DNA from: Limnoglobus roseus
GTDB lineage: Bacteria; Planctomycetota; Planctomycetia; Gemmatales; Gemmataceae
Direction: 5' to 3'
Assembly (NCBI RefSeq): GCF_008254045.1
Contig: NZ_CP042425.1
Span: 2,604,001 to 2,668,000, forward strand
Length of the DNA stretch: 64,000 bases
Shown here: positions 1-64,000 of the stretch, piece after piece
Numbering within the stretch: position 1 is the first letter of the stretch
How the letters are laid out: the number at the start of each line of letters is the position of its first letter
Translations under genes and position numbers: made by a program
The notes under the pieces: generated by a model
The model's database searches: none
Seen by the model: the letters and a program-made list of their open reading frames with translations, nothing else
What the model was told of the DNA's origin: nothing

Positions 1-718
1 GTTGGCCGACGGTCTTGTACGCCAGCCAGTAGACCGGAGCGAGGGCGGCGAGGATTCCCGTGACCGCGGCCAAGACGTCCCGGCCGAAGACCAACCTCAA
101 CTGCCGGGCGAACCCGAGTCCCACGAGGAACAGCGGCGCGAGGAAGACGGCATCGTAGCGGTGCAACCCGGCCGCGACGGTCCAAAACGCGAACAGCAGC
201 AGGTCGCGCCGCCGTTGTTGGCCGAGGTATTTTTCGAAGTGGAACATTGCCCCGAGCAGGCACGCGAGCGTCGGCACTTCGAGCATCACGCCGCGTGTGT
301 TAATGAACACCTCGCGAGAGGCCATCAGCAGCAGGCTCGCGATGACGGCCGTCGTGGTGCCGTGCGTGTGATGGACGAGCTTGAAGCCGTACGCGGTCGT
401 GACGAGCAGGTAGAGCAGCAGGACGTTGCGGGCAGTCTCGTGGCTTGGCCCGACGGCGAGCATGGCCACGCCTTCCACCGCGTAGAACCCCGGCGGCCAG
501 ACGAGCAGGCCGAGGCATGGGTACTGCGCGTAGTACCGCTCCGCGTAGGCCCGCGGCGACGACACGCCGCCGTCACGGAGGGCGTCGTGGACGAACACGC
601 CGGTCATGACGTGCCGCGTCTCGTCGCCGCTGAAGTAGGGTTCGGTGGGTTGCCGCCAGCGCAGGTGAACGCCGACGGCGAGCAGGAGCAGGATCGGCAG
701 CAGGAAGGATGGTCGCAA
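1..718 (-). CDS. GT-C family membrane glycosyltransferase (partial, C-terminus beyond window edge)
   Basis: About 239 residues of the N-terminal part are present; the 3' end lies beyond base 1. The protein opens with a hydrophobic segment (FLLPILLLLAVGV), followed by a loop with FSGDETRHV, where an acidic DE pair after the first membrane helix matches the catalytic loop of PMT/ArnT-type (GT39/GT83) enzymes. More membrane helices follow (NVLLLYLLVTTAYGF, TAVIASLLLMA, DAVFLAPLFLVGLGF). Such enzymes transfer sugars from polyprenyl-phosphate carriers at the outer membrane face. The only sensible start is a TTG, six bases after the stop of the preceding deacetylase gene, so it is the last visible gene of the minus-strand glycan operon. 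Family assignment is by topology and motif only; the acceptor is unknown. Confidence 0.65.
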   Translation of the reverse strand, partial: MRPSFLLPILLLLAVGVHLRWRQPTEPYFSGDETRHVMTGVFVHDALRDGGVSSPRAYAERYYAQYPCLGLLVWPPGFYAVEGVAMLAVGPSHETARNVLLLYLLVTTAYGFKLVHHTHGTTTAVIASLLLMASREVFINTRGVMLEVPTLACLLGAMFHFEKYLGQQRRRDLLLFAFWTVAAGLHRYDAVFLAPLFLVGLGFARQLRLVFGRDVLAAVTGILAALAPVYWLAYKTVGQ

Positions 719-724
719 GATCGC

Positions 725-1702
725 CTACGATTTCCGCACGAAGTCCGGCTGCCGCACCGGCAGCTTCACACCTTCCAGAGTCGCCGCGTACCGGCCCATC
801 GGCAAGACTTGAAAGTGCCGGGCCAGTCCGTCGAAGACCTCCGCCGCCAACTCCAACTTCCAGTTGGCGGGGCGGTCCATCGCCGGGAAGAAGCTCAGGT
901 CGCCGTCGTCGTCGGCACCCAAAAAGTCCAGGGGGTGCAAGAGAATCGACGGCTCGACGTGCGCCCAGCGGCAGAACGCCATCGCGGTGCGGAAGTAGTT
1001 GCGGGCGGCGAACCGCGAGAACCGGCCGAGGTACAGCAGGTAGCTCAGGTGAATCGGCACCTTCGCCAACGGCAGCGTCGTCACCGGGATTTCGAGCAGT
1101 CGGCCGCGGGCCGTCTCCCAGCGGTACGGTTTCAGCGGCCGGTGGCCGTCGGCGATCGTGCCGAAGAGCTTCGCCCGCTTTTTCTTCTCCTCCGGCGAGA
1201 GCTTCGCCGTCATGAAGTAGTACGCGCGGGCGAGCGGGCCCAGGTACGTCGGGAACGTCGAGGCATCGAACCGATACCCGCGTTCGAGCAGCACTTCGAG
1301 GACCGCCTCGGACGCACTGTAGCCGGGGCCGCGGAAGCCGGTCGGGCGAACGCCGGTCGCCTTCTCGATGGCGTCCTCGGTGCGGCTCAGTTCGTCGTGG
1401 ATTTGCTCGCGCGAATAGAGGTGCAGCCACGGCTCGTGGTGGAACGAGTGGTTGCCGACTTCGTGGCCGGCGGCCGTGATCGACCGCAGCGTGTCGGCGT
1501 GATGGTCGAGGGCCGCGTCCTGCCCGACGATAAACCAGGTGATCGTCAACTTGTGGTCGGCGAGCAGCTTCAGCACCCGCGGCACGACGGTCGGCAGGTA
1601 CGTCGGCAGTTTGTCCCACCCGGCGTCGCCGTGGGTCTTCAGGTACGACCATTTGTTGTCGAGGTCGAGCGACAGCGACGCCCGCGGCTTCCCGCCCGTC
1701 AT
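725..1702 (-). CDS. Polysaccharide deacetylase (NodB homology domain)
   Basis: The protein has 325 residues and no signal peptide. It shows the NodB signatures in order: an acidic motif SLDLDNKW (residues 11-18), the metal-binding stretch GHEVGNHSFHH (79-89) with the paired histidines, and FRGPGYS (123-129), the third motif. Enzymes of this family remove N- or O-acetyl groups from glycans or from lipid-linked precursors. The start ATG overlaps the stop of the upstream FAD oxidoreductase as ATGA, which fixes the start and indicates translational coupling. Placed among glycosyltransferases and amino-sugar genes, it probably de-acetylates a cytoplasmic or membrane-bound intermediate of the same glycan. 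The substrate cannot be read from sequence. Confidence 0.85.
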   Translation of the reverse strand: MTGGKPRASLSLDLDNKWSYLKTHGDAGWDKLPTYLPTVVPRVLKLLADHKLTITWFIVGQDAALDHHADTLRSITAAGHEVGNHSFHHEPWLHLYSREQIHDELSRTEDAIEKATGVRPTGFRGPGYSASEAVLEVLLERGYRFDASTFPTYLGPLARAYYFMTAKLSPEEKKKRAKLFGTIADGHRPLKPYRWETARGRLLEIPVTTLPLAKVPIHLSYLLYLGRFSRFAARNYFRTAMAFCRWAHVEPSILLHPLDFLGADDDGDLSFFPAMDRPANWKLELAAEVFDGLARHFQVLPMGRYAATLEGVKLPVRQPDFVRKS

Positions 1703-3060
1703 CGCGGCACCTCCGCGAGCAAGGTCGGCATCGCCCGGTCGGCGAGTTGCAGCGTCTCGTTCACGTTTAGCGTCCCGTTCACGATGTGGGCCGAGTTGAC
1801 CATGAACAGCCCCGGCACCGCGGTCGCCATCGGCGGCAACTTCGCCGAGTAGTCGAGCGTGGGAATCGCCAGCACGTTCCGCACGCGAGAGACGCGGAAC
1901 GCGAGCACGTCGTCCGGCGAGAAGTACGGGTACATCTTCGCGAGCGCCGCCAGGAACGATTCGCGAATCTTGTGGTCCGGCTGTTCGAACAGCGGGTCGT
2001 CCGGCGACACGTACTTCGGCAGGTAGACGAGGTGCTTGCCGCCGAACTCGGCCGGGTCGACGAGCGTCGTCATCTCGATGACGGCCGTGAACGGGGCGGC
2101 GTCGGTGATGTTCGTGACGTAGAAGCGGTCGAGCGGCTTCGTCAGCAACAGCGACGCGCAAACGAGGCCCTGATAGCGGAGGCCCAGCAGTTTCGCCCGC
2201 TCGTCGTCCTCGAGGCCGGGGCAGATTTTCGCCGCGACCGGGGCGGTGGTGGTGATCACCACGCGGTCGAACTCTTCGTGCGTGCCGTCGTCGTACTCCA
2301 CCCCCAGGCAGAACTCGTCGGCCGTGATCTGCGACACCTTCGCGCACTCGCGGACGGCCACGCCGTCCGATTGCAGGCGGTGCGTGTAGCGGTCGAGCAG
2401 TGTCCGGTAGCCGCCGCGGAGGTAGCCGAACATCTCTTTCTTGAGGCCGGTCTTTCGGGCGGCGTACATGCGGGCGATGATCGCCCAGATGAACGCGGCC
2501 GAGGCGTGCCGGTAGTTCTCGCCGAGCTTCGCCCGCAACAGCGGCAGCCAGATTTTCTCCGTCGTGCCGCGGCCGGACCACTTCCGCAGCCAGTCCACGA
2601 CTGGGATGTGTTCGAGGTACTGCCAGTCGCGGATCTTCGAGGCCCGCAGGATCGTGAGCGCGAGGCGGAACTTGCTGACGAGGCCGAGCGGCGGGAACTT
2701 GAGGAACTCCAGCGAGTTCGACATCGAGTACAGTTTGCCGTCGGTGTAGAAGCCGGTCTTCGTCTCCACCCACCGCAGGCCGCCGGTGAGGGCGAGGTCG
2801 TCGATCAGATTCCGCAGTCGCGTGTCGGAGAGCAGAATGACGTGGTAGTGCCGGTCCCAGGTCACGTCGCCGAGTTGCCACGCATCCGCGAGGCCGCCGA
2901 GGTGCGGGGCGGACTCGATTAACGTGACGGCGTGCCCGGCCGCGTTCAGTTGCCGGGCGAGGTCCATCCCCAGGATGCCGCCGCCGATAACCGCCCACCG
3001 GAGGCCAACGGCCGGCGAATCAGGTGGCGGCGTGTCAGTGTTCACGGTGGCGGGGTGCAT
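1699..3060 (-). CDS. FAD-dependent oxidoreductase, protoporphyrinogen-oxidase / amine-oxidase fold
   Basis: This 453-residue protein has a dinucleotide-binding motif near the N-terminus (VIGGGILG, residues 24-31, with the acidic residue of the following strand at E49) and continues with HLGGLAD, typical of the NAD(P)/FAD-binding Rossmann family that includes HpnE, phytoene desaturases and UDP-galactopyranose mutase-like proteins. No signal peptide is seen. It overlaps the methyltransferase gene by 26 bases upstream and the deacetylase by four bases downstream. FAD enzymes of this class recur in exopolysaccharide and lipid-linked glycan clusters, where their reaction is mostly undefined. A UDP-sugar mutase role is possible, but no diagnostic residues were identified. 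Confidence 0.75.
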   Translation of the reverse strand: MHPATVNTDTPPPDSPAVGLRWAVIGGGILGMDLARQLNAAGHAVTLIESAPHLGGLADAWQLGDVTWDRHYHVILLSDTRLRNLIDDLALTGGLRWVETKTGFYTDGKLYSMSNSLEFLKFPPLGLVSKFRLALTILRASKIRDWQYLEHIPVVDWLRKWSGRGTTEKIWLPLLRAKLGENYRHASAAFIWAIIARMYAARKTGLKKEMFGYLRGGYRTLLDRYTHRLQSDGVAVRECAKVSQITADEFCLGVEYDDGTHEEFDRVVITTTAPVAAKICPGLEDDERAKLLGLRYQGLVCASLLLTKPLDRFYVTNITDAAPFTAVIEMTTLVDPAEFGGKHLVYLPKYVSPDDPLFEQPDHKIRESFLAALAKMYPYFSPDDVLAFRVSRVRNVLAIPTLDYSAKLPPMATAVPGLFMVNSAHIVNGTLNVNETLQLADRAMPTLLAEVPR

Positions 3061-3742
3061 GGGGGGTTCGAGTGAGGACCGCGGTGTACCGACCCGCGAA
3101 GTGCGTCAGGTTGTGCGGCAGGTATCGCACGGTCAGGCCCGCCGCCGCGGCGAACAGTTCGAGGTCCGCCTTCGCCGGGTGGTAGAGGGGACAGGATTGC
3201 GCCGTCGCGTTGTACCGCCGCCGCTCGGCCAGTGTATTCCACACGGCCGACAGAAAGTAGCCGCGGCGAACGCTGAACCGGAACAGTGACCACATATCCG
3301 AGAGGACCGAATGCCCCGGCTCGCTCACGTCTGAAAGGATTAACCGGCCGCCGACCGCCAAGAGTTGTTCCCACCGGCGGAGGTTCCGCGTTAGTTCGCC
3401 CGGCGACAGGTACTGCACGACACTGTTCACAAGGATCAGGTTGAAGTCGCGTTCGGTTTCATCCCACGGTCGGACGTTGGGAAATTGCGAGAGGTTCGCG
3501 GCCGCCCGATCGCACATCGCCGGGGCGGCGTCCCAAACGCGGACTTCGCCGACGTGCGGGGCCAACAGCCCGGCGACGTGCCCGAACCCGCACCCGTAGT
3601 CGAGGAGCCGGTCGGTCGCGGCGGGCCGGATCGCCTGCCGGAAGTTGTGGGCGAACGCCTCGCCTTCCGGGTGGAACAGCAACCGCCCGGGCGGAAGGGT
3701 TTGCCAGTAGGACAGCCACGGGGTCGCGGTCGGATTGCTCAT
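3035..3742 (-). CDS. SAM-dependent methyltransferase (class I)
   Basis: The 235-residue protein carries the class I S-adenosylmethionine-binding motif LLDYGCGFGHVAG at residues 46-58, a later acidic strand (VRVWDAAPAMCDRA) and the post-motif FNLILVNSVVQYLSP, all in the expected order. The C-terminal part contains YFLSAVWNTLAERRRYNA, not assignable. The gene starts as ATGA with the stop of the acetyltransferase gene and ends 26 bases inside the FAD oxidoreductase gene, so it belongs to the same transcript. A sugar O-methyltransferase or a lipid-carrier modifying enzyme would fit the locus; the acceptor is not evident. Confidence 0.8.
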   Translation of the reverse strand: MSNPTATPWLSYWQTLPPGRLLFHPEGEAFAHNFRQAIRPAATDRLLDYGCGFGHVAGLLAPHVGEVRVWDAAPAMCDRAAANLSQFPNVRPWDETERDFNLILVNSVVQYLSPGELTRNLRRWEQLLAVGGRLILSDVSEPGHSVLSDMWSLFRFSVRRGYFLSAVWNTLAERRRYNATAQSCPLYHPAKADLELFAAAAGLTVRYLPHNLTHFAGRYTAVLTRTPHAPRHREH

Positions 3743-4356
3743 GTCACCTCATCAACGGTCCAGCCGGTCATCCGGTAGGTTCGCCCGCAATGTGTGCAGG
3801 TGAACTGCTCCGGCACCGCAGCCCGCTCCGTGAACCGGGCGAGCAGTTGCCCGCACCGGCAGACGGCCCCGGCCGGCCGGGCCGGGTTGCCGAGAACGAG
3901 GTGGAAGTCTAGCACCGATTTCGTCACGATGGAACCCATACCGACCATCGCGAATCGGCCGATCGTCAGATCGTTCCCGATGACGCACCCGGCTCCGATG
4001 GTCGCCCCCTCGCGGACGAGTGTGGGCAACGTGTGCTCATCGGGGTCCGACGGCCGCAACTGTTTCAAATCTGGGGTGGTCGCCCGCGGGAAGCGGTCGT
4101 TGGTGAAGATGGTGCCGGCGCTAATCATCACGCCGTCTTCGATGGAGACGGCGTTGCAGACGTAGACGAAGCTGTTGATTTTGACGCGGTGGCCGATCCG
4201 GACGCCGTAGGCGATGTAGGTCTTCTCGCCGACGATGCACTCGTCGCCGAGGGTGGTGCCGTGCCGGATGTGGACATTGTCCCAGACCGACGTGCCGGCC
4301 CCGAGGATGACGCCGGGTTCGAGGATGGCCGTCGGGTGGACACGCGGGGCGGTCAT
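3739..4356 (-). CDS. Hexapeptide-repeat N-acetyltransferase (WbpD/WlbB-like) with C-terminal zinc ribbon
   Basis: The protein has 205 residues. From residue 7 it follows the left-handed beta-helix pattern (HPTAILEPGVILGAGTSVW) and includes VREGATIGAGCVIG (114-127) and VLGNPARPAG, characteristic of the WbpD/WlbB/FdtC sugar N-acetyltransferases that acetylate 3-amino groups on nucleotide sugars. Its tail carries four cysteines, C166-x-C168 and C187-xx-C190 (FTCTHCGRTY), a probable zinc ribbon. The start was set at 4356 because an open frame reaching 4431 reads into a GC-rich inverted-repeat element that is not coding-like. It overlaps the methyltransferase gene as ATGA. With the dehydrogenase at 4498 and the aminotransferase at 5998 it forms a plausible dehydrogenate, aminate, acetylate series. 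Confidence 0.85.
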   Translation of the reverse strand: MTAPRVHPTAILEPGVILGAGTSVWDNVHIRHGTTLGDECIVGEKTYIAYGVRIGHRVKINSFVYVCNAVSIEDGVMISAGTIFTNDRFPRATTPDLKQLRPSDPDEHTLPTLVREGATIGAGCVIGNDLTIGRFAMVGMGSIVTKSVLDFHLVLGNPARPAGAVCRCGQLLARFTERAAVPEQFTCTHCGRTYRMTGWTVDEVT

Positions 4357-4366
4357 GCGGGTTTTC

Positions 4367-4492
4367 TCCCTCCCCCTTGAGGGGGGAGGGTTGGGGAGGG
4401 GGTGAAACGCGGCTTCGGCGGGTGGAAGCAACCGCCCTCAGCGGCAGCCTCTTCACCCCCACCCTAACCCTCCCCCCTCAAGGGGGGAGGGA
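4367..4492. repeat. 126-bp inverted-repeat element, copy A of two
   Basis: Roughly 40-bp terminal inverted repeats lie at 4367-4406 and 4452-4492. Each starts TCCCTCCCCC and runs through a short palindrome (CCCCCTTGAGGGGG) into GGGTTGGGGAGGGGGTGAA or a close variant. The 45-bp centre is unrelated to that of the other copy at 42963-43086. It sits between the stop of the dehydrogenase gene and the start of the acetyltransferase gene inside the operon. No coding capacity is evident. It resembles a MITE or REP-type sequence. Confidence 0.8.
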
Positions 4493-4497
4493 ATAAA

Positions 4498-5493
4498 TCA
4501 CACCGTCGTCGCCTCGGTCAGCTGCGTCCAGTCGGCCTGATTCAGCGACCGATACGCGGCGTCGATGGCGGCGACGTTCGCCACGGCGTCATCGACGGTG
4601 ATAACGAGTTTCTCGCCGTCGCGGAGGTGGCGGGCGAAGTTGCCGACGTTGTCGCGGAACGCCTGCACCTTGTCGTAGCCCTTGCCGAAGACGACCCACT
4701 CCTTGTTCGTCAGCTTGTACTTCGACTCTTTCCAGCCGACGCGAATGGTGCCGAGCAGGCCGTGAACGTCGATATAGCTCTCGCGCTCCTTGTTGATGCT
4801 CCACGACAGGTCAATGGTGCCCATCACGCCGGCCGCCGACCGCACGAACACCTGGGCCGTGTCCTCGACCGGCAGCGGTTGGAACCGCCGGCCCTCGACG
4901 GCGTGAACGTCGCTCAGGGTGCCGAGGAAAAACCGTGTCAGGTCGAGCGAGTGGGCACCGTTGTCGATGAGCACGCCGCCGCCGGAAATCGCGGGGTCGC
5001 CGTTCCAGCGGTGCGTCATGTCCACGCGGGACGTGAAGGCGTTTTCGAAGAGAACGACTTCGCCGATCAGCCCGTCGTCGATGAACGCGCGGGCCTTGTT
5101 CACGTCGCTGACGTAGCGGAACTTCGAGGCCATCGTCAGCACGCGGTCGGCCTTCCGGGCGGCGGCGGCCATGCGAAACGCGCTCTCGGCCCCGACGGTG
5201 AAGGGCTTCTCGCACAGGACGTGCTGGCCGCGTTCGAGCAACTTCACCACCAGTTTCTCGTGCGTCACCGGCGGCGTGGCAATGATGGTAGCGTCGAACT
5301 CGGCCATGCCGCAGGCGGTGTCGAGCGTCGCGAACGCCTGGCAGCCCGGCACCGTGGCCGCGACCTTCTGCGCCGCCTCCGGCCGCACGTCGATCACGGC
5401 GACGAGTTCCGCGTCCGGGTGGTCGCGGAACGCCTGGGCGTAGCTCTGGGCAATGCCGCCGGCCCCGATCAAGGCGAAACGAGTCTTCTTCAT
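4498..5493 (-). CDS. Gfo/Idh/MocA family dehydrogenase, WbpB/WlbA-like nucleotide-sugar oxidase
   Basis: The product has 331 residues. The N-terminal Rossmann motif is ALIGAGGIAQSYAQ, followed by VAVIDVRPE (NAD-binding acidic residue) and the family signature HVLCEKPF, whose EKP lysine is catalytic in Gfo/Idh/MocA enzymes. The C-terminal domain has GGGVLIDNGAHSLDL, with the conserved GxHxxD-like pattern. ATG 5493 is preferred over an in-frame TTG four codons upstream because a GGA stretch precedes it. In Wbp/Wlb pathways such an enzyme oxidises C3 of a UDP-amino sugar to a ketone for a DegT aminotransferase; both that partner and an acetyltransferase lie next door here. The exact sugar is inferred, not shown. 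Confidence 0.85.
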   Translation of the reverse strand: MKKTRFALIGAGGIAQSYAQAFRDHPDAELVAVIDVRPEAAQKVAATVPGCQAFATLDTACGMAEFDATIIATPPVTHEKLVVKLLERGQHVLCEKPFTVGAESAFRMAAAARKADRVLTMASKFRYVSDVNKARAFIDDGLIGEVVLFENAFTSRVDMTHRWNGDPAISGGGVLIDNGAHSLDLTRFFLGTLSDVHAVEGRRFQPLPVEDTAQVFVRSAAGVMGTIDLSWSINKERESYIDVHGLLGTIRVGWKESKYKLTNKEWVVFGKGYDKVQAFRDNVGNFARHLRDGEKLVITVDDAVANVAAIDAAYRSLNQADWTQLTEATTV

Positions 5494-5526
5494 GCGTGTG
5501 TCCAAAGGTTGTTCCTGCGAAGCCGG

Positions 5527-5958
5527 TTATTCATCATCGAACACTTCGTCTATTTTCGGCTCACCCATCTTGAGGGAGCGCAGGAACGAGAGCAACTCAC
5601 CGCGATGCTCAGAGGGTAAGCTGGCCGGCACTCGAAAATATACGCTTAACCGCCGGGCCGCGCCGCTAACTTGGTGTCCCGACGGAAACGGGATCACGAA
5701 TCGATACGTCGGTCCGTTGGTCTGATAGAGTCCCCACGACTGGCGGATCATTGTGTCTCGTTGATCCGTATCCCACGCGGATTGCGATTCGAATAATCCC
5801 AACTCCCGGAGCAGGCGCACCCTCTGGTGGTCGGTCGGGTCAATCTCAGCGTGAGGGAACGTCCGCTGAATCTCTCGAAGAACCTTCGCCGGCTCGAACG
5901 CACCAACCGCATCGTCCCAGAAGTCGAGTTCAAGACTCAGGTGGTCTTCATGGCCCAT
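5527..5958 (-). CDS. Conserved-looking hypothetical protein, 143 aa
   Basis: I do not recognise a family. The product is a soluble, acidic protein of 143 residues, beginning MGHEDHLSLELDFWDD and ending KIDEVFDDE, with no signal peptide or membrane segment. It lies within the minus-strand glycan locus, 39 bases after the aminotransferase gene and 33 bases before the dehydrogenase gene, but the gene is less GC-rich and its codon use looks more relaxed than its neighbours, so it may be an insertion into an older operon. ATG 5958 is used because it gives a complete frame between the flanking genes. Confidence 0.6.
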   Translation of the reverse strand: MGHEDHLSLELDFWDDAVGAFEPAKVLREIQRTFPHAEIDPTDHQRVRLLRELGLFESQSAWDTDQRDTMIRQSWGLYQTNGPTYRFVIPFPSGHQVSGAARRLSVYFRVPASLPSEHRGELLSFLRSLKMGEPKIDEVFDDE

Positions 5959-5997
5959 GTGTGCGTTCCTCGCTCACCCGACTCGTTTTTGATTTGC

Positions 5998-7221
5998 TCA
6001 CATCTGCGATCGCTCCGCGCATTCGCGGACGGCGGAGGCGATGTAGTCCAGGTGCTCGCCCGTGTACTTCTCCGACCAAGGCAGCACCAGCACGCCTTCG
6101 AGGGCGTCGAACGTGCCGGGGAACTTCTCGGCCGCGTAATCGACGGCCTCCGGGCCGGCCAGCGTGAACGGCCAACGGCTGTTACCGAAGGTCCGCTGTT
6201 CCGAGAAGACCGCACAGCGGAAGGCCGGCTTCTGAATGTACCGCGGAGCACTCGCGATGCCGCGTTCCTTCAGCAAGTTCGCCAACCCCGGCGCGCCACC
6301 GGCGATGCGTCTGCCGTCCACGCGGAGGCAGTACTTCCAGAACGTATGCACCGCCCGCTCGTCCTGCCACGGCGTTTCCAGGCCGTCGATGCCGGTGAGC
6401 TTGGTGCTCAGGTACGCGGCCGAATCCACACGGCTCTGCACCACGCCGGCCAGTTTTTTCATCTGCGCGACGGCCACCGCCCCTTGCAGTTCGCTCATGC
6501 GGCCGTTGAGGGCGATGAAGTAGTGGTCCGGCTTCGGGTCGCCATAACCCCACGCCTTGTTCACGAACAAGTACACCCGGCGGGCGAGTGCGGCGTCGTT
6601 CGAGACGGTGATACCGCCCTCGCCGGTGGTGATGTGCTTGCCCTGCTGGAGGCTGAAACAGCCGAGCGCGCCAAACGTGCCGACGGGTTGGCCGGCCCAC
6701 GTCGCGCCGAAGGCTTGCGAGCAGTCCTCGATCACCGGCAACTTGTGCTTGTTCGCGACGGCCATGATGCCGGTCATGTCGCACGGGTTGCCGAACAGGT
6801 GCGTGACGACGATCGCCTTCGTCTTCGGGCTGATCGCGGCTTCAACGCTCGCGGCCGTGACGTTGCACGTCCGCGGGTCCACATCGGCGAAGACCGGAAT
6901 CGCCCCCTGGTACAGGATCGGCGTGAGAGCGCCCATGTCGGTGATCGACGTGGTGACGATCTCGTCGCCGGGTTCGGGGTCGATCGCGGCAAACGCCGCG
7001 TGCAAGGCCATCGTGCCGGAGTTGGACGCGACCGCGTGCGTGGCCTTCACGCTGGCGGCGAACTCCTTCTCCAGCGTCTTGACGAAGTTCCCCTTCGTGC
7101 TGGTCAAGGTGCCGGTGCGGATCACCTCCGTCAGCAGTTCGATTTCCTCCGCCCCGAGGGTCCGCCCGGTGGCGTCTTGGTCGGAGGGCAGGGGGAGCGG
7201 CGGGCCGAGGCGTTGACTCAT
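5998..7221 (-). CDS. DegT/DnrJ/EryC1 family PLP-dependent sugar aminotransferase
   Basis: The 407-residue protein matches the sugar aminotransferase fold: SNSGTMALHAA for phosphate and PLP contacts, VIEDCSQAFGA (the PLP-stacking and Asp-binding region) and FSLQQGKHITTGEGG, whose lysine forms the internal aldimine. It therefore keeps the catalytic lysine, unlike the related enzyme at 11927. It would transfer an amino group to a keto-sugar nucleotide, most simply the product of the dehydrogenase encoded at 4498. ATG 7221 is chosen; the open frame extends 21 codons upstream, but that stretch has no family-like sequence. A KdnA-like or perosamine-synthase-like specificity is possible. Confidence 0.88.
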   Translation of the reverse strand: MSQRLGPPLPLPSDQDATGRTLGAEEIELLTEVIRTGTLTSTKGNFVKTLEKEFAASVKATHAVASNSGTMALHAAFAAIDPEPGDEIVTTSITDMGALTPILYQGAIPVFADVDPRTCNVTAASVEAAISPKTKAIVVTHLFGNPCDMTGIMAVANKHKLPVIEDCSQAFGATWAGQPVGTFGALGCFSLQQGKHITTGEGGITVSNDAALARRVYLFVNKAWGYGDPKPDHYFIALNGRMSELQGAVAVAQMKKLAGVVQSRVDSAAYLSTKLTGIDGLETPWQDERAVHTFWKYCLRVDGRRIAGGAPGLANLLKERGIASAPRYIQKPAFRCAVFSEQRTFGNSRWPFTLAGPEAVDYAAEKFPGTFDALEGVLVLPWSEKYTGEHLDYIASAVRECAERSQM

Positions 7222-7304
7222 CACGAATCTCAAGCAAGGAGCGGACGCCGGCCGTGCAGGTGAACACGGGAGCGGCTCGACCACGAACGGGAAGGGTTAA
7301 TCTA

Positions 7305-9077
7305 TCACCGGCCGGCCGTCACCGGCTCGGCCGCGGGCTGGCGGTCTTCCATCGCCATGTGGCACGGCGTCCCGGCCGTTTCCCGCAGGAGGAGCAAGGC
7401 GCGGTCGCGGTCGGCGGGTTGGTACTTCCGGGCGCGGCCGCGGAGGCGGTTCCACGCGAACTTTCGCATCAGCCGGAGGTGGCCGACGATCGTGCGGAGG
7501 GTCTTCATCTTGGAGCGACCAAGTAAGCGGACGCTGAGCGTTGTCGGGTGTTCCACGACCCGACTGCCCCGGTGGTCGAGCTGGCCGAGGAGTTCGACCA
7601 CGCCCAGGAAGTTGCCGTAGCGGACGGGGGTTTCCTTGACCCGCGACCGACGGTAAACACGGAAACAACTCGTGTACGTGTGAAGCTGGTTGAAGAACAC
7701 CCGGCGGTATAGCCGGCTCGCCCCTTGCGAGAGGAACAGCCGCCACCGCGGGACGTTCCGCACCTCGCCGTCTGGGTGGTACGGCGAGGCCGTCACCAGA
7801 TCCACGTCGGGCGTCAACTTTGGGATCATCGCCAACAGTTCGTGCGGGTCGTAGGTGCAGTCGGCGTCCATCGAGCAGACGATTTCCGTGTCGGCCGCGT
7901 CGAGGCCGGTCAAGATCGCCGCCGCGACGCCGCGGTTCGACTCGTGGGCGATGAGCGTCACGTCGGGCCACGAGCCGAAGGTTTCCGTGATCTCCGTCTG
8001 CGTGTCGTCGGTGCTGGCGTCGTTGACGAGCAGGAACCGCGGGTCGTAGCCGGCCTGCTGGAACGCCCGGCGGACTTCCGTTAGCGTGTTCGCCAGGAAC
8101 GGGATGACCGGTTCCTCGTTGTACAGCGGGATCACGATGCTGACCGGCGTGCGCTCGACGGTCGGCGAGGACGGACCGAGGTCGATTTCGAGCAGGGTCG
8201 GCGGCGCGGGCGTGTGGACGGCCGGTTTCAGGGTCAGGCCGAGGTGGGCGGCGGCGGTGTCGAAGGAGAACCGCTCCAGGTATTCGGCCACCTTGCCGCG
8301 CATGAGGTCGAGGTTGCGGTAGTGCCGCACGCGGGTCAGCCAGCCGGTCGATTCGAACCGCGGTTGCTCGGGGTCGAGTTCCCAGGTGTGGAAGTACATC
8401 ACCAGGGGCGCGTCGTGCCGGGATTCCCACGACCGCACGGCCCGCCGCATGAGCAAACTCGGGAACTGTCGCAGCCAGTTGCCGCCGATCGGCACGTCCA
8501 TGCCGAGGATGCGGGCGGACGAAATCGGCAACTCGCCGATCGGGCCGGAGAGCGTGACTTCCTCGTGAACCAGCTTCCGCCACGGCTCGGCCGAGAAGTT
8601 CCGCAGGATCGGCCCGAGGCTGGAATCGTAGGCGAACCCTTCTTGCTTCAGCACCTCCAACGCCCACAGGTCGGCCGGACGGAACCATCCCTCGGCCGTG
8701 CGGTAGCCGATAACAGTCTGGCCGCTGGCGTTTTCGATGGCCCGGCGAGACCGGGCGAGGTCGTCCCCGAACTGCTGCGGCGTCAGGTGGCGGATGTCGT
8801 GCCAGTTGTACCCGCGGCTGGCGACCTCGTGCCCGCGGTCGGCGACCTTACGAATCAGGTCCGGCAGCGACTCTGCCACGCGGCCGAGGACGAAGAACGT
8901 GGCCTTCGCCTGGTACTGGTCCAGCAGGTCGAGCGTGCGGTCCGTTTGTTCGATGATCCGCGATTCGTACCGCTGCCAGTGCTCGGGCCGGACGAACCGC
9001 TGAAACGCCCCAACTTGGAAGTAATCCTCCAGGTTGATCGTGAGAATGTGCTTGCGTTTGGTAGGCTGGGTAACCAT
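7305..9077 (-). CDS. Polysaccharide deacetylase-like domain fused to GT2 glycosyltransferase
   Basis: This 590-residue protein joins two domains. Residues 1 to about 285 resemble the polysaccharide deacetylase subfamily found at exosortase/PEP-CTERM loci (INLEDYFQVGAF at the start, TFFVLGRVAE, then HEVASRGYNWHDIRHLTP). Residues from about 310 form a GT2 glycosyltransferase (VSIVIPLYNEEPVIPFL, LVNDASTDDT, CSMDADCTYDP with the DxD-like metal site). Compared with the usual deacetylase pattern (DxEDYF and SHGYxH), the first Asp is Asn and the metal-site His is Arg, so that half may have lost or changed activity. No signal peptide; a cytoplasmic role in glycan assembly is likely. It ends 84 bases before the aminotransferase gene. 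Confidence 0.85.
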   Translation of the reverse strand: MVTQPTKRKHILTINLEDYFQVGAFQRFVRPEHWQRYESRIIEQTDRTLDLLDQYQAKATFFVLGRVAESLPDLIRKVADRGHEVASRGYNWHDIRHLTPQQFGDDLARSRRAIENASGQTVIGYRTAEGWFRPADLWALEVLKQEGFAYDSSLGPILRNFSAEPWRKLVHEEVTLSGPIGELPISSARILGMDVPIGGNWLRQFPSLLMRRAVRSWESRHDAPLVMYFHTWELDPEQPRFESTGWLTRVRHYRNLDLMRGKVAEYLERFSFDTAAAHLGLTLKPAVHTPAPPTLLEIDLGPSSPTVERTPVSIVIPLYNEEPVIPFLANTLTEVRRAFQQAGYDPRFLLVNDASTDDTQTEITETFGSWPDVTLIAHESNRGVAAAILTGLDAADTEIVCSMDADCTYDPHELLAMIPKLTPDVDLVTASPYHPDGEVRNVPRWRLFLSQGASRLYRRVFFNQLHTYTSCFRVYRRSRVKETPVRYGNFLGVVELLGQLDHRGSRVVEHPTTLSVRLLGRSKMKTLRTIVGHLRLMRKFAWNRLRGRARKYQPADRDRALLLLRETAGTPCHMAMEDRQPAAEPVTAGR

Positions 9078-9221
9078 CGGGAACCAGTGGGCGTCCGCGG
9101 AGGGATTCAGCTAGGGCCACATCTTTCCAGCATGGCGTTCATTGTACTCCGGGCGGTGGCAGAAAACCTTAGTCCGCATTTAACGATTGAGCAACTTTTC
9201 ATGAGGTAGTTGCAGGACCGA

Positions 9222-9273
9222 CAAAAACAAACTCGCGGCGCGAACAAGGGACGCCCTTATTCGTGCCGCGAGT
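9222..9273 (-). terminator. Strong rho-independent terminator of the VWA lipoprotein gene
   Basis: Two 20-base arms at 9231-9250 and 9254-9273 pair with a three-base loop. Read on the minus strand the stem is followed by TTTGTTTTTG (9222-9230). It lies 17 bases past the stop of the gene ending at 9290, so that gene is a transcription unit separate from the glycan genes downstream. Confidence 0.8.
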
Positions 9274-9289
9274 GGGCAATCTGGGCGAT

Positions 9290-10867
9290 TTATTCTTTCT
9301 CGCTCAAACCTTGCAGCTTCTTCGCCTGTCGCACCAGTTGAAGGAACTCGGTGCGATGGCCGGCCGCATCCGGGCCACGCGAGGCTTCCGCATCCTTTAG
9401 GACGGCGGCGTAATTGGCCGTGCCCTTGAAGGCGGAGTCGCGGAGCAGCAGTCCGAACTGCGCGACGGCTGCCGCGAAGCGGAAGTCCCCGCCGGGTTGC
9501 CTCTCGATCGCGTCGGCCGGCAGTGGCTTCCGCAGTTCCAGGCTCTTTTCCGATTCCGGGTGCTTGTACCGCATCCGCACGGTGAGCCATTCCCCGGCCC
9601 TCGCGACCGACTGCGAAGGGGCCGCGTACTTCGACGGCTCGGTCGTCGGCACGTCCACCGGCACGCCGACCGGCACGATTTCGTACAGGGCCGTCACGGT
9701 ATGGCCGCTGCCCATGTCGCCCGCGTCCTTCTTGTCGTTCTTGAAGTCCTCGTTGTTCAGCAGGCGGTTCTCGTAGCCGATCAGCCGGTAGGCCGAGACG
9801 AGGTTCGGGTTGAAATCGACCTGGAACTTCACGTCCTTCGCCACGGTCATCAGCGTGCCGGCCTGCTCGACGAAGACCTTGTGCGCCTCGGCTTCGCTGT
9901 CGATGTAGGCGTAGAAGCCGTTGCCGTGGTTCGCGAGCAGTTCCAGGGTCGTGTTCTTGAGGTTGCCCATGCCGAAGCCGAGAACGGTGAGGAAGACGTG
10001 GCTGGTCCGCTGCTGTTCGATCAGCCGTTGGAGTTCCCCCTCGCTGGTCGTGCCGACGTTGAAGTCGCCGTCGGTGCAGAGGATGACGCGGTTGACGCCC
10101 CCCTCGATGAAGTTCAGGCGGGCTTGATCGTAGGCCATGCGGATGCCGCCCCCGCCGTTGGTGGACCCGTTCGCGTCGAGCGCGTCCACGACTTGCCGGA
10201 TGCGGCCCTTCAACCGGCCCGGCGTCGGCGGCAGTTTCAACGCGGCATCGCCGGCGTAGGTGACGATGCTCACGAAGTCGCTCGGCCGGAGTTGGTCGAT
10301 CAGCATCCGCAGCGAGGTCTTCACCAACGGCAACCGGGTCTGATCGGCCATCGAGCCGGACGTGTCGATGAGGAAGACGAGGTTCCGCGGCGGCACCTCG
10401 GCGGCCGAAACCTCGCGGGCCTTCACGCCGATTCGCACGAGGTTGTGCTTCGCTTGCCACGGGCACGGGGCAATGTCGAGTGTCAGCGACACTGGGTCGT
10501 CGCCGTCCGGTTGCGGGTAGGAGTAGGGAAAGTAGTTGACGAGTTCCGCGAGCAGGACCGCATCCTTCGGTGGCAACTTCCCTTCATTCAGGAACCGCCG
10601 GACGTTGCTGTAGCTCGCCGTGTTCACGTCGGCCGAGAACGTCGAGAGCGGCTCCTGCCTGGCCGACCGGAAGGCATTCTCGGTGACGTGCGAATAGTTC
10701 TCTTGTTGCAGGTGGTCGAAGTGTTGCTGGTTCAATTGCCCGTCGATTCCGCCTATTTTGGCGGCGATCGCCGGTGATGAACTCTGTTGACTGGAACAGC
10801 CGACAATCAGAAAGGCGCAGACGGCACCGGCGGCCGCGCACGCGGCCCGCGTGTGAGAAAACGGCAT
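9290..10867 (-). CDS. VWA-domain lipoprotein, YfbK-like
   Basis: The 525-residue protein begins with a lipoprotein signal (hydrophobic run then LIVGC, lipidated Cys24). It then has the N-terminal domain typical of YfbK-like proteins (STFSADVNTASYSNVRRFL, residues 75-93), a von Willebrand A domain with the MIDAS motif DTSGSM (168-173) and TDGDFN, and the C-terminal DUF3520-type region ending near KKLQGLSEKE. VWA domains bind ligands through a metal; this protein is expected to be anchored on the periplasmic side. It interrupts the glycan cluster and has its own strong terminator. ATG 10867 is chosen because the longer frame would bury the signal peptide. Confidence 0.85.
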   Translation of the reverse strand: MPFSHTRAACAAAGAVCAFLIVGCSSQQSSSPAIAAKIGGIDGQLNQQHFDHLQQENYSHVTENAFRSARQEPLSTFSADVNTASYSNVRRFLNEGKLPPKDAVLLAELVNYFPYSYPQPDGDDPVSLTLDIAPCPWQAKHNLVRIGVKAREVSAAEVPPRNLVFLIDTSGSMADQTRLPLVKTSLRMLIDQLRPSDFVSIVTYAGDAALKLPPTPGRLKGRIRQVVDALDANGSTNGGGGIRMAYDQARLNFIEGGVNRVILCTDGDFNVGTTSEGELQRLIEQQRTSHVFLTVLGFGMGNLKNTTLELLANHGNGFYAYIDSEAEAHKVFVEQAGTLMTVAKDVKFQVDFNPNLVSAYRLIGYENRLLNNEDFKNDKKDAGDMGSGHTVTALYEIVPVGVPVDVPTTEPSKYAAPSQSVARAGEWLTVRMRYKHPESEKSLELRKPLPADAIERQPGGDFRFAAAVAQFGLLLRDSAFKGTANYAAVLKDAEASRGPDAAGHRTEFLQLVRQAKKLQGLSEKE

Positions 10868-10941
10868 GACCCGTCCTCCGAAGAGATGGTTGAGGGAACG
10901 GACCGACCGGACGCGCGACCGACGGACTGGCACCAGAACGA

Positions 10942-10976
10942 GACGCGGCCGCGGGAATTATTCCCGCGGCCGCGTC
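10942..10976. repeat. 17-bp perfect palindrome upstream of the VWA gene
   Basis: Two 17-base arms (10942-10958, 10960-10976) are perfectly complementary around a single base. There is no T-run on either side, so it is not a classical terminator. It sits between the VWA gene start (10867) and the repeat element at 10994, and could be an operator, an mRNA stability structure or a relic of a mobile repeat. Confidence 0.6.
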
Positions 10977-10993
10977 GGAATCGAGCGTTTTGA

Positions 10994-11104
10994 TGTAGCC
11001 GCAGGCTTTAGCCTGCGTGCGACTCCTGCCGGTGACGGTCGGCATGCCGGGGCGAATGCCCTTCGCCGGTGGAAGATTGCCGCAGGCTAAAGCCTGCGAC
11101 TACA
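10994..11104. repeat. 111-bp element with self-palindromic 24-bp terminal repeats
   Basis: The ends 10994-11017 and 11081-11104 are inverted copies of each other over 24 bases with one mismatch (TGTAG[C/T]CGCAGGCTTTAG). Each end is itself nearly palindromic (CGCAGGCT..AGCCTGCG). The element overlaps the 3' end of the GT2 gene at 11008 and supplies its stop codon. It looks like a REP/BIME or MITE-type insertion. Confidence 0.75.
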
Positions 11105-11832
11105 GTCGGAGAACCAACGGCCCGCGGCAGCGGGCGGAACCGCAGGCCGAGCAAGAAACGGAGGAATCGCACCACCTCGCGAACCCCCATCTTCGACTCG
11201 CCGGCTTCGCGCGGGTGGAACGTGATCGGCCGTTCGCCGATGCGGTAGCCCATCTGGTGGGCGGTGTAGTTCGTTTCGAGGATGACCGAGTAGCCCTTCG
11301 ACCGCAGCCGCGTCAGGTCGATCGACTCCAACACGTCGCGGCGGAACAGTCGCAGGCCGTTGGTGGCGTCCGCGATCGGCAGCCGCGTGACCCACCGCGT
11401 CAGCCGGTTGGCGACGCGGCTGTTCGCGTGGCGGTGCAGGTTCCAGCCCTGGATTTCGCTCGTCGGCAGGTACCGCGAGCCGATCATCACGTCGGCTTCA
11501 CCCGCCTCAATGACCTTCAACAGTTCGGGGAAGACGGCCGGGTCGTGCGACCCGTCGGCGTCCATCTGGCCGATGAAATCGACATCCTGCCGCAACGCTT
11601 CCGCGAAGCCGGCCCGCACGGAGGTGCCGAAGCCCTTGTCGGCGGTGCGGAGGACGAGTTGCACCCGCGGTTCGCGTCGGGCGAATTCTTCCACCACCTT
11701 CGCCGTGCCGTCGGGCGAGTTGTCATCGACGACGATCGCCCGGTACTCCGGCCCGACCGCGAGGATGCGTTCGAGCAGGCGGCCGATGTTCGCGGCTTCG
11801 TTGAACGTGGGGATGACGATGGCGACGGACAT
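11008..11832 (-). CDS. GT2 family glycosyltransferase (DPM1-like), C-terminus supplied by a repeat
   Basis: The 274-residue protein starts SVAIVIPTFNEAANIGRLLERIL and contains IVVDDNSPDGT and FIGQMDADGSHDP (metal-binding DAD), typical of polyprenol-phosphate mannosyl/glucosyltransferases (DPM1-like GT2). It lacks the C-terminal transmembrane pair of some relatives. The last ~31 residues (from VVAGFSLR) are encoded by the 111-bp palindromic element at 10994-11104, so the native tail has been replaced or lost. It probably charges a lipid carrier used by the GT-C and GT87 enzymes of the cluster. The next gene upstream is separated by a 32-bp perfect palindrome. Confidence 0.85.
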   Translation of the reverse strand: MSVAIVIPTFNEAANIGRLLERILAVGPEYRAIVVDDNSPDGTAKVVEEFARREPRVQLVLRTADKGFGTSVRAGFAEALRQDVDFIGQMDADGSHDPAVFPELLKVIEAGEADVMIGSRYLPTSEIQGWNLHRHANSRVANRLTRWVTRLPIADATNGLRLFRRDVLESIDLTRLRSKGYSVILETNYTAHQMGYRIGERPITFHPREAGESKMGVREVVRFLRFLLGLRFRPLPRAVGSPTVVAGFSLRQSSTGEGHSPRHADRHRQESHAG

Positions 11833-11848
11833 GGGGCGAACTCCGAAA

Positions 11849-11922
11849 GGCGAGCGGCCCGGCGTAAGCGGGCCGTGTCTGTCACTGCCGAGACACGGCC
11901 CGCTTACGCCGGGCCGCTCGCC
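11849..11922. repeat. Large perfect hairpin, 32-bp arms
   Basis: Arms at 11849-11880 and 11891-11922 are perfectly complementary with a 10-base loop. The stem is very GC-rich and is not followed by a T-run on either strand. It fills the space between the ColD-like gene (stop at 11927) and the GT2 gene (start at 11832). It may be an attenuating hairpin, a recombination relic or one copy of a repeat family; a related short sequence (GAGCGGCGTAAGCCGCCGGG) occurs near 40612. Confidence 0.8.
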
Positions 11923-11926
11923 GTCC

Positions 11927-13228
11927 TCACGCCACGACTTTGCTCCACACGGCGGCCCGCTGCGGGGCGACCGCCGGCTTGCGGCCGAAGAACTCGTACA
12001 GTTTGTCCGCGACGTAGTCGATGGCGTCGTTCGTGATCGACTGGTGGCAGCCGATGTAGAAGCCGCTGTTGTTCAGCCACCGGGCGACCGGGTAGTGCGG
12101 TTCCAGGTCGCCGAACATCTTCTTGTAGATCGGCTGGTTAATCAGCGGCAACAGGTCGCGGGTCTCGATGCCGTGCGACTCCAGGTGGTTGACGAGGTCG
12201 CGCTTCGAGCCGTCGCGGACGACCAGCGGGAAGAGCATGAACACGTGGTCGCGGTCGGCCGGGATCGTCGGCAGTTGCAGCACGTCGTTGAGGCCGGCGA
12301 ACCGCTCCCGGTACCGCTTCGCGATGCCGGTGCGGCGGGCGATGATGTCGTCCTTGCGTTCGAGTTGCGCCAGGCCGATGGCGGCTTCCATCTCGGTGCA
12401 GCGGAAGCTGTGGCCGAGGTGGACGAACCGGAACCGCCGGGCGGCGATCTCGAACAGTTGCTTCTTGTTCACGCCGTCGTCGTCGTCGATGGACAGATAA
12501 ATCGAATCGCGGCCGTGGTTCATCAGGCTCTTGAGCATGATGGCCAGGTCGGGGTCGTTGGTCGTCGCGAGGCCGCCGACGCCGGTGACGATGTAGTGGG
12601 CGATGTACGTCGAGAAGCACCCCACGTCGCCCCACGATCCGACCTTCCGCCCGGCACAGTTGGCGAACATCGTCTCGCACGAGTCTTCCACGATCTTCAG
12701 CCCGCGGCGCTTCGCGATCTCGGCGATCGCGACCATGTCGGCCGGCAGGCCGAGCAGGTGGACGGGCAAAATTGCCTTCGTTCGCGGCGTGATCTTCGCC
12801 TCGATCTTGGCCGGGTCCATGTTGTACGTCAGCGGGTCCACGTCCACGAACACCGGCGTCAGGTTGTTGTGGATGACGACGTTGCTCGTCGCCACGAACG
12901 TCACCGCCGGCACCAGCACCTCGTCGCCGTCCTGCCAGCCGTGCATCTCCTTCAGCGCGGCCAGCGCGATGTGCAGCGCGCTCGTGCCGCTGTTGCAGAA
13001 GATGGCGAATTTGCAGTCGTGCATCTCCGCGAACATCTCCTCGAACCTCTTCGTGAACGGGCCGTAGGAGAGGCGGTTGCTGTCGATCACCTGGCCGAGG
13101 TATTCCTTTTCTTTCGCGCCCATTTGCAGGTCGCCGACCGTCACCTTCAGCGGTGCGGCAGCTGCCGGTGTGTGCGGGGCGTCGGTGCGGACGCGGAACG
13201 GGCCGAGCACCTGCGAGTTATTCGACAT
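11927..13228 (-). CDS. ColD/RfbH-like PLP-dependent sugar 3-dehydratase
   Basis: The 433-residue protein has the DegT fold (FCNSGTSALHIAL, KIVEDSCETMF), but the segment normally bearing the PLP lysine reads FSTYIAHYIVTGVGG, with His in place of Lys. This His substitution is the known hallmark of GDP-4-keto-6-deoxymannose 3-dehydratase (ColD) and CDP-4-keto-6-deoxyglucose 3-dehydratase (RfbH/E1), which remove the C3 hydroxyl on the way to 3,6-dideoxy sugars. RfbH-type enzymes also bind an iron-sulfur cluster; I did not identify a cluster motif, so a ColD-like mechanism is favoured. The gene overlaps the GT87 gene by 11 bases, so they are co-transcribed. The nucleotide on the sugar cannot be told. 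Confidence 0.8.
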   Translation of the reverse strand: MSNNSQVLGPFRVRTDAPHTPAAAAPLKVTVGDLQMGAKEKEYLGQVIDSNRLSYGPFTKRFEEMFAEMHDCKFAIFCNSGTSALHIALAALKEMHGWQDGDEVLVPAVTFVATSNVVIHNNLTPVFVDVDPLTYNMDPAKIEAKITPRTKAILPVHLLGLPADMVAIAEIAKRRGLKIVEDSCETMFANCAGRKVGSWGDVGCFSTYIAHYIVTGVGGLATTNDPDLAIMLKSLMNHGRDSIYLSIDDDDGVNKKQLFEIAARRFRFVHLGHSFRCTEMEAAIGLAQLERKDDIIARRTGIAKRYRERFAGLNDVLQLPTIPADRDHVFMLFPLVVRDGSKRDLVNHLESHGIETRDLLPLINQPIYKKMFGDLEPHYPVARWLNNSGFYIGCHQSITNDAIDYVADKLYEFFGRKPAVAPQRAAVWSKVVA

Positions 13229-14591
13229 GGCAACACTCCGTTGTTGGCGATGGTCGAGGGAGGGAGACGACGGCCGTGTGCGAAATCACGACCGAAGGAA
13301 CGCCCGGCTCCGCCGATTGTTCCTTGATGCGCCGCACGAGGCACGCGGCCACGGCGACCAGCGAAACGACCTTTAAGCCGAGCATCACGCTCGGGCTGAT
13401 GCCGAACGCCAGCGGCTGCACCCACACGCACGTCAGGCCGAGAACGACGTGCAGCAGCACCGAGTCGCGGCGGTCCCACACGGCCAGGGCGGCCATCGGC
13501 AGGAAGAACAAGTTGTAGTCGTTCGACACCCGGGGCACGAACGTCGCCGCGGCCGCCGTCCAGAGCAGGAACGGCACGAGCACGTTCCGCGGGTTCGGGC
13601 AACGACGGACGTAGAAGCCGACCCACAGCAACAGGGAGCCGACGATGCCGACGGCCGCGATGCCGCCGGGGATTTTCGTCAGGAACGCGAACCGCGTGTC
13701 CCGCCACAGTGGAGCCCAGGCGAACGTGATCGAGTGCGTGGCCGGCAGGACGGAGAAGTTGTGGAACTTCTCGTCGGTGATGGCGGCCAGGTCTCGGAGG
13801 TTCTGCACGAAGATCGGCAGGTTCTGGAACTGGAACGCGAGGAACACCACCCCGGCCGCCGCCGTTAGCCCGACGGCGCGATACCGCCGCAGGAACAACA
13901 GCGGGAAGACCAGGAGGCCGGGGTAGACTTTCAGACAGACCGCCAGCCCGAGGGCCGCACCGATGACGGCGTCCGCCCGCCAACCGGTTCGCCGCAAGCC
14001 CCAGGCCATCGCGAGAACGAGCGGTACGAGCAAGAGATCGTAGTTCCCGCGCTCCATCGCGAAGTCAACCGGGGCCGAGGTCACAATCGCGGCCACCGCG
14101 GCCAACAGCGGCACCGGGGCCAAGCCCAGTGACTGCCGCGACCGCCACGCGGCCACCGCTCCCATCGCGGCGAGGGCGGCCAGCGCGATCGTCCAGACGG
14201 CGATGGCCTTCTTCACCGAGAAAAGCGCGCACCACGCGAAGCAAAGGACGACCACCGGCGGGTAGCAGAGCTTCCGGGCGATCGGGTCTTTGAAGTCTTC
14301 GCGGTACGGGTCGTGGCCCTTCGCCCAGAAGTTGGCCGCCTGGAAATTGTGCAGGAAGTCGAGGGCCATGAACTCGTACGGCCCGTACCACGTCACGGGG
14401 GCGTTCTTCACCTTCCACTTCTTGACGGATTTAATCCAGGACTGCCCCCAGGAGACGAGGACGAGCAGCGCGACCAGGCTGAGCAGCCCGCGCGTCGTCA
14501 TCAGCGGCCGCGCGACAGCCGCGAGCCGAACCCGCCACCCGCGTGCGTCCGCCGTGTCAGCACCGACGCCGGCGAGGAAAGCCAGCCGCAT
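13218..14591 (-). CDS. GT87 (DUF2029) family integral membrane glycosyltransferase
   Basis: From ATG 14591 the protein has 457 residues with about ten hydrophobic helices. The loop after the first helix contains HDPYREDFKDP, and the later PVDFAMERGNYDLLLVPLVL matches the GT87/DUF2029 family of polyprenyl-phosphate-mannose-dependent alpha-mannosyltransferases (family includes PimE). These act on the outer face of the cytoplasmic membrane. The open frame continues to 14669, but the added 26 residues are Arg-rich and unlike a membrane-protein start. It is the first gene of the minus-strand glycan operon; upstream lies a 127-bp inverted-repeat element. Confidence 0.75.
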   Translation of the reverse strand: MRLAFLAGVGADTADARGWRVRLAAVARPLMTTRGLLSLVALLVLVSWGQSWIKSVKKWKVKNAPVTWYGPYEFMALDFLHNFQAANFWAKGHDPYREDFKDPIARKLCYPPVVVLCFAWCALFSVKKAIAVWTIALAALAAMGAVAAWRSRQSLGLAPVPLLAAVAAIVTSAPVDFAMERGNYDLLLVPLVLAMAWGLRRTGWRADAVIGAALGLAVCLKVYPGLLVFPLLFLRRYRAVGLTAAAGVVFLAFQFQNLPIFVQNLRDLAAITDEKFHNFSVLPATHSITFAWAPLWRDTRFAFLTKIPGGIAAVGIVGSLLLWVGFYVRRCPNPRNVLVPFLLWTAAAATFVPRVSNDYNLFFLPMAALAVWDRRDSVLLHVVLGLTCVWVQPLAFGISPSVMLGLKVVSLVAVAACLVRRIKEQSAEPGVPSVVISHTAVVSLPRPSPTTECCHVE

Positions 14592-14686
14592 GAATCGCCT
14601 CCCGAAGTCCCTTCCGGGCGTGAACCGTGACCGGCCGCGATTCTGCAACGGGCGGGCGATGGCCGTCAAGTGCAGATACGGCGGAT

Positions 14687-14813
14687 GAAAAACGGAACGC
14701 GGATGACGCGGGATTTTGAACGCCGGATCACGCGGGATAGAACGGAACCAGATTGGGTCTTATCCCGCGTGATTCGCGTCTTCCGATCCTGCGTGATCCG
14801 CGTTCCGTTTTTC
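14687..14813. repeat. 127-bp inverted-repeat (MITE-like) element, empty relative of the 35231 element
   Basis: The ends GAAAAACGGAACGCGGAT at 14687 and its inverted copy ending at 14813 define the element. Its inner junctions (CGCGGGATAGAA and TCTTATCCCGCG) resemble those of the larger element at 35231-35768 (CCGGATAGAA, TCTTATCCGGC), and the outer repeats share CGG-ACGCGGAT-ACGCGG. It has no coding capacity. It occupies most of the 311-bp divergent gap between the GT87 gene and the aminotransferase gene at 14903, which otherwise shows nothing beyond a GAAGGGA ribosome-binding site. Confidence 0.75.
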
Positions 14814-14902
14814 GGCTTTCGCCACCCCGCGAACTCGCATCCGCGATCCCGTCTCCGTAAAACGACAGTCTGTGATTCTTGCTCTCCGAAGGGACCCACG
14901 TG

Positions 14903-16036
14903 ATGAAGACGCGCTTGTTCACCCCCGGCCCGACGCCCGTTCCCGAAGAAACGCTGCTGGAACTCGCGAAGCCCGTCGGCTACCACCGCTCCGCGGAAGC
15001 GAAGGCGATCCTCGCGGAACTGACTGAAGACCTGAAGTACGTCTTCCAGACGACGAACACGGTGGTGACGATCACCAGTTCCGGCACCGGCGGGATGGAC
15101 GCGGCTGTGTCGAGCAGCCTCGCGGCCGGCGAGAAAGTGATCCTGCTGACGGCCGGCCGGTGGGGTGAGCGGTGGCGCGGCATCCTCAAGGCGTACGGCA
15201 CGAACATCGTCACCGTCGAAGTGCCCTACGGCAAGGCCGTCACGCCAGAGATGCTCGAAAGCGCGTTGAAAGCCAACCCGGACGCGAAGGCGGTCTTCGC
15301 CACTCTCAGCGAAACGTCCACCGGCGTCGGCCACGACCTCGAAGCCTTCGGCAAGCTCACGTCGAAGACCGACGCGCTGCTCATCGTCGATGCGATTTCC
15401 GGCCTCGGTGCGATGGAGTGCCACACCGACAAGTGGAACCTCGACATCGTCGTCACCGGCTCGCAGAAGGCCTTGATGCTGCCGCCGGGCCTCGCGTTCG
15501 TCAGTGTCAACGACAAGGCGTGGAAGAAGATCGAGGCCAACCCCGTCCGCAACTTCTACCTCGACCTTCGGCGGTACAAGAAGTCGATCGCCGAGAGCGA
15601 CACGCCGTTTACCCCGGCCAACACGCTCATCAAAGCCCAACGCGCGAGCCTGAAGCGCATCCGCGCGGAAGGCATCGAGAACCTCTGGGCACGGCACGCC
15701 AAGATGGGCAACGCCGCCCGCGCGGCCGTGAAGGCGATGGGCCTGGAACTGTTCGCCGAGCGGCCGAACAACGGCCTGACGGTCATCACCGTGCCAAACG
15801 GCGTGGACGGCAGCGCGACGTTGAAGGCGATGGAGAAGAAGTACGGCTTCAAGCTCGCCGACGGCCAAGACAACATGAAGGGCAAGATCTGGCGGCTGTC
15901 GCACATGGGCTATACCGACGCCTTCGAGGTCCTCGGCGCGATCGCGGCCCTGGAACTCGTGCTGATCGAAGGCGGCCACAAGATCGAACCGGGCGTCGGC
16001 GTCGCCGCCTTTCAGAAGGCGTTCGCCGCGAAGTAG
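14903..16036 (+). CDS. Class V PLP-dependent aminotransferase (serine/alanine-glyoxylate type)
   Basis: The 377-residue protein starts MKTRLFTPGPTPVPEE, the classic opening of alanine-glyoxylate/serine-pyruvate aminotransferases and related hydrogenase 42-kDa-subunit-like proteins. It has TSSGTGGMDAAV for the PLP phosphate, DAISGLGAME (Asp for the pyridine nitrogen) and VTGSQKALMLPPG with the Schiff-base lysine. It would move an amino group between serine or alanine and glyoxylate or another keto acid. ATG 14903 is chosen over 14879 because it has GAAGGGA just upstream and gives the family-typical N-terminus. The gene stands alone and ends at a hairpin terminator. Confidence 0.88.
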   Translation: MKTRLFTPGPTPVPEETLLELAKPVGYHRSAEAKAILAELTEDLKYVFQTTNTVVTITSSGTGGMDAAVSSSLAAGEKVILLTAGRWGERWRGILKAYGTNIVTVEVPYGKAVTPEMLESALKANPDAKAVFATLSETSTGVGHDLEAFGKLTSKTDALLIVDAISGLGAMECHTDKWNLDIVVTGSQKALMLPPGLAFVSVNDKAWKKIEANPVRNFYLDLRRYKKSIAESDTPFTPANTLIKAQRASLKRIRAEGIENLWARHAKMGNAARAAVKAMGLELFAERPNNGLTVITVPNGVDGSATLKAMEKKYGFKLADGQDNMKGKIWRLSHMGYTDAFEVLGAIAALELVLIEGGHKIEPGVGVAAFQKAFAAK

Positions 16037-16062
16037 TCTTCGCGATTGTGAAAGAACCTCGG

Positions 16063-16103
16063 ACAGCGAGCGGGCCATTCTCCCGCTCGCTGTTTGCCAT
16101 TTT
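16063..16103 (+). terminator. Rho-independent terminator after the class V aminotransferase
   Basis: Arms of 12 bases at 16063-16074 and 16082-16093 pair with a seven-base loop and are followed by TTTGCCATTTT. It starts 27 bases after the stop codon. Confidence 0.7.
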
Positions 16104-16197
16104 CGGACAGAAATTCCACAAATCGCACGTTCCACCGTTGGCCCCAGACCAACCCATCCCTTAGTATTGGTCAACTCATATCCGCGGATGATCGCCT

Positions 16198-17142
16198 ATG
16201 TCGTTACCGATGCAAACGGCTGCCCTCATGCAGGCGGCCCGTGATACCGTGCGGGCACTGCCGGCCGACGCCGTGCTGCTGCTCACCGAGACGCCGCTCG
16301 ACTGGGACGAAGTCTCGGAGAAGCTCCTCGGCTGCCGGCTGTTCCTCGCGGCTGAGAACCCCGCGCTGCTGAAGTCTCTCCGCGAGCGCGACGGCTGGAC
16401 CGTCATCGACCTCCCCCCCGACCCGCTGCCGACGCAAGACCGGCTGAGCAACGCCCTCCTCCGGGCCGTCACCGAAGAAAAGTTGAAACCGGGGGCGCAC
16501 GTCGTCGTGCTGTACAACGGCATCACGAGCCTCGACGACGCCCCGGAACCGATCGACACCCTCAGCGTCATTCACCTCGGCGAACACCTGGAGAAGATGA
16601 CTTCGCAAGACCTGCGGAAGCTCGGCACCGGGGTGCCGCAGGACGTGCTAAAGGCGGTCGTCGAACTCGCCACGGAGATCGGCCGCGAGGGCCGTGAGGG
16701 CCACCCGACCGGGGCGATCATCGTCGTCGGCGACACGCGCAAGGTTGGGGCGATGGCGAAGTTCCGCAACTTCAACCCCTTCCGCGGCTACACCAAGAAG
16801 GAACGCGACATCCGGCAGCGCGACGTGCGCGAGCAGATCAAAGAAATCGCCAAACTCGACGGGGCCATCCTCATCGACCGCGACGGCATCGCCGAGGCCG
16901 CGTGCGTTTACCTCGACGTGCCGACGGAGGGCGTTGATCTGCCGAAGGGTTTCGGCAGCCGCCACCTATCTGCCGCCGCAATTAGCAAGAAGACGAAGGG
17001 CATCGCCTTCTGCGTGAGCCAATCGTCGGGCACCGTCCGTGTCTTCCAGGGCGGCGAGGAGAAACTGCGCATCGAACCGCTCGACCGGCCGCACGTCTGG
17101 CAACCGCTGAAGTTCGAGAACCCGGAAGGCCTCGATGGGTAG
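16198..17142 (+). CDS. Diadenylate cyclase (DAC/DisA_N-like domain) protein
   Basis: The 314-residue protein has an unassigned N-terminal half and a C-terminal DAC-like domain with the motif DGA at residues 221-223 (KLDGAILIDRDG) and GFGSRHLSAA at 252-261, followed by FCVSQSSGTVRVF. In DAC enzymes DGA and RHR build the catalytic site that joins two ATP into c-di-AMP; here the second motif is RHL, not RHR. No membrane helices (unlike CdaA) and no DNA-binding HhH domain (unlike full-length DisA) are seen. A small membrane protein gene follows nine bases downstream. Diadenylate cyclase activity is likely but not certain because of the altered motif. Confidence 0.7.
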   Translation: MSLPMQTAALMQAARDTVRALPADAVLLLTETPLDWDEVSEKLLGCRLFLAAENPALLKSLRERDGWTVIDLPPDPLPTQDRLSNALLRAVTEEKLKPGAHVVVLYNGITSLDDAPEPIDTLSVIHLGEHLEKMTSQDLRKLGTGVPQDVLKAVVELATEIGREGREGHPTGAIIVVGDTRKVGAMAKFRNFNPFRGYTKKERDIRQRDVREQIKEIAKLDGAILIDRDGIAEAACVYLDVPTEGVDLPKGFGSRHLSAAAISKKTKGIAFCVSQSSGTVRVFQGGEEKLRIEPLDRPHVWQPLKFENPEGLDG

Positions 17143-17151
17143 CGTTGACCG

Positions 17152-17472
17152 ATGGGACTGTTCATCTCGTACCTGGCGACGCAAGCCTTGTTCACCGCCG
17201 GCATCTTCTGGCTCGGTCGCCGCCTGAGCCGGTATCTGAACCCCAAGTCGCCGATCGACCAGAAACGCGGCCGGGTCGTGACGGTCTGGGTCACGACCCT
17301 GTACGGCGTCGGTGCGGTCGTCGGTGGCTTATTGGGTTTTGGCGATCACCAAGCGATGTCAGAAACCGGAACCGGCCTCGCCGGGATGGGCTTGATGGCG
17401 GGCGTGGTCATTGGCAATATCCACGCGGTCCTCACCATCCGCCCGGAGCCAGTTGCCCCTTCAGAACGATAA
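17152..17472 (+). CDS. Small membrane protein of unknown function, 106 aa
   Basis: The product has three hydrophobic segments (residues about 3-22, 42-63 and 75-95) and a short polar tail. I recognise no family. It starts nine bases after the diadenylate cyclase stop, so the two are probably co-transcribed, which hints at a membrane partner or an unrelated passenger. Confidence 0.6.
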   Translation: MGLFISYLATQALFTAGIFWLGRRLSRYLNPKSPIDQKRGRVVTVWVTTLYGVGAVVGGLLGFGDHQAMSETGTGLAGMGLMAGVVIGNIHAVLTIRPEPVAPSER

Positions 17473-17548
17473 CCATTTCTTCCGATTATTTCGATCACGA
17501 CACCGACTGTCCGCGAACCTCCGCGGTCCTACCCTGTCACTACTGCAC

Positions 17549-17576
17549 TTGACAATCATTCTCTAGCCGATAATCA
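17549..17576 (+). promoter_or_regulatory. Candidate promoter for the sulfate transporter operon
   Basis: TTGACA at 17549-17554 is followed after 16 bases by TAATCA at 17571-17576 (the overlapping GATAAT at 17569 gives a 14-base spacer). It lies 35 bases before the sbp start in an otherwise A/T-rich gap. Assignment rests on similarity to housekeeping promoters only. Confidence 0.35.
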
Positions 17577-17610
17577 TTGTGAAGATTCGATCGCGGGAGA
17601 TGGTACGTCC

Positions 17611-18627
17611 ATGGTGCGAAAGGTTCTAACCGCCGGCCTCATTGTTTACGTCCTCGGCGCGTTCGTCTGGGTCGTACTGGCTGGGTTCGCTCGCAACGAG
17701 CAGTTGCTGAACGTCGCCTGCGATCCGACTCGCGAACTGTGGCACGACATCAACATCGCGTTCGCGAAGGACTACGAAAAAGAACACGGCGTGAAACTCG
17801 GTATCCGCCAATCGCACGGCGGGTCCGGCAGTCAGGCGCGGGCGGTCATCGACGGCCTGCCGGGCGACGTGGTGACGCTGGCCCTCTGGACCGACACCGA
17901 CGCCATCCGCAAGGCCGGGCTGATCGAGCCGAACTGGGAAGACAAACTGCCGAACCGCTCGCTGCCGTACATCTCGACCATCGTGTTCGTGGTGCGGAAG
18001 GGGAACCCGAAGAACCTCCACGACTGGCCGGACTTGGGCCGACCGGATGTCAGCGTGATCACGCCGAACCCGAAGACTTCGGGCAACGGCAAGTGGAGCT
18101 TCCTGGCGATGTGGGGGGCGATTACCACCCGCGGCGGTACCGAGGCGGACGCCCTGGAGTACGTCTCACAAATCTACCGCCGGGTGCCGGTGCTGGACGC
18201 GGCCGCACGGGGGGCGACGATGACCTTCGCCCAGAAGAAGATCGGCGACGTTCACCTGACCTGGGAAAACGAGGCCCAACTGGAAGTGCAAGAAGCGAAC
18301 GGCGAGTTGGAAATCGTCTACCCGAAGGTGAGCGTGCTGGCCGAACCGCACGTCGCCGTCGTGGACAAGGTCGTGGACCGCAAGGGCACGCGGGCGACGG
18401 CCGAGGCGTACATGAAGTTCCTGTACACCGAGCCCGCACAGGAGATCATCGCCCACCACTACTACCGCCCGACGAACCCGGCGGTGAAGGCCCGCACGGC
18501 CGACCGCTTCCCGGCGATCGAGCTGTTCCCGGCGTCGAAAGTCGGGCCGACGTGGGACGCGATTCAGAAGCGGTTCTTCGCCGAAGGCGGCGTGTTCGAT
18601 CAGATCTACGCGACTGGCAAGAAATGA
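17611..18627 (+). CDS. sbp: Sulfate/thiosulfate ABC transporter substrate-binding protein
   Basis: The 338-residue protein begins with a membrane or signal segment (VLTAGLIVYVLGAFVWVVLAG). The signature SHGGSGSQARAVIDGLPGD matches the sulfate-binding proteins Sbp and CysP, where this loop and NPKTSGNGKWSFLAMWG contact the oxyanion. Near the C-terminus AHHYYRPTNPAV is also family-typical. The N-terminal helix has no clear cleavage site, so it may stay membrane-tethered. It heads an operon with a small gene, two permeases and an ATPase, which fixes its role in sulfate import for cysteine synthesis. Confidence 0.9.
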   Translation: MVRKVLTAGLIVYVLGAFVWVVLAGFARNEQLLNVACDPTRELWHDINIAFAKDYEKEHGVKLGIRQSHGGSGSQARAVIDGLPGDVVTLALWTDTDAIRKAGLIEPNWEDKLPNRSLPYISTIVFVVRKGNPKNLHDWPDLGRPDVSVITPNPKTSGNGKWSFLAMWGAITTRGGTEADALEYVSQIYRRVPVLDAAARGATMTFAQKKIGDVHLTWENEAQLEVQEANGELEIVYPKVSVLAEPHVAVVDKVVDRKGTRATAEAYMKFLYTEPAQEIIAHHYYRPTNPAVKARTADRFPAIELFPASKVGPTWDAIQKRFFAEGGVFDQIYATGKK

Positions 18628-18670
18628 CTTTGGAACCCGGTAATGTCATCGCCCTGAAGGTGAGTTTCCG

Positions 18671-18895
18671 ATGACCGCGAACGTCAGCTATCAAGAAGAG
18701 TGGGCCGCGAAGGAAACCCCGCGCGAGGCGTTGGTCGCCAAGCTCGCGCAGGCGGCCTACGCGGTGGCGCTCGGCCACGGCCGGCACCTCCCGTTTACGG
18801 ACCTCGAACTCGCCCTGTGGCGGGAACTTCGGGCCGTACTCGACCGCGAACTCGCCGGCGTCAACCTCGGCGAGCGAGCCGGAGACGCGGCATGA
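18671..18895 (+). CDS. Small conserved-position protein in the sulfate operon, 74 aa
   Basis: This 74-residue soluble protein (starts MTANVSYQEEW; contains LAQAAYAVALGHGRHLPF and LALWRELRAVLDREL) has no recognised domain. Its stop codon overlaps the cysT start as ATGA, so it is translated and coupled to the permease. It lies 43 bases after sbp. It might be an accessory or regulatory subunit, but nothing in the sequence tells its job. Confidence 0.7.
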   Translation: MTANVSYQEEWAAKETPREALVAKLAQAAYAVALGHGRHLPFTDLELALWRELRAVLDRELAGVNLGERAGDAA

Positions 18896-19716
18896 GTACG
18901 GCGAGTCGCCGCGTGCTGCCCGGCTTCGGCCTGGGATTGGGGTACACGCTCGTGTACCTCAGCATCCTGGTGCTGATCCCGCTCGCGGCCTGTCTGCTGA
19001 AAGCCGCCGACCTGAACGCCAGCGAGTTCTGGGCGGCCGTGTGGACGCCGCGGGCCGTCGCCGCGTACCAACTCACGTTCACCGTCTCGCTCGTCGCGGC
19101 GCTCATCAACGTCGTTCTCGGGCTGATCGTCGCCTGGACGCTCGTGCGGTACGAGTTCTTCGGCAAGCGGTTCGTCGACGCGCTCGTGGACGTACCCTTT
19201 GCGCTGCCGACGGCGGTGGCCGGGTTGGTCTACGCGAGCCTGTACGTCAAGGACGGCTGGCTCGGGCAGTTCCTCGTGCCGCTGGGTTTCGAAGGGGCGT
19301 ATACCCGCAACGGCATCGTCCTCGTGCTCGTCTTCACCGGCTTCCCGTTCGTGGTGCGGACGGTGCAGCCGGTACTCGAAGAGTTGGACGCGGAGACGGA
19401 AGAAGCCGCGGCCGTGCTCGGGGCAAATCGCTGGCAGACGTTCCGCCGCGTGATCTTGCCGAGCCTGATCCCGCCGACGCTGACCGGCTTCACGCTCGCG
19501 TTTGCCCGCTCCATCGGTGAGTACGGGTCGGTCATCTTCATCAGCAGCAACATGCCGTTCAAGACCGAGATCGCCCCGGTGCTGATCGTCTCGCGGCTGG
19601 AAGAGTTCGCCTACAAGGAAGCGGCCGCCATCGCGGTGCTGCTGTTGGCGTTCTCGTTCGTGCTGCTGGTGGTCATCAACCTCCTCGAACGCTGGAGCCG
19701 CCGCCATGACGGCTAA
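18892..19716 (+). CDS. cysT: Sulfate ABC transporter permease CysT
   Basis: The 274-residue protein has six hydrophobic segments and the binding-protein-dependent permease EAA loop, EEAAAVLGANRWQTFRRVIL, which docks on the ATPase. VDVPFALPTAVAGLVYASLY and GEYGSVIFISSN are typical of CysT/CysU. It starts within the stop of the preceding small gene (ATGA) and ends 11 bases inside cysW. It forms the membrane channel with CysW. Confidence 0.92.
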   Translation: MSTASRRVLPGFGLGLGYTLVYLSILVLIPLAACLLKAADLNASEFWAAVWTPRAVAAYQLTFTVSLVAALINVVLGLIVAWTLVRYEFFGKRFVDALVDVPFALPTAVAGLVYASLYVKDGWLGQFLVPLGFEGAYTRNGIVLVLVFTGFPFVVRTVQPVLEELDAETEEAAAVLGANRWQTFRRVILPSLIPPTLTGFTLAFARSIGEYGSVIFISSNMPFKTEIAPVLIVSRLEEFAYKEAAAIAVLLLAFSFVLLVVINLLERWSRRHDG

Positions 19717-20620
19717 CGTCCTCGAAGAAGCTCCCGCTACCGTGGAACACCTGCCGCCTCCGCCGAAGCCGCGGTCCGACCCGTGGTACGTCCGCTACGC
19801 GCTCATCGGGCTGACGCTCCTGATCGTCGGCGGGCTGGTCGTCGTGCCACTCGCCAGCGTCTTCGTGCAGGCGTTCAGCAAGGGTGTCGGCGCGTACTGG
19901 GACAACCTGTTCAACAACGCCGACACCCGGCACGCAGTCTTTCTAACGCTGATCGTCGCGCCGGTCGCGGTGGCCCTAAACACCGTCTTCGGTGTCGCCG
20001 CCGCGTACACCATCGCCCGCTTCCGCTTCCCTGGCCGCACGATCCTGACCACGCTCATCGACCTGCCGTTCAGCGTCTCGCCGGTGGTCGCCGGGCTGGT
20101 CTTCGTGCTGCTCTTTGGCCTGCAAACGCCGATCGGGGCGTGGCTGAAGGATCACGGCTACCAGATCATCTTCGCCCCGCCGGGGTTGGTCCTCGCGACG
20201 GCGTTTGTGACGTTCCCGTTCGTCGCCCGCGAACTGATCCCGGTTCTGGAAGCGAACGGGGCGGATGAAGAGATGGCCGCCCGCAGCCTCGGCGCGACCG
20301 GCTGGCAGATGTTCTGGCGGGTCACGGTCCCGAACATCAAGTGGGGCCTGCTCTACGGCATCATCCTGTGCAACGCCCGTGCGATGGGCGAGTTCGGGGC
20401 CATCTACGTCGTCAGCGGCCGCATCGGCGGGCAGACCGACACGATGCCGCTGCGGGTCGAGAAACTGTTCCAGGAATACAACCAACCCGCCGCGTTCGCG
20501 CTGGCGTCCGTGCTGACGATGCTGGCCCTGGTCACGCTCGTCATCAAGGTCGTCGTCGAACGGAAGATGCGGGCGCAGATGACGCGGCCGAACGCGGCCG
20601 CGGAGGAGCCGACGAAATGA
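19706..20620 (+). CDS. cysW: Sulfate ABC transporter permease CysW
   Basis: The 304-residue permease has a cytoplasmic N-terminal stretch of about 30 residues and then six membrane segments. [19 protein letters not shown] and the EAA loop [19 protein letters not shown] mark it as the CysW partner of Cys[14 protein letters not shown] is also family-typical. It overlaps cysT by 11 bases and cysA by four bases (ATGA). Confidence 0.92.
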
Positions 20621-21669
20621 GTATCACCGTCCGCAACGCCACCAAGAAATTCGGCACGTTCACGGCCCTCGACAACGTCTCGCTCGACGTGCCGGAGGGG
20701 GAATTGCTGGCACTGCTCGGGCCGTCCGGGTCGGGCAAGACGACGCTGCTGCGCATCATCGGCGGCCTGGAGCACGCCGACGCCGGCACGGTCCACCACT
20801 CCGACAACGACGTGACCCGGCACAGTGCGAAGGACCGCAACTTCGGCTTCGTCTTCCAGCACTACGCGCTGTTCAAACACATGACCGTGTTCGAGAACGT
20901 CGCCTTCAGCCTCCGCGTGCGGAACTGGAAGAACGGCGACGTGACGACGCGCGTCAACGAACTGCTACACCTCGTCCGCCTCGAAAATCACGGCCAGCGG
21001 TACCCGGCCCAACTCTCTGGCGGGCAGCGGCAGCGGATCGCACTCGCGCGGGCGCTTGCCGCCCGACCACGAGTGCTGTTGCTCGACGAACCCTTCGGTG
21101 CCCTCGACGCGCGGGTGCGCACCGAGTTGAGGCAGTGGTTGCGGAAACTGCACGACGAGGTGCCGGTGACGACGATTTTCGTCACGCACGACCAGGAAGA
21201 GGCCTTCGAAGTGTCCGACCGCGTCGTCGTGATGAACGCCGGCAAGATCGAGCAAGCCGGCACGCCGCAGGAGGTGTTCGACCACCCGGCCAACGCCTTC
21301 GTGATGGACTTTCTTGGCCAGGTGAACGTCTTCCACGGCCGCGTCCACGAGGGCAAGGCGATCGTCGGCGATCTGGAGTTCGACCTGCCGAGCCACCGCG
21401 AGGACGGCCCGACGAAGGTCTTCGTTCGGCCGCACGAACTCGACCTGGCCACGCAGGCCAACGGCGTCGCAAGTATGCACGCCACGGTCAAGCACATCGT
21501 CCCGGCCGGGGCGGTCACGCGGGTACTTGTGTCGGTCGTCGAGACAGGGTTAGAACTGAACGTCGATCTGCCGCCTTACCGTTCGGCGGAACTAAAGCTC
21601 AAGAAGGGCGATGCGGTGTTCGTCTTACCGCGGAAGGTACGAGTCTTCGAGCCAGACTACGCGATTTGA
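20617..21669 (+). CDS. cysA: Sulfate ABC transporter ATP-binding protein CysA
   Basis: The 350-residue ATPase has Walker [10 protein letters not shown], the Q-loop FVFQHYALF, signature [15 protein letters not shown], Walker [13 protein letters not shown] and the switch His in [11 protein letters not shown]-terminal beta domain of the MOI/TOBE type follows ([11 protein letters not shown] onward). It energises the CysTW channel. It starts with ATGA overlap and is the last gene of the operon; a strong terminator follows after 22 bases. Confidence 0.93.
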
Positions 21670-21691
21670 TTATCAATTCGGTCGTCTATGG

Positions 21692-21741
21692 GAAGATCGG
21701 CTTCGGGAGCAGTAATCCCGAAGCCGATCTTCTGCGTTTTT
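21692..21741 (+). terminator. Rho-independent terminator of the sulfate operon
   Basis: Perfect 17-base arms at 21692-21708 and 21716-21732 with a seven-base loop are followed by TGCGTTTTT. Confidence 0.85.
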
Positions 21742-21817
21742 AGGTCAGTAGATAGCCTGGAATGAAGCCATTTCTCTGGTCATTTTCCCGAATTCTGCAG
21801 CCCTGTTCAAAATAATC

Positions 21818-21845
21818 TTGACTAAGACGATGATAACGATAGTAT
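21818..21845 (+). promoter_or_regulatory. Candidate promoter of the DUF1559 gene
   Basis: TTGACT (21818-21823) and TAGTAT (21840-21845) are 16 bases apart in an unusually AT-rich stretch (about 21742-21900) for this window. The gene start at 21924 has CAGGAG just upstream. The AT-rich leader may hold further regulatory sites that I could not resolve. Confidence 0.45.
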
Positions 21846-21923
21846 TTATTCAGATCAATCACCAAGTTGACCGACTTAGTAGTCTGTTGACCAGGAATGC
21901 GGTCCATCACTCAGGAGTCCGAG

Positions 21924-22907
<984 letters not shown>

Positions 22908-22932
22908 TTTTGGACGACTCCGACAAACCACG

Positions 22933-22968
22933 GCGGCGGGCGAGTGTTCGCCCGCCGCTTTTGCTTTT
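22933..22968 (+). terminator. Terminator between convergent genes
   Basis: Eleven-base arms at 22933-22943 and 22948-22958 with a GTGT loop are followed by TTTTGCTTTT. It follows the DUF1559 gene by 25 bases and lies between two convergent genes. Confidence 0.8.
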
Positions 22969-23004
22969 GTGACCGGGTTGAAGGCTTTCGAAGGGGCGCT
23001 GCCG

Positions 23005-23562
23005 TCAGTCGGTGATCGCCCGCACCACGCGGCACGGGTTGCCGACGGCGAGAACGCCATCGGGGATCGACTTCGTGACGACGCTGCCGGCCCCGATGAC
23101 GGTCTTCGAGCCGATGGTCACGCCGGGGCAAATGATCGCACCACCGCCAACCCAGACATCCGAGCCAATGGTGATCGGCTTACCGAACTCCTGGGTGCGG
23201 CGCAGTGCGGCGTTCAGCGGGTGGGTGGCGGTGTAAATCTGCACGGCCGGGCCGAAGAACGCGAAGTCGCCGATCGTGACCTTGCACACGTCCAAAATCA
23301 CACAATTGAAGTTGAAGTAGACCCGCTCGCCGAGTTCGATGTTGGTGCCGTAGTCGCAGTAGAACGGCGGTTGCAGCCAGGCCGAGTCGCCGCCCTTGCC
23401 GAGTAGGTCTTTCAGGATCTGCCGGCGGACGCCCTGGTCGCCCTCGCGGGTGGCGTTCAAAATCTGGCACAGGTCGCGGGCACGGTCGCGGCCCTTCACT
23501 AACTCCGCGTCGAGCGCGTCGTACAGTTCCCCGGCCAGCATCTTCTCACGTTCATTTCGCAT
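23005..23562 (-). CDS. LacA/NodL/Maa-type sugar O-acetyltransferase
   Basis: The 185-residue protein begins with the maltose-acetyltransferase-type helical domain (EKMLAGELYDALDAELVKGR), then the hexapeptide repeat region with NFNCVILDVCKVTIGDFAFFGP, the catalytic YTATHPLN (His of the LacA family) and WVGGGAIICPGVTIGSKTVIGAGSVVTK. It is of normal length. These enzymes put acetyl from acetyl-CoA onto sugar hydroxyls. The gene lies 12 bases after a GT4 gene, so it likely acetylates the glycan those glycosyltransferases build. Confidence 0.9.
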   Translation of the reverse strand: MRNEREKMLAGELYDALDAELVKGRDRARDLCQILNATREGDQGVRRQILKDLLGKGGDSAWLQPPFYCDYGTNIELGERVYFNFNCVILDVCKVTIGDFAFFGPAVQIYTATHPLNAALRRTQEFGKPITIGSDVWVGGGAIICPGVTIGSKTVIGAGSVVTKSIPDGVLAVGNPCRVVRAITD

Positions 23563-23574
23563 CGGAACCCTCCG

Positions 23575-24645
23575 TCACACGGCACAGGCGGCGAACTGTC
23601 GGGCGAACAACTCGCGGAACCGGGCGGCAATCGCTGTCTGCGAGAACCGCTCGCGATAGCGGCGACGGCCGGCCCGCAGGTGCCGTTCGCGGGTGGGGCT
23701 GTCGTCAATCACCTCGCGAACGGCGTTCGCCAGAGTCGGGGCGTCGTTCGCGTACCGAACCGCGTCGCCGCCGGTGTCGGGCACGGCCGTTCGCGGCACG
23801 CCGACGATCGGCACGCCGAGGACCATCGCTTCCACCAGCGGCACGCAAAACCCTTCGTGGTCGCTCGTGACGAGGAGCAAGTCCGAGGCCAAGTACAGAG
23901 CTTTCAGTTGGGCCGTCGAAACGTGGCCGGTGACGACGAGCGAACCGGCCACGCCGAGGGATTCGGCCCGCTTCAAGACGCGGTCGGAGTAGTCGGCGTA
24001 AACGTGTTCGCCGGCCAGGACGAGTCGGGCGTGCGGGTCGCGGAGTTCAGCGAGCGTCTCGACGGCGAGTTCCAGGTTCTTATTCGGGGCCACCCGGCCG
24101 ACACACAGCAGCGTCGGCGCCCAGTTGTCGAGGCCGCCGAGGTTGTCGGCGTCCGGGGTCGTTCGCAGCAGCGTCTCGGCTTGGTGGAACGGCGGCAGTT
24201 CCTCCGAGCGAAGCGTGGGCACGTCGTCGGCCAAGTCGCGGGCGTTGAACGCGGAATCGACCCAGAACGGCACACCGGAACGAGCCAGCCGAATCGCCTG
24301 CTGCCGGCCGACTTCGCAATCGGGGACGGCCTCTGGGTTCACATCCGTGAAGAACCGCGGCGGCGTGACGTTGTGGAACTTCACCACCGCTTGATGCGGA
24401 TACCGTTCGACGGCCCGAACAGCCGTGTCGCACCGCAACGAGTGGTGGTAGATGACCGCGTTGTCGCCGTGCCGGAGGAAGTCCGCGAGGTCGGCGAGCG
24501 GGAACACGTCTTCGTCCACGCGGGCCTTCTCGGCGAAGAACCGCACGTCGTGGCCGTCGGCCCGCAGGGCGTTCGCCATGCCGAGTACGTCATGGCCGAT
24601 GGCGTCGCCGTCGTTCAAGATCGGGGTCGCAATCGCAACGGTCAT
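23575..24645 (-). CDS. GT4 family glycosyltransferase
   Basis: The 356-residue protein has GT-B layout: an N-terminal domain with TPILNDGDAIGHDVLGMANAL and a C-terminal donor domain with LLCVGRVAPNKNLELAVETL and the EX7E-like EGFCVPLVEAMVLGVPIVG, typical of GT4. Start ATG 24645 overlaps the upstream GT4 gene stop as ATGA. The donor and acceptor are not evident. Together with the upstream GT4 and the downstream acetyltransferase it forms a short three-gene glycan operon, separate from that at the left of the window. Confidence 0.88.
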   Translation of the reverse strand: MTVAIATPILNDGDAIGHDVLGMANALRADGHDVRFFAEKARVDEDVFPLADLADFLRHGDNAVIYHHSLRCDTAVRAVERYPHQAVVKFHNVTPPRFFTDVNPEAVPDCEVGRQQAIRLARSGVPFWVDSAFNARDLADDVPTLRSEELPPFHQAETLLRTTPDADNLGGLDNWAPTLLCVGRVAPNKNLELAVETLAELRDPHARLVLAGEHVYADYSDRVLKRAESLGVAGSLVVTGHVSTAQLKALYLASDLLLVTSDHEGFCVPLVEAMVLGVPIVGVPRTAVPDTGGDAVRYANDAPTLANAVREVIDDSPTRERHLRAGRRRYRERFSQTAIAARFRELFARQFAACAV

Positions 24646-26861
24646 CGGGTCGGTTCCAGCAGGTCGTATTGGTCCAACACCTTCAACAGCTTCCGGCCGG
24701 TGTCGCGCCAGGTGAAGGTGCGGGCGCGGCTCGCGGCGGCTTCTCCGAAGGTCGCCGCCTCCGCCCGATCGCGGTAGACGCGGCGCATTTGCTCGACAAT
24801 CGCGGCGTCGTCCGGGTCGGCCCAGCGGCCGCGGTAGATGTCGTTGTTCGCCTCGACGAGCTTGTGCGGCACCGCGTACCCGACCGATTCGTCGAAGAAC
24901 TCGGTGAGGCCGCTGTAGTTCGCGGTGATGAGCGGCACGCCGCAGGCCATCGCTTCGAGCAGGTGGAAGCCGAACCCCTCGGCGAACGAAGCGTTCACGT
25001 AGGCGGTCAGCGAGCGGTTCCACCGTGCGAGGTCGGAGTACGGCAGGGCGGCCCGGACGATTTCGATTCGCGGATCGTCGTCGATCTCGAACGGCGGGCA
25101 GTTCGGCGTGATCTTCACGCGCAGCCGAACGTCGGCTTCCGTCGGGAACGCGGCCCGGAACAGATCGACAACCCGCCGGACGTTCTTCCGCAACCCGCCC
25201 GCACTGAGTGCCCCCGCGGTGCCGAAGATGCACAGCGAATCGCTTGGCCGACTCGGATGAAACACTAGCGGGTCGTAGCCGAGCGGCACGACTTCGATCG
25301 GCACGGTCACGCCGCTGACGCGGAAGCACTCGGCCCCCCACCGACTCGGCACGATGACCACGCGCGAGCGGTTCAGCACCGCCACTTCGGCCGCGTCGAG
25401 GCGGTCGCTCTCCCACATCGTGTACGCGGCCGTGCGGTCGTCGGGAGCGAAGCTTTTGAGGAGGAACGGCGGGGCGATCGCGAGTTGCGGTTGCGTCGTC
25501 CGCTTCACCTTCTTCGGCCGCAGGTCCGGCGGCAGCAGGTCGGGGAAGACGCCGGCCGCGTGGTGCTGTTGAACGTCCACGCCCGCGGACCGCAGGCCCT
25601 TGAGCATCGCGAACACGACGTAATCCCACCCGCTGATGCCGCGGATGCTGCCCGCGAGGACGAGCGACCGAGTAGCCGGCCGGGCCGGTCGCTTCGCGGC
25701 AACCGCTTCCCCCGTGTCGAGCGGGAAGAGTTGCGGTTCGTTCAGGCAGGCCGTTGACGTTTCGGGAATGAGCGAAGCCGCCCACCGCGTGACGCCGACA
25801 GCGGTCGTCGCGTTCAACTTCTCCATCGCGTTCTGCAAAAACGCTCGCGGCAGCAACGCAGCCGTGCCCCCGCCGGGAACGGGGCAGGTGACGCAATCCG
25901 CGTCCGCTTGCGCGAACCGCAGCAGGGCCGCCTCGGCGAGTTCCCAGTCGGGCGGCAGCACGAGCACGCGGTCCGATTCCAGCGATTCGAGCGCCCGGCT
26001 GACGGCTTGCGACAGTCCGCCGTCACCGCCCGGCCGCACGATGCGGATGCGCGAATCCCACGCGGTCAGCGAGAGCAACTTTTGCGAAACGGCGTCCGTC
26101 GGCCACGCGACGGCGAGTTCCCAGTGCGGGTAGACCTGCCGCAGCACGCTGAGGATGGCCTGCCGGGCGTGGTCGGCCCGCGTCAGGTCGGCCGGGATCA
26201 GCACGGCTACCGGAGTCGGCGTCGCGATCGCGTCGGCCTCGTGCTTCAGCTTCGCGATTTCGTCCGCGGACAAGGCCCGCCGCCGCCACCACATGGCCGA
26301 GACTTCGGCCGCCCTCTTCACTTCGATCCGCATCGTGCGGCTGTCCGGCAGGCCGCGCAACACCTTCCGCCCGAACTCGCGGAGCCGGCCCTGAGCGAGC
26401 AGTTTGCCGCCGCGCGAGACGACCGGCCAGAAGCAGTTGTAGGACTGCAACAGCTTCAACTTCAGCCGCACGGCCCGCGCGACGGTGCGAGCCTTCGAGG
26501 TTCGCCGAAGTTCGAACCGGGTGAGCGTGAACGGGCCGCCGACGTGTCGCAGCGTGAGTTCCAATCGGTGAACCGGCCGCGGCAGGCGGACAATCAGGTC
26601 TTCGCGCAGGTCGTGGTTCCACTCGAAGGCTTCGAGCTTCTCTCCGTCGGCGAACAGCTCGGCACGCTTGCGGATCGCCGGCCGCCCCGCGTTCGTCAGC
26701 GCCAACCGGAGGCGATACCAGCCCGCCGGCAGCGGGGCGTCTGTCGTGAAGCGGACGACGTGCCCGTGGGCGTGCCAGGTGTTCGGCGGCCCCTCCGCGA
26801 CGGGCGACAGGTCGGGACCGGGCACGAGGTCAAAGGCGGCAACAGCGGGACGGACCAGCAC
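24642..26861 (-). CDS. Large glycosyltransferase: GT2-like region plus C-terminal GT4 domain
   Basis: The 739-residue protein has a beta-rich N-terminal region (1 to ~150), a central degenerate GT2-like section (VAVLIPADLTRADHARQAIL, VLPPDWELAEAALL) without an obvious DxD, and a C-terminal GT-B domain with VVPLGYDPLVFHPS and EGFGFHLLEAMACGVPLIT, the GT4 donor-site signature. The start is GTG 26861 with AAGGAG eight bases upstream. It is the first gene of the minus-strand trio and shares ATGA with the next gene. The central region is probably an inactive GT2 remnant or an acceptor-binding module. Confidence 0.78.
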   Translation of the reverse strand: MLVRPAVAAFDLVPGPDLSPVAEGPPNTWHAHGHVVRFTTDAPLPAGWYRLRLALTNAGRPAIRKRAELFADGEKLEAFEWNHDLREDLIVRLPRPVHRLELTLRHVGGPFTLTRFELRRTSKARTVARAVRLKLKLLQSYNCFWPVVSRGGKLLAQGRLREFGRKVLRGLPDSRTMRIEVKRAAEVSAMWWRRRALSADEIAKLKHEADAIATPTPVAVLIPADLTRADHARQAILSVLRQVYPHWELAVAWPTDAVSQKLLSLTAWDSRIRIVRPGGDGGLSQAVSRALESLESDRVLVLPPDWELAEAALLRFAQADADCVTCPVPGGGTAALLPRAFLQNAMEKLNATTAVGVTRWAASLIPETSTACLNEPQLFPLDTGEAVAAKRPARPATRSLVLAGSIRGISGWDYVVFAMLKGLRSAGVDVQQHHAAGVFPDLLPPDLRPKKVKRTTQPQLAIAPPFLLKSFAPDDRTAAYTMWESDRLDAAEVAVLNRSRVVIVPSRWGAECFRVSGVTVPIEVVPLGYDPLVFHPSRPSDSLCIFGTAGALSAGGLRKNVRRVVDLFRAAFPTEADVRLRVKITPNCPPFEIDDDPRIEIVRAALPYSDLARWNRSLTAYVNASFAEGFGFHLLEAMACGVPLITANYSGLTEFFDESVGYAVPHKLVEANNDIYRGRWADPDDAAIVEQMRRVYRDRAEAATFGEAAASRARTFTWRDTGRKLLKVLDQYDLLEPTR

Positions 26862-26926
26862 GACGGCACTCCTTGCCGGGAATCGGTGTGATGGTCCGAA
26901 AGATCACGGGGCGGTGTCAAGAGCGA

Positions 26927-26965
26927 AAGCCGGGCGGCCAGCGCTTGTGGTCGGCCGCCCGGCTT
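26927..26965. promoter_or_regulatory. Hairpin in the divergent gap before eutB
   Basis: Thirteen-base arms at 26927-26939 and 26953-26965 pair perfectly with a 13-base loop. It lies between the GT4 start (26861, minus) and eutB (27010, plus). It could be a leader structure; a cobalamin riboswitch was considered and not supported. Confidence 0.4.
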
Positions 26966-27009
26966 GCTATCTTCTGCTAACGTAAGCCCCCATCCTCGAC
27001 GCCCGCCTC

Positions 27010-28404
27010 ATGGCATTCACGCACACCATCCGCGGCGAGCGGTTCGTCTTCCCGACGCTCGCCGACCTGTTGGCGAAGGCAAACGAGAAGAAGTCCGGCG
27101 ACGAACTCGCCGGCATCGCCGCCCGGTCCGAGCGCGAGCGGGTGGCCGCGAAACTCGCCCTCGCGGACGTGCCCCTCGCCGACATCGTGGCGACCCCCGT
27201 CATCCCGCCGGAGCAGGACGACGTTTCGCGACTGATCCTCGACTCCCACGACCGCGAAGCGTTCCGCGAGATCGCCCCGTTGACCGTCGGCGAGTTCCGG
27301 GAACTGTTGCTCGACGGCGCGACCGACCTTCGGGGCATTGGCCGCGCGATCACACCCGAGGTGGCCGCCGCCGTCACGAAGTTGATGGCGAACAAGGAAC
27401 TCATCGCGGTTGCTGCCCGCATCCGCAACGTCACCCGCTGCCGGAACACGGTCGGCGAGCGTGGCGTGCTGAGCATCCGCGTGCAGCCGAACCACCCGAC
27501 CGACGACTTGACCGGCATCCTCGTCTCAGCCCTCGACGGCCTGATGTACGGCTGTGGCGACGCCATGATCGGCGTGAACCCCGCGAACGACTCGGTCGAA
27601 TCGACGGCCGCGGTGCTCGGCGGGCTAGACCGGCTCATCACGAAACTCGGCGTGCCGACGCAGGCGTGCTGTCTGGCCCACGTCACGACCCAACTTGCGG
27701 CCCTCGACCGCGGTTCGCCCGTCGATCTGCTGTTCCAGTCCATCGGCGGCACGCAGGCCACGAACGCCAGCTTCGGTGTCAGCCTACCGTTGCTCCGCGA
27801 AGGCCGGGAGCGTGTCCTCGAATCGCATCGGCAGCGCGACGTGCCTTGGGCTGGCGATCAGGTGATGTACCTGGAGACGGGGCAGGGCAGTGCCCTCTCG
27901 GCCGACGCCCACCACGGCGTCGATCAGCTCACGATCGAGGCGCGGGCCTACGCCGTGGCCCGGTCGCTCGACCCGTTCCTCGTCAACAGTGTGGTCGGGT
28001 TCATCGGCCCCGAATATCTCGCCGACGAGCGGCAGATCGTCCGGGCCGGGTTGGAAGACCACTTCGTGGGCAAACTGCTCGGCCTGCCGATGGGCGTGGA
28101 CGTGTGCTACACCAACCACGTGGACGCCGATCAGAACTCGGCCGACAACCTGATGGTGTTGCTCGCCGCGGCCGGGTGCAACTACTTCATGGGCGTGCCG
28201 TGCGGCGACGACGTGATGCTGAACTACCAGTCCACGAGCTACCACGACGCGGCGACGGTCCGCGAACTGTTCGGCCTGTCCCCCGCCCCGGAGTTTCTGA
28301 CCTGGCTGGAAGCCCGCGGGATCTTTAAGAATGCTCGTCTCTCCCCGCTCTCCGACGACCGGCCCGCCCTGGCGGGCCACCTCCAACACCTCCTGACCGG
28401 CTGA
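27010..28404 (+). CDS. eutB: Ethanolamine ammonia-lyase large subunit EutB
   Basis: The 464-residue protein matches EutB in length and sequence: VLGGLDRLITKLGVPTQACC, FQSIGGTQATNASFG (substrate-binding loop region) and VMYLETGQGSALSADAHHG, with VDVCYTNHVDADQNSADNL near the end. With EutC it forms the adenosylcobalamin-dependent lyase that splits ethanolamine into acetaldehyde and ammonia in the cytosol. The operon order here is eutB, permease, eutC. It lacks the shell genes of the enterobacterial eut operon, so this is the simple, non-compartment form. Confidence 0.95.
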   Translation: MAFTHTIRGERFVFPTLADLLAKANEKKSGDELAGIAARSERERVAAKLALADVPLADIVATPVIPPEQDDVSRLILDSHDREAFREIAPLTVGEFRELLLDGATDLRGIGRAITPEVAAAVTKLMANKELIAVAARIRNVTRCRNTVGERGVLSIRVQPNHPTDDLTGILVSALDGLMYGCGDAMIGVNPANDSVESTAAVLGGLDRLITKLGVPTQACCLAHVTTQLAALDRGSPVDLLFQSIGGTQATNASFGVSLPLLREGRERVLESHRQRDVPWAGDQVMYLETGQGSALSADAHHGVDQLTIEARAYAVARSLDPFLVNSVVGFIGPEYLADERQIVRAGLEDHFVGKLLGLPMGVDVCYTNHVDADQNSADNLMVLLAAAGCNYFMGVPCGDDVMLNYQSTSYHDAATVRELFGLSPAPEFLTWLEARGIFKNARLSPLSDDRPALAGHLQHLLTG

Positions 28405-28415
28405 CGGGGACGCGC

Positions 28416-29936
28416 ATGAGTGCCGAATCCGACGACGTGCGAACGCTCCACAAGATGGGCTACGCCCAGGAACTGTCCCGCTGCCTGAACGGGTTCTCGA
28501 ACTTCGCGATCTCGCTGTCGATCATCTGCATCCTGGCCGGCGGGATCACGTCGTTCCACGTCGGGTACTGCTCCGTCGGCGGGGCCGCCATCGGCCTCGG
28601 CTGGCCGCTGGTGTGCCTGTTCTCGTTGTGCGTCGCGGCCACGATGGGGCAAATTGCGTCTGCCTTCCCGACGGCTGGCGGCCTGTACCACTGGGCGGCG
28701 ATTCTCGGCGGCCGCGGCTGGGGCTGGGGCACGGCGTGCTTCAACCTCCTCGGCCTCGTGACGGTCCTCGCCGCGATCAACGTCGGCACGGTGGAATTTG
28801 GTTTCGCGGCCTTCTCGCCGGCGTTCGAACTCGACGCGGCCACGAAACTGGTCGTTGTCGTCGTAATGACCGCGACGCAGGCGTTGGTCAACCACCTCGG
28901 CATCCGCGTGACGCGGGTGCTGACCGATTTCAGTGGCTACTGGATTGTGCTGGTGTCGATCGTGCTGACCGTCAGCCTCCTGGCGACGGCCCCGTCCTTC
29001 GACCTGTCGCGGCTGTGGACGTTCACGAATTTCAGCGGCACGCCGACGGGCGGCGACCCCGTTTGGCCGCCGACGCAATCGCTGACGTGGCTGTTCGCCC
29101 TCGGTTTCCTGCTGCCCGCGTACACGGTGACGGGGTTCGACGCCTCGGCCCATGCGGCAGAGGAAACAGTCGATGCCTCGCGGAACGTGCCGAAGGGGAT
29201 CGTTCGGTCGGTGCTGGTGTCCGGGGCGTTCGGATGGCTGATGCTGGCTGCGATCGTGTTGTCAATGCGCGAACCGGCGGCGGCCGCCGAGCGCGGCAGT
29301 CGGATCGTGCCGCTGGCAATTGGCGATGCCCTCCCGGGAACGCTCACGACCCTCTTGCTCGGCGGCATTGCCGTCGCGCAATACCTGTGCGGGCTGGCTA
29401 CGATCACCTCCGCGTCGCGGGTGGCGTTCGCCTTCGCCCGCGATGGCGGCCTGCCGGCGTCGAAGTGGGTCCGCCGCGTCTCGCCGCGGTTCCGCACGCC
29501 GGCATTCGCCATCTGGCTTGTGGCAGGGGCGTCCGTGCTGTTCACCGTCTACTCGCCCGTCTACTCGACGATCACTGCCGTGTGCGTGATCTTCCTGTAC
29601 ATCTCCTACGTGCTCCCGACCGTGATCGGCCTCTTCGCCTACGGCCGGTGGTGGACGGAGATGGGGCCGTGGACGCTCGGCGCGTGGTTCCGGCCGCTGG
29701 CGGTCGTGAGCGCTCTCGGGTGCGTCGGGTTGATCGTCATTGGGATGCAACCACCCAACGACAAGGCCGTGATCGTCGTCGGCGTCACGACCGCAGCACT
29801 GGCCGGGTTCTGGTTCGCGGCCGCGCGATCGAAATTCCCCGGCCCGCCGCACGGCGTGATGACGATGCAACAGCGGGAGGCCATCCGCCACGCGGAAGAG
29901 GTCGTTCACGAGCCGTCGGTGGAGGCTCCGGCGTGA
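28416..29936 (+). CDS. APC-superfamily amino acid/ethanolamine permease
   Basis: The 506-residue protein has about twelve membrane helices and the APC opening LSRCLNGFSNFAISLSIICIL followed by GGITSFHVGYCSVGG. AATMGQIASAFPTAGGLYHW and GFDASAHAAEET match the amino acid/GABA permease (TIGR00907-like) subgroup, to which several ethanolamine permeases belong. It lies 11 bases after eutB and overlaps eutC (GTGA), so ethanolamine is the most likely substrate; this rests on context. Confidence 0.85.
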   Translation: MSAESDDVRTLHKMGYAQELSRCLNGFSNFAISLSIICILAGGITSFHVGYCSVGGAAIGLGWPLVCLFSLCVAATMGQIASAFPTAGGLYHWAAILGGRGWGWGTACFNLLGLVTVLAAINVGTVEFGFAAFSPAFELDAATKLVVVVVMTATQALVNHLGIRVTRVLTDFSGYWIVLVSIVLTVSLLATAPSFDLSRLWTFTNFSGTPTGGDPVWPPTQSLTWLFALGFLLPAYTVTGFDASAHAAEETVDASRNVPKGIVRSVLVSGAFGWLMLAAIVLSMREPAAAAERGSRIVPLAIGDALPGTLTTLLLGGIAVAQYLCGLATITSASRVAFAFARDGGLPASKWVRRVSPRFRTPAFAIWLVAGASVLFTVYSPVYSTITAVCVIFLYISYVLPTVIGLFAYGRWWTEMGPWTLGAWFRPLAVVSALGCVGLIVIGMQPPNDKAVIVVGVTTAALAGFWFAAARSKFPGPPHGVMTMQQREAIRHAEEVVHEPSVEAPA

Positions 29937-30709
29937 GTGACACCGCCCTGTCACCCGACGACCCACTGCGGCAAGCGTTGGACCGAACGCCGGCCCGCGT
30001 CCTCGTCGGCCGCGCGGGAACGGGTTACCGGACGGCGACGTGGCTAAAGCTCCGCGAAGACCACGCGGCGGCCCGTGATGCCGTCGAGGAAGAGTTAGAC
30101 CTGCCCCGCGCCTTCCGCCCGGAGCAGATCGCTGCCCACGGCTTGTTCGCCGTGACGACGCTGGCGAGATCGAAGGGGGAACACCTGATGCGGCCGGACT
30201 TGGGCCGGCGGTTCGACGCCGCGTCCCGCGAGCGGATTCAAGCATCCTGCCCGGCCGGGTGCCAGTTTCAGGTCGCCATCGGAGACGGCCTGTCGGCCCT
30301 CGCCGCGGCCGCCCACGCCCCGGCGTTGCTCGACGAACTCTCTGCGAGGGCCGGGGAGCGGGACTGGTCGTTCGGCCGGCCGTTCGCCGTCCGCCACTGC
30401 CGGGTCGGGGTCGTGAACGACATCGGTGAGTTGCTCCAACCCCGGGTCGTCGTCCTGCTGATCGGCGAACGGCCGGGTTTGGCGACGGCCGAAAGCCTGT
30501 CGGCGTACCTGGCCTTCCAACCGCGGTGCGGGCAGACGGACGCCGACCGGAACTTGATCTCGAATATTCACGCGAACGGCGTGCGTGTGCCGGCCGCGGC
30601 CGCCCGCATCATCGACCTCGCGGCCCTGTTCGTGGCACTCGGCCGCAGCGGTGTGACCGTCAAGGAACAGCCAGCGGCACCGCAAAGCCTCCGCGACGGG
30701 CCGGAGTGA
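29933..30709 (+). CDS. eutC: Ethanolamine ammonia-lyase small subunit EutC
   Basis: The 258-residue protein starts at GTG 29933, overlapping the permease stop as GTGA. It contains RVLVGRAGTGYRTATWLKLREDHAAARDAV, VAIGDGLSALAAAAHAP and the end-motif QPRCGQTDADRNLISNIHANG, all conserved in EutC. It holds part of the cobalamin-binding surface of the lyase. Confidence 0.94.
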   Translation: MSDTALSPDDPLRQALDRTPARVLVGRAGTGYRTATWLKLREDHAAARDAVEEELDLPRAFRPEQIAAHGLFAVTTLARSKGEHLMRPDLGRRFDAASRERIQASCPAGCQFQVAIGDGLSALAAAAHAPALLDELSARAGERDWSFGRPFAVRHCRVGVVNDIGELLQPRVVVLLIGERPGLATAESLSAYLAFQPRCGQTDADRNLISNIHANGVRVPAAAARIIDLAALFVALGRSGVTVKEQPAAPQSLRDGPE

Positions 30710-30771
30710 TGGAACAAAACCTTCGGTCGTGCCCGTCACCATTCGGCGGTCGGCTCATATAAACTGACGGC

Positions 30772-31380
30772 ATGAACATCGGCATCTTCGGCGGAACTTT
30801 CGACCCCGTCCACCACGGCCACCTCATCCTCGCGGAACGCTGCCGGGCCGACGCGGGGCTGGACGAAGTCTGGTTCCTACCCAGCTACAAGCCGCCGCAC
30901 AAAGTCGGCCGGCCGATCACGCGGTTCGAACACCGCTGCGACATGATCGCGCTCGCCACCACCGGCCAGCCACTCTTCCGCGTGGAAGCGATCGAGAAGG
31001 AACTGCCGCCGCCGAGCTTCACGGCCAACACGCTCGCCGAACTCCGCGTGCGGCACCCGGAGCACGCCTTCCACCTCATCGTCGGGGCCGACTGTTTGCC
31101 CGACCTGGCCCAATGGCACGAACCGCGGCGGGTGCTGGAACAAGCCTCGCTCGTGGTCGTCCCGCGACCCGGCACGCCTTTGTGGACCCGCGAGCAACTG
31201 GCGGCGTCGCTCGGGATGCCGCCCGCGGACGTGCGGTTGACGGTGGTGGAATGTCCGCTGATGGAGATTTCCAGCCGCGACATCCGCACCCGCGTCGCGG
31301 CTGCACAAACGATCCGCTTCCTACTGCCGCGGAGCGTCGAGGAGTTCATCCGCGAGCGGAAGCTGTACGCGCATGAGTAG
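30772..31380 (+). CDS. nadD: Nicotinate-nucleotide adenylyltransferase
   Basis: The 202-residue protein starts MNIGIFGGTFDPVHHGHL, with the nucleotidyltransferase motif GTFDPVHHGH, then PSYKPPHK and the late motif ISSRDIRTRV (SxxDIR, ATP binding). It adenylylates nicotinate mononucleotide in NAD synthesis. It is of normal length and starts 62 bases after eutC. It precedes a histidine kinase gene by 10 bases. Confidence 0.95.
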   Translation: MNIGIFGGTFDPVHHGHLILAERCRADAGLDEVWFLPSYKPPHKVGRPITRFEHRCDMIALATTGQPLFRVEAIEKELPPPSFTANTLAELRVRHPEHAFHLIVGADCLPDLAQWHEPRRVLEQASLVVVPRPGTPLWTREQLAASLGMPPADVRLTVVECPLMEISSRDIRTRVAAAQTIRFLLPRSVEEFIRERKLYAHE

Positions 31381-31389
31381 GGTCACGCC

Positions 31390-33018
31390 ATGTCGCAACT
31401 CATCGTCATCGCCGGCGTGGACCAGGGGAAGAAGTTCTTCCTGAAGGAACTCACCGTCGTCGTCGGCCGGCACTCCACGAACCCGGTCGCCCTCACCGAC
31501 AACCGCGTCTCGCGGAAGCACTTCGAGTTGCGGGCCACGCCGACCGGGTACGCCCTCGCCGACCTCGGCAGCGGCAACGGCACGCGGGTCAACGGGCAGA
31601 TCGTGCAGATGGCCGAACTCCGGTCCGGTGACCGCATCCACCTCGGCGACACGACTCTCCTGTTCACCACCGACGGCTCGACTGGGTCGGCCGCCATCCG
31701 CCTGACGCCGGAACTCGATTCGGGCGTCCTCTCCGGCATCGTCCGCCGCGTGCCCGTTGACGCCGGCAGCGTGCTGCTCAAAGACCCCACCCAGGCGAAC
31801 ACCGCGTGGCTGCGAACGCGGCTGTCGAACCTCGCCGTGATGTACGAGGCGGCGAACGCCGTCAGCCAGATCCTCGACGTGGACGAACTCCTCGGCCGCA
31901 TCATGGAACTCGTGCTGCGAACGTCCGACGCCGATCAGGGCTGCTTCCTGGTGAAAGACGTCGAAACCGGCGCGCTGATGCCGAAGGCGGTGAAGACCCG
32001 TGGCCGCGACAAGGCCGATCTGACGGTGAGCCGCACGATCGTCGATTACGTCTTGAAGGAGCAGACGGGCATCTTGATCGCGAATGCGGCCGGCGACGAG
32101 CGGTTCCGCGAGGGCGCGAGCATCGTCAAGCACCGGCTGCGCGAGGTCATCTGCGTGCCGATGCGCGGCCGGCACGAGACGGTCGGCGTGCTGTTCCTCG
32201 ACACGCAATCCGGCACCGACGCGGCCCGCTTCACCGAGGATCATTTGCACCTCGCCATCGCGATCGCCCACCAGGCGGGGCTGGCGATCGAGGAGACGCG
32301 GTACTACCAGGCGATGGTGAACGCCGAGCGACTGGCGGCCGTCGGGCAGACGATCGCCGGGATGTCGCACCACATCAAGAACATCATGCAGGGCGTCCGC
32401 TTCGGCAGCGACATGGTCCGCACCGCCCTGGCCGAGAACGACCGCGAGTTGCTGACGAAGGGCTGGGGCCTCGTCGAACGGAATCAGGCCCGCATCGACG
32501 ACCTGATCCTCGACATGCTCAGCTTCTCGAAGGAGCGCGACCCGATCATCGAGCCGACGAACCTCGTGGACCTGATCGCGGACGTGCTCGACGTGGTCCG
32601 CGGCCGGGCGAAGGAGAAGAAGGTCACGCTCGAATACCGGCCGCCGGCCGACTTCCCCGTGGTGCCGTGCGACGCGGACGGCGTTCACCGGGCACTCTTG
32701 AACCTCGTCAGCAACGCCATCGACGCCCTCGAAGACCGCGACGCGGCGACGGTCACGGTTGAGCTATACAAGGCCGCCGACGGCCAGAGCATCGGCATCG
32801 ACGTGCGCGACAACGGCCCCGGCATCCCGGTCGACATGTTCGAGGAAATCTTCAAGCCGTTCATTAGCACGAAGGGCAACCGGGGCACCGGCCTCGGGCT
32901 GCCGGTGAGCCGAAAGACTGTGCAGGAACAGGGCGGCGAACTGACCCTGACGAGCGAAGAAGGCCAGGGTTGTTGCTTCACGATCCGCCTGCCAATGACG
33001 CAACCGACGACGGCGTGA
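31390..33018 (+). CDS. FHA-GAF sensor histidine kinase
   Basis: The 542-residue soluble protein has an N-terminal FHA domain (VVGRHSTNPVALTDNRVSRKH, GSGNGTRVNG; residues ~18-95), a GAF domain (~145-300, with EVICVPMRGRHETVGVLFLD), a HisKA dimerisation helix with the phospho-acceptor in MSHHIKNIMQG (~324-334) and a HATPase_c domain (NLVSNAIDALED, VRDNGPGIP, GTGLGLPVSRK). FHA domains bind phosphothreonine, so this kinase may read the output of Ser/Thr kinases. No response regulator is adjacent, so its partner is elsewhere. No membrane segment is seen. Confidence 0.92.
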   Translation: MSQLIVIAGVDQGKKFFLKELTVVVGRHSTNPVALTDNRVSRKHFELRATPTGYALADLGSGNGTRVNGQIVQMAELRSGDRIHLGDTTLLFTTDGSTGSAAIRLTPELDSGVLSGIVRRVPVDAGSVLLKDPTQANTAWLRTRLSNLAVMYEAANAVSQILDVDELLGRIMELVLRTSDADQGCFLVKDVETGALMPKAVKTRGRDKADLTVSRTIVDYVLKEQTGILIANAAGDERFREGASIVKHRLREVICVPMRGRHETVGVLFLDTQSGTDAARFTEDHLHLAIAIAHQAGLAIEETRYYQAMVNAERLAAVGQTIAGMSHHIKNIMQGVRFGSDMVRTALAENDRELLTKGWGLVERNQARIDDLILDMLSFSKERDPIIEPTNLVDLIADVLDVVRGRAKEKKVTLEYRPPADFPVVPCDADGVHRALLNLVSNAIDALEDRDAATVTVELYKAADGQSIGIDVRDNGPGIPVDMFEEIFKPFISTKGNRGTGLGLPVSRKTVQEQGGELTLTSEEGQGCCFTIRLPMTQPTTA

Positions 33019-33179
33019 GGATTTTTTCCGCCGTATCTCCCGCTCCTTTCAGGCGATGCCGCGGAGTTCGAATTTCGTTGTTGCCCCGCGCCGGAATCGC
33101 CCCTAAGATTGGCCCACCCAAGGAAGGGGCGAACGGCACGGAAGCCACTTTTTCACTCACCTCTTTCCGGTTGCACGCT

Positions 33180-34364
33180 ATGCCGGTCGAGCCTCCCACC
33201 GGCTCGAAACAGGACGTTTCTGACGGATTTTCTCCCGTCCTTCGCGACCACCTGAAACTCGCCCTTGTGCCTGGACTCGGCCCAAAATTGACGGCCGCCT
33301 TGCTCGAACACTTCGGCTCGCCCGCCGCCGCGTTGAAGGCCACCTACTTGCAACTCCTCGCCATCCCGCTCATCGGCGACAAACTCGCCCGCTCCTTCAG
33401 CGAATCGTTCCGGACCGTGGACGTTGGTCCGGAATCGGAACTATTAGTGAAGCACGGCGTTCGGCCGGTCGTCCTGGGCGAAGCCGACTACCCGACGCGG
33501 CTGACCACACTCGTCGGGCCGCCGGGCTTGCTCTACCTTCGCGGCACGCTGACCGCCGCCGACGCGAACGCGGTGGGCATCGTCGGCTCGCGGGCGTGTA
33601 CCGCCTACGGCAAGCGCATCGCCGAGCGCATCGCGGCAGGGTTGGCGCGGGCCGGCTGGACGGTCATTTCCGGGTTGGCCCGCGGCATCGACGGGGCCGC
33701 CCACCGCGGCGCGCTCGACGCCGGCGGGCGGACGATCGCCGTCCTCGCCGGTGGGCTGGCGAAAATCTACCCGCCGGAACACACGAGCTTGGCCGACGAC
33801 GTGGCGAAACAGGGCTGCCTCGTTTCCGAGACGCCGATGACGGTCGCGCCGCTACCGGGGATGTTCCCCGCCCGCAACCGCATTATCAGCGGCCTGTCGC
33901 GTGCCGTCGTCGTGGTCGAGGCGAACGTCAAGAGCGGTGCGCTGATCACCGTCGATCACGCGGCCGAACAGGGGCGGGAAGTCTTCGTTGTGCCGGGGCC
34001 GGTGGACAGTCCCGCGAGTGCCGGGTGCCTGGAGTTGATCCGCAAGGGGGCGAAGTTGGTCCGCGACGCGGACGACATTCTCGAAGACCTCCGCGGCATC
34101 GCCCCGCCCGACGCGGCCCCGCCCCGACGCCCGGCCGCGGCCAACCCGACGCCGAGTTTGTTCGAGCCGCCGATGGTTCCGGCCGGCCTTGATGCCGTGC
34201 AGCAAAAAATCTGGGACGCCCTCGACGGTACGCCGAAGCACGCCGACGAACTCTCCCGCCTGACGGGCGCGGCAATTAGCCAACTCACATCGTCGTTAAT
34301 GCAATTAGAATTGAAGAAACTGATCCGCCGCCTACCGGGCAACCAGTACGAACGGCGACGGTAA
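33180..34364 (+). CDS. dprA: DNA processing protein DprA/Smf
   Basis: From ATG 33180 the protein has 394 residues: an N-terminal helix-hairpin-helix/SAM-like region (LALVPGLGPKLTAALLEHFG), the Rossmann-like DprA core (GSRACTAYGKRIAERI, SGLARGIDGAAH, FPARNRIISGLS, KSGALITVDHAAEQGREVFVVPG) and a C-terminal winged helix (about 330-390). DprA loads RecA on incoming single-stranded DNA during transformation. The longer frame to 32970 overlaps the kinase gene and lacks conserved sequence. It is followed by a phosphoesterase gene after 14 bases. Confidence 0.95.
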   Translation: MPVEPPTGSKQDVSDGFSPVLRDHLKLALVPGLGPKLTAALLEHFGSPAAALKATYLQLLAIPLIGDKLARSFSESFRTVDVGPESELLVKHGVRPVVLGEADYPTRLTTLVGPPGLLYLRGTLTAADANAVGIVGSRACTAYGKRIAERIAAGLARAGWTVISGLARGIDGAAHRGALDAGGRTIAVLAGGLAKIYPPEHTSLADDVAKQGCLVSETPMTVAPLPGMFPARNRIISGLSRAVVVVEANVKSGALITVDHAAEQGREVFVVPGPVDSPASAGCLELIRKGAKLVRDADDILEDLRGIAPPDAAPPRRPAAANPTPSLFEPPMVPAGLDAVQQKIWDALDGTPKHADELSRLTGAAISQLTSSLMQLELKKLIRRLPGNQYERRR

Positions 34365-34378
34365 TTGCGGAGACGTTC

Positions 34379-35227
34379 ATGCCCCCGCCCGATCGAATGC
34401 TGGCGACCCTTCGCCGGGCCGTCGAGTTGGTGAAAGCGACCCCCGGCCGTACCGGGCACTTCGTCCACCTCCAGAACTGCGACGACGTACTCGTCGTGGG
34501 CGACCTGCACGGCCACGTGCCGAACTTCCAGGCGGTGTGGAAACTCGCCGACCTGGCGAACCACCCGCGGCGGCACCTCGTGCTGCAAGAACTCATTCAC
34601 GGGAAGTTCCCGTACCCCAACGGCGGCGAGAAGTCGCACCAGGTCGTGGACCTGTTCGCCGTCGCGAAGGGGCAGTTCCCGGACCGCGTTCACTACCTGC
34701 CGGGCAACCACGAGATGGGCCAGTGGACGGGGCGGAAGATTCTCAAGGGGGACGCCGACCTGAACGAACAGTTCCGCCTCGGCGTGCTCGCCGCCTACGG
34801 GCAGGCGGCGATGCCGGAGATTTATCGCACCTACATGGAACTCTTCCAGGCGTGCCCGCTGGGGTTGCTGACGCCGAACCACGTCTTCCTCAGCCACACG
34901 CTTATTCCGGCGAAGCACCTCGCCGGCTTTCGCGTGAGCCAGCTCGAACAAGAGGCGTACGACGCGAAAGACCTGCAACCCGGCGGCGTGGTTTACGGCA
35001 TCCTGTGGGGCCGCGACACAGACGCGGCAACGGCGGCGGCGTTCCTGCAAAAAGTGGGGGCGGACTTACTGGTGACCGGGCACATCCCGGCCGACGACGG
35101 GTTCACGGTGCCGAACGACCGACAGGTCACGCTCGACTGCTCGGCCTCGCCGGGTGGGTACGTTCTGTTCCCGGCGGACCGACCGCTAACGCACGCAGAA
35201 CTGGTGGCGTGCGTCGGGGTCGTATGA
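34379..35227 (+). CDS. Calcineurin-like metallophosphoesterase
   Basis: The 282-residue protein has the metal-binding motifs VVGDLHGHVPNF and LPGNHEMGQW and a later VTGHIPADDG, in the order of calcineurin-type phosphoesterases. The usual second motif GDxVDRG is absent at the expected spot (it reads VLQELIHGKFPYP), so one metal ligand may differ. No signal peptide. It could be a protein phosphatase relative acting opposite the many Ser/Thr kinases, or a nucleotide phosphoesterase; neither can be decided here. Confidence 0.75.
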   Translation: MPPPDRMLATLRRAVELVKATPGRTGHFVHLQNCDDVLVVGDLHGHVPNFQAVWKLADLANHPRRHLVLQELIHGKFPYPNGGEKSHQVVDLFAVAKGQFPDRVHYLPGNHEMGQWTGRKILKGDADLNEQFRLGVLAAYGQAAMPEIYRTYMELFQACPLGLLTPNHVFLSHTLIPAKHLAGFRVSQLEQEAYDAKDLQPGGVVYGILWGRDTDAATAAAFLQKVGADLLVTGHIPADDGFTVPNDRQVTLDCSASPGGYVLFPADRPLTHAELVACVGVV

Positions 35228-35230
35228 AGA

Positions 35231-35277
35231 CGGCACGCGGATAACGCGGACCTTCGGGCGCGGATGAAAGCCGGATA
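35231..35277 (+). repeat. Left terminal inverted repeat of the GxxExxY element
   Basis: This 47-bp sequence begins CGGCACGCGGATAACGCGGA and matches the inverted right end with two substitutions. Confidence 0.8.
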
Positions 35278-35292
35278 GAACCAGAGATTCGA

Positions 35293-35700
35293 TTATAAGA
35301 TCGAAGGCAAGACCGAAAGTTGAGACTGGTGGCGGGCGGTTTCGAAGACCTTTCGACGAACCTGTGGCTTGGGGCCGAAGTTGAGCAAAAGTCCGACATC
35401 GATGTCGGTAGCCTTAAGGTAGTTCAAGAGTTGCGGGTCGTGCTCGGGAGCAAGGGTTTCGACCGACTTCAATTCGAGGATGACACAACCTTCCACCAGA
35501 AAATCAGCGTAGTATTCGCCAACCAAACTTCCCTCGTACCGCACGTCGATCTTCTTTTGGCTTTCGGCTCCGATGCCCCGCTTTGCCAACTCAATGGCCA
35601 ACGCATTGTGATAAACCCTCTCCAGAAATCCCCATCAGAGCGTGTTGTAAACGTGGTAAAACGCCCCGATGACCCGCTCGGTGATCTCTTCGTGTTTCAT
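35293..35700 (-). pseudogene. GxxExxY family protein (PD-(D/E)XK nuclease-like), disrupted by an in-frame stop
   Basis: Read from ATG 35700, the frame gives MKHEEITERVIGAFYHVYNTL, then TGA at codon 22 (35637-35635), then WGFLERVYHNALAIELAKRG and on to a TAA at 35293. The motif that names the family, G-FL-E-RV-Y, follows the stop directly. FLVEGCVILELKSVE matches the D/ExK-like core of PF13366-type PD-(D/E)XK proteins, and the ending ARHQSQLSVLPSIL looks complete, so 135 codons were once full length. Relatives usually have Gly at the stop position; GGA to TGA is a single change. A shorter product could still start at an internal codon near 35601, but it would lack the N-terminal motif. Function of the family is not established. 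Confidence 0.8.
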
Positions 35701-35721
35701 CGCGTTCTCTGCTCTTGATCT

Positions 35722-35768
35722 TATCCGGCTTTCATCCGCGCCCGCAGGTCCGCGTCATCCGCGTGCCG
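35722..35768 (-). repeat. Right terminal inverted repeat of the GxxExxY element
   Basis: This 47-bp sequence is the inverted partner of 35231-35277, with two substitutions. Confidence 0.8.
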
Positions 35769-35770
35769 AT

Positions 35771-37279
35771 TTAGGGAAGTTTCACGTTCTCCATCGCGAA
35801 CGGGATTTCCACCGTCGCGACCTTCGTTCCCGTCAGCACCACCTTCGTCGGCGGTCCACCCTTGCTCGACTTCGGGAAGTGCAACTCCGAGTCGAAGGTT
35901 TGATTCCACTGGTTGCCGGAATAACTCGTCGAACGCTGGCTGGGTGTCGGGCACGGTTTGCCGTCGGCGTCGGTGAACTTCAACTTGTTCGGGATGTTGC
36001 CGATGTTCAGGTCGTCGTTGAGGTTCCCGTTCCACAGTCGGCCGCCGAGGCGCTGCTGAAAGACCCACTGCTGCGGCATCTCGGCGTGAATCTTCACCAC
36101 CACGCTGCCGTCCTTGCCGACCTGGTACGACGCGACCGAGAGCTTCGTCTGGTTCGGGCCGTCGAACGACTTGCCGACGAGCTTGTCCATGCCGTCGATC
36201 GTGATGACCGGTTGGTTCGGCTGGTTCACCTCGCCGACCACGACGCCCTCGAACCGCTTGAGGCTGCGAATCGCCCGGTCGTCGGTCCGCAGCGTCACCG
36301 GCGTCAGCCGGGGGTTGTTCCCGCGGGTCGTCGGCTGGTTGACGTACTCGTAGTCGCCGCCGAGCCACAGGCCGCCGCCGAAGCCGCCGCCCCAACCGTA
36401 GGGGTTGTTCATCTGCGGGCGGGGATCGGCCTTCTGGTCGGCGAACAGCGGGCGGCCGTCTTCGTCCTCCGCCCGCGTCACGCGGACGGTCGGCGAACCG
36501 GGCCAGTTCACGCTCGGCAGCGGGGCCACGTCGAGGTTCAGAATCACCGTGCCGCTGCCCCGGATCACGCGGTTTCCTTCGAACTTGCCCGGCAGGGCCA
36601 GCACCCGCACGGCCGTCGCCCGGTTGCCCGGCAGCACATCCGCCTTGCCGTCCACCAGAACGACCGGAGCCGAGCCGGGGGTGAACACGGTCTGCGCCGC
36701 GCTGCCGCTCAGATAGTAAACGTTGTTCCGCCCGAACTGTCGGGCCGTGTGCGTTTCTCCCCCGGCCGTGGGCACCGGCAGGTCGAGGCGGTGGTCTTCC
36801 CGCAGAGTCGCGGCCGCACACAGCATCTCGACGGCCTGCCATGCGGGCACGTCGCCGCCGGTCAGCGTGATCGACCGCGTCGGGGCGGCCACGTTCTCCA
36901 GCATCAGGTTGATGCCGGTCTTCTTCTTCAAGTCGTCCACCACCGCGGACAGGGCCATGTTTTGGTAGTCCAACTTCACCAGCTTCGGGGCCAGGAACCG
37001 CTCCGACTCGGCCATCAGGTGCAACCGCGGCAGCAGAGCTTCGGCCCGCTCGCGGACGCCGGGGTCGGCTGTGGTGTTGATCACGTCTTGCACCGAGGGA
37101 ATCGCCGTCGCCCCGATCTTGAGCAAGCCCTTCGCCGCCTGCTCGCGGACGGGGAACTGTGGGTCGCCGAGCTTTTGCACCAGCGCCGCGGCGTCCTCTC
37201 GCGGCTTGACCGCGTCGGCCGCGATGGCCCCGCCGACGCCGACCGCCAGAGTGCCCACGGTTGCCAGGAATCGCCGCAT
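35771..37279 (-). CDS. Secreted protein of unknown function with HEAT-like N-terminus, 502 aa
   Basis: The protein starts MRRFLATVGTLAVGVGGAIAADA, a signal peptide. Residues ~28-95 look like a HEAT-type helical repeat (KLGDPQFPVREQAAKGLLKIG, VRERAEALLPRL), frequent in planctomycete proteins. The following region (LDYQNMALSAVVDDLKKKTGINL) resembles the secretin/STN-like N-domain motif used by other planctomycete secreted proteins. A Gly/Trp-rich stretch (WGGGFGGGLWLGGDYEY) lies mid-protein. The rest is unassigned. ATG 37279 is chosen for the signal peptide. It reads convergently into the GxxExxY element. Confidence 0.75.
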   Translation of the reverse strand: MRRFLATVGTLAVGVGGAIAADAVKPREDAAALVQKLGDPQFPVREQAAKGLLKIGATAIPSVQDVINTTADPGVRERAEALLPRLHLMAESERFLAPKLVKLDYQNMALSAVVDDLKKKTGINLMLENVAAPTRSITLTGGDVPAWQAVEMLCAAATLREDHRLDLPVPTAGGETHTARQFGRNNVYYLSGSAAQTVFTPGSAPVVLVDGKADVLPGNRATAVRVLALPGKFEGNRVIRGSGTVILNLDVAPLPSVNWPGSPTVRVTRAEDEDGRPLFADQKADPRPQMNNPYGWGGGFGGGLWLGGDYEYVNQPTTRGNNPRLTPVTLRTDDRAIRSLKRFEGVVVGEVNQPNQPVITIDGMDKLVGKSFDGPNQTKLSVASYQVGKDGSVVVKIHAEMPQQWVFQQRLGGRLWNGNLNDDLNIGNIPNKLKFTDADGKPCPTPSQRSTSYSGNQWNQTFDSELHFPKSSKGGPPTKVVLTGTKVATVEIPFAMENVKLP

Positions 37280-37403
37280 GTTCGCCCCTCGTGCCCGGTG
37301 CGCTGGTGTACAATGCTCAATCCTACACGGTGGAACTCGCCCCCGCCAAGAAACTATCGTGTAACAAGGACGACAAACGCACACCGCCCGCACGGACTCC
37401 ACC

Positions 37404-39110
37404 ATGAGCAAGCCAGAATCGCTCGGCGGTATCATCCACACCTACCAGAAGTACGACCCCCTCACGATCCCCAGCCCGAACCAACCGCCGCCCGATCTCG
37501 TGTCCGCCGCGTTCGAACAAATGCTGGCCTACGGCGAGCAACGCGAGTTCACCGACGAAGAGTTGGCGAACATGGTCAAGATCGACCCGTCGCAGATCGG
37601 CGGCATGATCGCGAACCTCGACTTCCTCAAACAGAAACTCCAGGACCGCAAGAAGCAAATCCTCGCGACCTACGAGACGAAGAAGGTCGAAAAGGAAGCC
37701 GCCCGGCAGTTCCAGCAGCACGCCAATTCCCTCCGCCCGCCGAAGGGCCTGGAGAAAGACTACCGGCAGGCCGTGAAGGAGGAACAACTCTACGAGTTGG
37801 AGAACCTCTACTACCGGTCCGGTCGCGAGAACCGTGACTTCGCCCAGAAGTTGCCGGGGTTGGTGCAAACGCTCGGCGACAAGTACCAGGTGGACGAACT
37901 CGCCGCGAAGTACGAGTTCACCGGCCGGCAGAGCATGACCGTGCCCGAAGCCCTGGAAATCAAGGCCGAACTGGAAGAACTCGACAAGCTCCTCGAACAA
38001 CTCGATCAGGTCCAGAAGACCGGGCAGATGGGCTATATCGACCTGGAGGAACTGCAAGAGTACCTCGACCAAGAGGGCATGGAACACCTTCGCGAACTGA
38101 ACCAGGCCATCGAGAACTACATCCGCCGGCAGGCCGAGGAGCAAGGGCTAGAGAAGAGCGGGCCGAACAGCTACCAGATGACCCCGAAGGCGTACCGCCT
38201 GTTCCAGTCGAAGGTGCTCAGCACGATCTTCAACGAACTGCAAGCCAGCCGCACAGGCCGCCACCCGGACGCCGTCCTCGGCGAAGGGGCCGTCGAGTCG
38301 CCGCGGACGAAGGAGTACGAGTTCGGCGACAGCGTCACGCACATGGACATCCCCGGCAGCTTGATTAACGCCATGCTCCGCGAAGGGCCGACGAACGGCC
38401 GCGTGCGGATGAAGCCGGAAGACATCATCATCCACCGGACGAAGAACACGCCGAAGGCCGCGACGTGCGTGTTGCTCGACATGAGCGGGTCGATGCGGTA
38501 CGACGGCCAATACGTGAACGTGAAGCGGATGGGCCTCGCCCTCGACGGCCTGATTCGCTCGGAGTATCCCGGCGACTTCCTGCAGTTCATCGAGATGTAC
38601 ACGTTCGCGAAGCCCCGGCACCTCTCGGAAATCGCCGGGCTGATGCCGAAGGCGGTGACGGCCCACTCGCCCGTCGTGCGGCAGGTGGCGGACATGGCGA
38701 ACCCGAAGATCACCGAGAGCGACGTCCACTGGCACTTCACGAACATCCAGCACGCCCTGCAAACCGCCCGCCGGTACCTGACGGCCCAGGACACGCCGAA
38801 CAAGCAGGTGATGCTCATTACCGACGGCCTGCCGACGGCCCACTTCGAGGGCAGCAAACTCTACCTGCTCTACCCGCCCGACCCGCGGACGGAGGAGGCG
38901 ACGCTCCGCGAGGCGAAGTTGTGCGCCCGCGAGGGGATCACGATCAACATCTTCCTGATCTCGACGTGGAACCAGACGGAAGAAGACATTCGCTTCGCCC
39001 GCCGCCTCGTCGAGAGCACGCAGGGGCGCGTGATCTTCAGCACCGGCCGCGACCTCGACCGCTACGTCGTGTGGGACTACATCAAGCGGCGGAAGTCGAT
39101 CATCTCTTGA
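37404..39110 (+). CDS. VWA domain protein (CoxE-like, MoxR-partner type)
   Basis: The 568-residue cytoplasmic protein has a long charged, helical N-terminal half (about 50-290, with coiled-coil-like ELEELDKLLEQLDQVQ) and a C-terminal VWA domain whose MIDAS motif is DMSGSM (LLDMSGSMRYDG) and which includes MLITDGLPTAH. Such proteins commonly pair with MoxR AAA+ ATPases in metal insertion or complex assembly; no MoxR gene lies in this window. It overlaps the tail of the next gene on the opposite strand by 11 bases. Confidence 0.85.
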   Translation: MSKPESLGGIIHTYQKYDPLTIPSPNQPPPDLVSAAFEQMLAYGEQREFTDEELANMVKIDPSQIGGMIANLDFLKQKLQDRKKQILATYETKKVEKEAARQFQQHANSLRPPKGLEKDYRQAVKEEQLYELENLYYRSGRENRDFAQKLPGLVQTLGDKYQVDELAAKYEFTGRQSMTVPEALEIKAELEELDKLLEQLDQVQKTGQMGYIDLEELQEYLDQEGMEHLRELNQAIENYIRRQAEEQGLEKSGPNSYQMTPKAYRLFQSKVLSTIFNELQASRTGRHPDAVLGEGAVESPRTKEYEFGDSVTHMDIPGSLINAMLREGPTNGRVRMKPEDIIIHRTKNTPKAATCVLLDMSGSMRYDGQYVNVKRMGLALDGLIRSEYPGDFLQFIEMYTFAKPRHLSEIAGLMPKAVTAHSPVVRQVADMANPKITESDVHWHFTNIQHALQTARRYLTAQDTPNKQVMLITDGLPTAHFEGSKLYLLYPPDPRTEEATLREAKLCAREGITINIFLISTWNQTEEDIRFARRLVESTQGRVIFSTGRDLDRYVVWDYIKRRKSIIS

Positions 39111-39561
39111 CCCGCGACGGATCGTCCTCGGCCCGCCACGCCCGGAGGGTGGCGGCAAGCAGGCCGAGCGCCGCGGCCCACTGGACCGTACTGGCTAGCA
39201 GATACCCTTGGTGCAAGCGGCGGAAAGCAGGCCGGTCGAGGACGCGGCCTTCGTCCGCGGCGAGAAGGGCGTCCATCCGGGGGTGCAGCCCAACTTGCAC
39301 GCCGAGCATCGCGACCAACAGCCCCCACGCGGCCCACCGGATTCGCCTGCCCCGGCCGGCGGCGGTGTCCCAACCCCAAACGAGCAGCGCCACCGCCCCG
39401 GCCGCGTTCAGGTAGTCAGTTACCCGTTGCGTGATGAACCCTTGCTCGCGGTCGGAGCCGAGGATGTCCGCCCCGACGGGGACCACGACCCCCCCGTAGA
39501 ACATGAAACCGCCCTGCCAGAACATCAGGGTGAGCAGCACGAACAGGCGACGAAGGAGCAC
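39100..39561 (-). CDS. Small integral membrane protein, 153 aa
   Basis: Starting at GTG 39561, the protein has four hydrophobic helices, with GGFMFYGGVVVPVGADILGS after the first. This topology and the G-FxF-GxVVxP pattern resemble small DUF4149-type membrane proteins, but I would not name a family. It lies 33 bases after the secreted protein gene at 39595, so the two form a minus-strand pair. Confidence 0.65.
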   Translation of the reverse strand: MLLRRLFVLLTLMFWQGGFMFYGGVVVPVGADILGSDREQGFITQRVTDYLNAAGAVALLVWGWDTAAGRGRRIRWAAWGLLVAMLGVQVGLHPRMDALLAADEGRVLDRPAFRRLHQGYLLASTVQWAAALGLLAATLRAWRAEDDPSRVKR

Positions 39562-39594
39562 GGGGGAATCCGCTTCTCGGGCAACGGGTCGGGC

Positions 39595-40671
39595 CTACTT
39601 CGGCATCTCCACCACTTCGAAGTCGCTGCCCTTCACCTTGCGCAGCTCGTCGTGGAGGACGGGGATGCGCGGGTCGGGGGCGCACGACACGGCCCAGTCG
39701 ATGCCGTTGTCGGCGACGAGCATGCCGTACTTCTTCAGGGCGTTCAGGATCGTCCGCGCCTCCGGCGTGAACTTCGACGTGTCGAAGTCCTTCCGCAACC
39801 GCAGCCGCTCGCCCATCCGCGGCAGGTTCCCGTCGGTCAGTCGGCTCGCGAAGTGCGTGGCCGGAGCGACGTAGGCCCGCCGCGACTTCACGACCGTCAC
39901 GCGGAGGGCGTGCTCGATCTCGCCGCGTTGCAGTTCGTCATGCCGCACGACCGCCGGGAAGATCGGCAGACCGGCCGCGTCGGTGGACGTCCAGCCGTCG
40001 GGCCGGAGCTTGTTCGACTTCAGGTCGAAAGTGGCAGCACACGCCGCCTGCCAGCCGGCGTCGGTCTTCTTGAGTTGGTAGAACTCGTAGAGCACGCGGT
40101 TCGTCGGGTCCACGACGATCGCGTGCCGGTCGCCGGCCTCCTTCGCCTTGTCCCGCTGCACGTCGTCGAGGGTGAACAACTTCTTCTTCGGATCGCGGAG
40201 GTAGTTCGCCGGCCACCCTTCGATCGGCACGCCATCGGGGATGGGATACGGGCCTTTGTCCGATTCGTCGGGGTAGCTCACCAGCTTCACGTCGATCTTC
40301 TTCTGGTCCGGCGGCACGAGAACGAAGCCCATGTCCGGGTTGTACCGCAACGGCTTGGCGGCCCCGATGCTGCCGACGATGGCCTTCGAGTTCGGGTGAA
40401 CCGGCCAGTCGGTGACGACACGGTTCCACGGGTTGTCCGGCGGGAAGACCTCCAGGGCGGTGCAGATCGCGTCGGCCGCGGGGATGTCGAAGGGCGTGGG
40501 CGTCTCGATCTTCGGCATCGTCGCGGCCCGGAGGCGCGCGAGCCGGGCGGGGTCGGAGGCAAAAGTGGAACTGCCAAGAAGGAGCAGCACGAGGATCGCG
40601 AACCGGCGAGCCGAGCGGCGTAAGCCGCCGGGTGTCGAGCGGCACCGGTCGTTGCGAAACGTCGCGATCAT
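39595..40671 (-). CDS. Secreted conserved hypothetical protein, 358 aa
   Basis: After an Arg-rich start (residues 1-23) comes a secretion signal (FAILVLLLLGSSTFAS). The mature part contains FPPDNPWNRVVTDWPVHPNS and VVRHDELQRGEIEHALRVTV, then PATHFASRLTDGNLPRMGER, a pattern seen in an uncharacterised family of extracellular proteins in planctomycetes and actinobacteria. No catalytic motif is recognised. The N-terminal coding region overlaps a short repeat-like palindrome (GAGCGGCGTAAGCCGCCGGG near 40612), so the true start could have been altered. Confidence 0.7.
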   Translation of the reverse strand: MIATFRNDRCRSTPGGLRRSARRFAILVLLLLGSSTFASDPARLARLRAATMPKIETPTPFDIPAADAICTALEVFPPDNPWNRVVTDWPVHPNSKAIVGSIGAAKPLRYNPDMGFVLVPPDQKKIDVKLVSYPDESDKGPYPIPDGVPIEGWPANYLRDPKKKLFTLDDVQRDKAKEAGDRHAIVVDPTNRVLYEFYQLKKTDAGWQAACAATFDLKSNKLRPDGWTSTDAAGLPIFPAVVRHDELQRGEIEHALRVTVVKSRRAYVAPATHFASRLTDGNLPRMGERLRLRKDFDTSKFTPEARTILNALKKYGMLVADNGIDWAVSCAPDPRIPVLHDELRKVKGSDFEVVEMPK

Positions 40672-41123
40672 GTCACGCCCTCAACGACTTCGTCCGGCCC
40701 ATCGCCTGGTTCCCGTCTCGTTGTATTCGCTCACCATGTCGGCCGACTTGGCGAACGGGACACGGGCGTCACGGCTTGCAGGAATTCTTTCGGCCTCAAT
40801 GGGGCAGACGGAGTCCGACTGTCCGACAGTCTCGCGGCCTGTCGGATTCTGCGACACTTTTTCGCCGTCTAGGAGCCACACCCCTCTTTTAAAATCCCCC
40901 TCGTATTCGCCCGCATTCCAGCCACTTTTGCGAAATCCGGCCCGCTCGCACGAGCTTGGCACTCGGCCTGCTTATGAACCAATCGTTCGCGTCGCCCACG
41001 CGGATTTCGCCTTCGCCCAAGATCGCCCACGAGTCGCCCAGACTTGTCGATCGCCCAGTCGGTTCGCCCACGTCGCCCAGACGAAATTTCGGCGGGTGTT
41101 GCCCAGCACCCGCTCGAAGTTCT
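40672..41123. other. 452-bp intergenic region with palindromes and a heptamer cluster
   Basis: No gene is supported here; open frames on the plus strand lack coding character. The region is upstream of the secreted protein gene (40671, minus) and downstream of the ABC-F stop. It holds the palindrome GACTGTCCGACAGTC (40817-40831), an AT-richer stretch near 40856-40920 and the TCGCCCA cluster at 40992-41079. Confidence 0.6.
40992..41079 (+). repeat. Cluster of seven TCGCCCA heptamers
   Basis: TCGCCCA occurs at 40992, 41013, 41023, 41034, 41051, 41064 and 41073, all in the same orientation, with steps of 21, 10, 11, 17, 13 and 9 bases. The spacing is irregular, so it is not a tandem satellite or CRISPR. 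It could be a multi-site binding region. Confidence 0.7.
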
Positions 41124-42905
41124 TTACGACGCCGCTTCCAGTTCCTCTTGTAGCTTCGCCCACTTTTCTTCCGCTTCCGCGAGTTCGCCGGTCACGGCCA
41201 TCATCTCGTCGTACAGGCGGTCCATGTCCTTCTCCGTCGCCGTCGTGTAGCCTTCGTCTACCACCCGCTTTCGCTCTTCCAACTCGGCCATCGTTTGTTC
41301 GACGGTCGCGAGTTCCTGTCGAATCGCGTCGGCGGTACGGGCCTTTGCCACCGGGCGGGCCTTCAGCACTTCCGCCGGCAACTTCTTCCGCTCGTTGGCC
41401 AGTTCGCGTTCGCCGGCCTCGATCTCCTCGTTGACCTTCGCCAGATACGCCGCGTACTTACCGCTGTAGGCGATCACGCGGCCGTCACGCACTTCGAGGA
41501 TGCCGGTCGCGACTTGCCCGGTGAAGTGCCGGTCGTGGCTGGTGAAGATCACCGTGCCGGCGTACTCCTTCAGCGCGTCGATGAGCGCGTCCACCGTGTC
41601 CACGTCCAAGTGGTTACCCGGTTCGTCGAGGATCAGCACGTTGTGCTTGCTCAGCAGCAGCCCGGCCATGACCAACCGTGCACGCTCGCCCCCGGACAGA
41701 ACGCGGATTTCCTTGTCCACGTGCGACCCCTTGAACAAAAACGACCCGGCCACGTCCAAGATGGCCTGGTCGGTCGTGCCCTGGGTCGCGTTCTTGCGGA
41801 GGTAGTCGAAGACGGTTTGGTTGTCCGGCAGCGTGGTGTACACGTGCTGGGCGTAGACGCCGACCTGACAGCCGTGGCCCCAGCGGACTTCCCCGGCCAG
41901 CGGCTTCAGCGAATCGACGAGCGTGCGGAGGAACGTCGTCTTCCCCTGGCCGTTGTCGCCGACGATCGCCATGCGAACGCCGTGGTCGAGTTCCAGCGAG
42001 ATGTCCGAGGCGATCTGTCGGCCGCCGGGGTAGCCGATGGCCACGTCCTTGCACCGCAGGGCGATCCCCTTCCGCGGTTCGATCTTCGGCGAGCGAATCC
42101 GTACCACCGGCTCGTCGCCGGCCACCTCGGTGAATTCGAGCTTCTCCAGCATCTTGCTCTTCGACTGTGCCAGCTTCGCCGTGGCCGCGCGGGCCTTGTT
42201 GCGGGCGATGAAGTCTTCCAGGTGCTTCTTCTTGGCCATCACAGCTTCGTTGGACCGTTCGTCGTGCTGACGGCGGTCTTTCAGGAATTGCAGGTACGCA
42301 TCGACCTTGCCGGGAAACGACACGAGCTTCCCGCGGGACAGGCCGAGCGTGTGGTCGCACGTGGCGTTGAGGAATGCCCGGTCGTGCGAGACGACGAGGC
42401 AACCGCCGTCGTGGTGCTTCAAGAAGTGTTCGAGAAGAATCTGTGTCCGCAAGTCGAGGAAGTTCGTCGGTTCGTCGAGCAGCAGCAAGTTCGGCTCGTG
42501 CAGCAGCAGGGCGGCGAGCTTCACGCGGGTCTGCCACCCGCCGGAGAGCTGCGCGATGGGGCCGTTGAGGTACGACCCCTTGAGTTCGAACTCACCGGCC
42601 ACTTCGCCGCACTTCCAGTCGGGCTGGCCGCTGTCGCGCATCAGGAAGTCGAGGGCCGACTCGCCCGGCAGGAACGGGTCGTGCTGCCGGAGGTAGCCGA
42701 GTCGCAGGTTCGGGTGGCGGATCACGTCGCCGGAGTCGAGTTCTTCTTCGCCGAGGAAGATGCGGAGGAGCGTACTTTTGCCGGCCCCGTTGCGGCCGAC
42801 GAAGCCGATCTTGAGGTTGTCCGGGATGGTCGCCTCGGCCTCGTCGAGAAGGATTTGGTCGCCGTAGTGCTTGTTCGCTTGCGTAATCTGGAGCAGGGTG
42901 GCCAT
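41124..42905 (-). CDS. ABC-F family ATPase (Uup/YbiT-like)
   Basis: The 593-residue protein has two ABC domains without membrane segments: Walker A GRNGAGKST (37-45) and GDNGQGKTT in the second half, signatures LSGGWQTRVKLAALLL and LSGGERARLVMAGLLL, and Walker B LLLLDEPTNFLDL and LILDEPGNHLDV. Between them is the ABC-F linker rich in Lys/Arg and Glu (residues ~235-290), and the C-terminus is a coiled coil. ABC-F proteins act on the ribosome E-site in translation rescue or antibiotic protection. A 124-bp repeat lies just upstream. Confidence 0.93.
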   Translation of the reverse strand: MATLLQITQANKHYGDQILLDEAEATIPDNLKIGFVGRNGAGKSTLLRIFLGEEELDSGDVIRHPNLRLGYLRQHDPFLPGESALDFLMRDSGQPDWKCGEVAGEFELKGSYLNGPIAQLSGGWQTRVKLAALLLHEPNLLLLDEPTNFLDLRTQILLEHFLKHHDGGCLVVSHDRAFLNATCDHTLGLSRGKLVSFPGKVDAYLQFLKDRRQHDERSNEAVMAKKKHLEDFIARNKARAATAKLAQSKSKMLEKLEFTEVAGDEPVVRIRSPKIEPRKGIALRCKDVAIGYPGGRQIASDISLELDHGVRMAIVGDNGQGKTTFLRTLVDSLKPLAGEVRWGHGCQVGVYAQHVYTTLPDNQTVFDYLRKNATQGTTDQAILDVAGSFLFKGSHVDKEIRVLSGGERARLVMAGLLLSKHNVLILDEPGNHLDVDTVDALIDALKEYAGTVIFTSHDRHFTGQVATGILEVRDGRVIAYSGKYAAYLAKVNEEIEAGERELANERKKLPAEVLKARPVAKARTADAIRQELATVEQTMAELEERKRVVDEGYTTATEKDMDRLYDEMMAVTGELAEAEEKWAKLQEELEAAS

Positions 42906-42962
42906 CGCGGAACGGTTCTCGGGTGGAAAAGAACCATTCTACGAGGCAAAGACGAGATTTGT

Positions 42963-43086
42963 TCCCTCCCCCTTGAGGGGGGAGGGTTAGGGAGGGGGTG
43001 AAGAGAGATTGCGGAGGGCGAAAGTCGTCGGCATCGGGAGGCCGGGATCACCCCCTCCCTAACCCTCCCCCCTCAAGGGGGAGGGA
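42963..43086. repeat. 124-bp inverted-repeat element, copy B of two
   Basis: Terminal inverted repeats at 42963-43002 and 43048-43086 are almost identical to those of copy A at 4367-4492, including the CCCCCTTGAGGGGG palindrome, while the 45-bp centre differs. It lies between the ABC-F start and the stop of the small secreted protein gene (43095). Confidence 0.8.
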
Positions 43087-43094
43087 ATAAGACG

Positions 43095-43490
43095 TCACCG
43101 CCCGGTCCGGGTCATGACGAACCGGCCGCGGTCGCGGCGGGCATCGAACGACGACACGAAGTCGGCGTCGGTCACGGTGGCCGAGTAGCGGAACGTGCCG
43201 AACAGTGGCAGCCGTTGCTCGCCGGCCAGGTAGGTCGTACCGCCGTCCGAGCCGACGACGTTCATGGTCATCGAATAGCGGAATGGGATGACGGCCGCGA
43301 ACCGACCGCGGTAGGTTGCCCGATAGGCGCTCCCACCGTCGACCGGGCGGACCGTTGCCCGCAACGGCCCGCGGTGGCCACTCGTGTCGCTGATCCAGTA
43401 ACCGGACCAAGAACCGGCGACGGGCGAATCTTGGGCGAAGGCGGGTGAGGCGGCGAGCAACGCGAACGCGACGGCAAGGCTGCGAATCAT
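43095..43490 (-). CDS. Small secreted protein of unknown function, 131 aa
   Basis: The product starts MIRSLAVAFALLAASPAFAQD, a clear signal peptide. The mature ~110 residues look beta-rich (SWSGYWISDTSGHRGPL, YRATYRGRFAAVIPFRYS, GRFVMTRTGR), suggesting a small beta-sandwich or lipocalin-like fold. ATG 43490 is chosen for the signal peptide; the longer frame upstream is not needed. Its stop is eight bases from the repeat element copy B. Confidence 0.65.
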   Translation of the reverse strand: MIRSLAVAFALLAASPAFAQDSPVAGSWSGYWISDTSGHRGPLRATVRPVDGGSAYRATYRGRFAAVIPFRYSMTMNVVGSDGGTTYLAGEQRLPLFGTFRYSATVTDADFVSSFDARRDRGRFVMTRTGR

Positions 43491-43633
43491 GGCGGAACTC
43501 CGGACGGGCGACCTGGGGTCATTTTGACGCCTGCCCTTGAGAGCATGAAACCCGTTCTTGTCCGACGGCATCTTCCCAGCGACAGCGGGCCGGCGCATTC
43601 GTTATAATCGCAAGTATCTGCCCGAGACCCGCC

Positions 43634-44503
43634 ATGCCCTTCATCGCCACACCCGCGTCGGCGGACGAACGCCCGCAAGCGTGCCGGGTGCTGTTCGCCC
43701 ACACCGCGTTCGCCGACTTGGCGGCAGACCGATTCCAAGAAATGATCTCCCGTGGCGAACTCGACCCGGCCGGTCTGATCGTCGCGAAGGCCGGCGGCAC
43801 CATCTGTGGGGCGATCTTCGCTTACCGCATCGGCGGCGGGCAAGCGGCCATCTGGCTGCCGTCGGCCACCGACGTGAAAATGCAGGACGTACTCGTTGCC
43901 GGCGTGGTGGACTGGATTCGTCGTGAGCCGACGAACGTGATCCAGGCCATCGTGCGGCAGGCGGAGTTGCCGCGAACGCCGCCGCTGGTGCGGGCCGGAT
44001 TCCAGAACGTCACGCGGTTGGTGTTCCTCACGCGGGAGGCGTCGCCGTGCCAGTCGCCGCGGGGCCGTTTGCAGTTCCACGCGGAAACCGTCGTGACGCC
44101 GTCGTTCGCCGAGTTGCTGACGCGAACCTACGACGGCACCCTCGACGTGCCGGAACTCAACGGCCGCCGCACGGGCGAAGACATCCTCGCCGGCTACCTC
44201 GCCGCCTGCGAAAGCCACCCGCCGCAGTGGTGGTGGGTCGAGCGTGACGGCGAATCCGTTGGCGTGCTGTTACTCTCGCCGACCGACGACCCGCGGACGA
44301 CGGAACTCACCTACCTCGGTCTCGTGCCGGAATTCCGCGGGCAAGGTCTGGGGCGGGAGGTGTTGCGGTTCGCGCTCGCGGCGGCAGGGCGGCGGTCAGT
44401 GTGCTTGAACGTAGACGAGCGGAACGAACCGGCCCTTCGGCTCTACCGGGCCGCGAACTTCTACGAGTTCGACCGCCGCGAAGTCTTCTTGCTGTTCCCC
44501 TGA
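43634..44503 (+). CDS. GNAT family N-acetyltransferase
   Basis: The 289-residue protein is built like tandem-GNAT (mycothiol synthase-like) enzymes: an N-terminal degenerate GNAT half (about 10-140) and a C-terminal active half with the acetyl-CoA motif LVPEFRGQGLGREVLRFAL and the ending CLNVDERNEPALRLYRAANF. It acetylates an unknown amine using acetyl-CoA. It is monocistronic. Confidence 0.85.
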   Translation: MPFIATPASADERPQACRVLFAHTAFADLAADRFQEMISRGELDPAGLIVAKAGGTICGAIFAYRIGGGQAAIWLPSATDVKMQDVLVAGVVDWIRREPTNVIQAIVRQAELPRTPPLVRAGFQNVTRLVFLTREASPCQSPRGRLQFHAETVVTPSFAELLTRTYDGTLDVPELNGRRTGEDILAGYLAACESHPPQWWWVERDGESVGVLLLSPTDDPRTTELTYLGLVPEFRGQGLGREVLRFALAAAGRRSVCLNVDERNEPALRLYRAANFYEFDRREVFLLFP

Positions 44504-44568
44504 CTTACTCCCCCATCCCACCAGACTTCACTCCAACAATTCCTCAAGTGCCGATTGTGCGGCGCGAC

Positions 44569-44706
44569 TGGCGCGATTTCGCGTGCGCGCAGGGATGCGC
44601 CAGATGGCGCGATTGCGGCGCAGGTGCCCACGGAACCTGCCGCGCCAGTTGCGCCCGCCGGCGCAAGTTCAAGACCGACACACTCCGGCTCGGGCGCGGT
44701 TGGCGC
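44569..44706. repeat. TGGCGC/GCGCCA cluster upstream of the dnaA-type gene
   Basis: TGGCGC or its complement occurs at 44569, 44597 (complement), 44605, 44642 (complement) and 44701, with many overlapping GCGC steps between. The pair at 44597-44610 is a near palindrome (GCGCCAGATGGCGC). The 271-bp gap 44504-44774 holds no clear DnaA box (TTATNCACA) and no convincing gene. Confidence 0.45.
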
Positions 44707-44774
44707 ACCGGGCGGCGCGCGCATCATTACAGCTACCGACATTGACGCCGCGTTCCCCCCGACCGAGTGTGCCA

Positions 44775-46235
44775 GTGAATTTGGGTCGCGCCAAGACGCC
44801 GATCACGGACGACCCATTGCCGCGGGTGGAAGCCGCCTTCGTCGGCCGCATCGGTGCGGCCCGGTACCAGCTTTGGTTCGCGTCGAACGCCAAGTTCGTC
44901 TGGCTCGAACACGAGTTCGTCGTCGTCGCCCGCACCGCGCACTTCCAGGACTGGGCCGCGGATAAGTTCGGCCCCGCCCTCCGCGACGCGGTGGCGGAAG
45001 CCTGCGGCCAAGTGCCGGTGCGGTTCGTCACCGATGCCGATCTGTTCGCGGAACCGTCTGCCGAACCGAAACCCATCGCAGAACCCGTGAAGCCGACAGG
45101 GCCGAAGCCGCAATTGAACCTCTTCGGCGAACCGCCCGCCCCGCCGACGCCGAAGGAAGTGCTCAAGCGGCAGAAGGACGAACTCCAAGCGGCGGCGAAG
45201 CACGCCCGGAAGTGGAAGACGTTCGCCGAGTTCGCGGTCGGTCCGTCGAACCGCGTGGCCCACGCCGCCGCGGTGGCCGTTGCTGAGGAGCCCGGCCTCG
45301 GGCCGAACCCCCTCGTGTTGCACGGCCCCGTCGGCACCGGCAAGACGCACCTGTTGGAAGGCATCCACTCCGCGATGCGGAAGCGTGGGCCGGAAGGTCG
45401 TGCCCTGTTCGTGACGGCCGAGGAATTCACGAACCGTTTCGTGCAGTCGAACCGCTTCAACAAGATGGGCACGTTCCGCAAGCAGTTCCGCGAGTGCTCG
45501 GCCCTCTTGCTCGACGACCTGAACTTCCTCGAAAACAAGAAGGCGACGCAGGAAGAGTTCCTTCACACGCTCGACGCCCTCGTGAGCGACGGCCGGCAGG
45601 TTGTGGTGACAACCGACTGTCACCCGCGGCTGGCCGACAAGCTCATCCCGGAACTCGTGGACCGTTTGCTCGGCGGCGCAGCGTGGAGCCTACTGCCGCC
45701 GGACGACGAGACGCGGCTGGACATCCTCCGTCGTAAGGCGGCCAACTCGCCTATCGGCGAGGACGTGCTGAAGTTCCTGGCCCGCAACCTCAAGGGGAAC
45801 GTGCGGGAACTCGAAGGCGCGATCAACAGCGTCCGGCACTTCGCGAAGGTGACCGGGCAGCCCGTGACGGTGAGCCTGGCCCGCGAAGCTCTCGGCGACC
45901 TGTTGCGGCATGTCGTGCGGGCGATCACCGTGGCCGACGTGGACGCGGCCGTTTGCCGGGTGCTGCGGCTGTCGGTCGGGCAGTTGCAATCGAAGTCTCG
46001 CTCGTGGCAGGTCAGCCACCCGCGGATGATCGCTGTCTACCTCGCCCGCAAGCACACGGCTGCCACCTACGGCGAAATCGCCAAGCACTTCGGCGTGAAG
46101 CAGCACAGCACGGCCGTGGCCGGCGAGAAGAAAGTCCGCAGCTGGCTTACGAGCAACGAGCAACTCAACCTCGGCGACCGCCGCTGGACGGCGAAAGACC
46201 TGATCGACCGCGTCGAGCGAGAGTTGCAGAAGTGA
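44775..46235 (+). CDS. dnaA: Chromosomal replication initiator DnaA-type protein
   Basis: From GTG 44775 the protein has 486 residues: domain I-like residues 14-90 (ARYQLWFASNAKFVWLE), a Pro-rich linker (91-125), the AAA+ domain with Walker A GPVGTGKT (184-191), Walker B LLLDDLNF (244-251), sensor 2-type GNVRELEGAINS (341-352), and a domain IV with VSHPRMIAVYLARKHT and the DNA-recognition helix KQHSTAVAGEKK (442-453). In E. coli this helix is RDHTTVLHACRK; here Asp is Gln and the first Thr is Ser, so box recognition may differ. No dnaN, recF or gyrB is adjacent. The start is uncertain; GTG 44769 is equally possible, and the upstream extension is Arg-rich and unconvincing. Confidence 0.85.
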   Translation: MNLGRAKTPITDDPLPRVEAAFVGRIGAARYQLWFASNAKFVWLEHEFVVVARTAHFQDWAADKFGPALRDAVAEACGQVPVRFVTDADLFAEPSAEPKPIAEPVKPTGPKPQLNLFGEPPAPPTPKEVLKRQKDELQAAAKHARKWKTFAEFAVGPSNRVAHAAAVAVAEEPGLGPNPLVLHGPVGTGKTHLLEGIHSAMRKRGPEGRALFVTAEEFTNRFVQSNRFNKMGTFRKQFRECSALLLDDLNFLENKKATQEEFLHTLDALVSDGRQVVVTTDCHPRLADKLIPELVDRLLGGAAWSLLPPDDETRLDILRRKAANSPIGEDVLKFLARNLKGNVRELEGAINSVRHFAKVTGQPVTVSLAREALGDLLRHVVRAITVADVDAAVCRVLRLSVGQLQSKSRSWQVSHPRMIAVYLARKHTAATYGEIAKHFGVKQHSTAVAGEKKVRSWLTSNEQLNLGDRRWTAKDLIDRVERELQK

Positions 46236-46316
46236 ACCGCAACTTCGCCTAGACAGCCGCCCTTCGCGTCGCTATTCCCGCCGGAAAGTGTTACAAACTC
46301 GGGCCGGGGAACCGCC

Positions 46317-47327
46317 GTGGCTGCCGCCAAGCCGGACAGCGAACTGGTTGTCGAAACGTCGCACCTGACGAAGATTTACCAGAATCGCCAGATCGCCTTG
46401 AACGATGCCACCTTGAGCATCGAGCCGGGCAGCGTCCTCGGCCTCCTCGGGCCGAACGGGGCCGGTAAGACCACGTTCCTGCGGTTGATTCTGGGTCTGC
46501 ACCGGCCGACCGCGGGATGGGCGAAAGTCTTCAACAAGACGATGACGCCGAACGCGGCCGACCTCCGCCGCCGGATCGGGTACATCCCGACGAATCCGCA
46601 GTTTCCCAAGGGCATGACGCCCATCACGTACCTCGACTACATCGCCCGCCTCTTCGGCATGCCACGCGACGAGCGCAAGCCGCGGCTGGCGAGCCTGATT
46701 CGCGCCGTCGATCTGCTGCCGCACTCGGGCGAATCCATCGCCCATTTCACGCCGGGACAGACGGCCCGCCTCGCGGTCGCCGCGAGTTTGATTAACGAAC
46801 CCGATCTGCTCATCTGGGACGAACCGACGCACGGCCTAGACATCGAAGCCCGCCGGTCGATGCTGGAACTCATCAAGACTCTCGCGGCCGAGAAAACGCT
46901 GATTCTGAGCAGTCACAACCTGACCGACGTGGACGAAGTCTGTAATCACGCGGCCGTGCTGAACAAGGGGCAATTGATCTTCTTCGGCAGCCTGCAAGAG
47001 TTGAAGGGCCGCATCCGCAAGAACCATTACGAACTCGACCTCGACGGCGACCAGAAGTCGATCACGAAGGCGCTCGGCGTGCTGAAGTCCATGAAGGAAG
47101 TCACGCAAGCGGTCCTCCGGCAACGACGGCTCGACCTGAAGCTGACAGACGACGTGCCGAACACGGCGATCCTCGCGCAGATCTTCCAGGTGTTGTTCGA
47201 CAACAAGGTGACGCTGATCTGCCTCCGCAGCCTCGGCATGCAGACGGAACAAGCGTACCTGGACCTGATGGAACAGGAAGAAAGCCGCGGGTTCACGCGG
47301 CTGGTGCAACTGGCCGACGCGGCCTAA
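46317..47327 (+). CDS. ABC-2 type transporter ATP-binding protein
   Basis: The 336-residue protein starts at GTG 46317. It has Walker A GPNGAGKTTF, a Q-loop region with YIPTNPQFP, Walker B LLIWDEPTHGLD and the switch His in LSSHNLTDVDE. The ABC signature is degenerate: HFTPGQTARLAVAASL replaces LSGGQ. A C-terminal ~100-residue domain is as in ABC-2 drug or polysaccharide exporters. Its likely permease is the gene at 47824, from which it is separated by a VOC-family gene; all three are closely spaced on one strand. Confidence 0.88.
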   Translation: MAAAKPDSELVVETSHLTKIYQNRQIALNDATLSIEPGSVLGLLGPNGAGKTTFLRLILGLHRPTAGWAKVFNKTMTPNAADLRRRIGYIPTNPQFPKGMTPITYLDYIARLFGMPRDERKPRLASLIRAVDLLPHSGESIAHFTPGQTARLAVAASLINEPDLLIWDEPTHGLDIEARRSMLELIKTLAAEKTLILSSHNLTDVDEVCNHAAVLNKGQLIFFGSLQELKGRIRKNHYELDLDGDQKSITKALGVLKSMKEVTQAVLRQRRLDLKLTDDVPNTAILAQIFQVLFDNKVTLICLRSLGMQTEQAYLDLMEQEESRGFTRLVQLADAA

Positions 47328-47340
47328 CGGAGCGTTCCCG

Positions 47341-47811
47341 ATGGCGAAGACGATTCCCGACGGCTACCACACGGTCACGGCCTACCTGCATGTGAAAGGG
47401 GCGGCCGACGCCCTCGCCTACTACGCGAAGGCGTTCGGTGCGAAGGAACGCTACCGTCTGATGATGGGGCCGACGGTCGCGCACGCGGAGTTCACCATCG
47501 GCGACTCGATCATCATGCTGGCCGAGGAAAACGAGGCGTGGGGGAACAAGAGTCCCAAAACGCTCGGCGGCCACACCGGCGGGCTGTGCGTGTACGTCGA
47601 GGACTGCGACGCGACCTTCGCACAGGCCGTGGCCGCGGGCGGCACGGTGTTGATGCCGGTCGGCGATCAGTTCTACGGCGACCGCAGTGGCGCGATCCTC
47701 GACCCGTTCGGCCACAAGTGGAACATCGCCACGCACAAGGAAGACGTGCCGCCGACCGAGATGCAGGCCCGCATGGAAGCCTGGATGCAGGCGAAGGCGC
47801 AAGCCCAGTAA
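47341..47811 (+). CDS. VOC/glyoxalase-fold protein (PhnB-like)
   Basis: The 156-residue protein has the YHTVTAYLHVKGAADALAYYAKAFGA opening and the pattern GGHTGGLCVYVEDCDATF..DRSGAILDPFGHKWNIATH typical of PhnB-like vicinal-oxygen-chelate proteins, with DPFGHKWN near the end. It lies 13 bases after an ABC ATPase gene and 12 before the permease gene. Such proteins may bind small molecules or metals; a link to the transporter, for example resistance, is only contextual. Confidence 0.85.
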   Translation: MAKTIPDGYHTVTAYLHVKGAADALAYYAKAFGAKERYRLMMGPTVAHAEFTIGDSIIMLAEENEAWGNKSPKTLGGHTGGLCVYVEDCDATFAQAVAAGGTVLMPVGDQFYGDRSGAILDPFGHKWNIATHKEDVPPTEMQARMEAWMQAKAQAQ

Positions 47812-47823
47812 CGGAGTTCGAAC

Positions 47824-48615
47824 ATGGACGCCCCCGCGACCGCGATTCCGTTTCGGTTCAACCGGTTCCTGCCGTACTGGGCGGTGCTGCAAACCGACCT
47901 CGGCCAGACGTTGCGCAGTTGGGTCTACCGACTGTGGCTCATCATGATGGCCCTCGCCGCCCTCGGCTACGTCCTCTACAAACTCGGGGCCGCGAACGCC
48001 GGGGAATATCAGTCGGTCGCGGTGCAAACCGACGACCTGTTGCGCGCCCTCGCCATCGGCAGCCTGTCGCTGATCTCGTTGCTCGCCGTCAGTAGCATCA
48101 GTTCCGAGCGCGGCACCATTGCCGACTCGATCCTCAGCCGCGGCATCAGCCGCTACCAGTACTTCCTGGCGAAGTGGCACGCCCGCGTCGTGGTCGTGCT
48201 GGCCACGTTCGTCACCGTGTCGGTCGCCGTGCTGGTCGCGTATTCGGTGCTGTTCACGGCCGCGACCAACGGCAGCGGCGTCAACCTCACAACCTGGGGC
48301 GGCATCTACGCCGTCGCCATGCTCGCGGCCGTGCTGATGGTCGTCGTCTCGTGGGGCGTCGCCATCGGCGCGATGTCCAACGGCACCGTCATCGGCATCA
48401 CGATTTTCTGGATCGTCATTTTCGGCGGTATGATCGCCCTGTCGCGGTTGCCGAGCGACTACCCGAATCTGAAGTGGCTGATGGACGGCCTTCGCAACGT
48501 CCTCCGCGGCGGCGTGCAGACCGGCGATGTGGTGCAATTCCTGGCCGCGTCCGTCGTCCTCGCCGCCGTCGGCGCGTTCATCGGCCTCGGCGTTTTTGCC
48601 CGACGCGACGTGTAA
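47824..48615 (+). CDS. ABC-2 type transporter permease
   Basis: The 263-residue protein has six hydrophobic segments (starting about LWLIMMALAALGYVLY) and the ABC-2 pattern SISSERGTIADSILSRGISRYQYFLAKWHARVVVV between helices 2 and 3. It would be the membrane half of an exporter powered by the ATPase at 46317. The substrate is unknown. Confidence 0.85.
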   Translation: MDAPATAIPFRFNRFLPYWAVLQTDLGQTLRSWVYRLWLIMMALAALGYVLYKLGAANAGEYQSVAVQTDDLLRALAIGSLSLISLLAVSSISSERGTIADSILSRGISRYQYFLAKWHARVVVVLATFVTVSVAVLVAYSVLFTAATNGSGVNLTTWGGIYAVAMLAAVLMVVVSWGVAIGAMSNGTVIGITIFWIVIFGGMIALSRLPSDYPNLKWLMDGLRNVLRGGVQTGDVVQFLAASVVLAAVGAFIGLGVFARRDV

Positions 48616-48834
48616 TCACTCGACTTGACTTGCGACTTGACTTGCGACTCGCACTTCGGCCGCTGGGGGTTCCGGCGGCTGCGGCATTTCTACCGGCACC
48701 TCGGCCGGTACGGCGACGGGGTCGCCCGGCAACGCCGTGCGCGTGCGGACGAGCGGGTCGTCGGCATACGGCTTCGGCGTCCAGGCGCACCCGGCCGACA
48801 GGCTGACGACAACGATGACGCAACAGACCCGCAT
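48616..48834 (-). CDS. Small lipoprotein, 72 aa
   Basis: The product starts MRVCCVIVVVSLSAGCAW with the lipobox LSAGC, followed by a Pro-rich acidic stretch (VPAEVPVEMPQPPEPPA). ATG 48834 is chosen for the lipobox position. The 3' end reads through an imperfect repeat of GACTTGACTTGCGAC. The mature part is only about 56 residues, so it may be a minor envelope protein. Confidence 0.6.
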   Translation of the reverse strand: MRVCCVIVVVSLSAGCAWTPKPYADDPLVRTRTALPGDPVAVPAEVPVEMPQPPEPPAAEVRVASQVASQVE

Positions 48835-48970
48835 GGTGCCCGCTTTCCGAGAGTTCGTCACTTCGAGCAATCGGTTCTAACGGGGCCGCAACTTCACCAA
48901 ATCCCGCCCCCGCCGGTTCCGACCGCGACATTTCCCGAAATTTCTGTCACATTACCGGGGCGGCGGACAA

Positions 48971-48985
48971 GTCGGAGTGTCCGAC
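48971..48985. promoter_or_regulatory. Possible operator before the sigma/NurA/HerA operon
   Basis: GTCGGAGTGTCCGAC is a palindrome (six-base arms, three-base centre) 22 bases upstream of the sigma gene, followed by GGAGG at 48991. A similar GACTGTCCGACAGTC occurs at 40817. It may be a regulator site for the operon, but that is unproven. Confidence 0.35.
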
Positions 48986-49007
48986 ACTGGGGAGGTCCGA
49001 TGTTGCC

Positions 49008-49577
49008 ATGACGACGACAGCCTTACCACCCACGCTCGTCCCGCCGCCGGACGATCCCGTTCGGGCGGCACTTCAAGAACCGACCACGCTCGAAGACTTG
49101 CGCCGCCAAGCCGGGGCGATGGCGAAGAATCGCAAGGTGTCCCGCCTGGAGATCGACGACCTCGTGAGCGAGACCGTCGAGCGGGCCTTGCGAACCGCCG
49201 CGAAGTACGACCCGACGAAGGGCAGCGTCGGCGGTTGGCTGTACGGCGTGCTCGTGAACATCGTTCGGGAACAGTCCCGGCAGGCTGGGCGGCAGGGCGT
49301 TCAGCAACCGGCCGACCCGAAACTTTGGGAACAGGCCGCCCACGCGAAGCCGGCCGCCGATCCGGACCTAGCCGAGAACCGCTTCCTGGTCGAGCGATAC
49401 CTGAGCAAGCTCGGCCAACCGGAACAGGCCGTCGTGAAAATGCGATACCTTGAAGAGCGCGAGTACGCCGACATCGCGGATCGAATGCGGCTGTCGCAAG
49501 TTTACGCCCGCGTGCTCGTCAGCCGGGGGATTAACACGATGAAGGCCTTCGCCGTCGGGAAGGGGGATCGGCCATGA
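49008..49577 (+). CDS. ECF-type RNA polymerase sigma factor
   Basis: The 189-residue protein has sigma region 2 (RLEIDDLVSETVERALRTAAKYD ... GGWLYGVLVNIVREQSR) and region 4 (LGQPEQAVVKMRYLEEREYADIADRMRLSQVYARVLVSRGI) with a recognisable helix-turn-helix. It lacks region 3, as in ECF sigmas. Its stop overlaps the next gene as ATGA. GGAGG lies 12 bases before the start. The conserved pairing with the following 181-aa protein suggests that protein is its regulator. Confidence 0.85.
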   Translation: MTTTALPPTLVPPPDDPVRAALQEPTTLEDLRRQAGAMAKNRKVSRLEIDDLVSETVERALRTAAKYDPTKGSVGGWLYGVLVNIVREQSRQAGRQGVQQPADPKLWEQAAHAKPAADPDLAENRFLVERYLSKLGQPEQAVVKMRYLEEREYADIADRMRLSQVYARVLVSRGINTMKAFAVGKGDRP

Positions 49578-50119
49578 CCGACCACGACCGCCGCGACTGG
49601 ATCGACGCCCTGTCCGCCCGCTACCTGGACGCCCTGGACCGGGACGACTTCGACGCGCAAGAAGAACTCTGGGCACTCGCCGCCCAACACGCCGACCTGG
49701 AAACCGCCTTCCGCGAACTGCACGAGGGATTGCTGGAAGAAGAAGCCGCGAAGGCGACGGCCGCCGTGACCGATGCGGTCGAATCGCACCTGAAGTCGGC
49801 GACGATCGTCCGCGAACCGACCGGCCCGGTGACGTTCGCGGACGTGGCCGACGAATTGTTCCGCCACACGCCCGGCGGCCTGCCGCCGGAGGCCCACGCC
49901 CTCAACGCGAAGTTGCGAGAGGCGAAGGAACCGCTGCCGGCCGACCTGGGGTTATCCGGCCTGATCGCGTTCGCGGAAGCCAAATTCGGGGCAGCGTCCC
50001 GCGACTACTGGCGAGCCTTCCGCGAGGCGGCGCTCACCGTACGGATGCGCGCGAACTCTCAGTCGGCCGAGTACCAACTCGCGGCCCGCCGTGCGCCCAA
50101 GCCGGAGGACCGCCCGTGA
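49574..50119 (+). CDS. Sigma-factor partner protein of unknown type, 181 aa
   Basis: The protein begins MTDHDRRDWIDALSARYLDALDRDDFDAQEELWALA and is soluble, acidic and helical. This opening is common in planctomycete proteins encoded directly after ECF sigma genes, which suggests an anti-sigma-like or sigma-associated role. The C-terminal half (DVADELFRHTPGGLPPEAHAL) is unassigned. No zinc-anti-sigma HxxxCxxC motif and no membrane helix are present. It overlaps both neighbours (ATGA, GTGA). It is a candidate substrate of the metalloprotease encoded next. Confidence 0.7.
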   Translation: MTDHDRRDWIDALSARYLDALDRDDFDAQEELWALAAQHADLETAFRELHEGLLEEEAAKATAAVTDAVESHLKSATIVREPTGPVTFADVADELFRHTPGGLPPEAHALNAKLREAKEPLPADLGLSGLIAFAEAKFGAASRDYWRAFREAALTVRMRANSQSAEYQLAARRAPKPEDRP

Positions 50120-50706
50120 TCCCGGAAGAGATCGCCCACCTCCGCAGCCGGTGCAAACTGCCGTTCGATCCGTCCCGTCGCGGGCCGGTGCTGCTGAGCC
50201 AGTTCTTTGAAGAACTGAACCTCTCGCACGTCGCGCTGCCGAACTTGTCGTGCGGGGCGGTGACGGACTTCCTACGGTCGAAGGGCATGGCCATCGACCC
50301 AGTCGGCGAACCCGATTCACCGCTCGCTGGCTGCCTGTTCTGGGTGAAGGACGACGGGTGGGCGTTCGTCACCGCCAGCGACATCCTACCGCGCCGCCGC
50401 TTCTCGGCGGCCCACGAACTCGGCCATGCCGTTCTGCACCGCGAGACGATGGGCGGGTTCATTTCCGACGTGTCGATCAGCGAGACGGACGCCGCCGAGG
50501 GCCAACGCGAGCGGGAAGCGAACCAGTTCGCCGCCGAGTTGCTGATGCCGAAGGAAGTCTGCTGGGCGCGGGCGGAAGAGTTGGAACGCGACTACAAGGC
50601 GTGCCCGCGGATGGTGCTGGCCTACCGACTGGCGAGCGAGTTGCTCGTCAGCCGCGAGGCGATGCGGTACCGACTGAAGTCTCTGGGGATCGGCAATGAC
50701 GACTGA
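50116..50706 (+). CDS. ImmA/IrrE family metalloprotease
   Basis: The 196-residue protein starts at GTG 50116. It has the zinc motif HELGH (100-104, AAHELGHAVLHRE) and the third-ligand region EREANQFAAELLMP (133-145), as in ImmA (which cuts the ICEBs1 repressor) and Deinococcus IrrE/PprI (which cuts DdrO after DNA damage). There is no fused HTH domain. ImmA/IrrE proteins usually cleave an XRE-type repressor; none is adjacent, so the 181-aa protein is the nearest candidate. It overlaps the NurA-like gene by 11 bases. Confidence 0.88.
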   Translation: MIPEEIAHLRSRCKLPFDPSRRGPVLLSQFFEELNLSHVALPNLSCGAVTDFLRSKGMAIDPVGEPDSPLAGCLFWVKDDGWAFVTASDILPRRRFSAAHELGHAVLHRETMGGFISDVSISETDAAEGQREREANQFAAELLMPKEVCWARAEELERDYKACPRMVLAYRLASELLVSREAMRYRLKSLGIGNDD

Positions 50707-51787
50707 CCGCGACGCCGTCCGGGCGTTCTTCCGCAAGCACGCAGCCACGGCCGTCGGCCCGACGCCAGTGCAGCCGAACGTGACCCCCGGCGACGACGGC
50801 GACGAGCCGGACGCGATCGAGCGCGGGTTCGAGATGCCGGAAGCCGATTGGAAAGCGGTCGTCGTGTCGGAAGCCCCGGCCCGCGATGGCGAGTTCCCGG
50901 TGCGGTTCATCGACGGCTCGCAAGCTGGGCAGCCGGTCGTGTGCGTGCGCACGGCCGAGGGCTGGCCGATCCCGCTACTCATCAGCGAAGTCGGGGCCGT
51001 GGCCCTGAAGAGCGTGGGCCGGCGCTTCGAGCGGGAGTTCGTCGCCGTCGAGCGGGTGCTGTCGTTCGTCGCCGACCCGTTCCCGTGGGAGGAGGTCGAA
51101 GCGTTCGCCGCGGCCCTGGTCAACATCCCCGAGTTAAAACTGCGAGTCCTGCCCGCCAACCGGCCGCAAGAGCAACACAGCCCGTTCGACTACGAGATCA
51201 TGCGAACCCAGGCCCGCGCGCGGGCGCAACAGGAGATGACTACCCTCGAACGCCTCGCGCTCGCCGTGAATCGCAAGGTGCCGACGCTGGTGGACGGGCC
51301 GTTGCACCGGCTGATGGGATCGCCCGACCCGTTCGGGCCGCTGTTGATCGGCGTCGTGAAGACGCAGGCGGCTGATTACCTGCACCCAAAAGGGTGGCAG
51401 ACGCTCCTGGACTTAAAGCCTGGCCAGCGGACGCCGGTGTTTCAGTATGAGGGCCGGCAAACGGCTGGCGGGTCGGTGCCCGTGGCGTCGTGGTATCTGA
51501 AACTCGCAGGCGGGCCGCAGCTTGCCCCCAACTGGGGCTACGTCCGTGTCGAGGTGCCGTGGGGCCAGTTCCAACACCAGTTTCGCGGCGACTTCGGGTT
51601 CGTCAATCGCCTGTCGCGGTGGCTGATCGACGCCCGCTGCCGGACCGACAGCTACGCGCGAATGCCGGTGTCGCTCGACCCGATCGTGCGGGCCGAGGAC
51701 GCGCTGAAGCCACTGTTCACGCCGCTGCAAGTGCTGGTGAACCGCCTCTACCGCCAGGCCGGGTTCTTTCGGAGGAACGAACTGTGA
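50696..51787 (+). CDS. NurA-like 5'-3' nuclease domain protein
   Basis: The 363-residue protein has the two acidic motifs of the NurA family: FIDGSQ (D73) and LVDGPLHRL (D200), separated by a helical region, followed by LLIGVVKTQAADYL, the GxxK-type motif. NurA is a 5'-3' exonuclease/endonuclease that works with the HerA hexameric ATPase in end resection. The gene overlaps the protease gene and its stop overlaps the HerA-like gene (GTGA), so the pair is strictly coupled. Overall length and N-terminal extension are larger than archaeal NurA. The identification depends on the motif pair and the HerA neighbour. Confidence 0.72.
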   Translation: MTTDRDAVRAFFRKHAATAVGPTPVQPNVTPGDDGDEPDAIERGFEMPEADWKAVVVSEAPARDGEFPVRFIDGSQAGQPVVCVRTAEGWPIPLLISEVGAVALKSVGRRFEREFVAVERVLSFVADPFPWEEVEAFAAALVNIPELKLRVLPANRPQEQHSPFDYEIMRTQARARAQQEMTTLERLALAVNRKVPTLVDGPLHRLMGSPDPFGPLLIGVVKTQAADYLHPKGWQTLLDLKPGQRTPVFQYEGRQTAGGSVPVASWYLKLAGGPQLAPNWGYVRVEVPWGQFQHQFRGDFGFVNRLSRWLIDARCRTDSYARMPVSLDPIVRAEDALKPLFTPLQVLVNRLYRQAGFFRRNEL

Positions 51788-53526
51788 GTCGGACCGCCCT
51801 CGGCCGCGTGGCCGCCCCGCCGGAACACGAATCGACCAGCGGCGTCTTCTACTTCTGGGTCGACCGCGACCAGAGCGTCGAGCGGACGCAGATCGTCACC
51901 ACCAAGTCCACTGTCGCCGGCCGAGAGGTCGCGTTCGTCGGCATCGTGCAGGAAGTCTACCGCCGCAGTCGGCAGAAGGACGTTGGCGAGGAGGCGGCCC
52001 GGTTCGACGGTCGCAGTGCCGAGACGCCGCCGTTCGCGTCGGAGGGCGTCACTTACGCGGAGGTCGCGATCCTTCGCACCGACCCGGTCGCGCACACGCC
52101 GCCGACGGAGGAGAGCGAAGTCTTCCTCGGCGACGAAGTCGCGGCCGCGAAGGGCTACGGCATGGACCGCATGGGCCAGCGGTTCGACGTGGGTCTCTTG
52201 CGCAACGGCGGCACCGAGTTCGCCGGGCGGGCGGCTATCGACTTGGACTTTCTTCTGGGAAAGAACGGGGGTCACCTCAACGTCAACGGCATCGCCGGCC
52301 TCGGCACGAAATCGACGCTGCTGCTGAGCATGAACTGGTTGCTACTCCGCGAGGCGAAGCGGCAACGGGAGGAGAAGCAGGGCGACCCGAAGCGGTTGCA
52401 GGTGGTGCCGGTGATCTTCAACGTGAAGAACTTCGACCTGTTCTTCATCGACCGCTGGAACACCGAGTACCGCAAGGAGGAACTCGCCCACCGCGAGGAC
52501 TGGCGGCGGATGGGCGTGGACGAACCACGGCCGTTCGACATGCCGCGGTACTTCGCCCCGCAGGCGAAGGGGCTGTCCACACCCGTGCAAACCGGCGGCC
52601 GCACGACCGACGTGCTGCCGTACAGTTGGTCGCTGGCCGACGTGATCGAGCAAGAGTTGTTCTCGTTTCTGTTCAGCGAGGAGGACGTGTACGACCCGAA
52701 CTTCGGCGGCCTCGTCGGTGAGATGGAAGAGTACCTGACGAGCGAAACCGCGGCCGGCCGGAAGTTGCGCAAGGATGGCCCGCAGACGTTCGCGGACCTG
52801 CTCGACTGGTTTCGCGACGAGCGGGATTCGCTGTTCATGGACTTCGTCAAGGCGACGAAGGGTAAACTCCTCCGCCGGCTGAAGTACATCGTGCAAGAGG
52901 GTGACGGCGTCCTCGTCCGCAAGGAGCCGAAGGGGAACGCGCTGAAGATTCCGTCGGTCGGGCAGGACTCGCCCATCGTCATCGACCTGTACGGCCTGCA
53001 CGGTACGCCGAGCCTTCAGCGGTTCGTGGTGGCGGCCGTCTTCCACCAGATTCAGCAGATCCAGTCCGCGAAGCAGGTGGCGAACCTCAAGTACCTCATC
53101 ACGCTCGACGAGTTGAACCGCTTCGCCCCGAAGGACAGTTCGGACCCCATCACGCAGAAGCTGGAGACGATCGCGTCGGAGGGTCGCAGTCAGGGGATCA
53201 TCCTGTTCGGGGCGCAGCAGCAGGCGAGCCTGGTGAAACCGCGGGTGATCGAGAACGCCGCCATCCGGGCCATCGGCCGCAGCGGCACGCTGGAGTTGGG
53301 GGCGGAAGTGTGGAAGTTCCTCGGCCCTTCGGCCCGCAGCGCCGCGTCGCAGTTGCAGCCGGAGGAGAAGCTGCTGTACCAGCCCAGCTTCCGCGAGCCG
53401 ATGCTGGCGAAGATTCCGTTCCCGCCGTTCGCCCTCAGCGAGAACGACGCGGACAGCCCACCGGCGACCGGCGGCGGCGATCAGGGATTGCCGCCGGTAT
53501 CGAGCGCAGACCTGGACGCATTTTAA
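51784..53526 (+). CDS. HerA-like ATPase (FtsK/HerA superfamily)
   Basis: The 580-residue protein starts at GTG 51784. Residues 1-60 resemble the HAS-barrel of HerA (GRVAAPPEHESTSGVFYFW, VAFVGIVQEVYR). The P-loop reads NVNGIAGLGTKSTLLL, with a Thr between the Gly and Lys of the usual GxxxxGK[ST]. Walker B is LITLDELNRFAP, and the C-terminal part (EGRSQGIILFGAQQQASLV, then RAIGRSGTLELGAEVW) is as in HerA-FtsK ATPases with a sensor Gln. It would form a hexamer that pumps DNA for the NurA-like nuclease. It is the last gene of the operon. Confidence 0.82.
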   Translation: MSRTALGRVAAPPEHESTSGVFYFWVDRDQSVERTQIVTTKSTVAGREVAFVGIVQEVYRRSRQKDVGEEAARFDGRSAETPPFASEGVTYAEVAILRTDPVAHTPPTEESEVFLGDEVAAAKGYGMDRMGQRFDVGLLRNGGTEFAGRAAIDLDFLLGKNGGHLNVNGIAGLGTKSTLLLSMNWLLLREAKRQREEKQGDPKRLQVVPVIFNVKNFDLFFIDRWNTEYRKEELAHREDWRRMGVDEPRPFDMPRYFAPQAKGLSTPVQTGGRTTDVLPYSWSLADVIEQELFSFLFSEEDVYDPNFGGLVGEMEEYLTSETAAGRKLRKDGPQTFADLLDWFRDERDSLFMDFVKATKGKLLRRLKYIVQEGDGVLVRKEPKGNALKIPSVGQDSPIVIDLYGLHGTPSLQRFVVAAVFHQIQQIQSAKQVANLKYLITLDELNRFAPKDSSDPITQKLETIASEGRSQGIILFGAQQQASLVKPRVIENAAIRAIGRSGTLELGAEVWKFLGPSARSAASQLQPEEKLLYQPSFREPMLAKIPFPPFALSENDADSPPATGGGDQGLPPVSSADLDAF

Positions 53527-53608
53527 AAATGAATTCTCGTCTTGTTCGGGACCGAGCTGATTCGGGATGAGGCTGGCCAGAACCACGGTTGGAGAAAGGG
53601 AATCCCCG

Positions 53609-54013
53609 ATGGCAATAACTCGAATCTCTGCCCAAGTTCACGGCCGTGAGATCGAAATCGGCTGCTACGGATCGGGGTCGGATTGGCTCTGCCGGCTGAC
53701 TGACCCATCTTCTCAACTCGAAAAGCATACCGATATCTACTCCCCGCCACCTGATTTGGGATTCTTTTGGCTTCGGGAGTCGGACTGGAAATGGCTGGCG
53801 TCGGGTTTGGTTAACCGCGAAGTGTTCCGGGATACCGAGACGGTGGACAAACTTCTGGAACGTCTCATGCGGGAGGTGGTTGGGATCGACCAACAATTGG
53901 CTCAATGTATCGAGTTCGTCAGCGCAGAGTTCACGGCTACGGCCGACGGCGAGCAAGGGACGCTCCAGTTTCCGGGTAAGTGGGCGGAGTCGCGGTGGTG
54001 GCAGTCACGCTGA
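53609..54013 (+). CDS. Hypothetical protein, 134 aa
   Basis: This soluble protein (MAITRISAQVHGREIEIGCY..., with SDWKWLASGLVNREVF) has no recognised domain. It has GAGAAAGGG upstream of ATG 53609. It follows the HerA gene by 82 bases and is less GC-rich than its neighbours, so it may be a more recent arrival. It might be the last gene of the HerA unit or independent. Confidence 0.55.
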   Translation: MAITRISAQVHGREIEIGCYGSGSDWLCRLTDPSSQLEKHTDIYSPPPDLGFFWLRESDWKWLASGLVNREVFRDTETVDKLLERLMREVVGIDQQLAQCIEFVSAEFTATADGEQGTLQFPGKWAESRWWQSR

Positions 54014-54100
54014 TACGAATCAGATACATCGTTCACGTCCTGGCAAAACTCCGGCCGCACCTTCGATAATCCCCGAAAGATTGCCATTCGGGGTGTTCTC

Positions 54101-54961
54101 GTGATTGTCATCGTTGGGGCTATCGTCGTTCTCGGGTCCGTACTCGGCGGCTTTTCCATGGCCGGCGGACACGTACACGCTCTGATTCACTTGTCAGAGT
54201 TCGTCACCATCGGCGGGGCGTCGATCGGCGCGCTCGTCATCATGACGCCGAAGAAAACGCTCATCGACCTGATCCGGGCGGTCCTCGCGCTGCTCAAGGG
54301 GTCGCCGTACAACAAGGCGTCGGCCGCGGAGTTGCTGAAACTCTTTTACGGCATCGGGAAAGTGGTGCGGCAGGAAGGCGTTCTCGGCCTGGAAACGCAC
54401 ATCGGTGCGCCGCAGACGAGTGCGATCTTCAAGGCGTCGCCGAAGATTCTCGCGAACGGCCACCTCAAGCACTTCGTCTGCGACGGCCTCGCGCTGCTCG
54501 TGGACGGCAAGCCGACGCCGGAACAGTTGCAGTCGTGGTTGCAGGAGGAAACGCGGGTCATCGACCAGGAACACCATCAGGTCGTCGCGGCGCTCACGAA
54601 GGTCGGCGACGCGCTGCCGGGGTTCGGGATCGTGGCGGCCGTGCTCGGGATCGTGGTGACGATGCAGGCCATCGGCGGGCCGGTGGAAGAGATCGGCCAC
54701 AAGGTCGGGGCGGCCCTCGTCGGGACGTTCCTCGGGATTCTCATGGCCTACGGGTTCTGTGCCCCGCTCGCCGGCCGGTTGGACGCCCTCGGCGTGGTCG
54801 AGATGTCGTTCTTGAACGCGGTGTCGGCCGGCGTGGTCGCCATCGGCGAAGGGGTTGGCCCGCGTGACGTGGTGACTCGGGCGCGGCGGTGCCTCGGCAC
54901 CGAGTGCCGGCCGTCGCAGGGTGAAATGCAGAAGATCTTCAGCGAAGCGAAGGGAGGCTAA
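54101..54961 (+). CDS. motA: Flagellar motor stator protein MotA
   Basis: The 286-residue protein (GTG start 54101) has four hydrophobic segments. [34 protein letters not shown] is the usual MotA N-terminus, then the long cytoplasmic loop and [51 protein letters not shown], containing the conserved Pro residues of helices 3 and 4. It forms the proton channel with MotB. motB follows two bases later. Confidence 0.93.
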
Positions 54962-54963
54962 TC

Positions 54964-55527
54964 GTGGCAGCAGGTGGTGGCGGCTCGTGGAAGGTGGCGT
55001 ACGCGGACTTCGTGACCGCGATGATGGCCTTCTTCATGGTCATGTGGATCGGCTCGCAGGACCAGAAGACCAAGCAAGCAGTGGCGAACTACTTCGTCGA
55101 CCCGGCGGGCGTGTCGAAGCGGCCGGCGATGCCGGGATCGGTTACGCCGACGCCCGCGCACGGGGCCGTCCCGCAGGCGGAATCGACGGCCGTGGGCCGG
55201 GGCCGATCGTCCTTCACCGAGTCGGCCGAGAGCAGTCGCGTGACGAAGGTCGTCAACGACGGCATCCACGCGAGCGGTGAGACGCTCCAGTATTGGCGGG
55301 GTGAGGCCAACAAGCACCGCGAGGAAGCCGCCCGGTCGCCGGAAGTGGTGGACCAAAAGCGGCCGATCAACGAGGTCGCGACGGCCGCCTTGGCCAAGAA
55401 GATGCGCGACGAGTGGTCGCAGAAGATCCCCCCGCAGGCGAAGGGCGTCTATCAGGACTTGCTCTTCTCCAGCCTCGCCGACGTGAACTGGACCCAGATC
55501 GCTGAAGACATGCTGCAACACTCGTAA
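54964..55527 (+). CDS. motB: MotB-type stator protein lacking the OmpA domain
   Basis: The 187-residue protein (GTG start 54964) begins with the MotB N-terminus [22 protein letters not shown], including the proton-binding Asp15 in the single helix, followed by the plug-type segment [12 protein letters not shown]. After that, about 130 residues are hydrophilic and unlike the OmpA/MotB peptidoglycan-binding domain that normally fills residues ~120-300; no NxxV/RR motif is found. MotA is intact next to it, so this is a natural short form or a truncation. Confidence 0.85.
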
Positions 55528-55561
55528 CGCTTATCGCCCCTTCGGCCTGAAGAGATCGGCG

Positions 55562-55930
55562 TCACTTCGACTCGGCCTCGCTCGCCCGTTGCTCGACCAC
55601 GTCGAGTAACAGCGGGTGGCGGCCGAGCGGTTCCGCGAGGCGGAACAACACCGCCGGGAACTTCGCCGCGAGTTCCGTCCGCAATTCTTCCATATCGTCG
55701 CGCACGTGAACCCCCGGCGAGAGAAAGTACGGCAGCATCGTCACGCGCGTGGCCCCGCGCTGCACGCAGAGTTCGCCGCCGGCGGGGATGCTCGGCTCCG
55801 CGAGTTCGAGGTACGACACCTGCACGATGGGGTACCGGCCGCGCTGCCGCATCGCGTCGGCGACGAATTCCAGGTCGGCGTTGGCTTCCGCCCGGCGGCT
55901 GCCGTGGGCGATGAGAAGGAGTGCGTTCAT
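55562..55930 (-). CDS. Small CbiX-type sirohydrochlorin chelatase
   Basis: The 122-residue protein starts MNALLLIAHGSRRAEAN, with the catalytic His in AHGSR. VSYLELAEPSIPAG and MLPYFLSPGVHVRDDM (second metal-site region) match CbiX(S)/SirB, which insert cobalt or iron into sirohydrochlorin. It is the short single-domain form, which works as a dimer. Cobalt insertion would feed the cobalamin-dependent ethanolamine ammonia-lyase of this window, but no other cobalamin genes are near. The longer upstream frame overlaps the divergent kinase gene and was not used. Confidence 0.88.
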   Translation of the reverse strand: MNALLLIAHGSRRAEANADLEFVADAMRQRGRYPIVQVSYLELAEPSIPAGGELCVQRGATRVTMLPYFLSPGVHVRDDMEELRTELAAKFPAVLFRLAEPLGRHPLLLDVVEQRASEAESK

Positions 55931-55967
55931 ATCCTTAAGGGTAGGGAGTCCGCACTTCGGAGAACCC

Positions 55968-57572
55968 ATGATTGGCACGCGGATCGGGAACTGGATTCTG
56001 ACCAGCGAACTCGGCACCGGCAGCCTCGGCACCGTCTACAAGGCCGCGAACGCCGATGTCAGCTCGCCGAACGATCCGACCGTCGCGGCCGTCAAGGTGC
56101 TGTCCCACCCGCTGAGCCGCGATCCCGCCTTCCAGGCCCGCTTCCCGTCGGAAATGCTCGGCCTGCGGCGGCTCACGCACCCGAACATCGCCCGCCTCTA
56201 CGACAGCGGCGTCCACGCTGGTCTTGCTTACTACGCCACCGAGTTCGTCGAAGGGACCGACGTGGCAACGATGCTCGCCCGGCACGAGAAGTCGCCGGAC
56301 CAGCCCGGCCTCGGGTGGCAGTCGCACTTCTTCCGCATCGCGATTCAGACGGCCCGTGCGTTGAAGCACGCCCACCACCGCAGCATCTTGCACCGCGAGT
56401 TGAAGCCGGGCAACCTCATCGTGACGGCCGACGGGTCGCTGAAGGTGACGGACTTCGGCGTCGCGAAGGTCTTCAACCAGCCCCCCCTGACGCTGCCCGC
56501 CGAACCGATGGGCACGGCCGGCTATCTCGCCCCGGAACACTTCACCGGCAAGCCGTTGACCCGCCGCAGCGATCTGTACGCCCTCGGCGGCGTGCTGTAC
56601 ACGGTGCTGACCGGCCGGCCGCCGTTCGTGGCCGCGACCGCCGCCGAGTTCATGCACAAGCACTGCTACACGCTACCGGACCGGCCGGCGAACTTCATCC
56701 CGAAACTGCCGCATGAGATCGATGACTTCGTGTGCGCGCTCTTGGCGAAAGACCCGAGCCGCCGCCCGGCGAGCGCGGCCGCCATCCTCGACGACCTCGA
56801 CCAGATTCGCGGCAAGCTCGAACGCAAGGGGGCGAAAGTCCTGCCGCCGCCGAGTGCCGACGACCCGACGGGATTGCACGCCCCGCTGACGGAAGTGCCG
56901 GCCGCGGTCGAAATCGCCGACACGAGCCGAACGGACCGTCGGGCGAAGCAACTTCGCGCGCTCGTCCTCGGCCTTTCGTTCCTGCTCGTCGTCGGCACGA
57001 TCCTGTTCGTGTTCTTCCGCCCGCACCCGCCGGCCGAGACGCTGTGGACCGCGGCTCAGCCCCTTGTCGAATCGCAGAACCCGGACGACTGGGACCGAGC
57101 GACGGAAGAATTTCTCGGCCCGCTCTCAAGTTGGTACCCGGCCTGGAACCCGGACGAGGTGCGAGTGGCCAAGCAGATTCTCGCGGAACGGAAGGAACTC
57201 GCCCGATCCTTCTCGTCGCTCGGAAAGGCGAAGTACACTTCCGAGGCCGAGCGGCTGTACCACCGCGGGCAGAAACTCGTTCAGGTCGGCGATTACGGCG
57301 AAGCCCGGCGGACGTGGGAAGCGTTGGCGCGCGTCTTCGGGTCGTCGGAGGTCGAGCGGCGGTGGGTTTCGCTGGCGAAGTTTGCCCTGGCCGAACTGGC
57401 CAAACACCCCGGCCCGCGGGCGAACATCACGGCGGTCGCGGAGGCGGTGGCCCAGGCCCGAAAATTGCGACAGACGGGGCAAAATGCCGAAGCAGACGCT
57501 ATGTTGAAGGCAATCGAAGAGTTGTACCGCGACCAGCCGGACGTGCTGGAGTTGGTGCGGTCGGCGAAGTGA
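55968..57572 (+). CDS. Ser/Thr protein kinase with HRE catalytic loop and membrane segment
   Basis: The 534-residue protein has a kinase domain at ~8-280: the Gly loop LGTGSLGTVYKA, VAAVKVL (Lys43), HRELKPGN (142-149) and DFG (162-164), plus GTAGYLAPEHF. The catalytic loop reads HRE instead of HRD, so activity is doubtful. A single membrane helix (LVLGLSFLLVVGTILFVFF, around 325-345) is followed by a ~180-residue extracytoplasmic helical region with repeats suggestive of TPR (KAKYTSEAERLYHRGQKLVQVG). It lies divergently from cbiX and upstream of a second kinase gene. Confidence 0.85.
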   Translation: MIGTRIGNWILTSELGTGSLGTVYKAANADVSSPNDPTVAAVKVLSHPLSRDPAFQARFPSEMLGLRRLTHPNIARLYDSGVHAGLAYYATEFVEGTDVATMLARHEKSPDQPGLGWQSHFFRIAIQTARALKHAHHRSILHRELKPGNLIVTADGSLKVTDFGVAKVFNQPPLTLPAEPMGTAGYLAPEHFTGKPLTRRSDLYALGGVLYTVLTGRPPFVAATAAEFMHKHCYTLPDRPANFIPKLPHEIDDFVCALLAKDPSRRPASAAAILDDLDQIRGKLERKGAKVLPPPSADDPTGLHAPLTEVPAAVEIADTSRTDRRAKQLRALVLGLSFLLVVGTILFVFFRPHPPAETLWTAAQPLVESQNPDDWDRATEEFLGPLSSWYPAWNPDEVRVAKQILAERKELARSFSSLGKAKYTSEAERLYHRGQKLVQVGDYGEARRTWEALARVFGSSEVERRWVSLAKFALAELAKHPGPRANITAVAEAVAQARKLRQTGQNAEADAMLKAIEELYRDQPDVLELVRSAK

Positions 57573-57624
57573 TCGCCGAAATCGACCCTTCGCCCCTGTG
57601 CCTGTTCCTCGGAGCCACGGCCAA

Positions 57625-59385
57625 ATGGCAAACCCGGCGACGACCGTCACCGACTACTGCGGCGTCCTGACGCGCAGCAAGTTGATGCTCGCGAACGAGG
57701 TCCGCGGCGTCGTTGATCGCTGGCGGACCGAGACGCGGGCCAGCGACGCGGAGGTCGACTCGTTCCGCAAGTACCTCGTCGCCCGCCGCCTGCTGACCGA
57801 GTACCAGGCGGCGATGGTGCAGCGCGGCCACGCGGACGGCTTCTACATCGGCGGGTACGTCATCCTCGACCGCATCGGCAAGGGCCAGATGGCCGGCGTG
57901 TACAAGGCCGTCCACAATTCCGGGCAGACGGTCGCCCTCAAGGTGCTCGCAAGTTCGAAGGCCCGCAACCCGCACATGCTCGCCCGGTTCGAGCGCGAAG
58001 CCCGGCTGTTGACGCAACTCAACCACCCCAACGTCGTGCGGGCGTTCCAACTCGGGGGCGGCGGCGATAACGGCACGACCGGCGTTCACTACATCGTCAT
58101 GGAGCACCTCGAAGGCGAGACGCTCGACGACGTCCTCGTGCGGCGGAAGAAACTGCCCGCCGCCGAGGCGGCCCGGTTGCTCTTCCAAAGTCTGCAAGGG
58201 TTGCAGCACCTCCACGACCGGCGGATGGTCCACCGCGACCTGAAGCCGGCGAACCTGATGCTCGTGCCGTCGGTCCTCACGAAGTCCGACACGACGCTCT
58301 CTTCGACGGTGAAGATCGTCGATATCGGCCTGGGCCGGGAACTGTTCGACGACGACAACGCCTCCACGCAGGACATTCACCTGACGGCCGAGGGGTCGCT
58401 CGTCGGCACGCCGGACTACCTCGCCCCGGAGCAGGCCCGCGACGCGCGGTCGTCTGACATCCGGGCGGACATTTACAGCCTCGGGTGTGTCCTGTTCACC
58501 GCCCTGGCGGGGCGGCTGCCGTTCATCGAAAAGAACGTGATGGCCACGATGGTCAAGCACGCGACCGAGCCGCCGCCGCCGGTCGCGCAGTTCGCCCCGG
58601 ACACGCCGCCCGGCTTGCAAGCGGTGCTGGCGAAGATGCTGGTGAAAGATCCGGCCGGCCGCTACCAGACGCCGAGCGCGGCGGCGCAAGCCGTGCGGCC
58701 GTTCATGCCCGCCGACGCGGCCGACGCGGTGTCCACGACGGTCCTGCCGGGCTTCCAGGAGTTCCTCAACAGCGAGGACGGCGACCTGCCGACGTACCCG
58801 CCGAGCATTCTCGTCGACACGAAGCCGGCCGAGACGGTCGGCCTCTCCTCCGACCCACCGCGTGCCCCGCTGCCGCAGAAGGCTCCGGCCCCGCTCGCCC
58901 CCGTTGTGCCGCCGGCCCCCGCCCCACGTCCGGCGGCGGTTGCCGCGCCACCGGCCGCGAGCAAGCCCCGTGCGAGCGTGGCCGGCCCGCCGTCCGGCAA
59001 GCTCAAAGTCGGCACCGGCCTCGCGGCCGCCCTTGCCGGAGCGTCAACCCCGCGGGCCGGCAGTTCCGCGGCCGCCCCGCCGTCGCTGAAGCCGGCCTCC
59101 CTGCCGCCGCGGCCGTCGCCCCTGCCGCCGGTTGCAGCCGACGGGTTCGATGTCGAATTGATGCCGACGTCCGCAGCGCTGAGCGACCCCGCCGACGTGC
59201 TCCAGGCCCGCATGGCCGACACGCCGATGCGACCGCTGTACGACCTTGACCGCCGCGACTTCATCATGCTCGCCCTGGGGGCTGGCGGTGTCCTGTCCGC
59301 GATCGCGACGGGCCTGGCCGTGGCCCGCTTCTCTGGCCAAAAGTTGCGCGGCGGCGACGAAGAGTCGGCCCCCGGCCAACCGTGA
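57625..59385 (+). CDS. Ser/Thr protein kinase with Pro-rich linker and C-terminal membrane helix
   Basis: The 586-residue protein has an N-terminal region of ~75 residues (FRKYLVARRLLTEYQAAMV), common in planctomycete kinases, then a kinase domain: IGKGQMAGVYKA, VALKVL (Lys106), HRDLKPAN (203-210), DIG (233-235) in place of DFG, and GTPDYLAPEQARDA. Residues ~395-545 are low-complexity Pro/Ala. A C-terminal helix (FIMLALGAGGVLSAIATGLAV) would anchor it. DIG in place of DFG occurs in some active bacterial kinases. It follows the first kinase by 52 bases, so they may be co-transcribed. Confidence 0.88.
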   Translation: MANPATTVTDYCGVLTRSKLMLANEVRGVVDRWRTETRASDAEVDSFRKYLVARRLLTEYQAAMVQRGHADGFYIGGYVILDRIGKGQMAGVYKAVHNSGQTVALKVLASSKARNPHMLARFEREARLLTQLNHPNVVRAFQLGGGGDNGTTGVHYIVMEHLEGETLDDVLVRRKKLPAAEAARLLFQSLQGLQHLHDRRMVHRDLKPANLMLVPSVLTKSDTTLSSTVKIVDIGLGRELFDDDNASTQDIHLTAEGSLVGTPDYLAPEQARDARSSDIRADIYSLGCVLFTALAGRLPFIEKNVMATMVKHATEPPPPVAQFAPDTPPGLQAVLAKMLVKDPAGRYQTPSAAAQAVRPFMPADAADAVSTTVLPGFQEFLNSEDGDLPTYPPSILVDTKPAETVGLSSDPPRAPLPQKAPAPLAPVVPPAPAPRPAAVAAPPAASKPRASVAGPPSGKLKVGTGLAAALAGASTPRAGSSAAAPPSLKPASLPPRPSPLPPVAADGFDVELMPTSAALSDPADVLQARMADTPMRPLYDLDRRDFIMLALGAGGVLSAIATGLAVARFSGQKLRGGDEESAPGQP

Positions 59386-59405
59386 CGGCCCGTGAGGGGC
59401 ATGAG

Positions 59406-59885
59406 ATGGAAGTACCGTTGGCCCGACTCCGCGAGCTTGCCCTTGCCCTTCCAAGACCGGGGTGCGATTGGGAGGAGCGGCCTCACTTCGAAATGCCTAC
59501 AACCTCGGAACACCTGACCGAGTACGAGCAGGCTGTCGGATTCCCCCTGCCTGGGGATGTGCGTGCGTTTCTCGCAGAAGTAGGGGCCGTCGTGGGAATG
59601 TCAGTCCACAACGGCTACTGGCTGGGCGATGTGGAACGGCTGACCTGTTCCGTCAAGTACGGCGACTACCCAAAGCATGTTGGGAACGATCCAGTGGCAC
59701 CGATCGCCACTGACGGAGGGGGCAACGCATTTCTCTTGTCGGCGAGCGGTCCAATCTGGCGCTGGGACCACGAAACGGAGAAGATGTCCAAAGTTGCCAC
59801 ATCATTCGCTGCCTTCTTGGATCGGGTCGTGGCCGATTGGGAGGCATATGTCTCCGACACGCCCAGATGGAAGTTCTTGGTGTAG
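59406..59885 (+). CDS. SMI1/KNR4 (SUKH) family protein
   Basis: The 159-residue protein contains the SUKH signature YEQAVGFPLPGDVRAFLAEVG and later VAPIATDGGGNAFLLS and WRWDHET, typical of SMI1/KNR4 domains. In bacteria these often act as immunity proteins against nuclease or other toxins or as general binding modules. No toxin gene is adjacent. ATG 59406 has GAGGGG a few bases upstream; a GTG at 59382 overlapping the kinase stop is an alternative. Confidence 0.82.
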   Translation: MEVPLARLRELALALPRPGCDWEERPHFEMPTTSEHLTEYEQAVGFPLPGDVRAFLAEVGAVVGMSVHNGYWLGDVERLTCSVKYGDYPKHVGNDPVAPIATDGGGNAFLLSASGPIWRWDHETEKMSKVATSFAAFLDRVVADWEAYVSDTPRWKFLV

Positions 59886-59894
59886 CCGATCCGC

Positions 59895-61004
59895 ATGATT
59901 CTCACCGCCCGACCCTTCGCCACCGGCGAACCTCTCGCCCTGGAAGTTACCGCCGGCCGCATTACGGCTCTAGCCCCGACTGCGGATTCGTCGGGGCTGC
60001 CGTGGGTCGCGCCGTCGTTCTTCGACCCGCAAATCAACGGCTGCCTCGGTCGCGGGTTCGTCTCGCCGGACCTGACGCCGGACGATGTTCGCCTTATCGC
60101 TGAGACCTGCCGCGGTCACGGCATCGGTCGCTTCTGCCCGACGCTCATCACGAACAGCTTCGATGCGATTCACCGCGGTTTCGCCACGCTGACGAGGACG
60201 CTCGCTGCCGACGCGGAACTGGCGGCGTGGCTGCCGTGCTTCCACCTGGAAGGGCCGTACCTGTCGGGCGAAGACGGGGCACGCGGTGCGCACCCGCGGG
60301 AACACACCCGCGACCCGGACTGGGACGAGTTCCGCCGCTGGCAGGACGCGGCCGACGGCCGCATTCGCATGGTGACGGTCGCCCCGGAGCGCGCCGGGGC
60401 GTTGCCGTTCATCGAGCGCCTGACGGCCGCGAATGTCGTGGTCGCCATCGGCCACACCCTTGCCACCGGCGAACAGATTCGCGATGCCGTCACTGCCGGG
60501 GCGAAAACAAGCACACACCTCGGCAACGGCTGCCCGGCGGTGCTCCCTCGGCACGATAACCCGATCTGGGAACAGTTGGCCTGCGACGAGTTGTTCGCCA
60601 GCATCATCGCCGACGGCTACCACCTGCCGCCGGCCGTGGTGAAGTGCATTGTGCGAATGAAGGCCGACCGCGTGCTGCTGACGTGCGACGCGGGCACGCT
60701 CGCCGGCCTGCCGCCGGGCCGCTACCGCGACTGGGGAACCGAGATGGAAGTCCTGCCGGGCGGCAAGATCGTGGTCGCGGGCACGCAGTACCTCGCCGGG
60801 TCGGGCGTTTTCACCGACGCCTGCGTGGCCGGCGTGATGCGCCTGGGCGGCGTGAACTTGCAAGACGCGATCACGATGGCGAGCGTGCGGCCGCGCGAGT
60901 TGCTCGGCGAGCCGGTCCCCCGCATTGCGGTCGGCGAACGAGCAGAGTTGGTGCTGTTCGATCTCGTCGATGGCGAGTTGCGAGTGCGGCAGGTCGTGGG
61001 GTAG
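59895..61004 (+). CDS. nagA: N-acetylglucosamine-6-phosphate deacetylase
   Basis: The 369-residue amidohydrolase contains FFDPQINGCLG, HLEGPYLSGEDGARGAHP (HxEGP motif), VAIGHTLATG, STHLGNGCPA and LLTCDAGTLAGL, whose Asp is catalytic; all are in NagA order. The end TMASVRPRELLGEP matches the family. NagA removes acetate from GlcNAc-6-phosphate in amino-sugar catabolism or cell wall recycling. It begins nine bases after the SUKH gene. Confidence 0.88.
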   Translation: MILTARPFATGEPLALEVTAGRITALAPTADSSGLPWVAPSFFDPQINGCLGRGFVSPDLTPDDVRLIAETCRGHGIGRFCPTLITNSFDAIHRGFATLTRTLAADAELAAWLPCFHLEGPYLSGEDGARGAHPREHTRDPDWDEFRRWQDAADGRIRMVTVAPERAGALPFIERLTAANVVVAIGHTLATGEQIRDAVTAGAKTSTHLGNGCPAVLPRHDNPIWEQLACDELFASIIADGYHLPPAVVKCIVRMKADRVLLTCDAGTLAGLPPGRYRDWGTEMEVLPGGKIVVAGTQYLAGSGVFTDACVAGVMRLGGVNLQDAITMASVRPRELLGEPVPRIAVGERAELVLFDLVDGELRVRQVVG

Positions 61005-61091
61005 AAGCGCGGCGTCGGATTTCGTGCTCCCCTCCCGCGGCGTGGTGATTTACACTATCAACACGCCTCCGTTCCTCCGCGAAGCCTTCCC

Positions 61092-62183
61092 ATGCGACTC
61101 CTGCTCACCCTCGGCCTCGTGTTCGCGCTCGCCGCACCGGCATCCGCCGCACCGCCGCGCGAGTTGATGGACGAGGCCATCGACCGCGGCCTGATCCACC
61201 TCCGCAACCAACAGGGCACCGACGGCAGTTGGCCGGGCGGCGGCTTCGGCATGATGGGCTTCGGCGGGGCCGGCGATCCGGCGATCTCGTCCCTGGCGGT
61301 GATGGCGTTCCTGTCGGCCGGGCACGTGCCGGGCGAGGGGAAGCACGGGGCGGCCGTCGAGAAGGGCATCAAGTACGTGATGGGCCAGCAACAGCGGGAC
61401 GGCCTGTTCGCCGCCGGCGGTGGCGGGAACGCGGAAATGTACTGCCACGGCATCTGCACGCTCATGCTCGCGGAAGCGGCCGGCATGACCGACGGCAAAC
61501 TCGCCGACGAACTCCGCAAGCGGTTGGAGGCGGCCGTGACGTGCGTTCTCGCCGGGCAGCGGAACGTGAACAGCCCCGACAACGGCGGCTGGCGGTACCA
61601 CCTCAAGGGGTTCGACGCCGACCTGAGCGTGACCGGCTGGCAACTCATGGCCCTCCGCGGGGCCCGCAACCTCGGCTGCGACGTACCGGCCGACCGCATC
61701 AAGCGGGCCGTTGATTACATCAAGCGGTGTCAGGACCCGTTCAGCGGCGGCTTCCGGTACACGGTGAGCGCGCCCGTCACCATCCCGTGTACGGGCACCG
61801 CGATCCTCGGGATGGAACTGTGCGGCAAGGAGTATCACCGTGCCCCGGAACTGCTCCGGGCCGGAAAGCTCATCCTGAGTTCGAACCTGAACCCGGCCCA
61901 GCAGCACTTCTTCTACGGCATCTACTACACCTCGCAGGGGATGTTCCAACTCGGCGGGAACGAGTGGAAGGCGTACCGGCCGAAGTTGCACGACCTGCTC
62001 CTGCGGCAGAACGGCCCGCGGGCGGACGGCTCGTGGCAGAGCGGCGGCGGCCACGACGATCGGCAGCAAGGGTCGAGTTACTGCACGGCGATGGCCATCC
62101 TCGCCCTCACAGTTGAGTACCGCTACCTGCCGATCTACCAACGGTTCGAGGAGCCGATCGAGAAGGACGCGATCGACCCGTAA
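61092..62183 (+). CDS. Secreted alpha/alpha-toroid (prenyltransferase/squalene-cyclase-like) protein
   Basis: The 363-residue protein has a signal peptide (MRLLLTLGLVFALAAPASAA). The mature part has repeated QQ-DGSW/G-type motifs (RNQQGTDGSWPGGGF, GQQQRDGLF, RQNGPRADGSWQSG) and helical pairs, typical of the prenyltransferase/squalene oxidase toroid fold common in secreted planctomycete proteins. No DxDD cyclase motif is evident, so it is not likely a cyclase. Function unknown. Confidence 0.85.
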   Translation: MRLLLTLGLVFALAAPASAAPPRELMDEAIDRGLIHLRNQQGTDGSWPGGGFGMMGFGGAGDPAISSLAVMAFLSAGHVPGEGKHGAAVEKGIKYVMGQQQRDGLFAAGGGGNAEMYCHGICTLMLAEAAGMTDGKLADELRKRLEAAVTCVLAGQRNVNSPDNGGWRYHLKGFDADLSVTGWQLMALRGARNLGCDVPADRIKRAVDYIKRCQDPFSGGFRYTVSAPVTIPCTGTAILGMELCGKEYHRAPELLRAGKLILSSNLNPAQQHFFYGIYYTSQGMFQLGGNEWKAYRPKLHDLLLRQNGPRADGSWQSGGGHDDRQQGSSYCTAMAILALTVEYRYLPIYQRFEEPIEKDAIDP

Positions 62184-62189
62184 CCGGGC

Positions 62190-63749
62190 CTACCGCTTCG
62201 CCCGCCAGTCCACCTTGCCGGGGTAGGCCATCGTCTCGGCCACGAGTTGGTACAACTCCGGGTCGTGGGCCTTCAGCGCTTCCCGCGTCGTGATCGGGTG
62301 GTCGGCCTTGTTCGGCGGGTACCCTGTGCCCGTGGCGTCGAAGTACGCTTTCACCCCTTCAACCCAATACTCGGCCCGATCGCGTGCGGCGGGCGTGCCC
62401 TTCCACAAGCCCTTTTCGCCGGCCGCTTCGAAGAGCTTCTTCAACTTCGCGTCGAACTCCACGTCGAGCCGCTTCACGCGCAACTCGTACTGCTGTTGCT
62501 CCCGCCGCTTGTCGAACGCCGGATCGACCGGCCGCTCGGCGGTGACGGCGTAGATCGCGTGGGCCAAAATGCCGACGAGGGTGGTTTCCCCCGCGAAGGT
62601 GTCGCTCGGCGTGCCGAGGACGTTCTCTTCCGGCACGACCATCAGCTTGCGGTCCTTCGCGTAGCGGTGGTAACGGGGCAGGTCGGAGCCGGCCTTCTCC
62701 TTCGCGTCGGCGAACTCCGGCAGGTCGCTCAGTTTCTCGCCGCGGGCCAGCACGACAAGCCGCGAGCCGTCCGCGATCATCGCCTTCAGGATGTCATGGC
62801 GGTACGCGAACATCTTGCGAACGGTATCGTTCGCCTTCAGCATCGCCTCGTCGCGAACCTTCGGCGAACCGAGGACGGGGAACTCGCGGGCCAGCGTGAA
62901 CTTGGTGTAGTGGGCGTCGAACACGAACTTCTTCGGCGGCGCGATCACGCTCGGCTGTTGCCGCACGGGCGTGTACCGCCAGTCGTCGGTCGGCTTCAGG
63001 TTGAACGTCGTGCGGACCAACTCGTAACCGTCGGGGTCGTACTGCTTGAGTTGCTCCCGCGTGCCGACGGGGCCGTGGTTCCAGTTGTTGACGCGGTTAC
63101 AGTCGAAGTACGACTGTGCGATCTCGGCCCAGTACTCGGCCTGGTTGCCGGCGGCGTAAGCGTTCTGCCACAGGCCGGCGGCGATGGCCTTCTTGTACAC
63201 GTCCCCGAGCCGCCGCCGCCACGACGGGTCCATGCGGGTCAGGGCGGCGTCGATGGTGTGGCAGAACTCGTGGACGGCGATGCTCTCGTCGTCGTAGCGG
63301 TCGAGCGGCAGGTTCAACAGGTTCTCTTCGCCGAAACTCGTGACGCCGAGGCCGCCGGTCCCGCGGACGCGCTCGTTGAGGTACGCCGGGTTCGGGTTGT
63401 TACGGTATTCCGGCATGTCGGTGTAGACCTGATCCTTGCCGATGACGATGAGCCGCGTGCCGACCTTGCCCATCGTTTGCAGCACGTCCGGTCGCCCGGC
63501 GAGCAGGTGCGTGACGATCTCGTGCGTGCGGCGAAGGGCGTCGTCGTCCACGACCGCCGCGGCCGCGATGGACAACCCCTGCATGTCGAGGTGCTTGGCG
63601 TAGAACTTCTTCGCCGCCTCACGGTCGCGCTCGTTGAACTTCGCGAAGAACGCTTCCGGCGGGGCCGTGACCGCCAGCGGCTTCTCTTGAGCGACCGCAG
63701 AGACGGCGGCGAACAGGGTCAACGCGACGGCGAGTCGGTGCGCGAGCAT
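62190..63749 (-). CDS. Secreted protein with two metalloprotease-like repeats, one degenerate
   Basis: From ATG 63749 the 519-residue protein has a signal peptide (MLAHRLAVALTLFAAVSAVAQ). It is a duplication: the first half carries VHEFCHTID (HExxH) and AEYWAEIAQSYFD, the second half has VGILAHAIYAV where HExxH should be and AEYWVEGVKAYFD; both end with TREALK/TREQLK-x-DP. The first half may bind zinc; the second has lost the motif. The longer frame to 63884 lacks sense. Substrate unknown. Confidence 0.8.
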   Translation of the reverse strand: MLAHRLAVALTLFAAVSAVAQEKPLAVTAPPEAFFAKFNERDREAAKKFYAKHLDMQGLSIAAAAVVDDDALRRTHEIVTHLLAGRPDVLQTMGKVGTRLIVIGKDQVYTDMPEYRNNPNPAYLNERVRGTGGLGVTSFGEENLLNLPLDRYDDESIAVHEFCHTIDAALTRMDPSWRRRLGDVYKKAIAAGLWQNAYAAGNQAEYWAEIAQSYFDCNRVNNWNHGPVGTREQLKQYDPDGYELVRTTFNLKPTDDWRYTPVRQQPSVIAPPKKFVFDAHYTKFTLAREFPVLGSPKVRDEAMLKANDTVRKMFAYRHDILKAMIADGSRLVVLARGEKLSDLPEFADAKEKAGSDLPRYHRYAKDRKLMVVPEENVLGTPSDTFAGETTLVGILAHAIYAVTAERPVDPAFDKRREQQQYELRVKRLDVEFDAKLKKLFEAAGEKGLWKGTPAARDRAEYWVEGVKAYFDATGTGYPPNKADHPITTREALKAHDPELYQLVAETMAYPGKVDWRAKR

Positions 63750-63868
63750 GGGGCAACCTCGTCGGGGGGAAATTGCCGGCCGCCGCTTGACGTTCGGCCG
63801 GTGGAGAATCATCCTAGCTCCGTTCGCCCTCGCGAACGCACTCTCTTCCCTTTCAGGATTGTCCCACC

Positions 63869-64000
63869 ATGCGTTTCCTCGCACTCCTGGCCGTTGCCGC
63901 GACGACCTGCACCGCCTTCGCCGCCGACAAAGAGATGGCGGCCCCCTTGAAGAAGGGCGAGCGGATCGTCTTCCTCGGCGACTCGATCACTCAGGGCGGC
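63869..64000 (+). CDS. SGNH/GDSL hydrolase (partial, 3' end beyond window)
   Basis: Only 44 codons lie in the window: a signal peptide (MRFLALLAVAATTCTAFAAD) followed by KKGERIVFLGDSITQGG, the block I motif GDSI of the SGNH/GDSL esterase family with its catalytic Ser. Secreted GDSL hydrolases are common in planctomycetes and act on acylated carbohydrates. It is divergent from the gene at 62190. Confidence 0.8.
   Translation, partial: MRFLALLAVAATTCTAFAADKEMAAPLKKGERIVFLGDSITQGG

What the first reader, a model, noticed from the sequence alone, without database searches (positions are those of the whole stretch)
49008..53526. Five-gene coupled operon: sigma factor, partner, ImmA/IrrE protease, NurA-like nuclease, HerA-like ATPase
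Seen: every junction overlaps by 4 or 11 bases (ATGA, GTGA, 11, GTGA). Known: ImmA/IrrE proteases cut a regulator to turn on genes (ICEBs1, Deinococcus DdrO regulon), and HerA-NurA resects DNA ends and has been tied to phage defence in some bacteria. Inferred: the protease cuts the 181-aa partner, freeing the sigma factor, which then drives production of the HerA-NurA machine; this would be a sigma-based, protease-triggered DNA repair or defence module. I know of no described system with this five-part layout.
Basis: partly seen in the sequence, partly recalled or inferred. Interest (0 to 1): 0.85.

Follow-up and report, generated by a model that had tools for sequence, protein, structure and literature searches.

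The report
Protease-gated sigma switch for DNA nucleases
A mobile group of bacterial genes pairs a transcription switch (a sigma factor, its inhibitor and a protease) with an archaeal-style DNA-end-cutting machine, and it recurs across five bacterial phyla often beside antiviral genes, so it is probably an inducible DNA-repair or virus-defence system that has not been described.

Summary
All five ORFs exist with overlaps 4/4/11/4. The order ECF sigma - 181-aa partner - ImmA/IrrE protease - NurA - HerA recurs in 12 of 15 assessable Gemmataceae loci and in Cyanobacteria, Chloroflexota, Armatimonadota and Acidobacteriota, including plasmids. NurA is confirmed by fold and HerA by profile. In nearly every relative the operon continues into sbcD-sbcC (Mre11-Rad50). 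This genome has the set in two pieces: sbcDC lies 2.4 Mb away behind the same promoter. TTTCTGTCACA-N14-GACAAG occurs exactly, in all 9.38 Mb, only at those two operons. A related motif precedes the operon in most Gemmataceae relatives. The partner's N-terminal domain also occurs as the cytosolic head of membrane proteins directly behind ECF sigma genes in Chloroflexota, so the partner is most likely a soluble anti-sigma factor. The protease lost its catalytic Glu only in two related loci that also lost sigma and partner. Best model: ImmA is triggered, cuts the anti-sigma, and the sigma factor switches on the Mre11-Rad50-HerA-NurA set. Cleavage, trigger and phage phenotype are inferred. I found no published description in the open-access library searched.

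The parts
48941..48971 (+). candidate sigma-dependent promoter: TTTCTGTCACA-N14-GACAAG (-35 TGTCACA 48945-48951, -10-like CAAG 48968-48971)
   Evidence: exact in only two places of the 9.38-Mb genome, here and upstream of the split sbcDC operon; reversed control 0; related motif GTMACR-N16-CAAR at the same distance before sigma in relatives
49008..49577 (+). ECF-type sigma factor, 189 aa (regions 2 and 4 only)
   Evidence: Pfam Sigma70_r2 4.4e-10, Sigma70_r4 1.3e-7; TIGR02937 4.6e-18
49574..50119 (+). partner, 181 aa: soluble anti-sigma factor (inferred); N-terminal helical domain about residues 8-71 plus C-terminal helical domain about 87-170
   Evidence: overlaps sigma by ATGA; N-domain recurs as cytosolic head of TM proteins directly behind ECF sigma genes in Chloroflexota; AF2 pLDDT 85, all helical, no PDB match
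50116..50706 (+). ImmA/IrrE (M78) zinc metalloprotease, 196 aa, HELGH motif
   Evidence: Pfam M78 1.2e-17; PADLOC capP 2.9e-21; HEXXH survey
50696..51787 (+). NurA nuclease, 363 aa (D73 and K222 align with DrNurA D53 and K201)
   Evidence: profile hit to 7f6d NurA; AF2 model and Foldseek to DrNurA, TM1739, SsoNurA; catalytic residues from PMC9960219
51784..53526 (+). HerA DNA-translocase ATPase, 580 aa (Walker A GIAGLGTKST, Walker B LDELNRFAP)
   Evidence: profile hit to D. radiodurans HerA 2.6e-69, aligned over K175/T176 and D487/E488

Best explanation
This is the larger half of a horizontally mobile seven-gene system: ECF sigma - soluble anti-sigma - ImmA/IrrE protease - NurA - HerA - SbcD(Mre11) - SbcC(Rad50). 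In this genome the last two genes lie 2.4 Mb away under the same promoter. At rest the 181-aa partner holds the sigma factor (inferred from domain architecture). A DNA-linked signal, plausibly single-stranded DNA as for PprI/IrrE and CapP, activates the ImmA protease, which cuts the partner (inferred). Freed sigma directs polymerase to TGTCACA-N16-CAAG promoters before its own operon and before sbcDC (supported by promoter uniqueness). This makes a positive-feedback burst of a Mre11-Rad50-HerA-NurA machine that captures, pumps and degrades DNA ends (from family knowledge). The accessory, plasmid-borne, defence-neighbourhood distribution suggests it acts chiefly against invading DNA, with DNA repair as the close alternative.
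For: Order conserved in 12 Gemmataceae loci and four other phyla and on two plasmids, with unrelated flanks. SbcD/SbcC directly follows HerA in 17 Gemmataceae loci and all 11 assessable outside genomes. Own sbcDC is 72%/51% identical to L026's operon copies but about 40% to the genome's other SbcD. Shared promoter: exact motif only at these two operons in 9.38 Mb; motif in 9 of 13 upstream regions against about 0.004 expected per region. Anti-sigma: the partner N-domain heads TM proteins directly behind ECF sigma genes in 12 Chloroflexota loci. Protease HEXXH lost only in L037/L038, which lack sigma and partner. NurA fold, HerA profile. Neighbours: type I-E cas (L026), cas4-cas1 (L030), ResIII + GmrSD (L033), HsdR (L116), TIR/STK/HEPN genes (L198). 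Present in 20 of 95 Gemmataceae genomes. ssDNA-activated M78 proteases: PMC10904395.
Against: No cleavage, binding or phenotype data exist. The partner's fold matches nothing solved, and its N-domain also sits in cyanobacterial NarL-type response regulators, so the domain may be a broader interaction module. Three Gemmataceae loci keep ImmA-NurA-HerA without sigma and partner, one of them (L027) with intact HEXXH. In genera g25/g35 sigma-partner-ImmA persists with a degenerate NurA and no HerA found, so the regulators can serve something else. The wider cyanobacterial HerA clade lacks the switch. No viral contig or PADLOC nuclease model matched. The window's own flanks hold no obvious defence genes. 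The ImmA has no obvious GAF sensor domain.
Confidence: 0.68

Rival explanations
1. Same switch, but the output is inducible chromosomal double-strand-break repair (end resection for homologous recombination), not defence.
For: Archaeal Mre11-Rad50-HerA-NurA sets do end resection and their genes are linked (PMC2288612); IrrE/PprI switches control DNA repair genes (PMC10904395).
Against: Patchy presence (20 of 95 genomes), a second SbcCD in the same genome, plasmid copies and cas/RM neighbours. In D. radiodurans deletion of nurA and herA improves mitomycin C tolerance (PMC9960219).
Confidence: 0.35
2. The partner is an anti-sigma factor but ImmA does not cut it; the protease cuts another protein (phage-encoded, or HerA-NurA itself) and sits in the operon only for co-expression.
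For: ImmA is kept without sigma/partner in L027, and as a HEXXH-less protein in L037/L038, always next to NurA-HerA.
Against: The front three genes stay together across five phyla, including g25/g35 loci with no HerA found; the catalytic Glu is lost just where sigma/partner are lost.
Confidence: 0.15
3. The partner is not an anti-sigma but an adaptor or co-activator that couples sigma to the nuclease machine; EAD-like interaction domain.
For: Weak EAD2 match (0.025); N-domain fused to NarL-type response regulators in cyanobacteria.
Against: N-domain + TM + extracytoplasmic layout directly behind ECF sigma genes in 12 Chloroflexota loci is the membrane anti-sigma layout.
Confidence: 0.12
4. Chance run of unrelated neighbouring genes.
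For: None beyond the high gene density of the region.
Against: Same order in at least 23 loci of five phyla with different flanks.
Confidence: 0.01

Closest known systems
CapH-CapP (CBASS-associated) and PprI/IrrE-DdrO
   Same: M78 metalloprotease, co-encoded regulator as presumed substrate, adjacent DNA-damage or defence effectors; capP is the best PADLOC model; ssDNA activates these proteases (PMC10904395).
   Different: The known substrate is an HTH repressor. Here there is no HTH repressor; an ECF sigma with a soluble anti-sigma-type partner takes its place, giving activation rather than derepression.
Archaeal nurA-herA-mre11-rad50 gene cluster
   Same: The same four effector families in one operon (PMC2288612).
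   Different: Bacterial, accessory, plasmid-borne, with a sigma/anti-sigma/protease head; in this genome split in two units under one promoter.
Deinococcus radiodurans NurA-HerA
   Same: Closest solved structures for both proteins; catalytic and Walker residues conserved.
   Different: In the window lineage it is tied to the sigma/anti-sigma/ImmA head and to sbcDC.
ECF sigma with membrane anti-sigma freed by regulated proteolysis (RseA-DegS-RseP type)
   Same: Sigma regions 2+4 only, overlapping anti-sigma gene, autoregulated promoter. Soluble anti-sigmas derive from membrane ones (PMC8103513).
   Different: Cytosolic anti-sigma and a dedicated M78 protease. The review read here names Clp/Lon for cytosolic anti-sigmas, not M78 (PMC7593790).
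ECF41 sigma promoters
   Same: -35 TGTCACA with 16-bp spacer (PMC3426412).
   Different: -10 is CAAG/CAAA rather than CGTC; no fused SnoaL-type C-terminal domain.

Membership tests
ECF sigma factor with cognate anti-sigma | sigma regions 2 and 4 without region 3 | tested here: met
   Pfam r2 and r4 only
ECF sigma factor with cognate anti-sigma | autoregulated promoter upstream | tested here: met
   motif upstream of sigma, unique genome-wide with the sbcDC copy, recurring in relatives; sequence evidence only
ECF sigma factor with cognate anti-sigma | adjacent protein bears an anti-sigma domain | tested here: met
   N-domain shared with TM proteins behind ECF sigma genes; binding not tested
ECF sigma factor with cognate anti-sigma | known class (zinc or class I/II) anti-sigma fold | tested here: not met
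   no Pfam anti-sigma match, no PDB fold match, no conserved His/Cys in A6
ImmA/IrrE (M78) protease | HEXXH zinc motif and downstream Glu | tested here: met
   HELGH, EREANQFA
ImmA/IrrE (M78) protease | cuts its co-encoded regulator | not testable with these tools
   needs biochemistry
CapH-CapP switch | HTH repressor as substrate | tested here: not met
   no HTH repressor in the operon; partner has no HTH match
NurA nuclease | NurA RNase H-like fold | tested here: met
   top four Foldseek hits are DrNurA, TM1739 (two chains), SsoNurA
NurA nuclease | catalytic Asp and Lys (DrNurA D53, K201) | tested here: met
   D73 and K222 invariant in A7
HerA translocase | Walker A Lys and Walker B Asp-Glu | tested here: met
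   K176, D442, E443 invariant in A3 and aligned with DrHerA
HerA-NurA-Mre11-Rad50 operon | four genes linked | tested here: met
   met in relatives; in this genome split but sharing a promoter
known anti-phage system (PADLOC 2023) | system-specific effector models matched | tested here: not met
   only the protease matches; HerA 0.015, NurA and partner none
anti-phage defence system | protects against phage or plasmid | not testable with these tools
   context only

The most novel reading that the evidence does not exclude
A new class of inducible bacterial immunity in which a cytosolic M78 protease releases an ECF sigma from a soluble anti-sigma, and the sigma builds an archaeal-type Mre11-Rad50-HerA-NurA DNA-degrading machine. 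The regulatory three-gene head and the partner domain would be previously unrecognised.
Probability: 0.45. Interest if true: 0.92.

Novelty: new variant of a known kind. Interest (0 to 1): 0.82.

Why it matters
It would be the first known case, as far as I could find in the open-access library, of an ImmA/IrrE protease acting through a sigma/anti-sigma pair instead of a repressor, a positive-feedback counterpart of CapH-CapP and PprI-DdrO. It also offers a role for the bacterial NurA-HerA, whose function is called controversial in PMC9960219. The split operon with a shared, genome-unique promoter makes the regulon directly testable, and the partner domain gives a handle for finding other proteolytic sigma switches.

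Tried and rejected
Viral contigs with the HerA profile: no relative. PADLOC: no system model for the set. Partner fold against PDB: nothing; EAD2 similarity judged too weak to use. Shared flanks or a precise empty site: upstream synteny with same-genus G052/G053 stops right after the permease gene (48,617), but no shared downstream flank was found, so no exact insertion boundary. Third promoter-like site (2 mismatches, 3,823,752): not in front of a convincing gene, treated as chance. The idea that all HerA-NurA pairs carry the switch: rejected, the wider cyanobacterial HerA clade lacks it in the ten loci examined. Literature searches for HerA-NurA with sigma, ImmA or SbcCD found no description; only open-licence PMC papers are covered.

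Full report
Observation. The window is bases 2,604,001-2,668,000 of a 9.38-Mb single-contig genome. The sigma has regions 2 and 4 only. The protease is an M78 (ImmA/IrrE) enzyme with HELGH, nearest to capP among PADLOC models.

HerA and NurA are real. The HerA profile hits D. radiodurans HerA at 2.6e-69 and aligns the Walker A Lys and Walker B Asp-Glu. Pfam has no match for the NurA-like protein, but a 29-sequence profile hits DrNurA at 1e-10 and TM1739 at 2e-4, and the AF2 model (pTM 0.85) finds DrNurA, TM1739 and Sulfolobus NurA as the only significant folds. D73 and K222 align with DrNurA D53 and K201, both needed for nuclease activity (PMC9960219; the PDB chain numbers run 20 higher than the paper's).

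Distribution. Twenty of 95 Gemmataceae genomes carry this HerA. In a 398-genome sample of the class no genome outside that family does. Of 15 Gemmataceae loci with readable upstream DNA, 12 have all five genes in order with overlapping or closely spaced junctions, and three (L027, L037, L038) have ImmA-NurA-HerA only. A scan of 84,980 species brought the same order in Cyanobacteria (L103, L105, L106, L107, L111, L117), Chloroflexota (L114, L115, L116), Armatimonadota (L119) and Acidobacteriota (L122). Plasmids of Chlorohelix and Aulosira also carry it. That scan used patterns from the Gemmataceae HerA, so it samples one HerA clade. A wider cyanobacterial clade at E about 1e-81 (38 of 390 genomes had a hit at E<=1e-20 besides the query locus) lacks the switch in the ten loci examined.

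The operon is longer. Annotated plasmids show sbcD and an SMC/SbcC gene directly after HerA. The same holds for 17 Gemmataceae loci and every outside locus long enough to tell. The window, L037 and L038 lack them. In the window's own genome an SbcD 72% identical to that of locus L026, followed by SbcC, sits at 220,680-224,521, 2.4 Mb away; the genome's other SbcD is only about 40% identical to it. So the seven-gene set has been split.

Promoter. Comparing the sequence before sigma with that before the split sbcD showed TTTCTGTCACA-N14-GACAAG in both. In the whole genome the exact pattern occurs only there; one more site needs two mismatches and the reversed-pattern control gave none. The two upstream regions do not otherwise align well. 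In 13 upstream regions (12 Gemmataceae operons plus own sbcD), GTMACR-N16-CAAR occurs in 7 and a looser form in 9, against 0.002 and 0.004 expected per region, nearly always 56-68 bases before the start codon. The motif was defined on part of this set, so the figures are not independent tests, but the genome-wide uniqueness was not built in. The -35 equals that of ECF41 promoters, TGTCACA-n16-CGTC (PMC3426412).

The partner. It is all-helical with two domains and no fold match. Its N-terminal domain was searched alone (A8) in 301 Chloroflexota genomes. Of 17 places, 12 are N-domains of proteins with one or more transmembrane segments lying directly behind an ECF sigma gene, which is the layout of membrane anti-sigma factors; two are full partners with sigma and ImmA; two are remnants joined to a C5 DNA methyltransferase; one is spurious. 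Soluble anti-sigmas are thought to derive from membrane ones (PMC8103513). Against a purely anti-sigma reading, the domain also heads four NarL-type response regulators in two cyanobacterial genomes.

The protease belongs with the pair. HEXXH is intact in every locus that has sigma and partner and a complete protease gene. It is lost only in L037 (HALGH) and L038 (HTLGH), two loci of one genus that lack both. They represent one lineage, and L027 lacks the pair but keeps HELGH, so this is supportive, not proof.

Setting. Flanking genes of the window are not shared with other carriers, and synteny with same-genus genomes breaks right after the permease gene. Other carriers lie beside type I-E cas genes (L026), cas4-cas1 (L030), ResIII and GmrSD (L033), HsdR (L116), a transposase (L043), TIR, kinase and HEPN genes on the Chlorohelix plasmid, and a Wadjet-like set beside a distant relative on a Streptomyces plasmid. 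A truncated partner is fused to HsdM in L123. This is the company of defence genes, but the survey of flanks was selective.

Mechanism. Shown by sequence: gene set, order, folds, shared promoter, domain architecture. From known families: HerA-NurA with Mre11-Rad50 processes DNA ends (PMC2288612, PMC9960219); PprI and CapP are activated by ssDNA (PMC10904395). Inferred: ImmA cuts the partner, ssDNA or a related signal triggers it, sigma then drives both operons. I hold defence and inducible repair as close rivals, defence slightly ahead because of the accessory distribution and neighbours and because nurA-herA deletion in Deinococcus improves mitomycin C tolerance.

Novelty. Every enzyme family is known, and so are both halves of the idea (M78 protease switches; HerA-NurA-Mre11-Rad50 clusters). 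The combination, with a sigma/anti-sigma pair as the presumed protease target, was not found in the open-access literature searched.

Noticed in passing
L204:9681-13522 (genome 220,680-224,521): sbcD-sbcC of the operon type, separated from the five-gene part but with the same promoter; the genome also has a second SbcCD pair at about 5.83 Mb.
   Followed up: yes
L037:9161-9826 and L038:6978-7643: ImmA with the catalytic Glu of HEXXH replaced (HALGH, HTLGH) in loci that lack sigma, partner and sbcDC.
   Followed up: yes
L124-L126, L127, L129, L130: Genera g25 and g35 keep sigma-partner-ImmA next to a NurA-like protein that has lost the FIDG and VDG motifs (read in L130), followed by a Nudix hydrolase and no HerA found; possible domestication of the switch.
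   Followed up: partly
L144, L146, L147, L148: Partner N-terminal domain fused to NarL-type response regulators in cyanobacteria.
   Followed up: partly
L123:2487-5228; L164:706-1722; L165: Truncated partner genes running in frame into DNA methyltransferases (HsdM in L123, C5 type in L164/L165), apparently remnants overwritten by restriction-modification genes.
   Followed up: partly
L043:10929-12640: About 1.7 kb inserted in the middle of HerA, which splits the gene.
   Followed up: no
L106:3957-4729: ImmA split between two frames in Brasilonema, probably a frameshift.
   Followed up: no
L097 (JAIXLE010000194.1): MAG titled Bacteroidales bacterium carries a Gemmataceae-type locus (same place as genome G036, placed in Gemmataceae); the title is probably wrong.
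   Followed up: no
window 44583-46235: ORF with DnaA-like AAA+ and C-terminal sequence, followed by an ABC transporter ATPase gene; not examined further.
   Followed up: no
L201: Streptomyces plasmid with a distant HerA-SbcD-SMC set, a divergent ImmA gene and a Wadjet-like cluster side by side.
   Followed up: no
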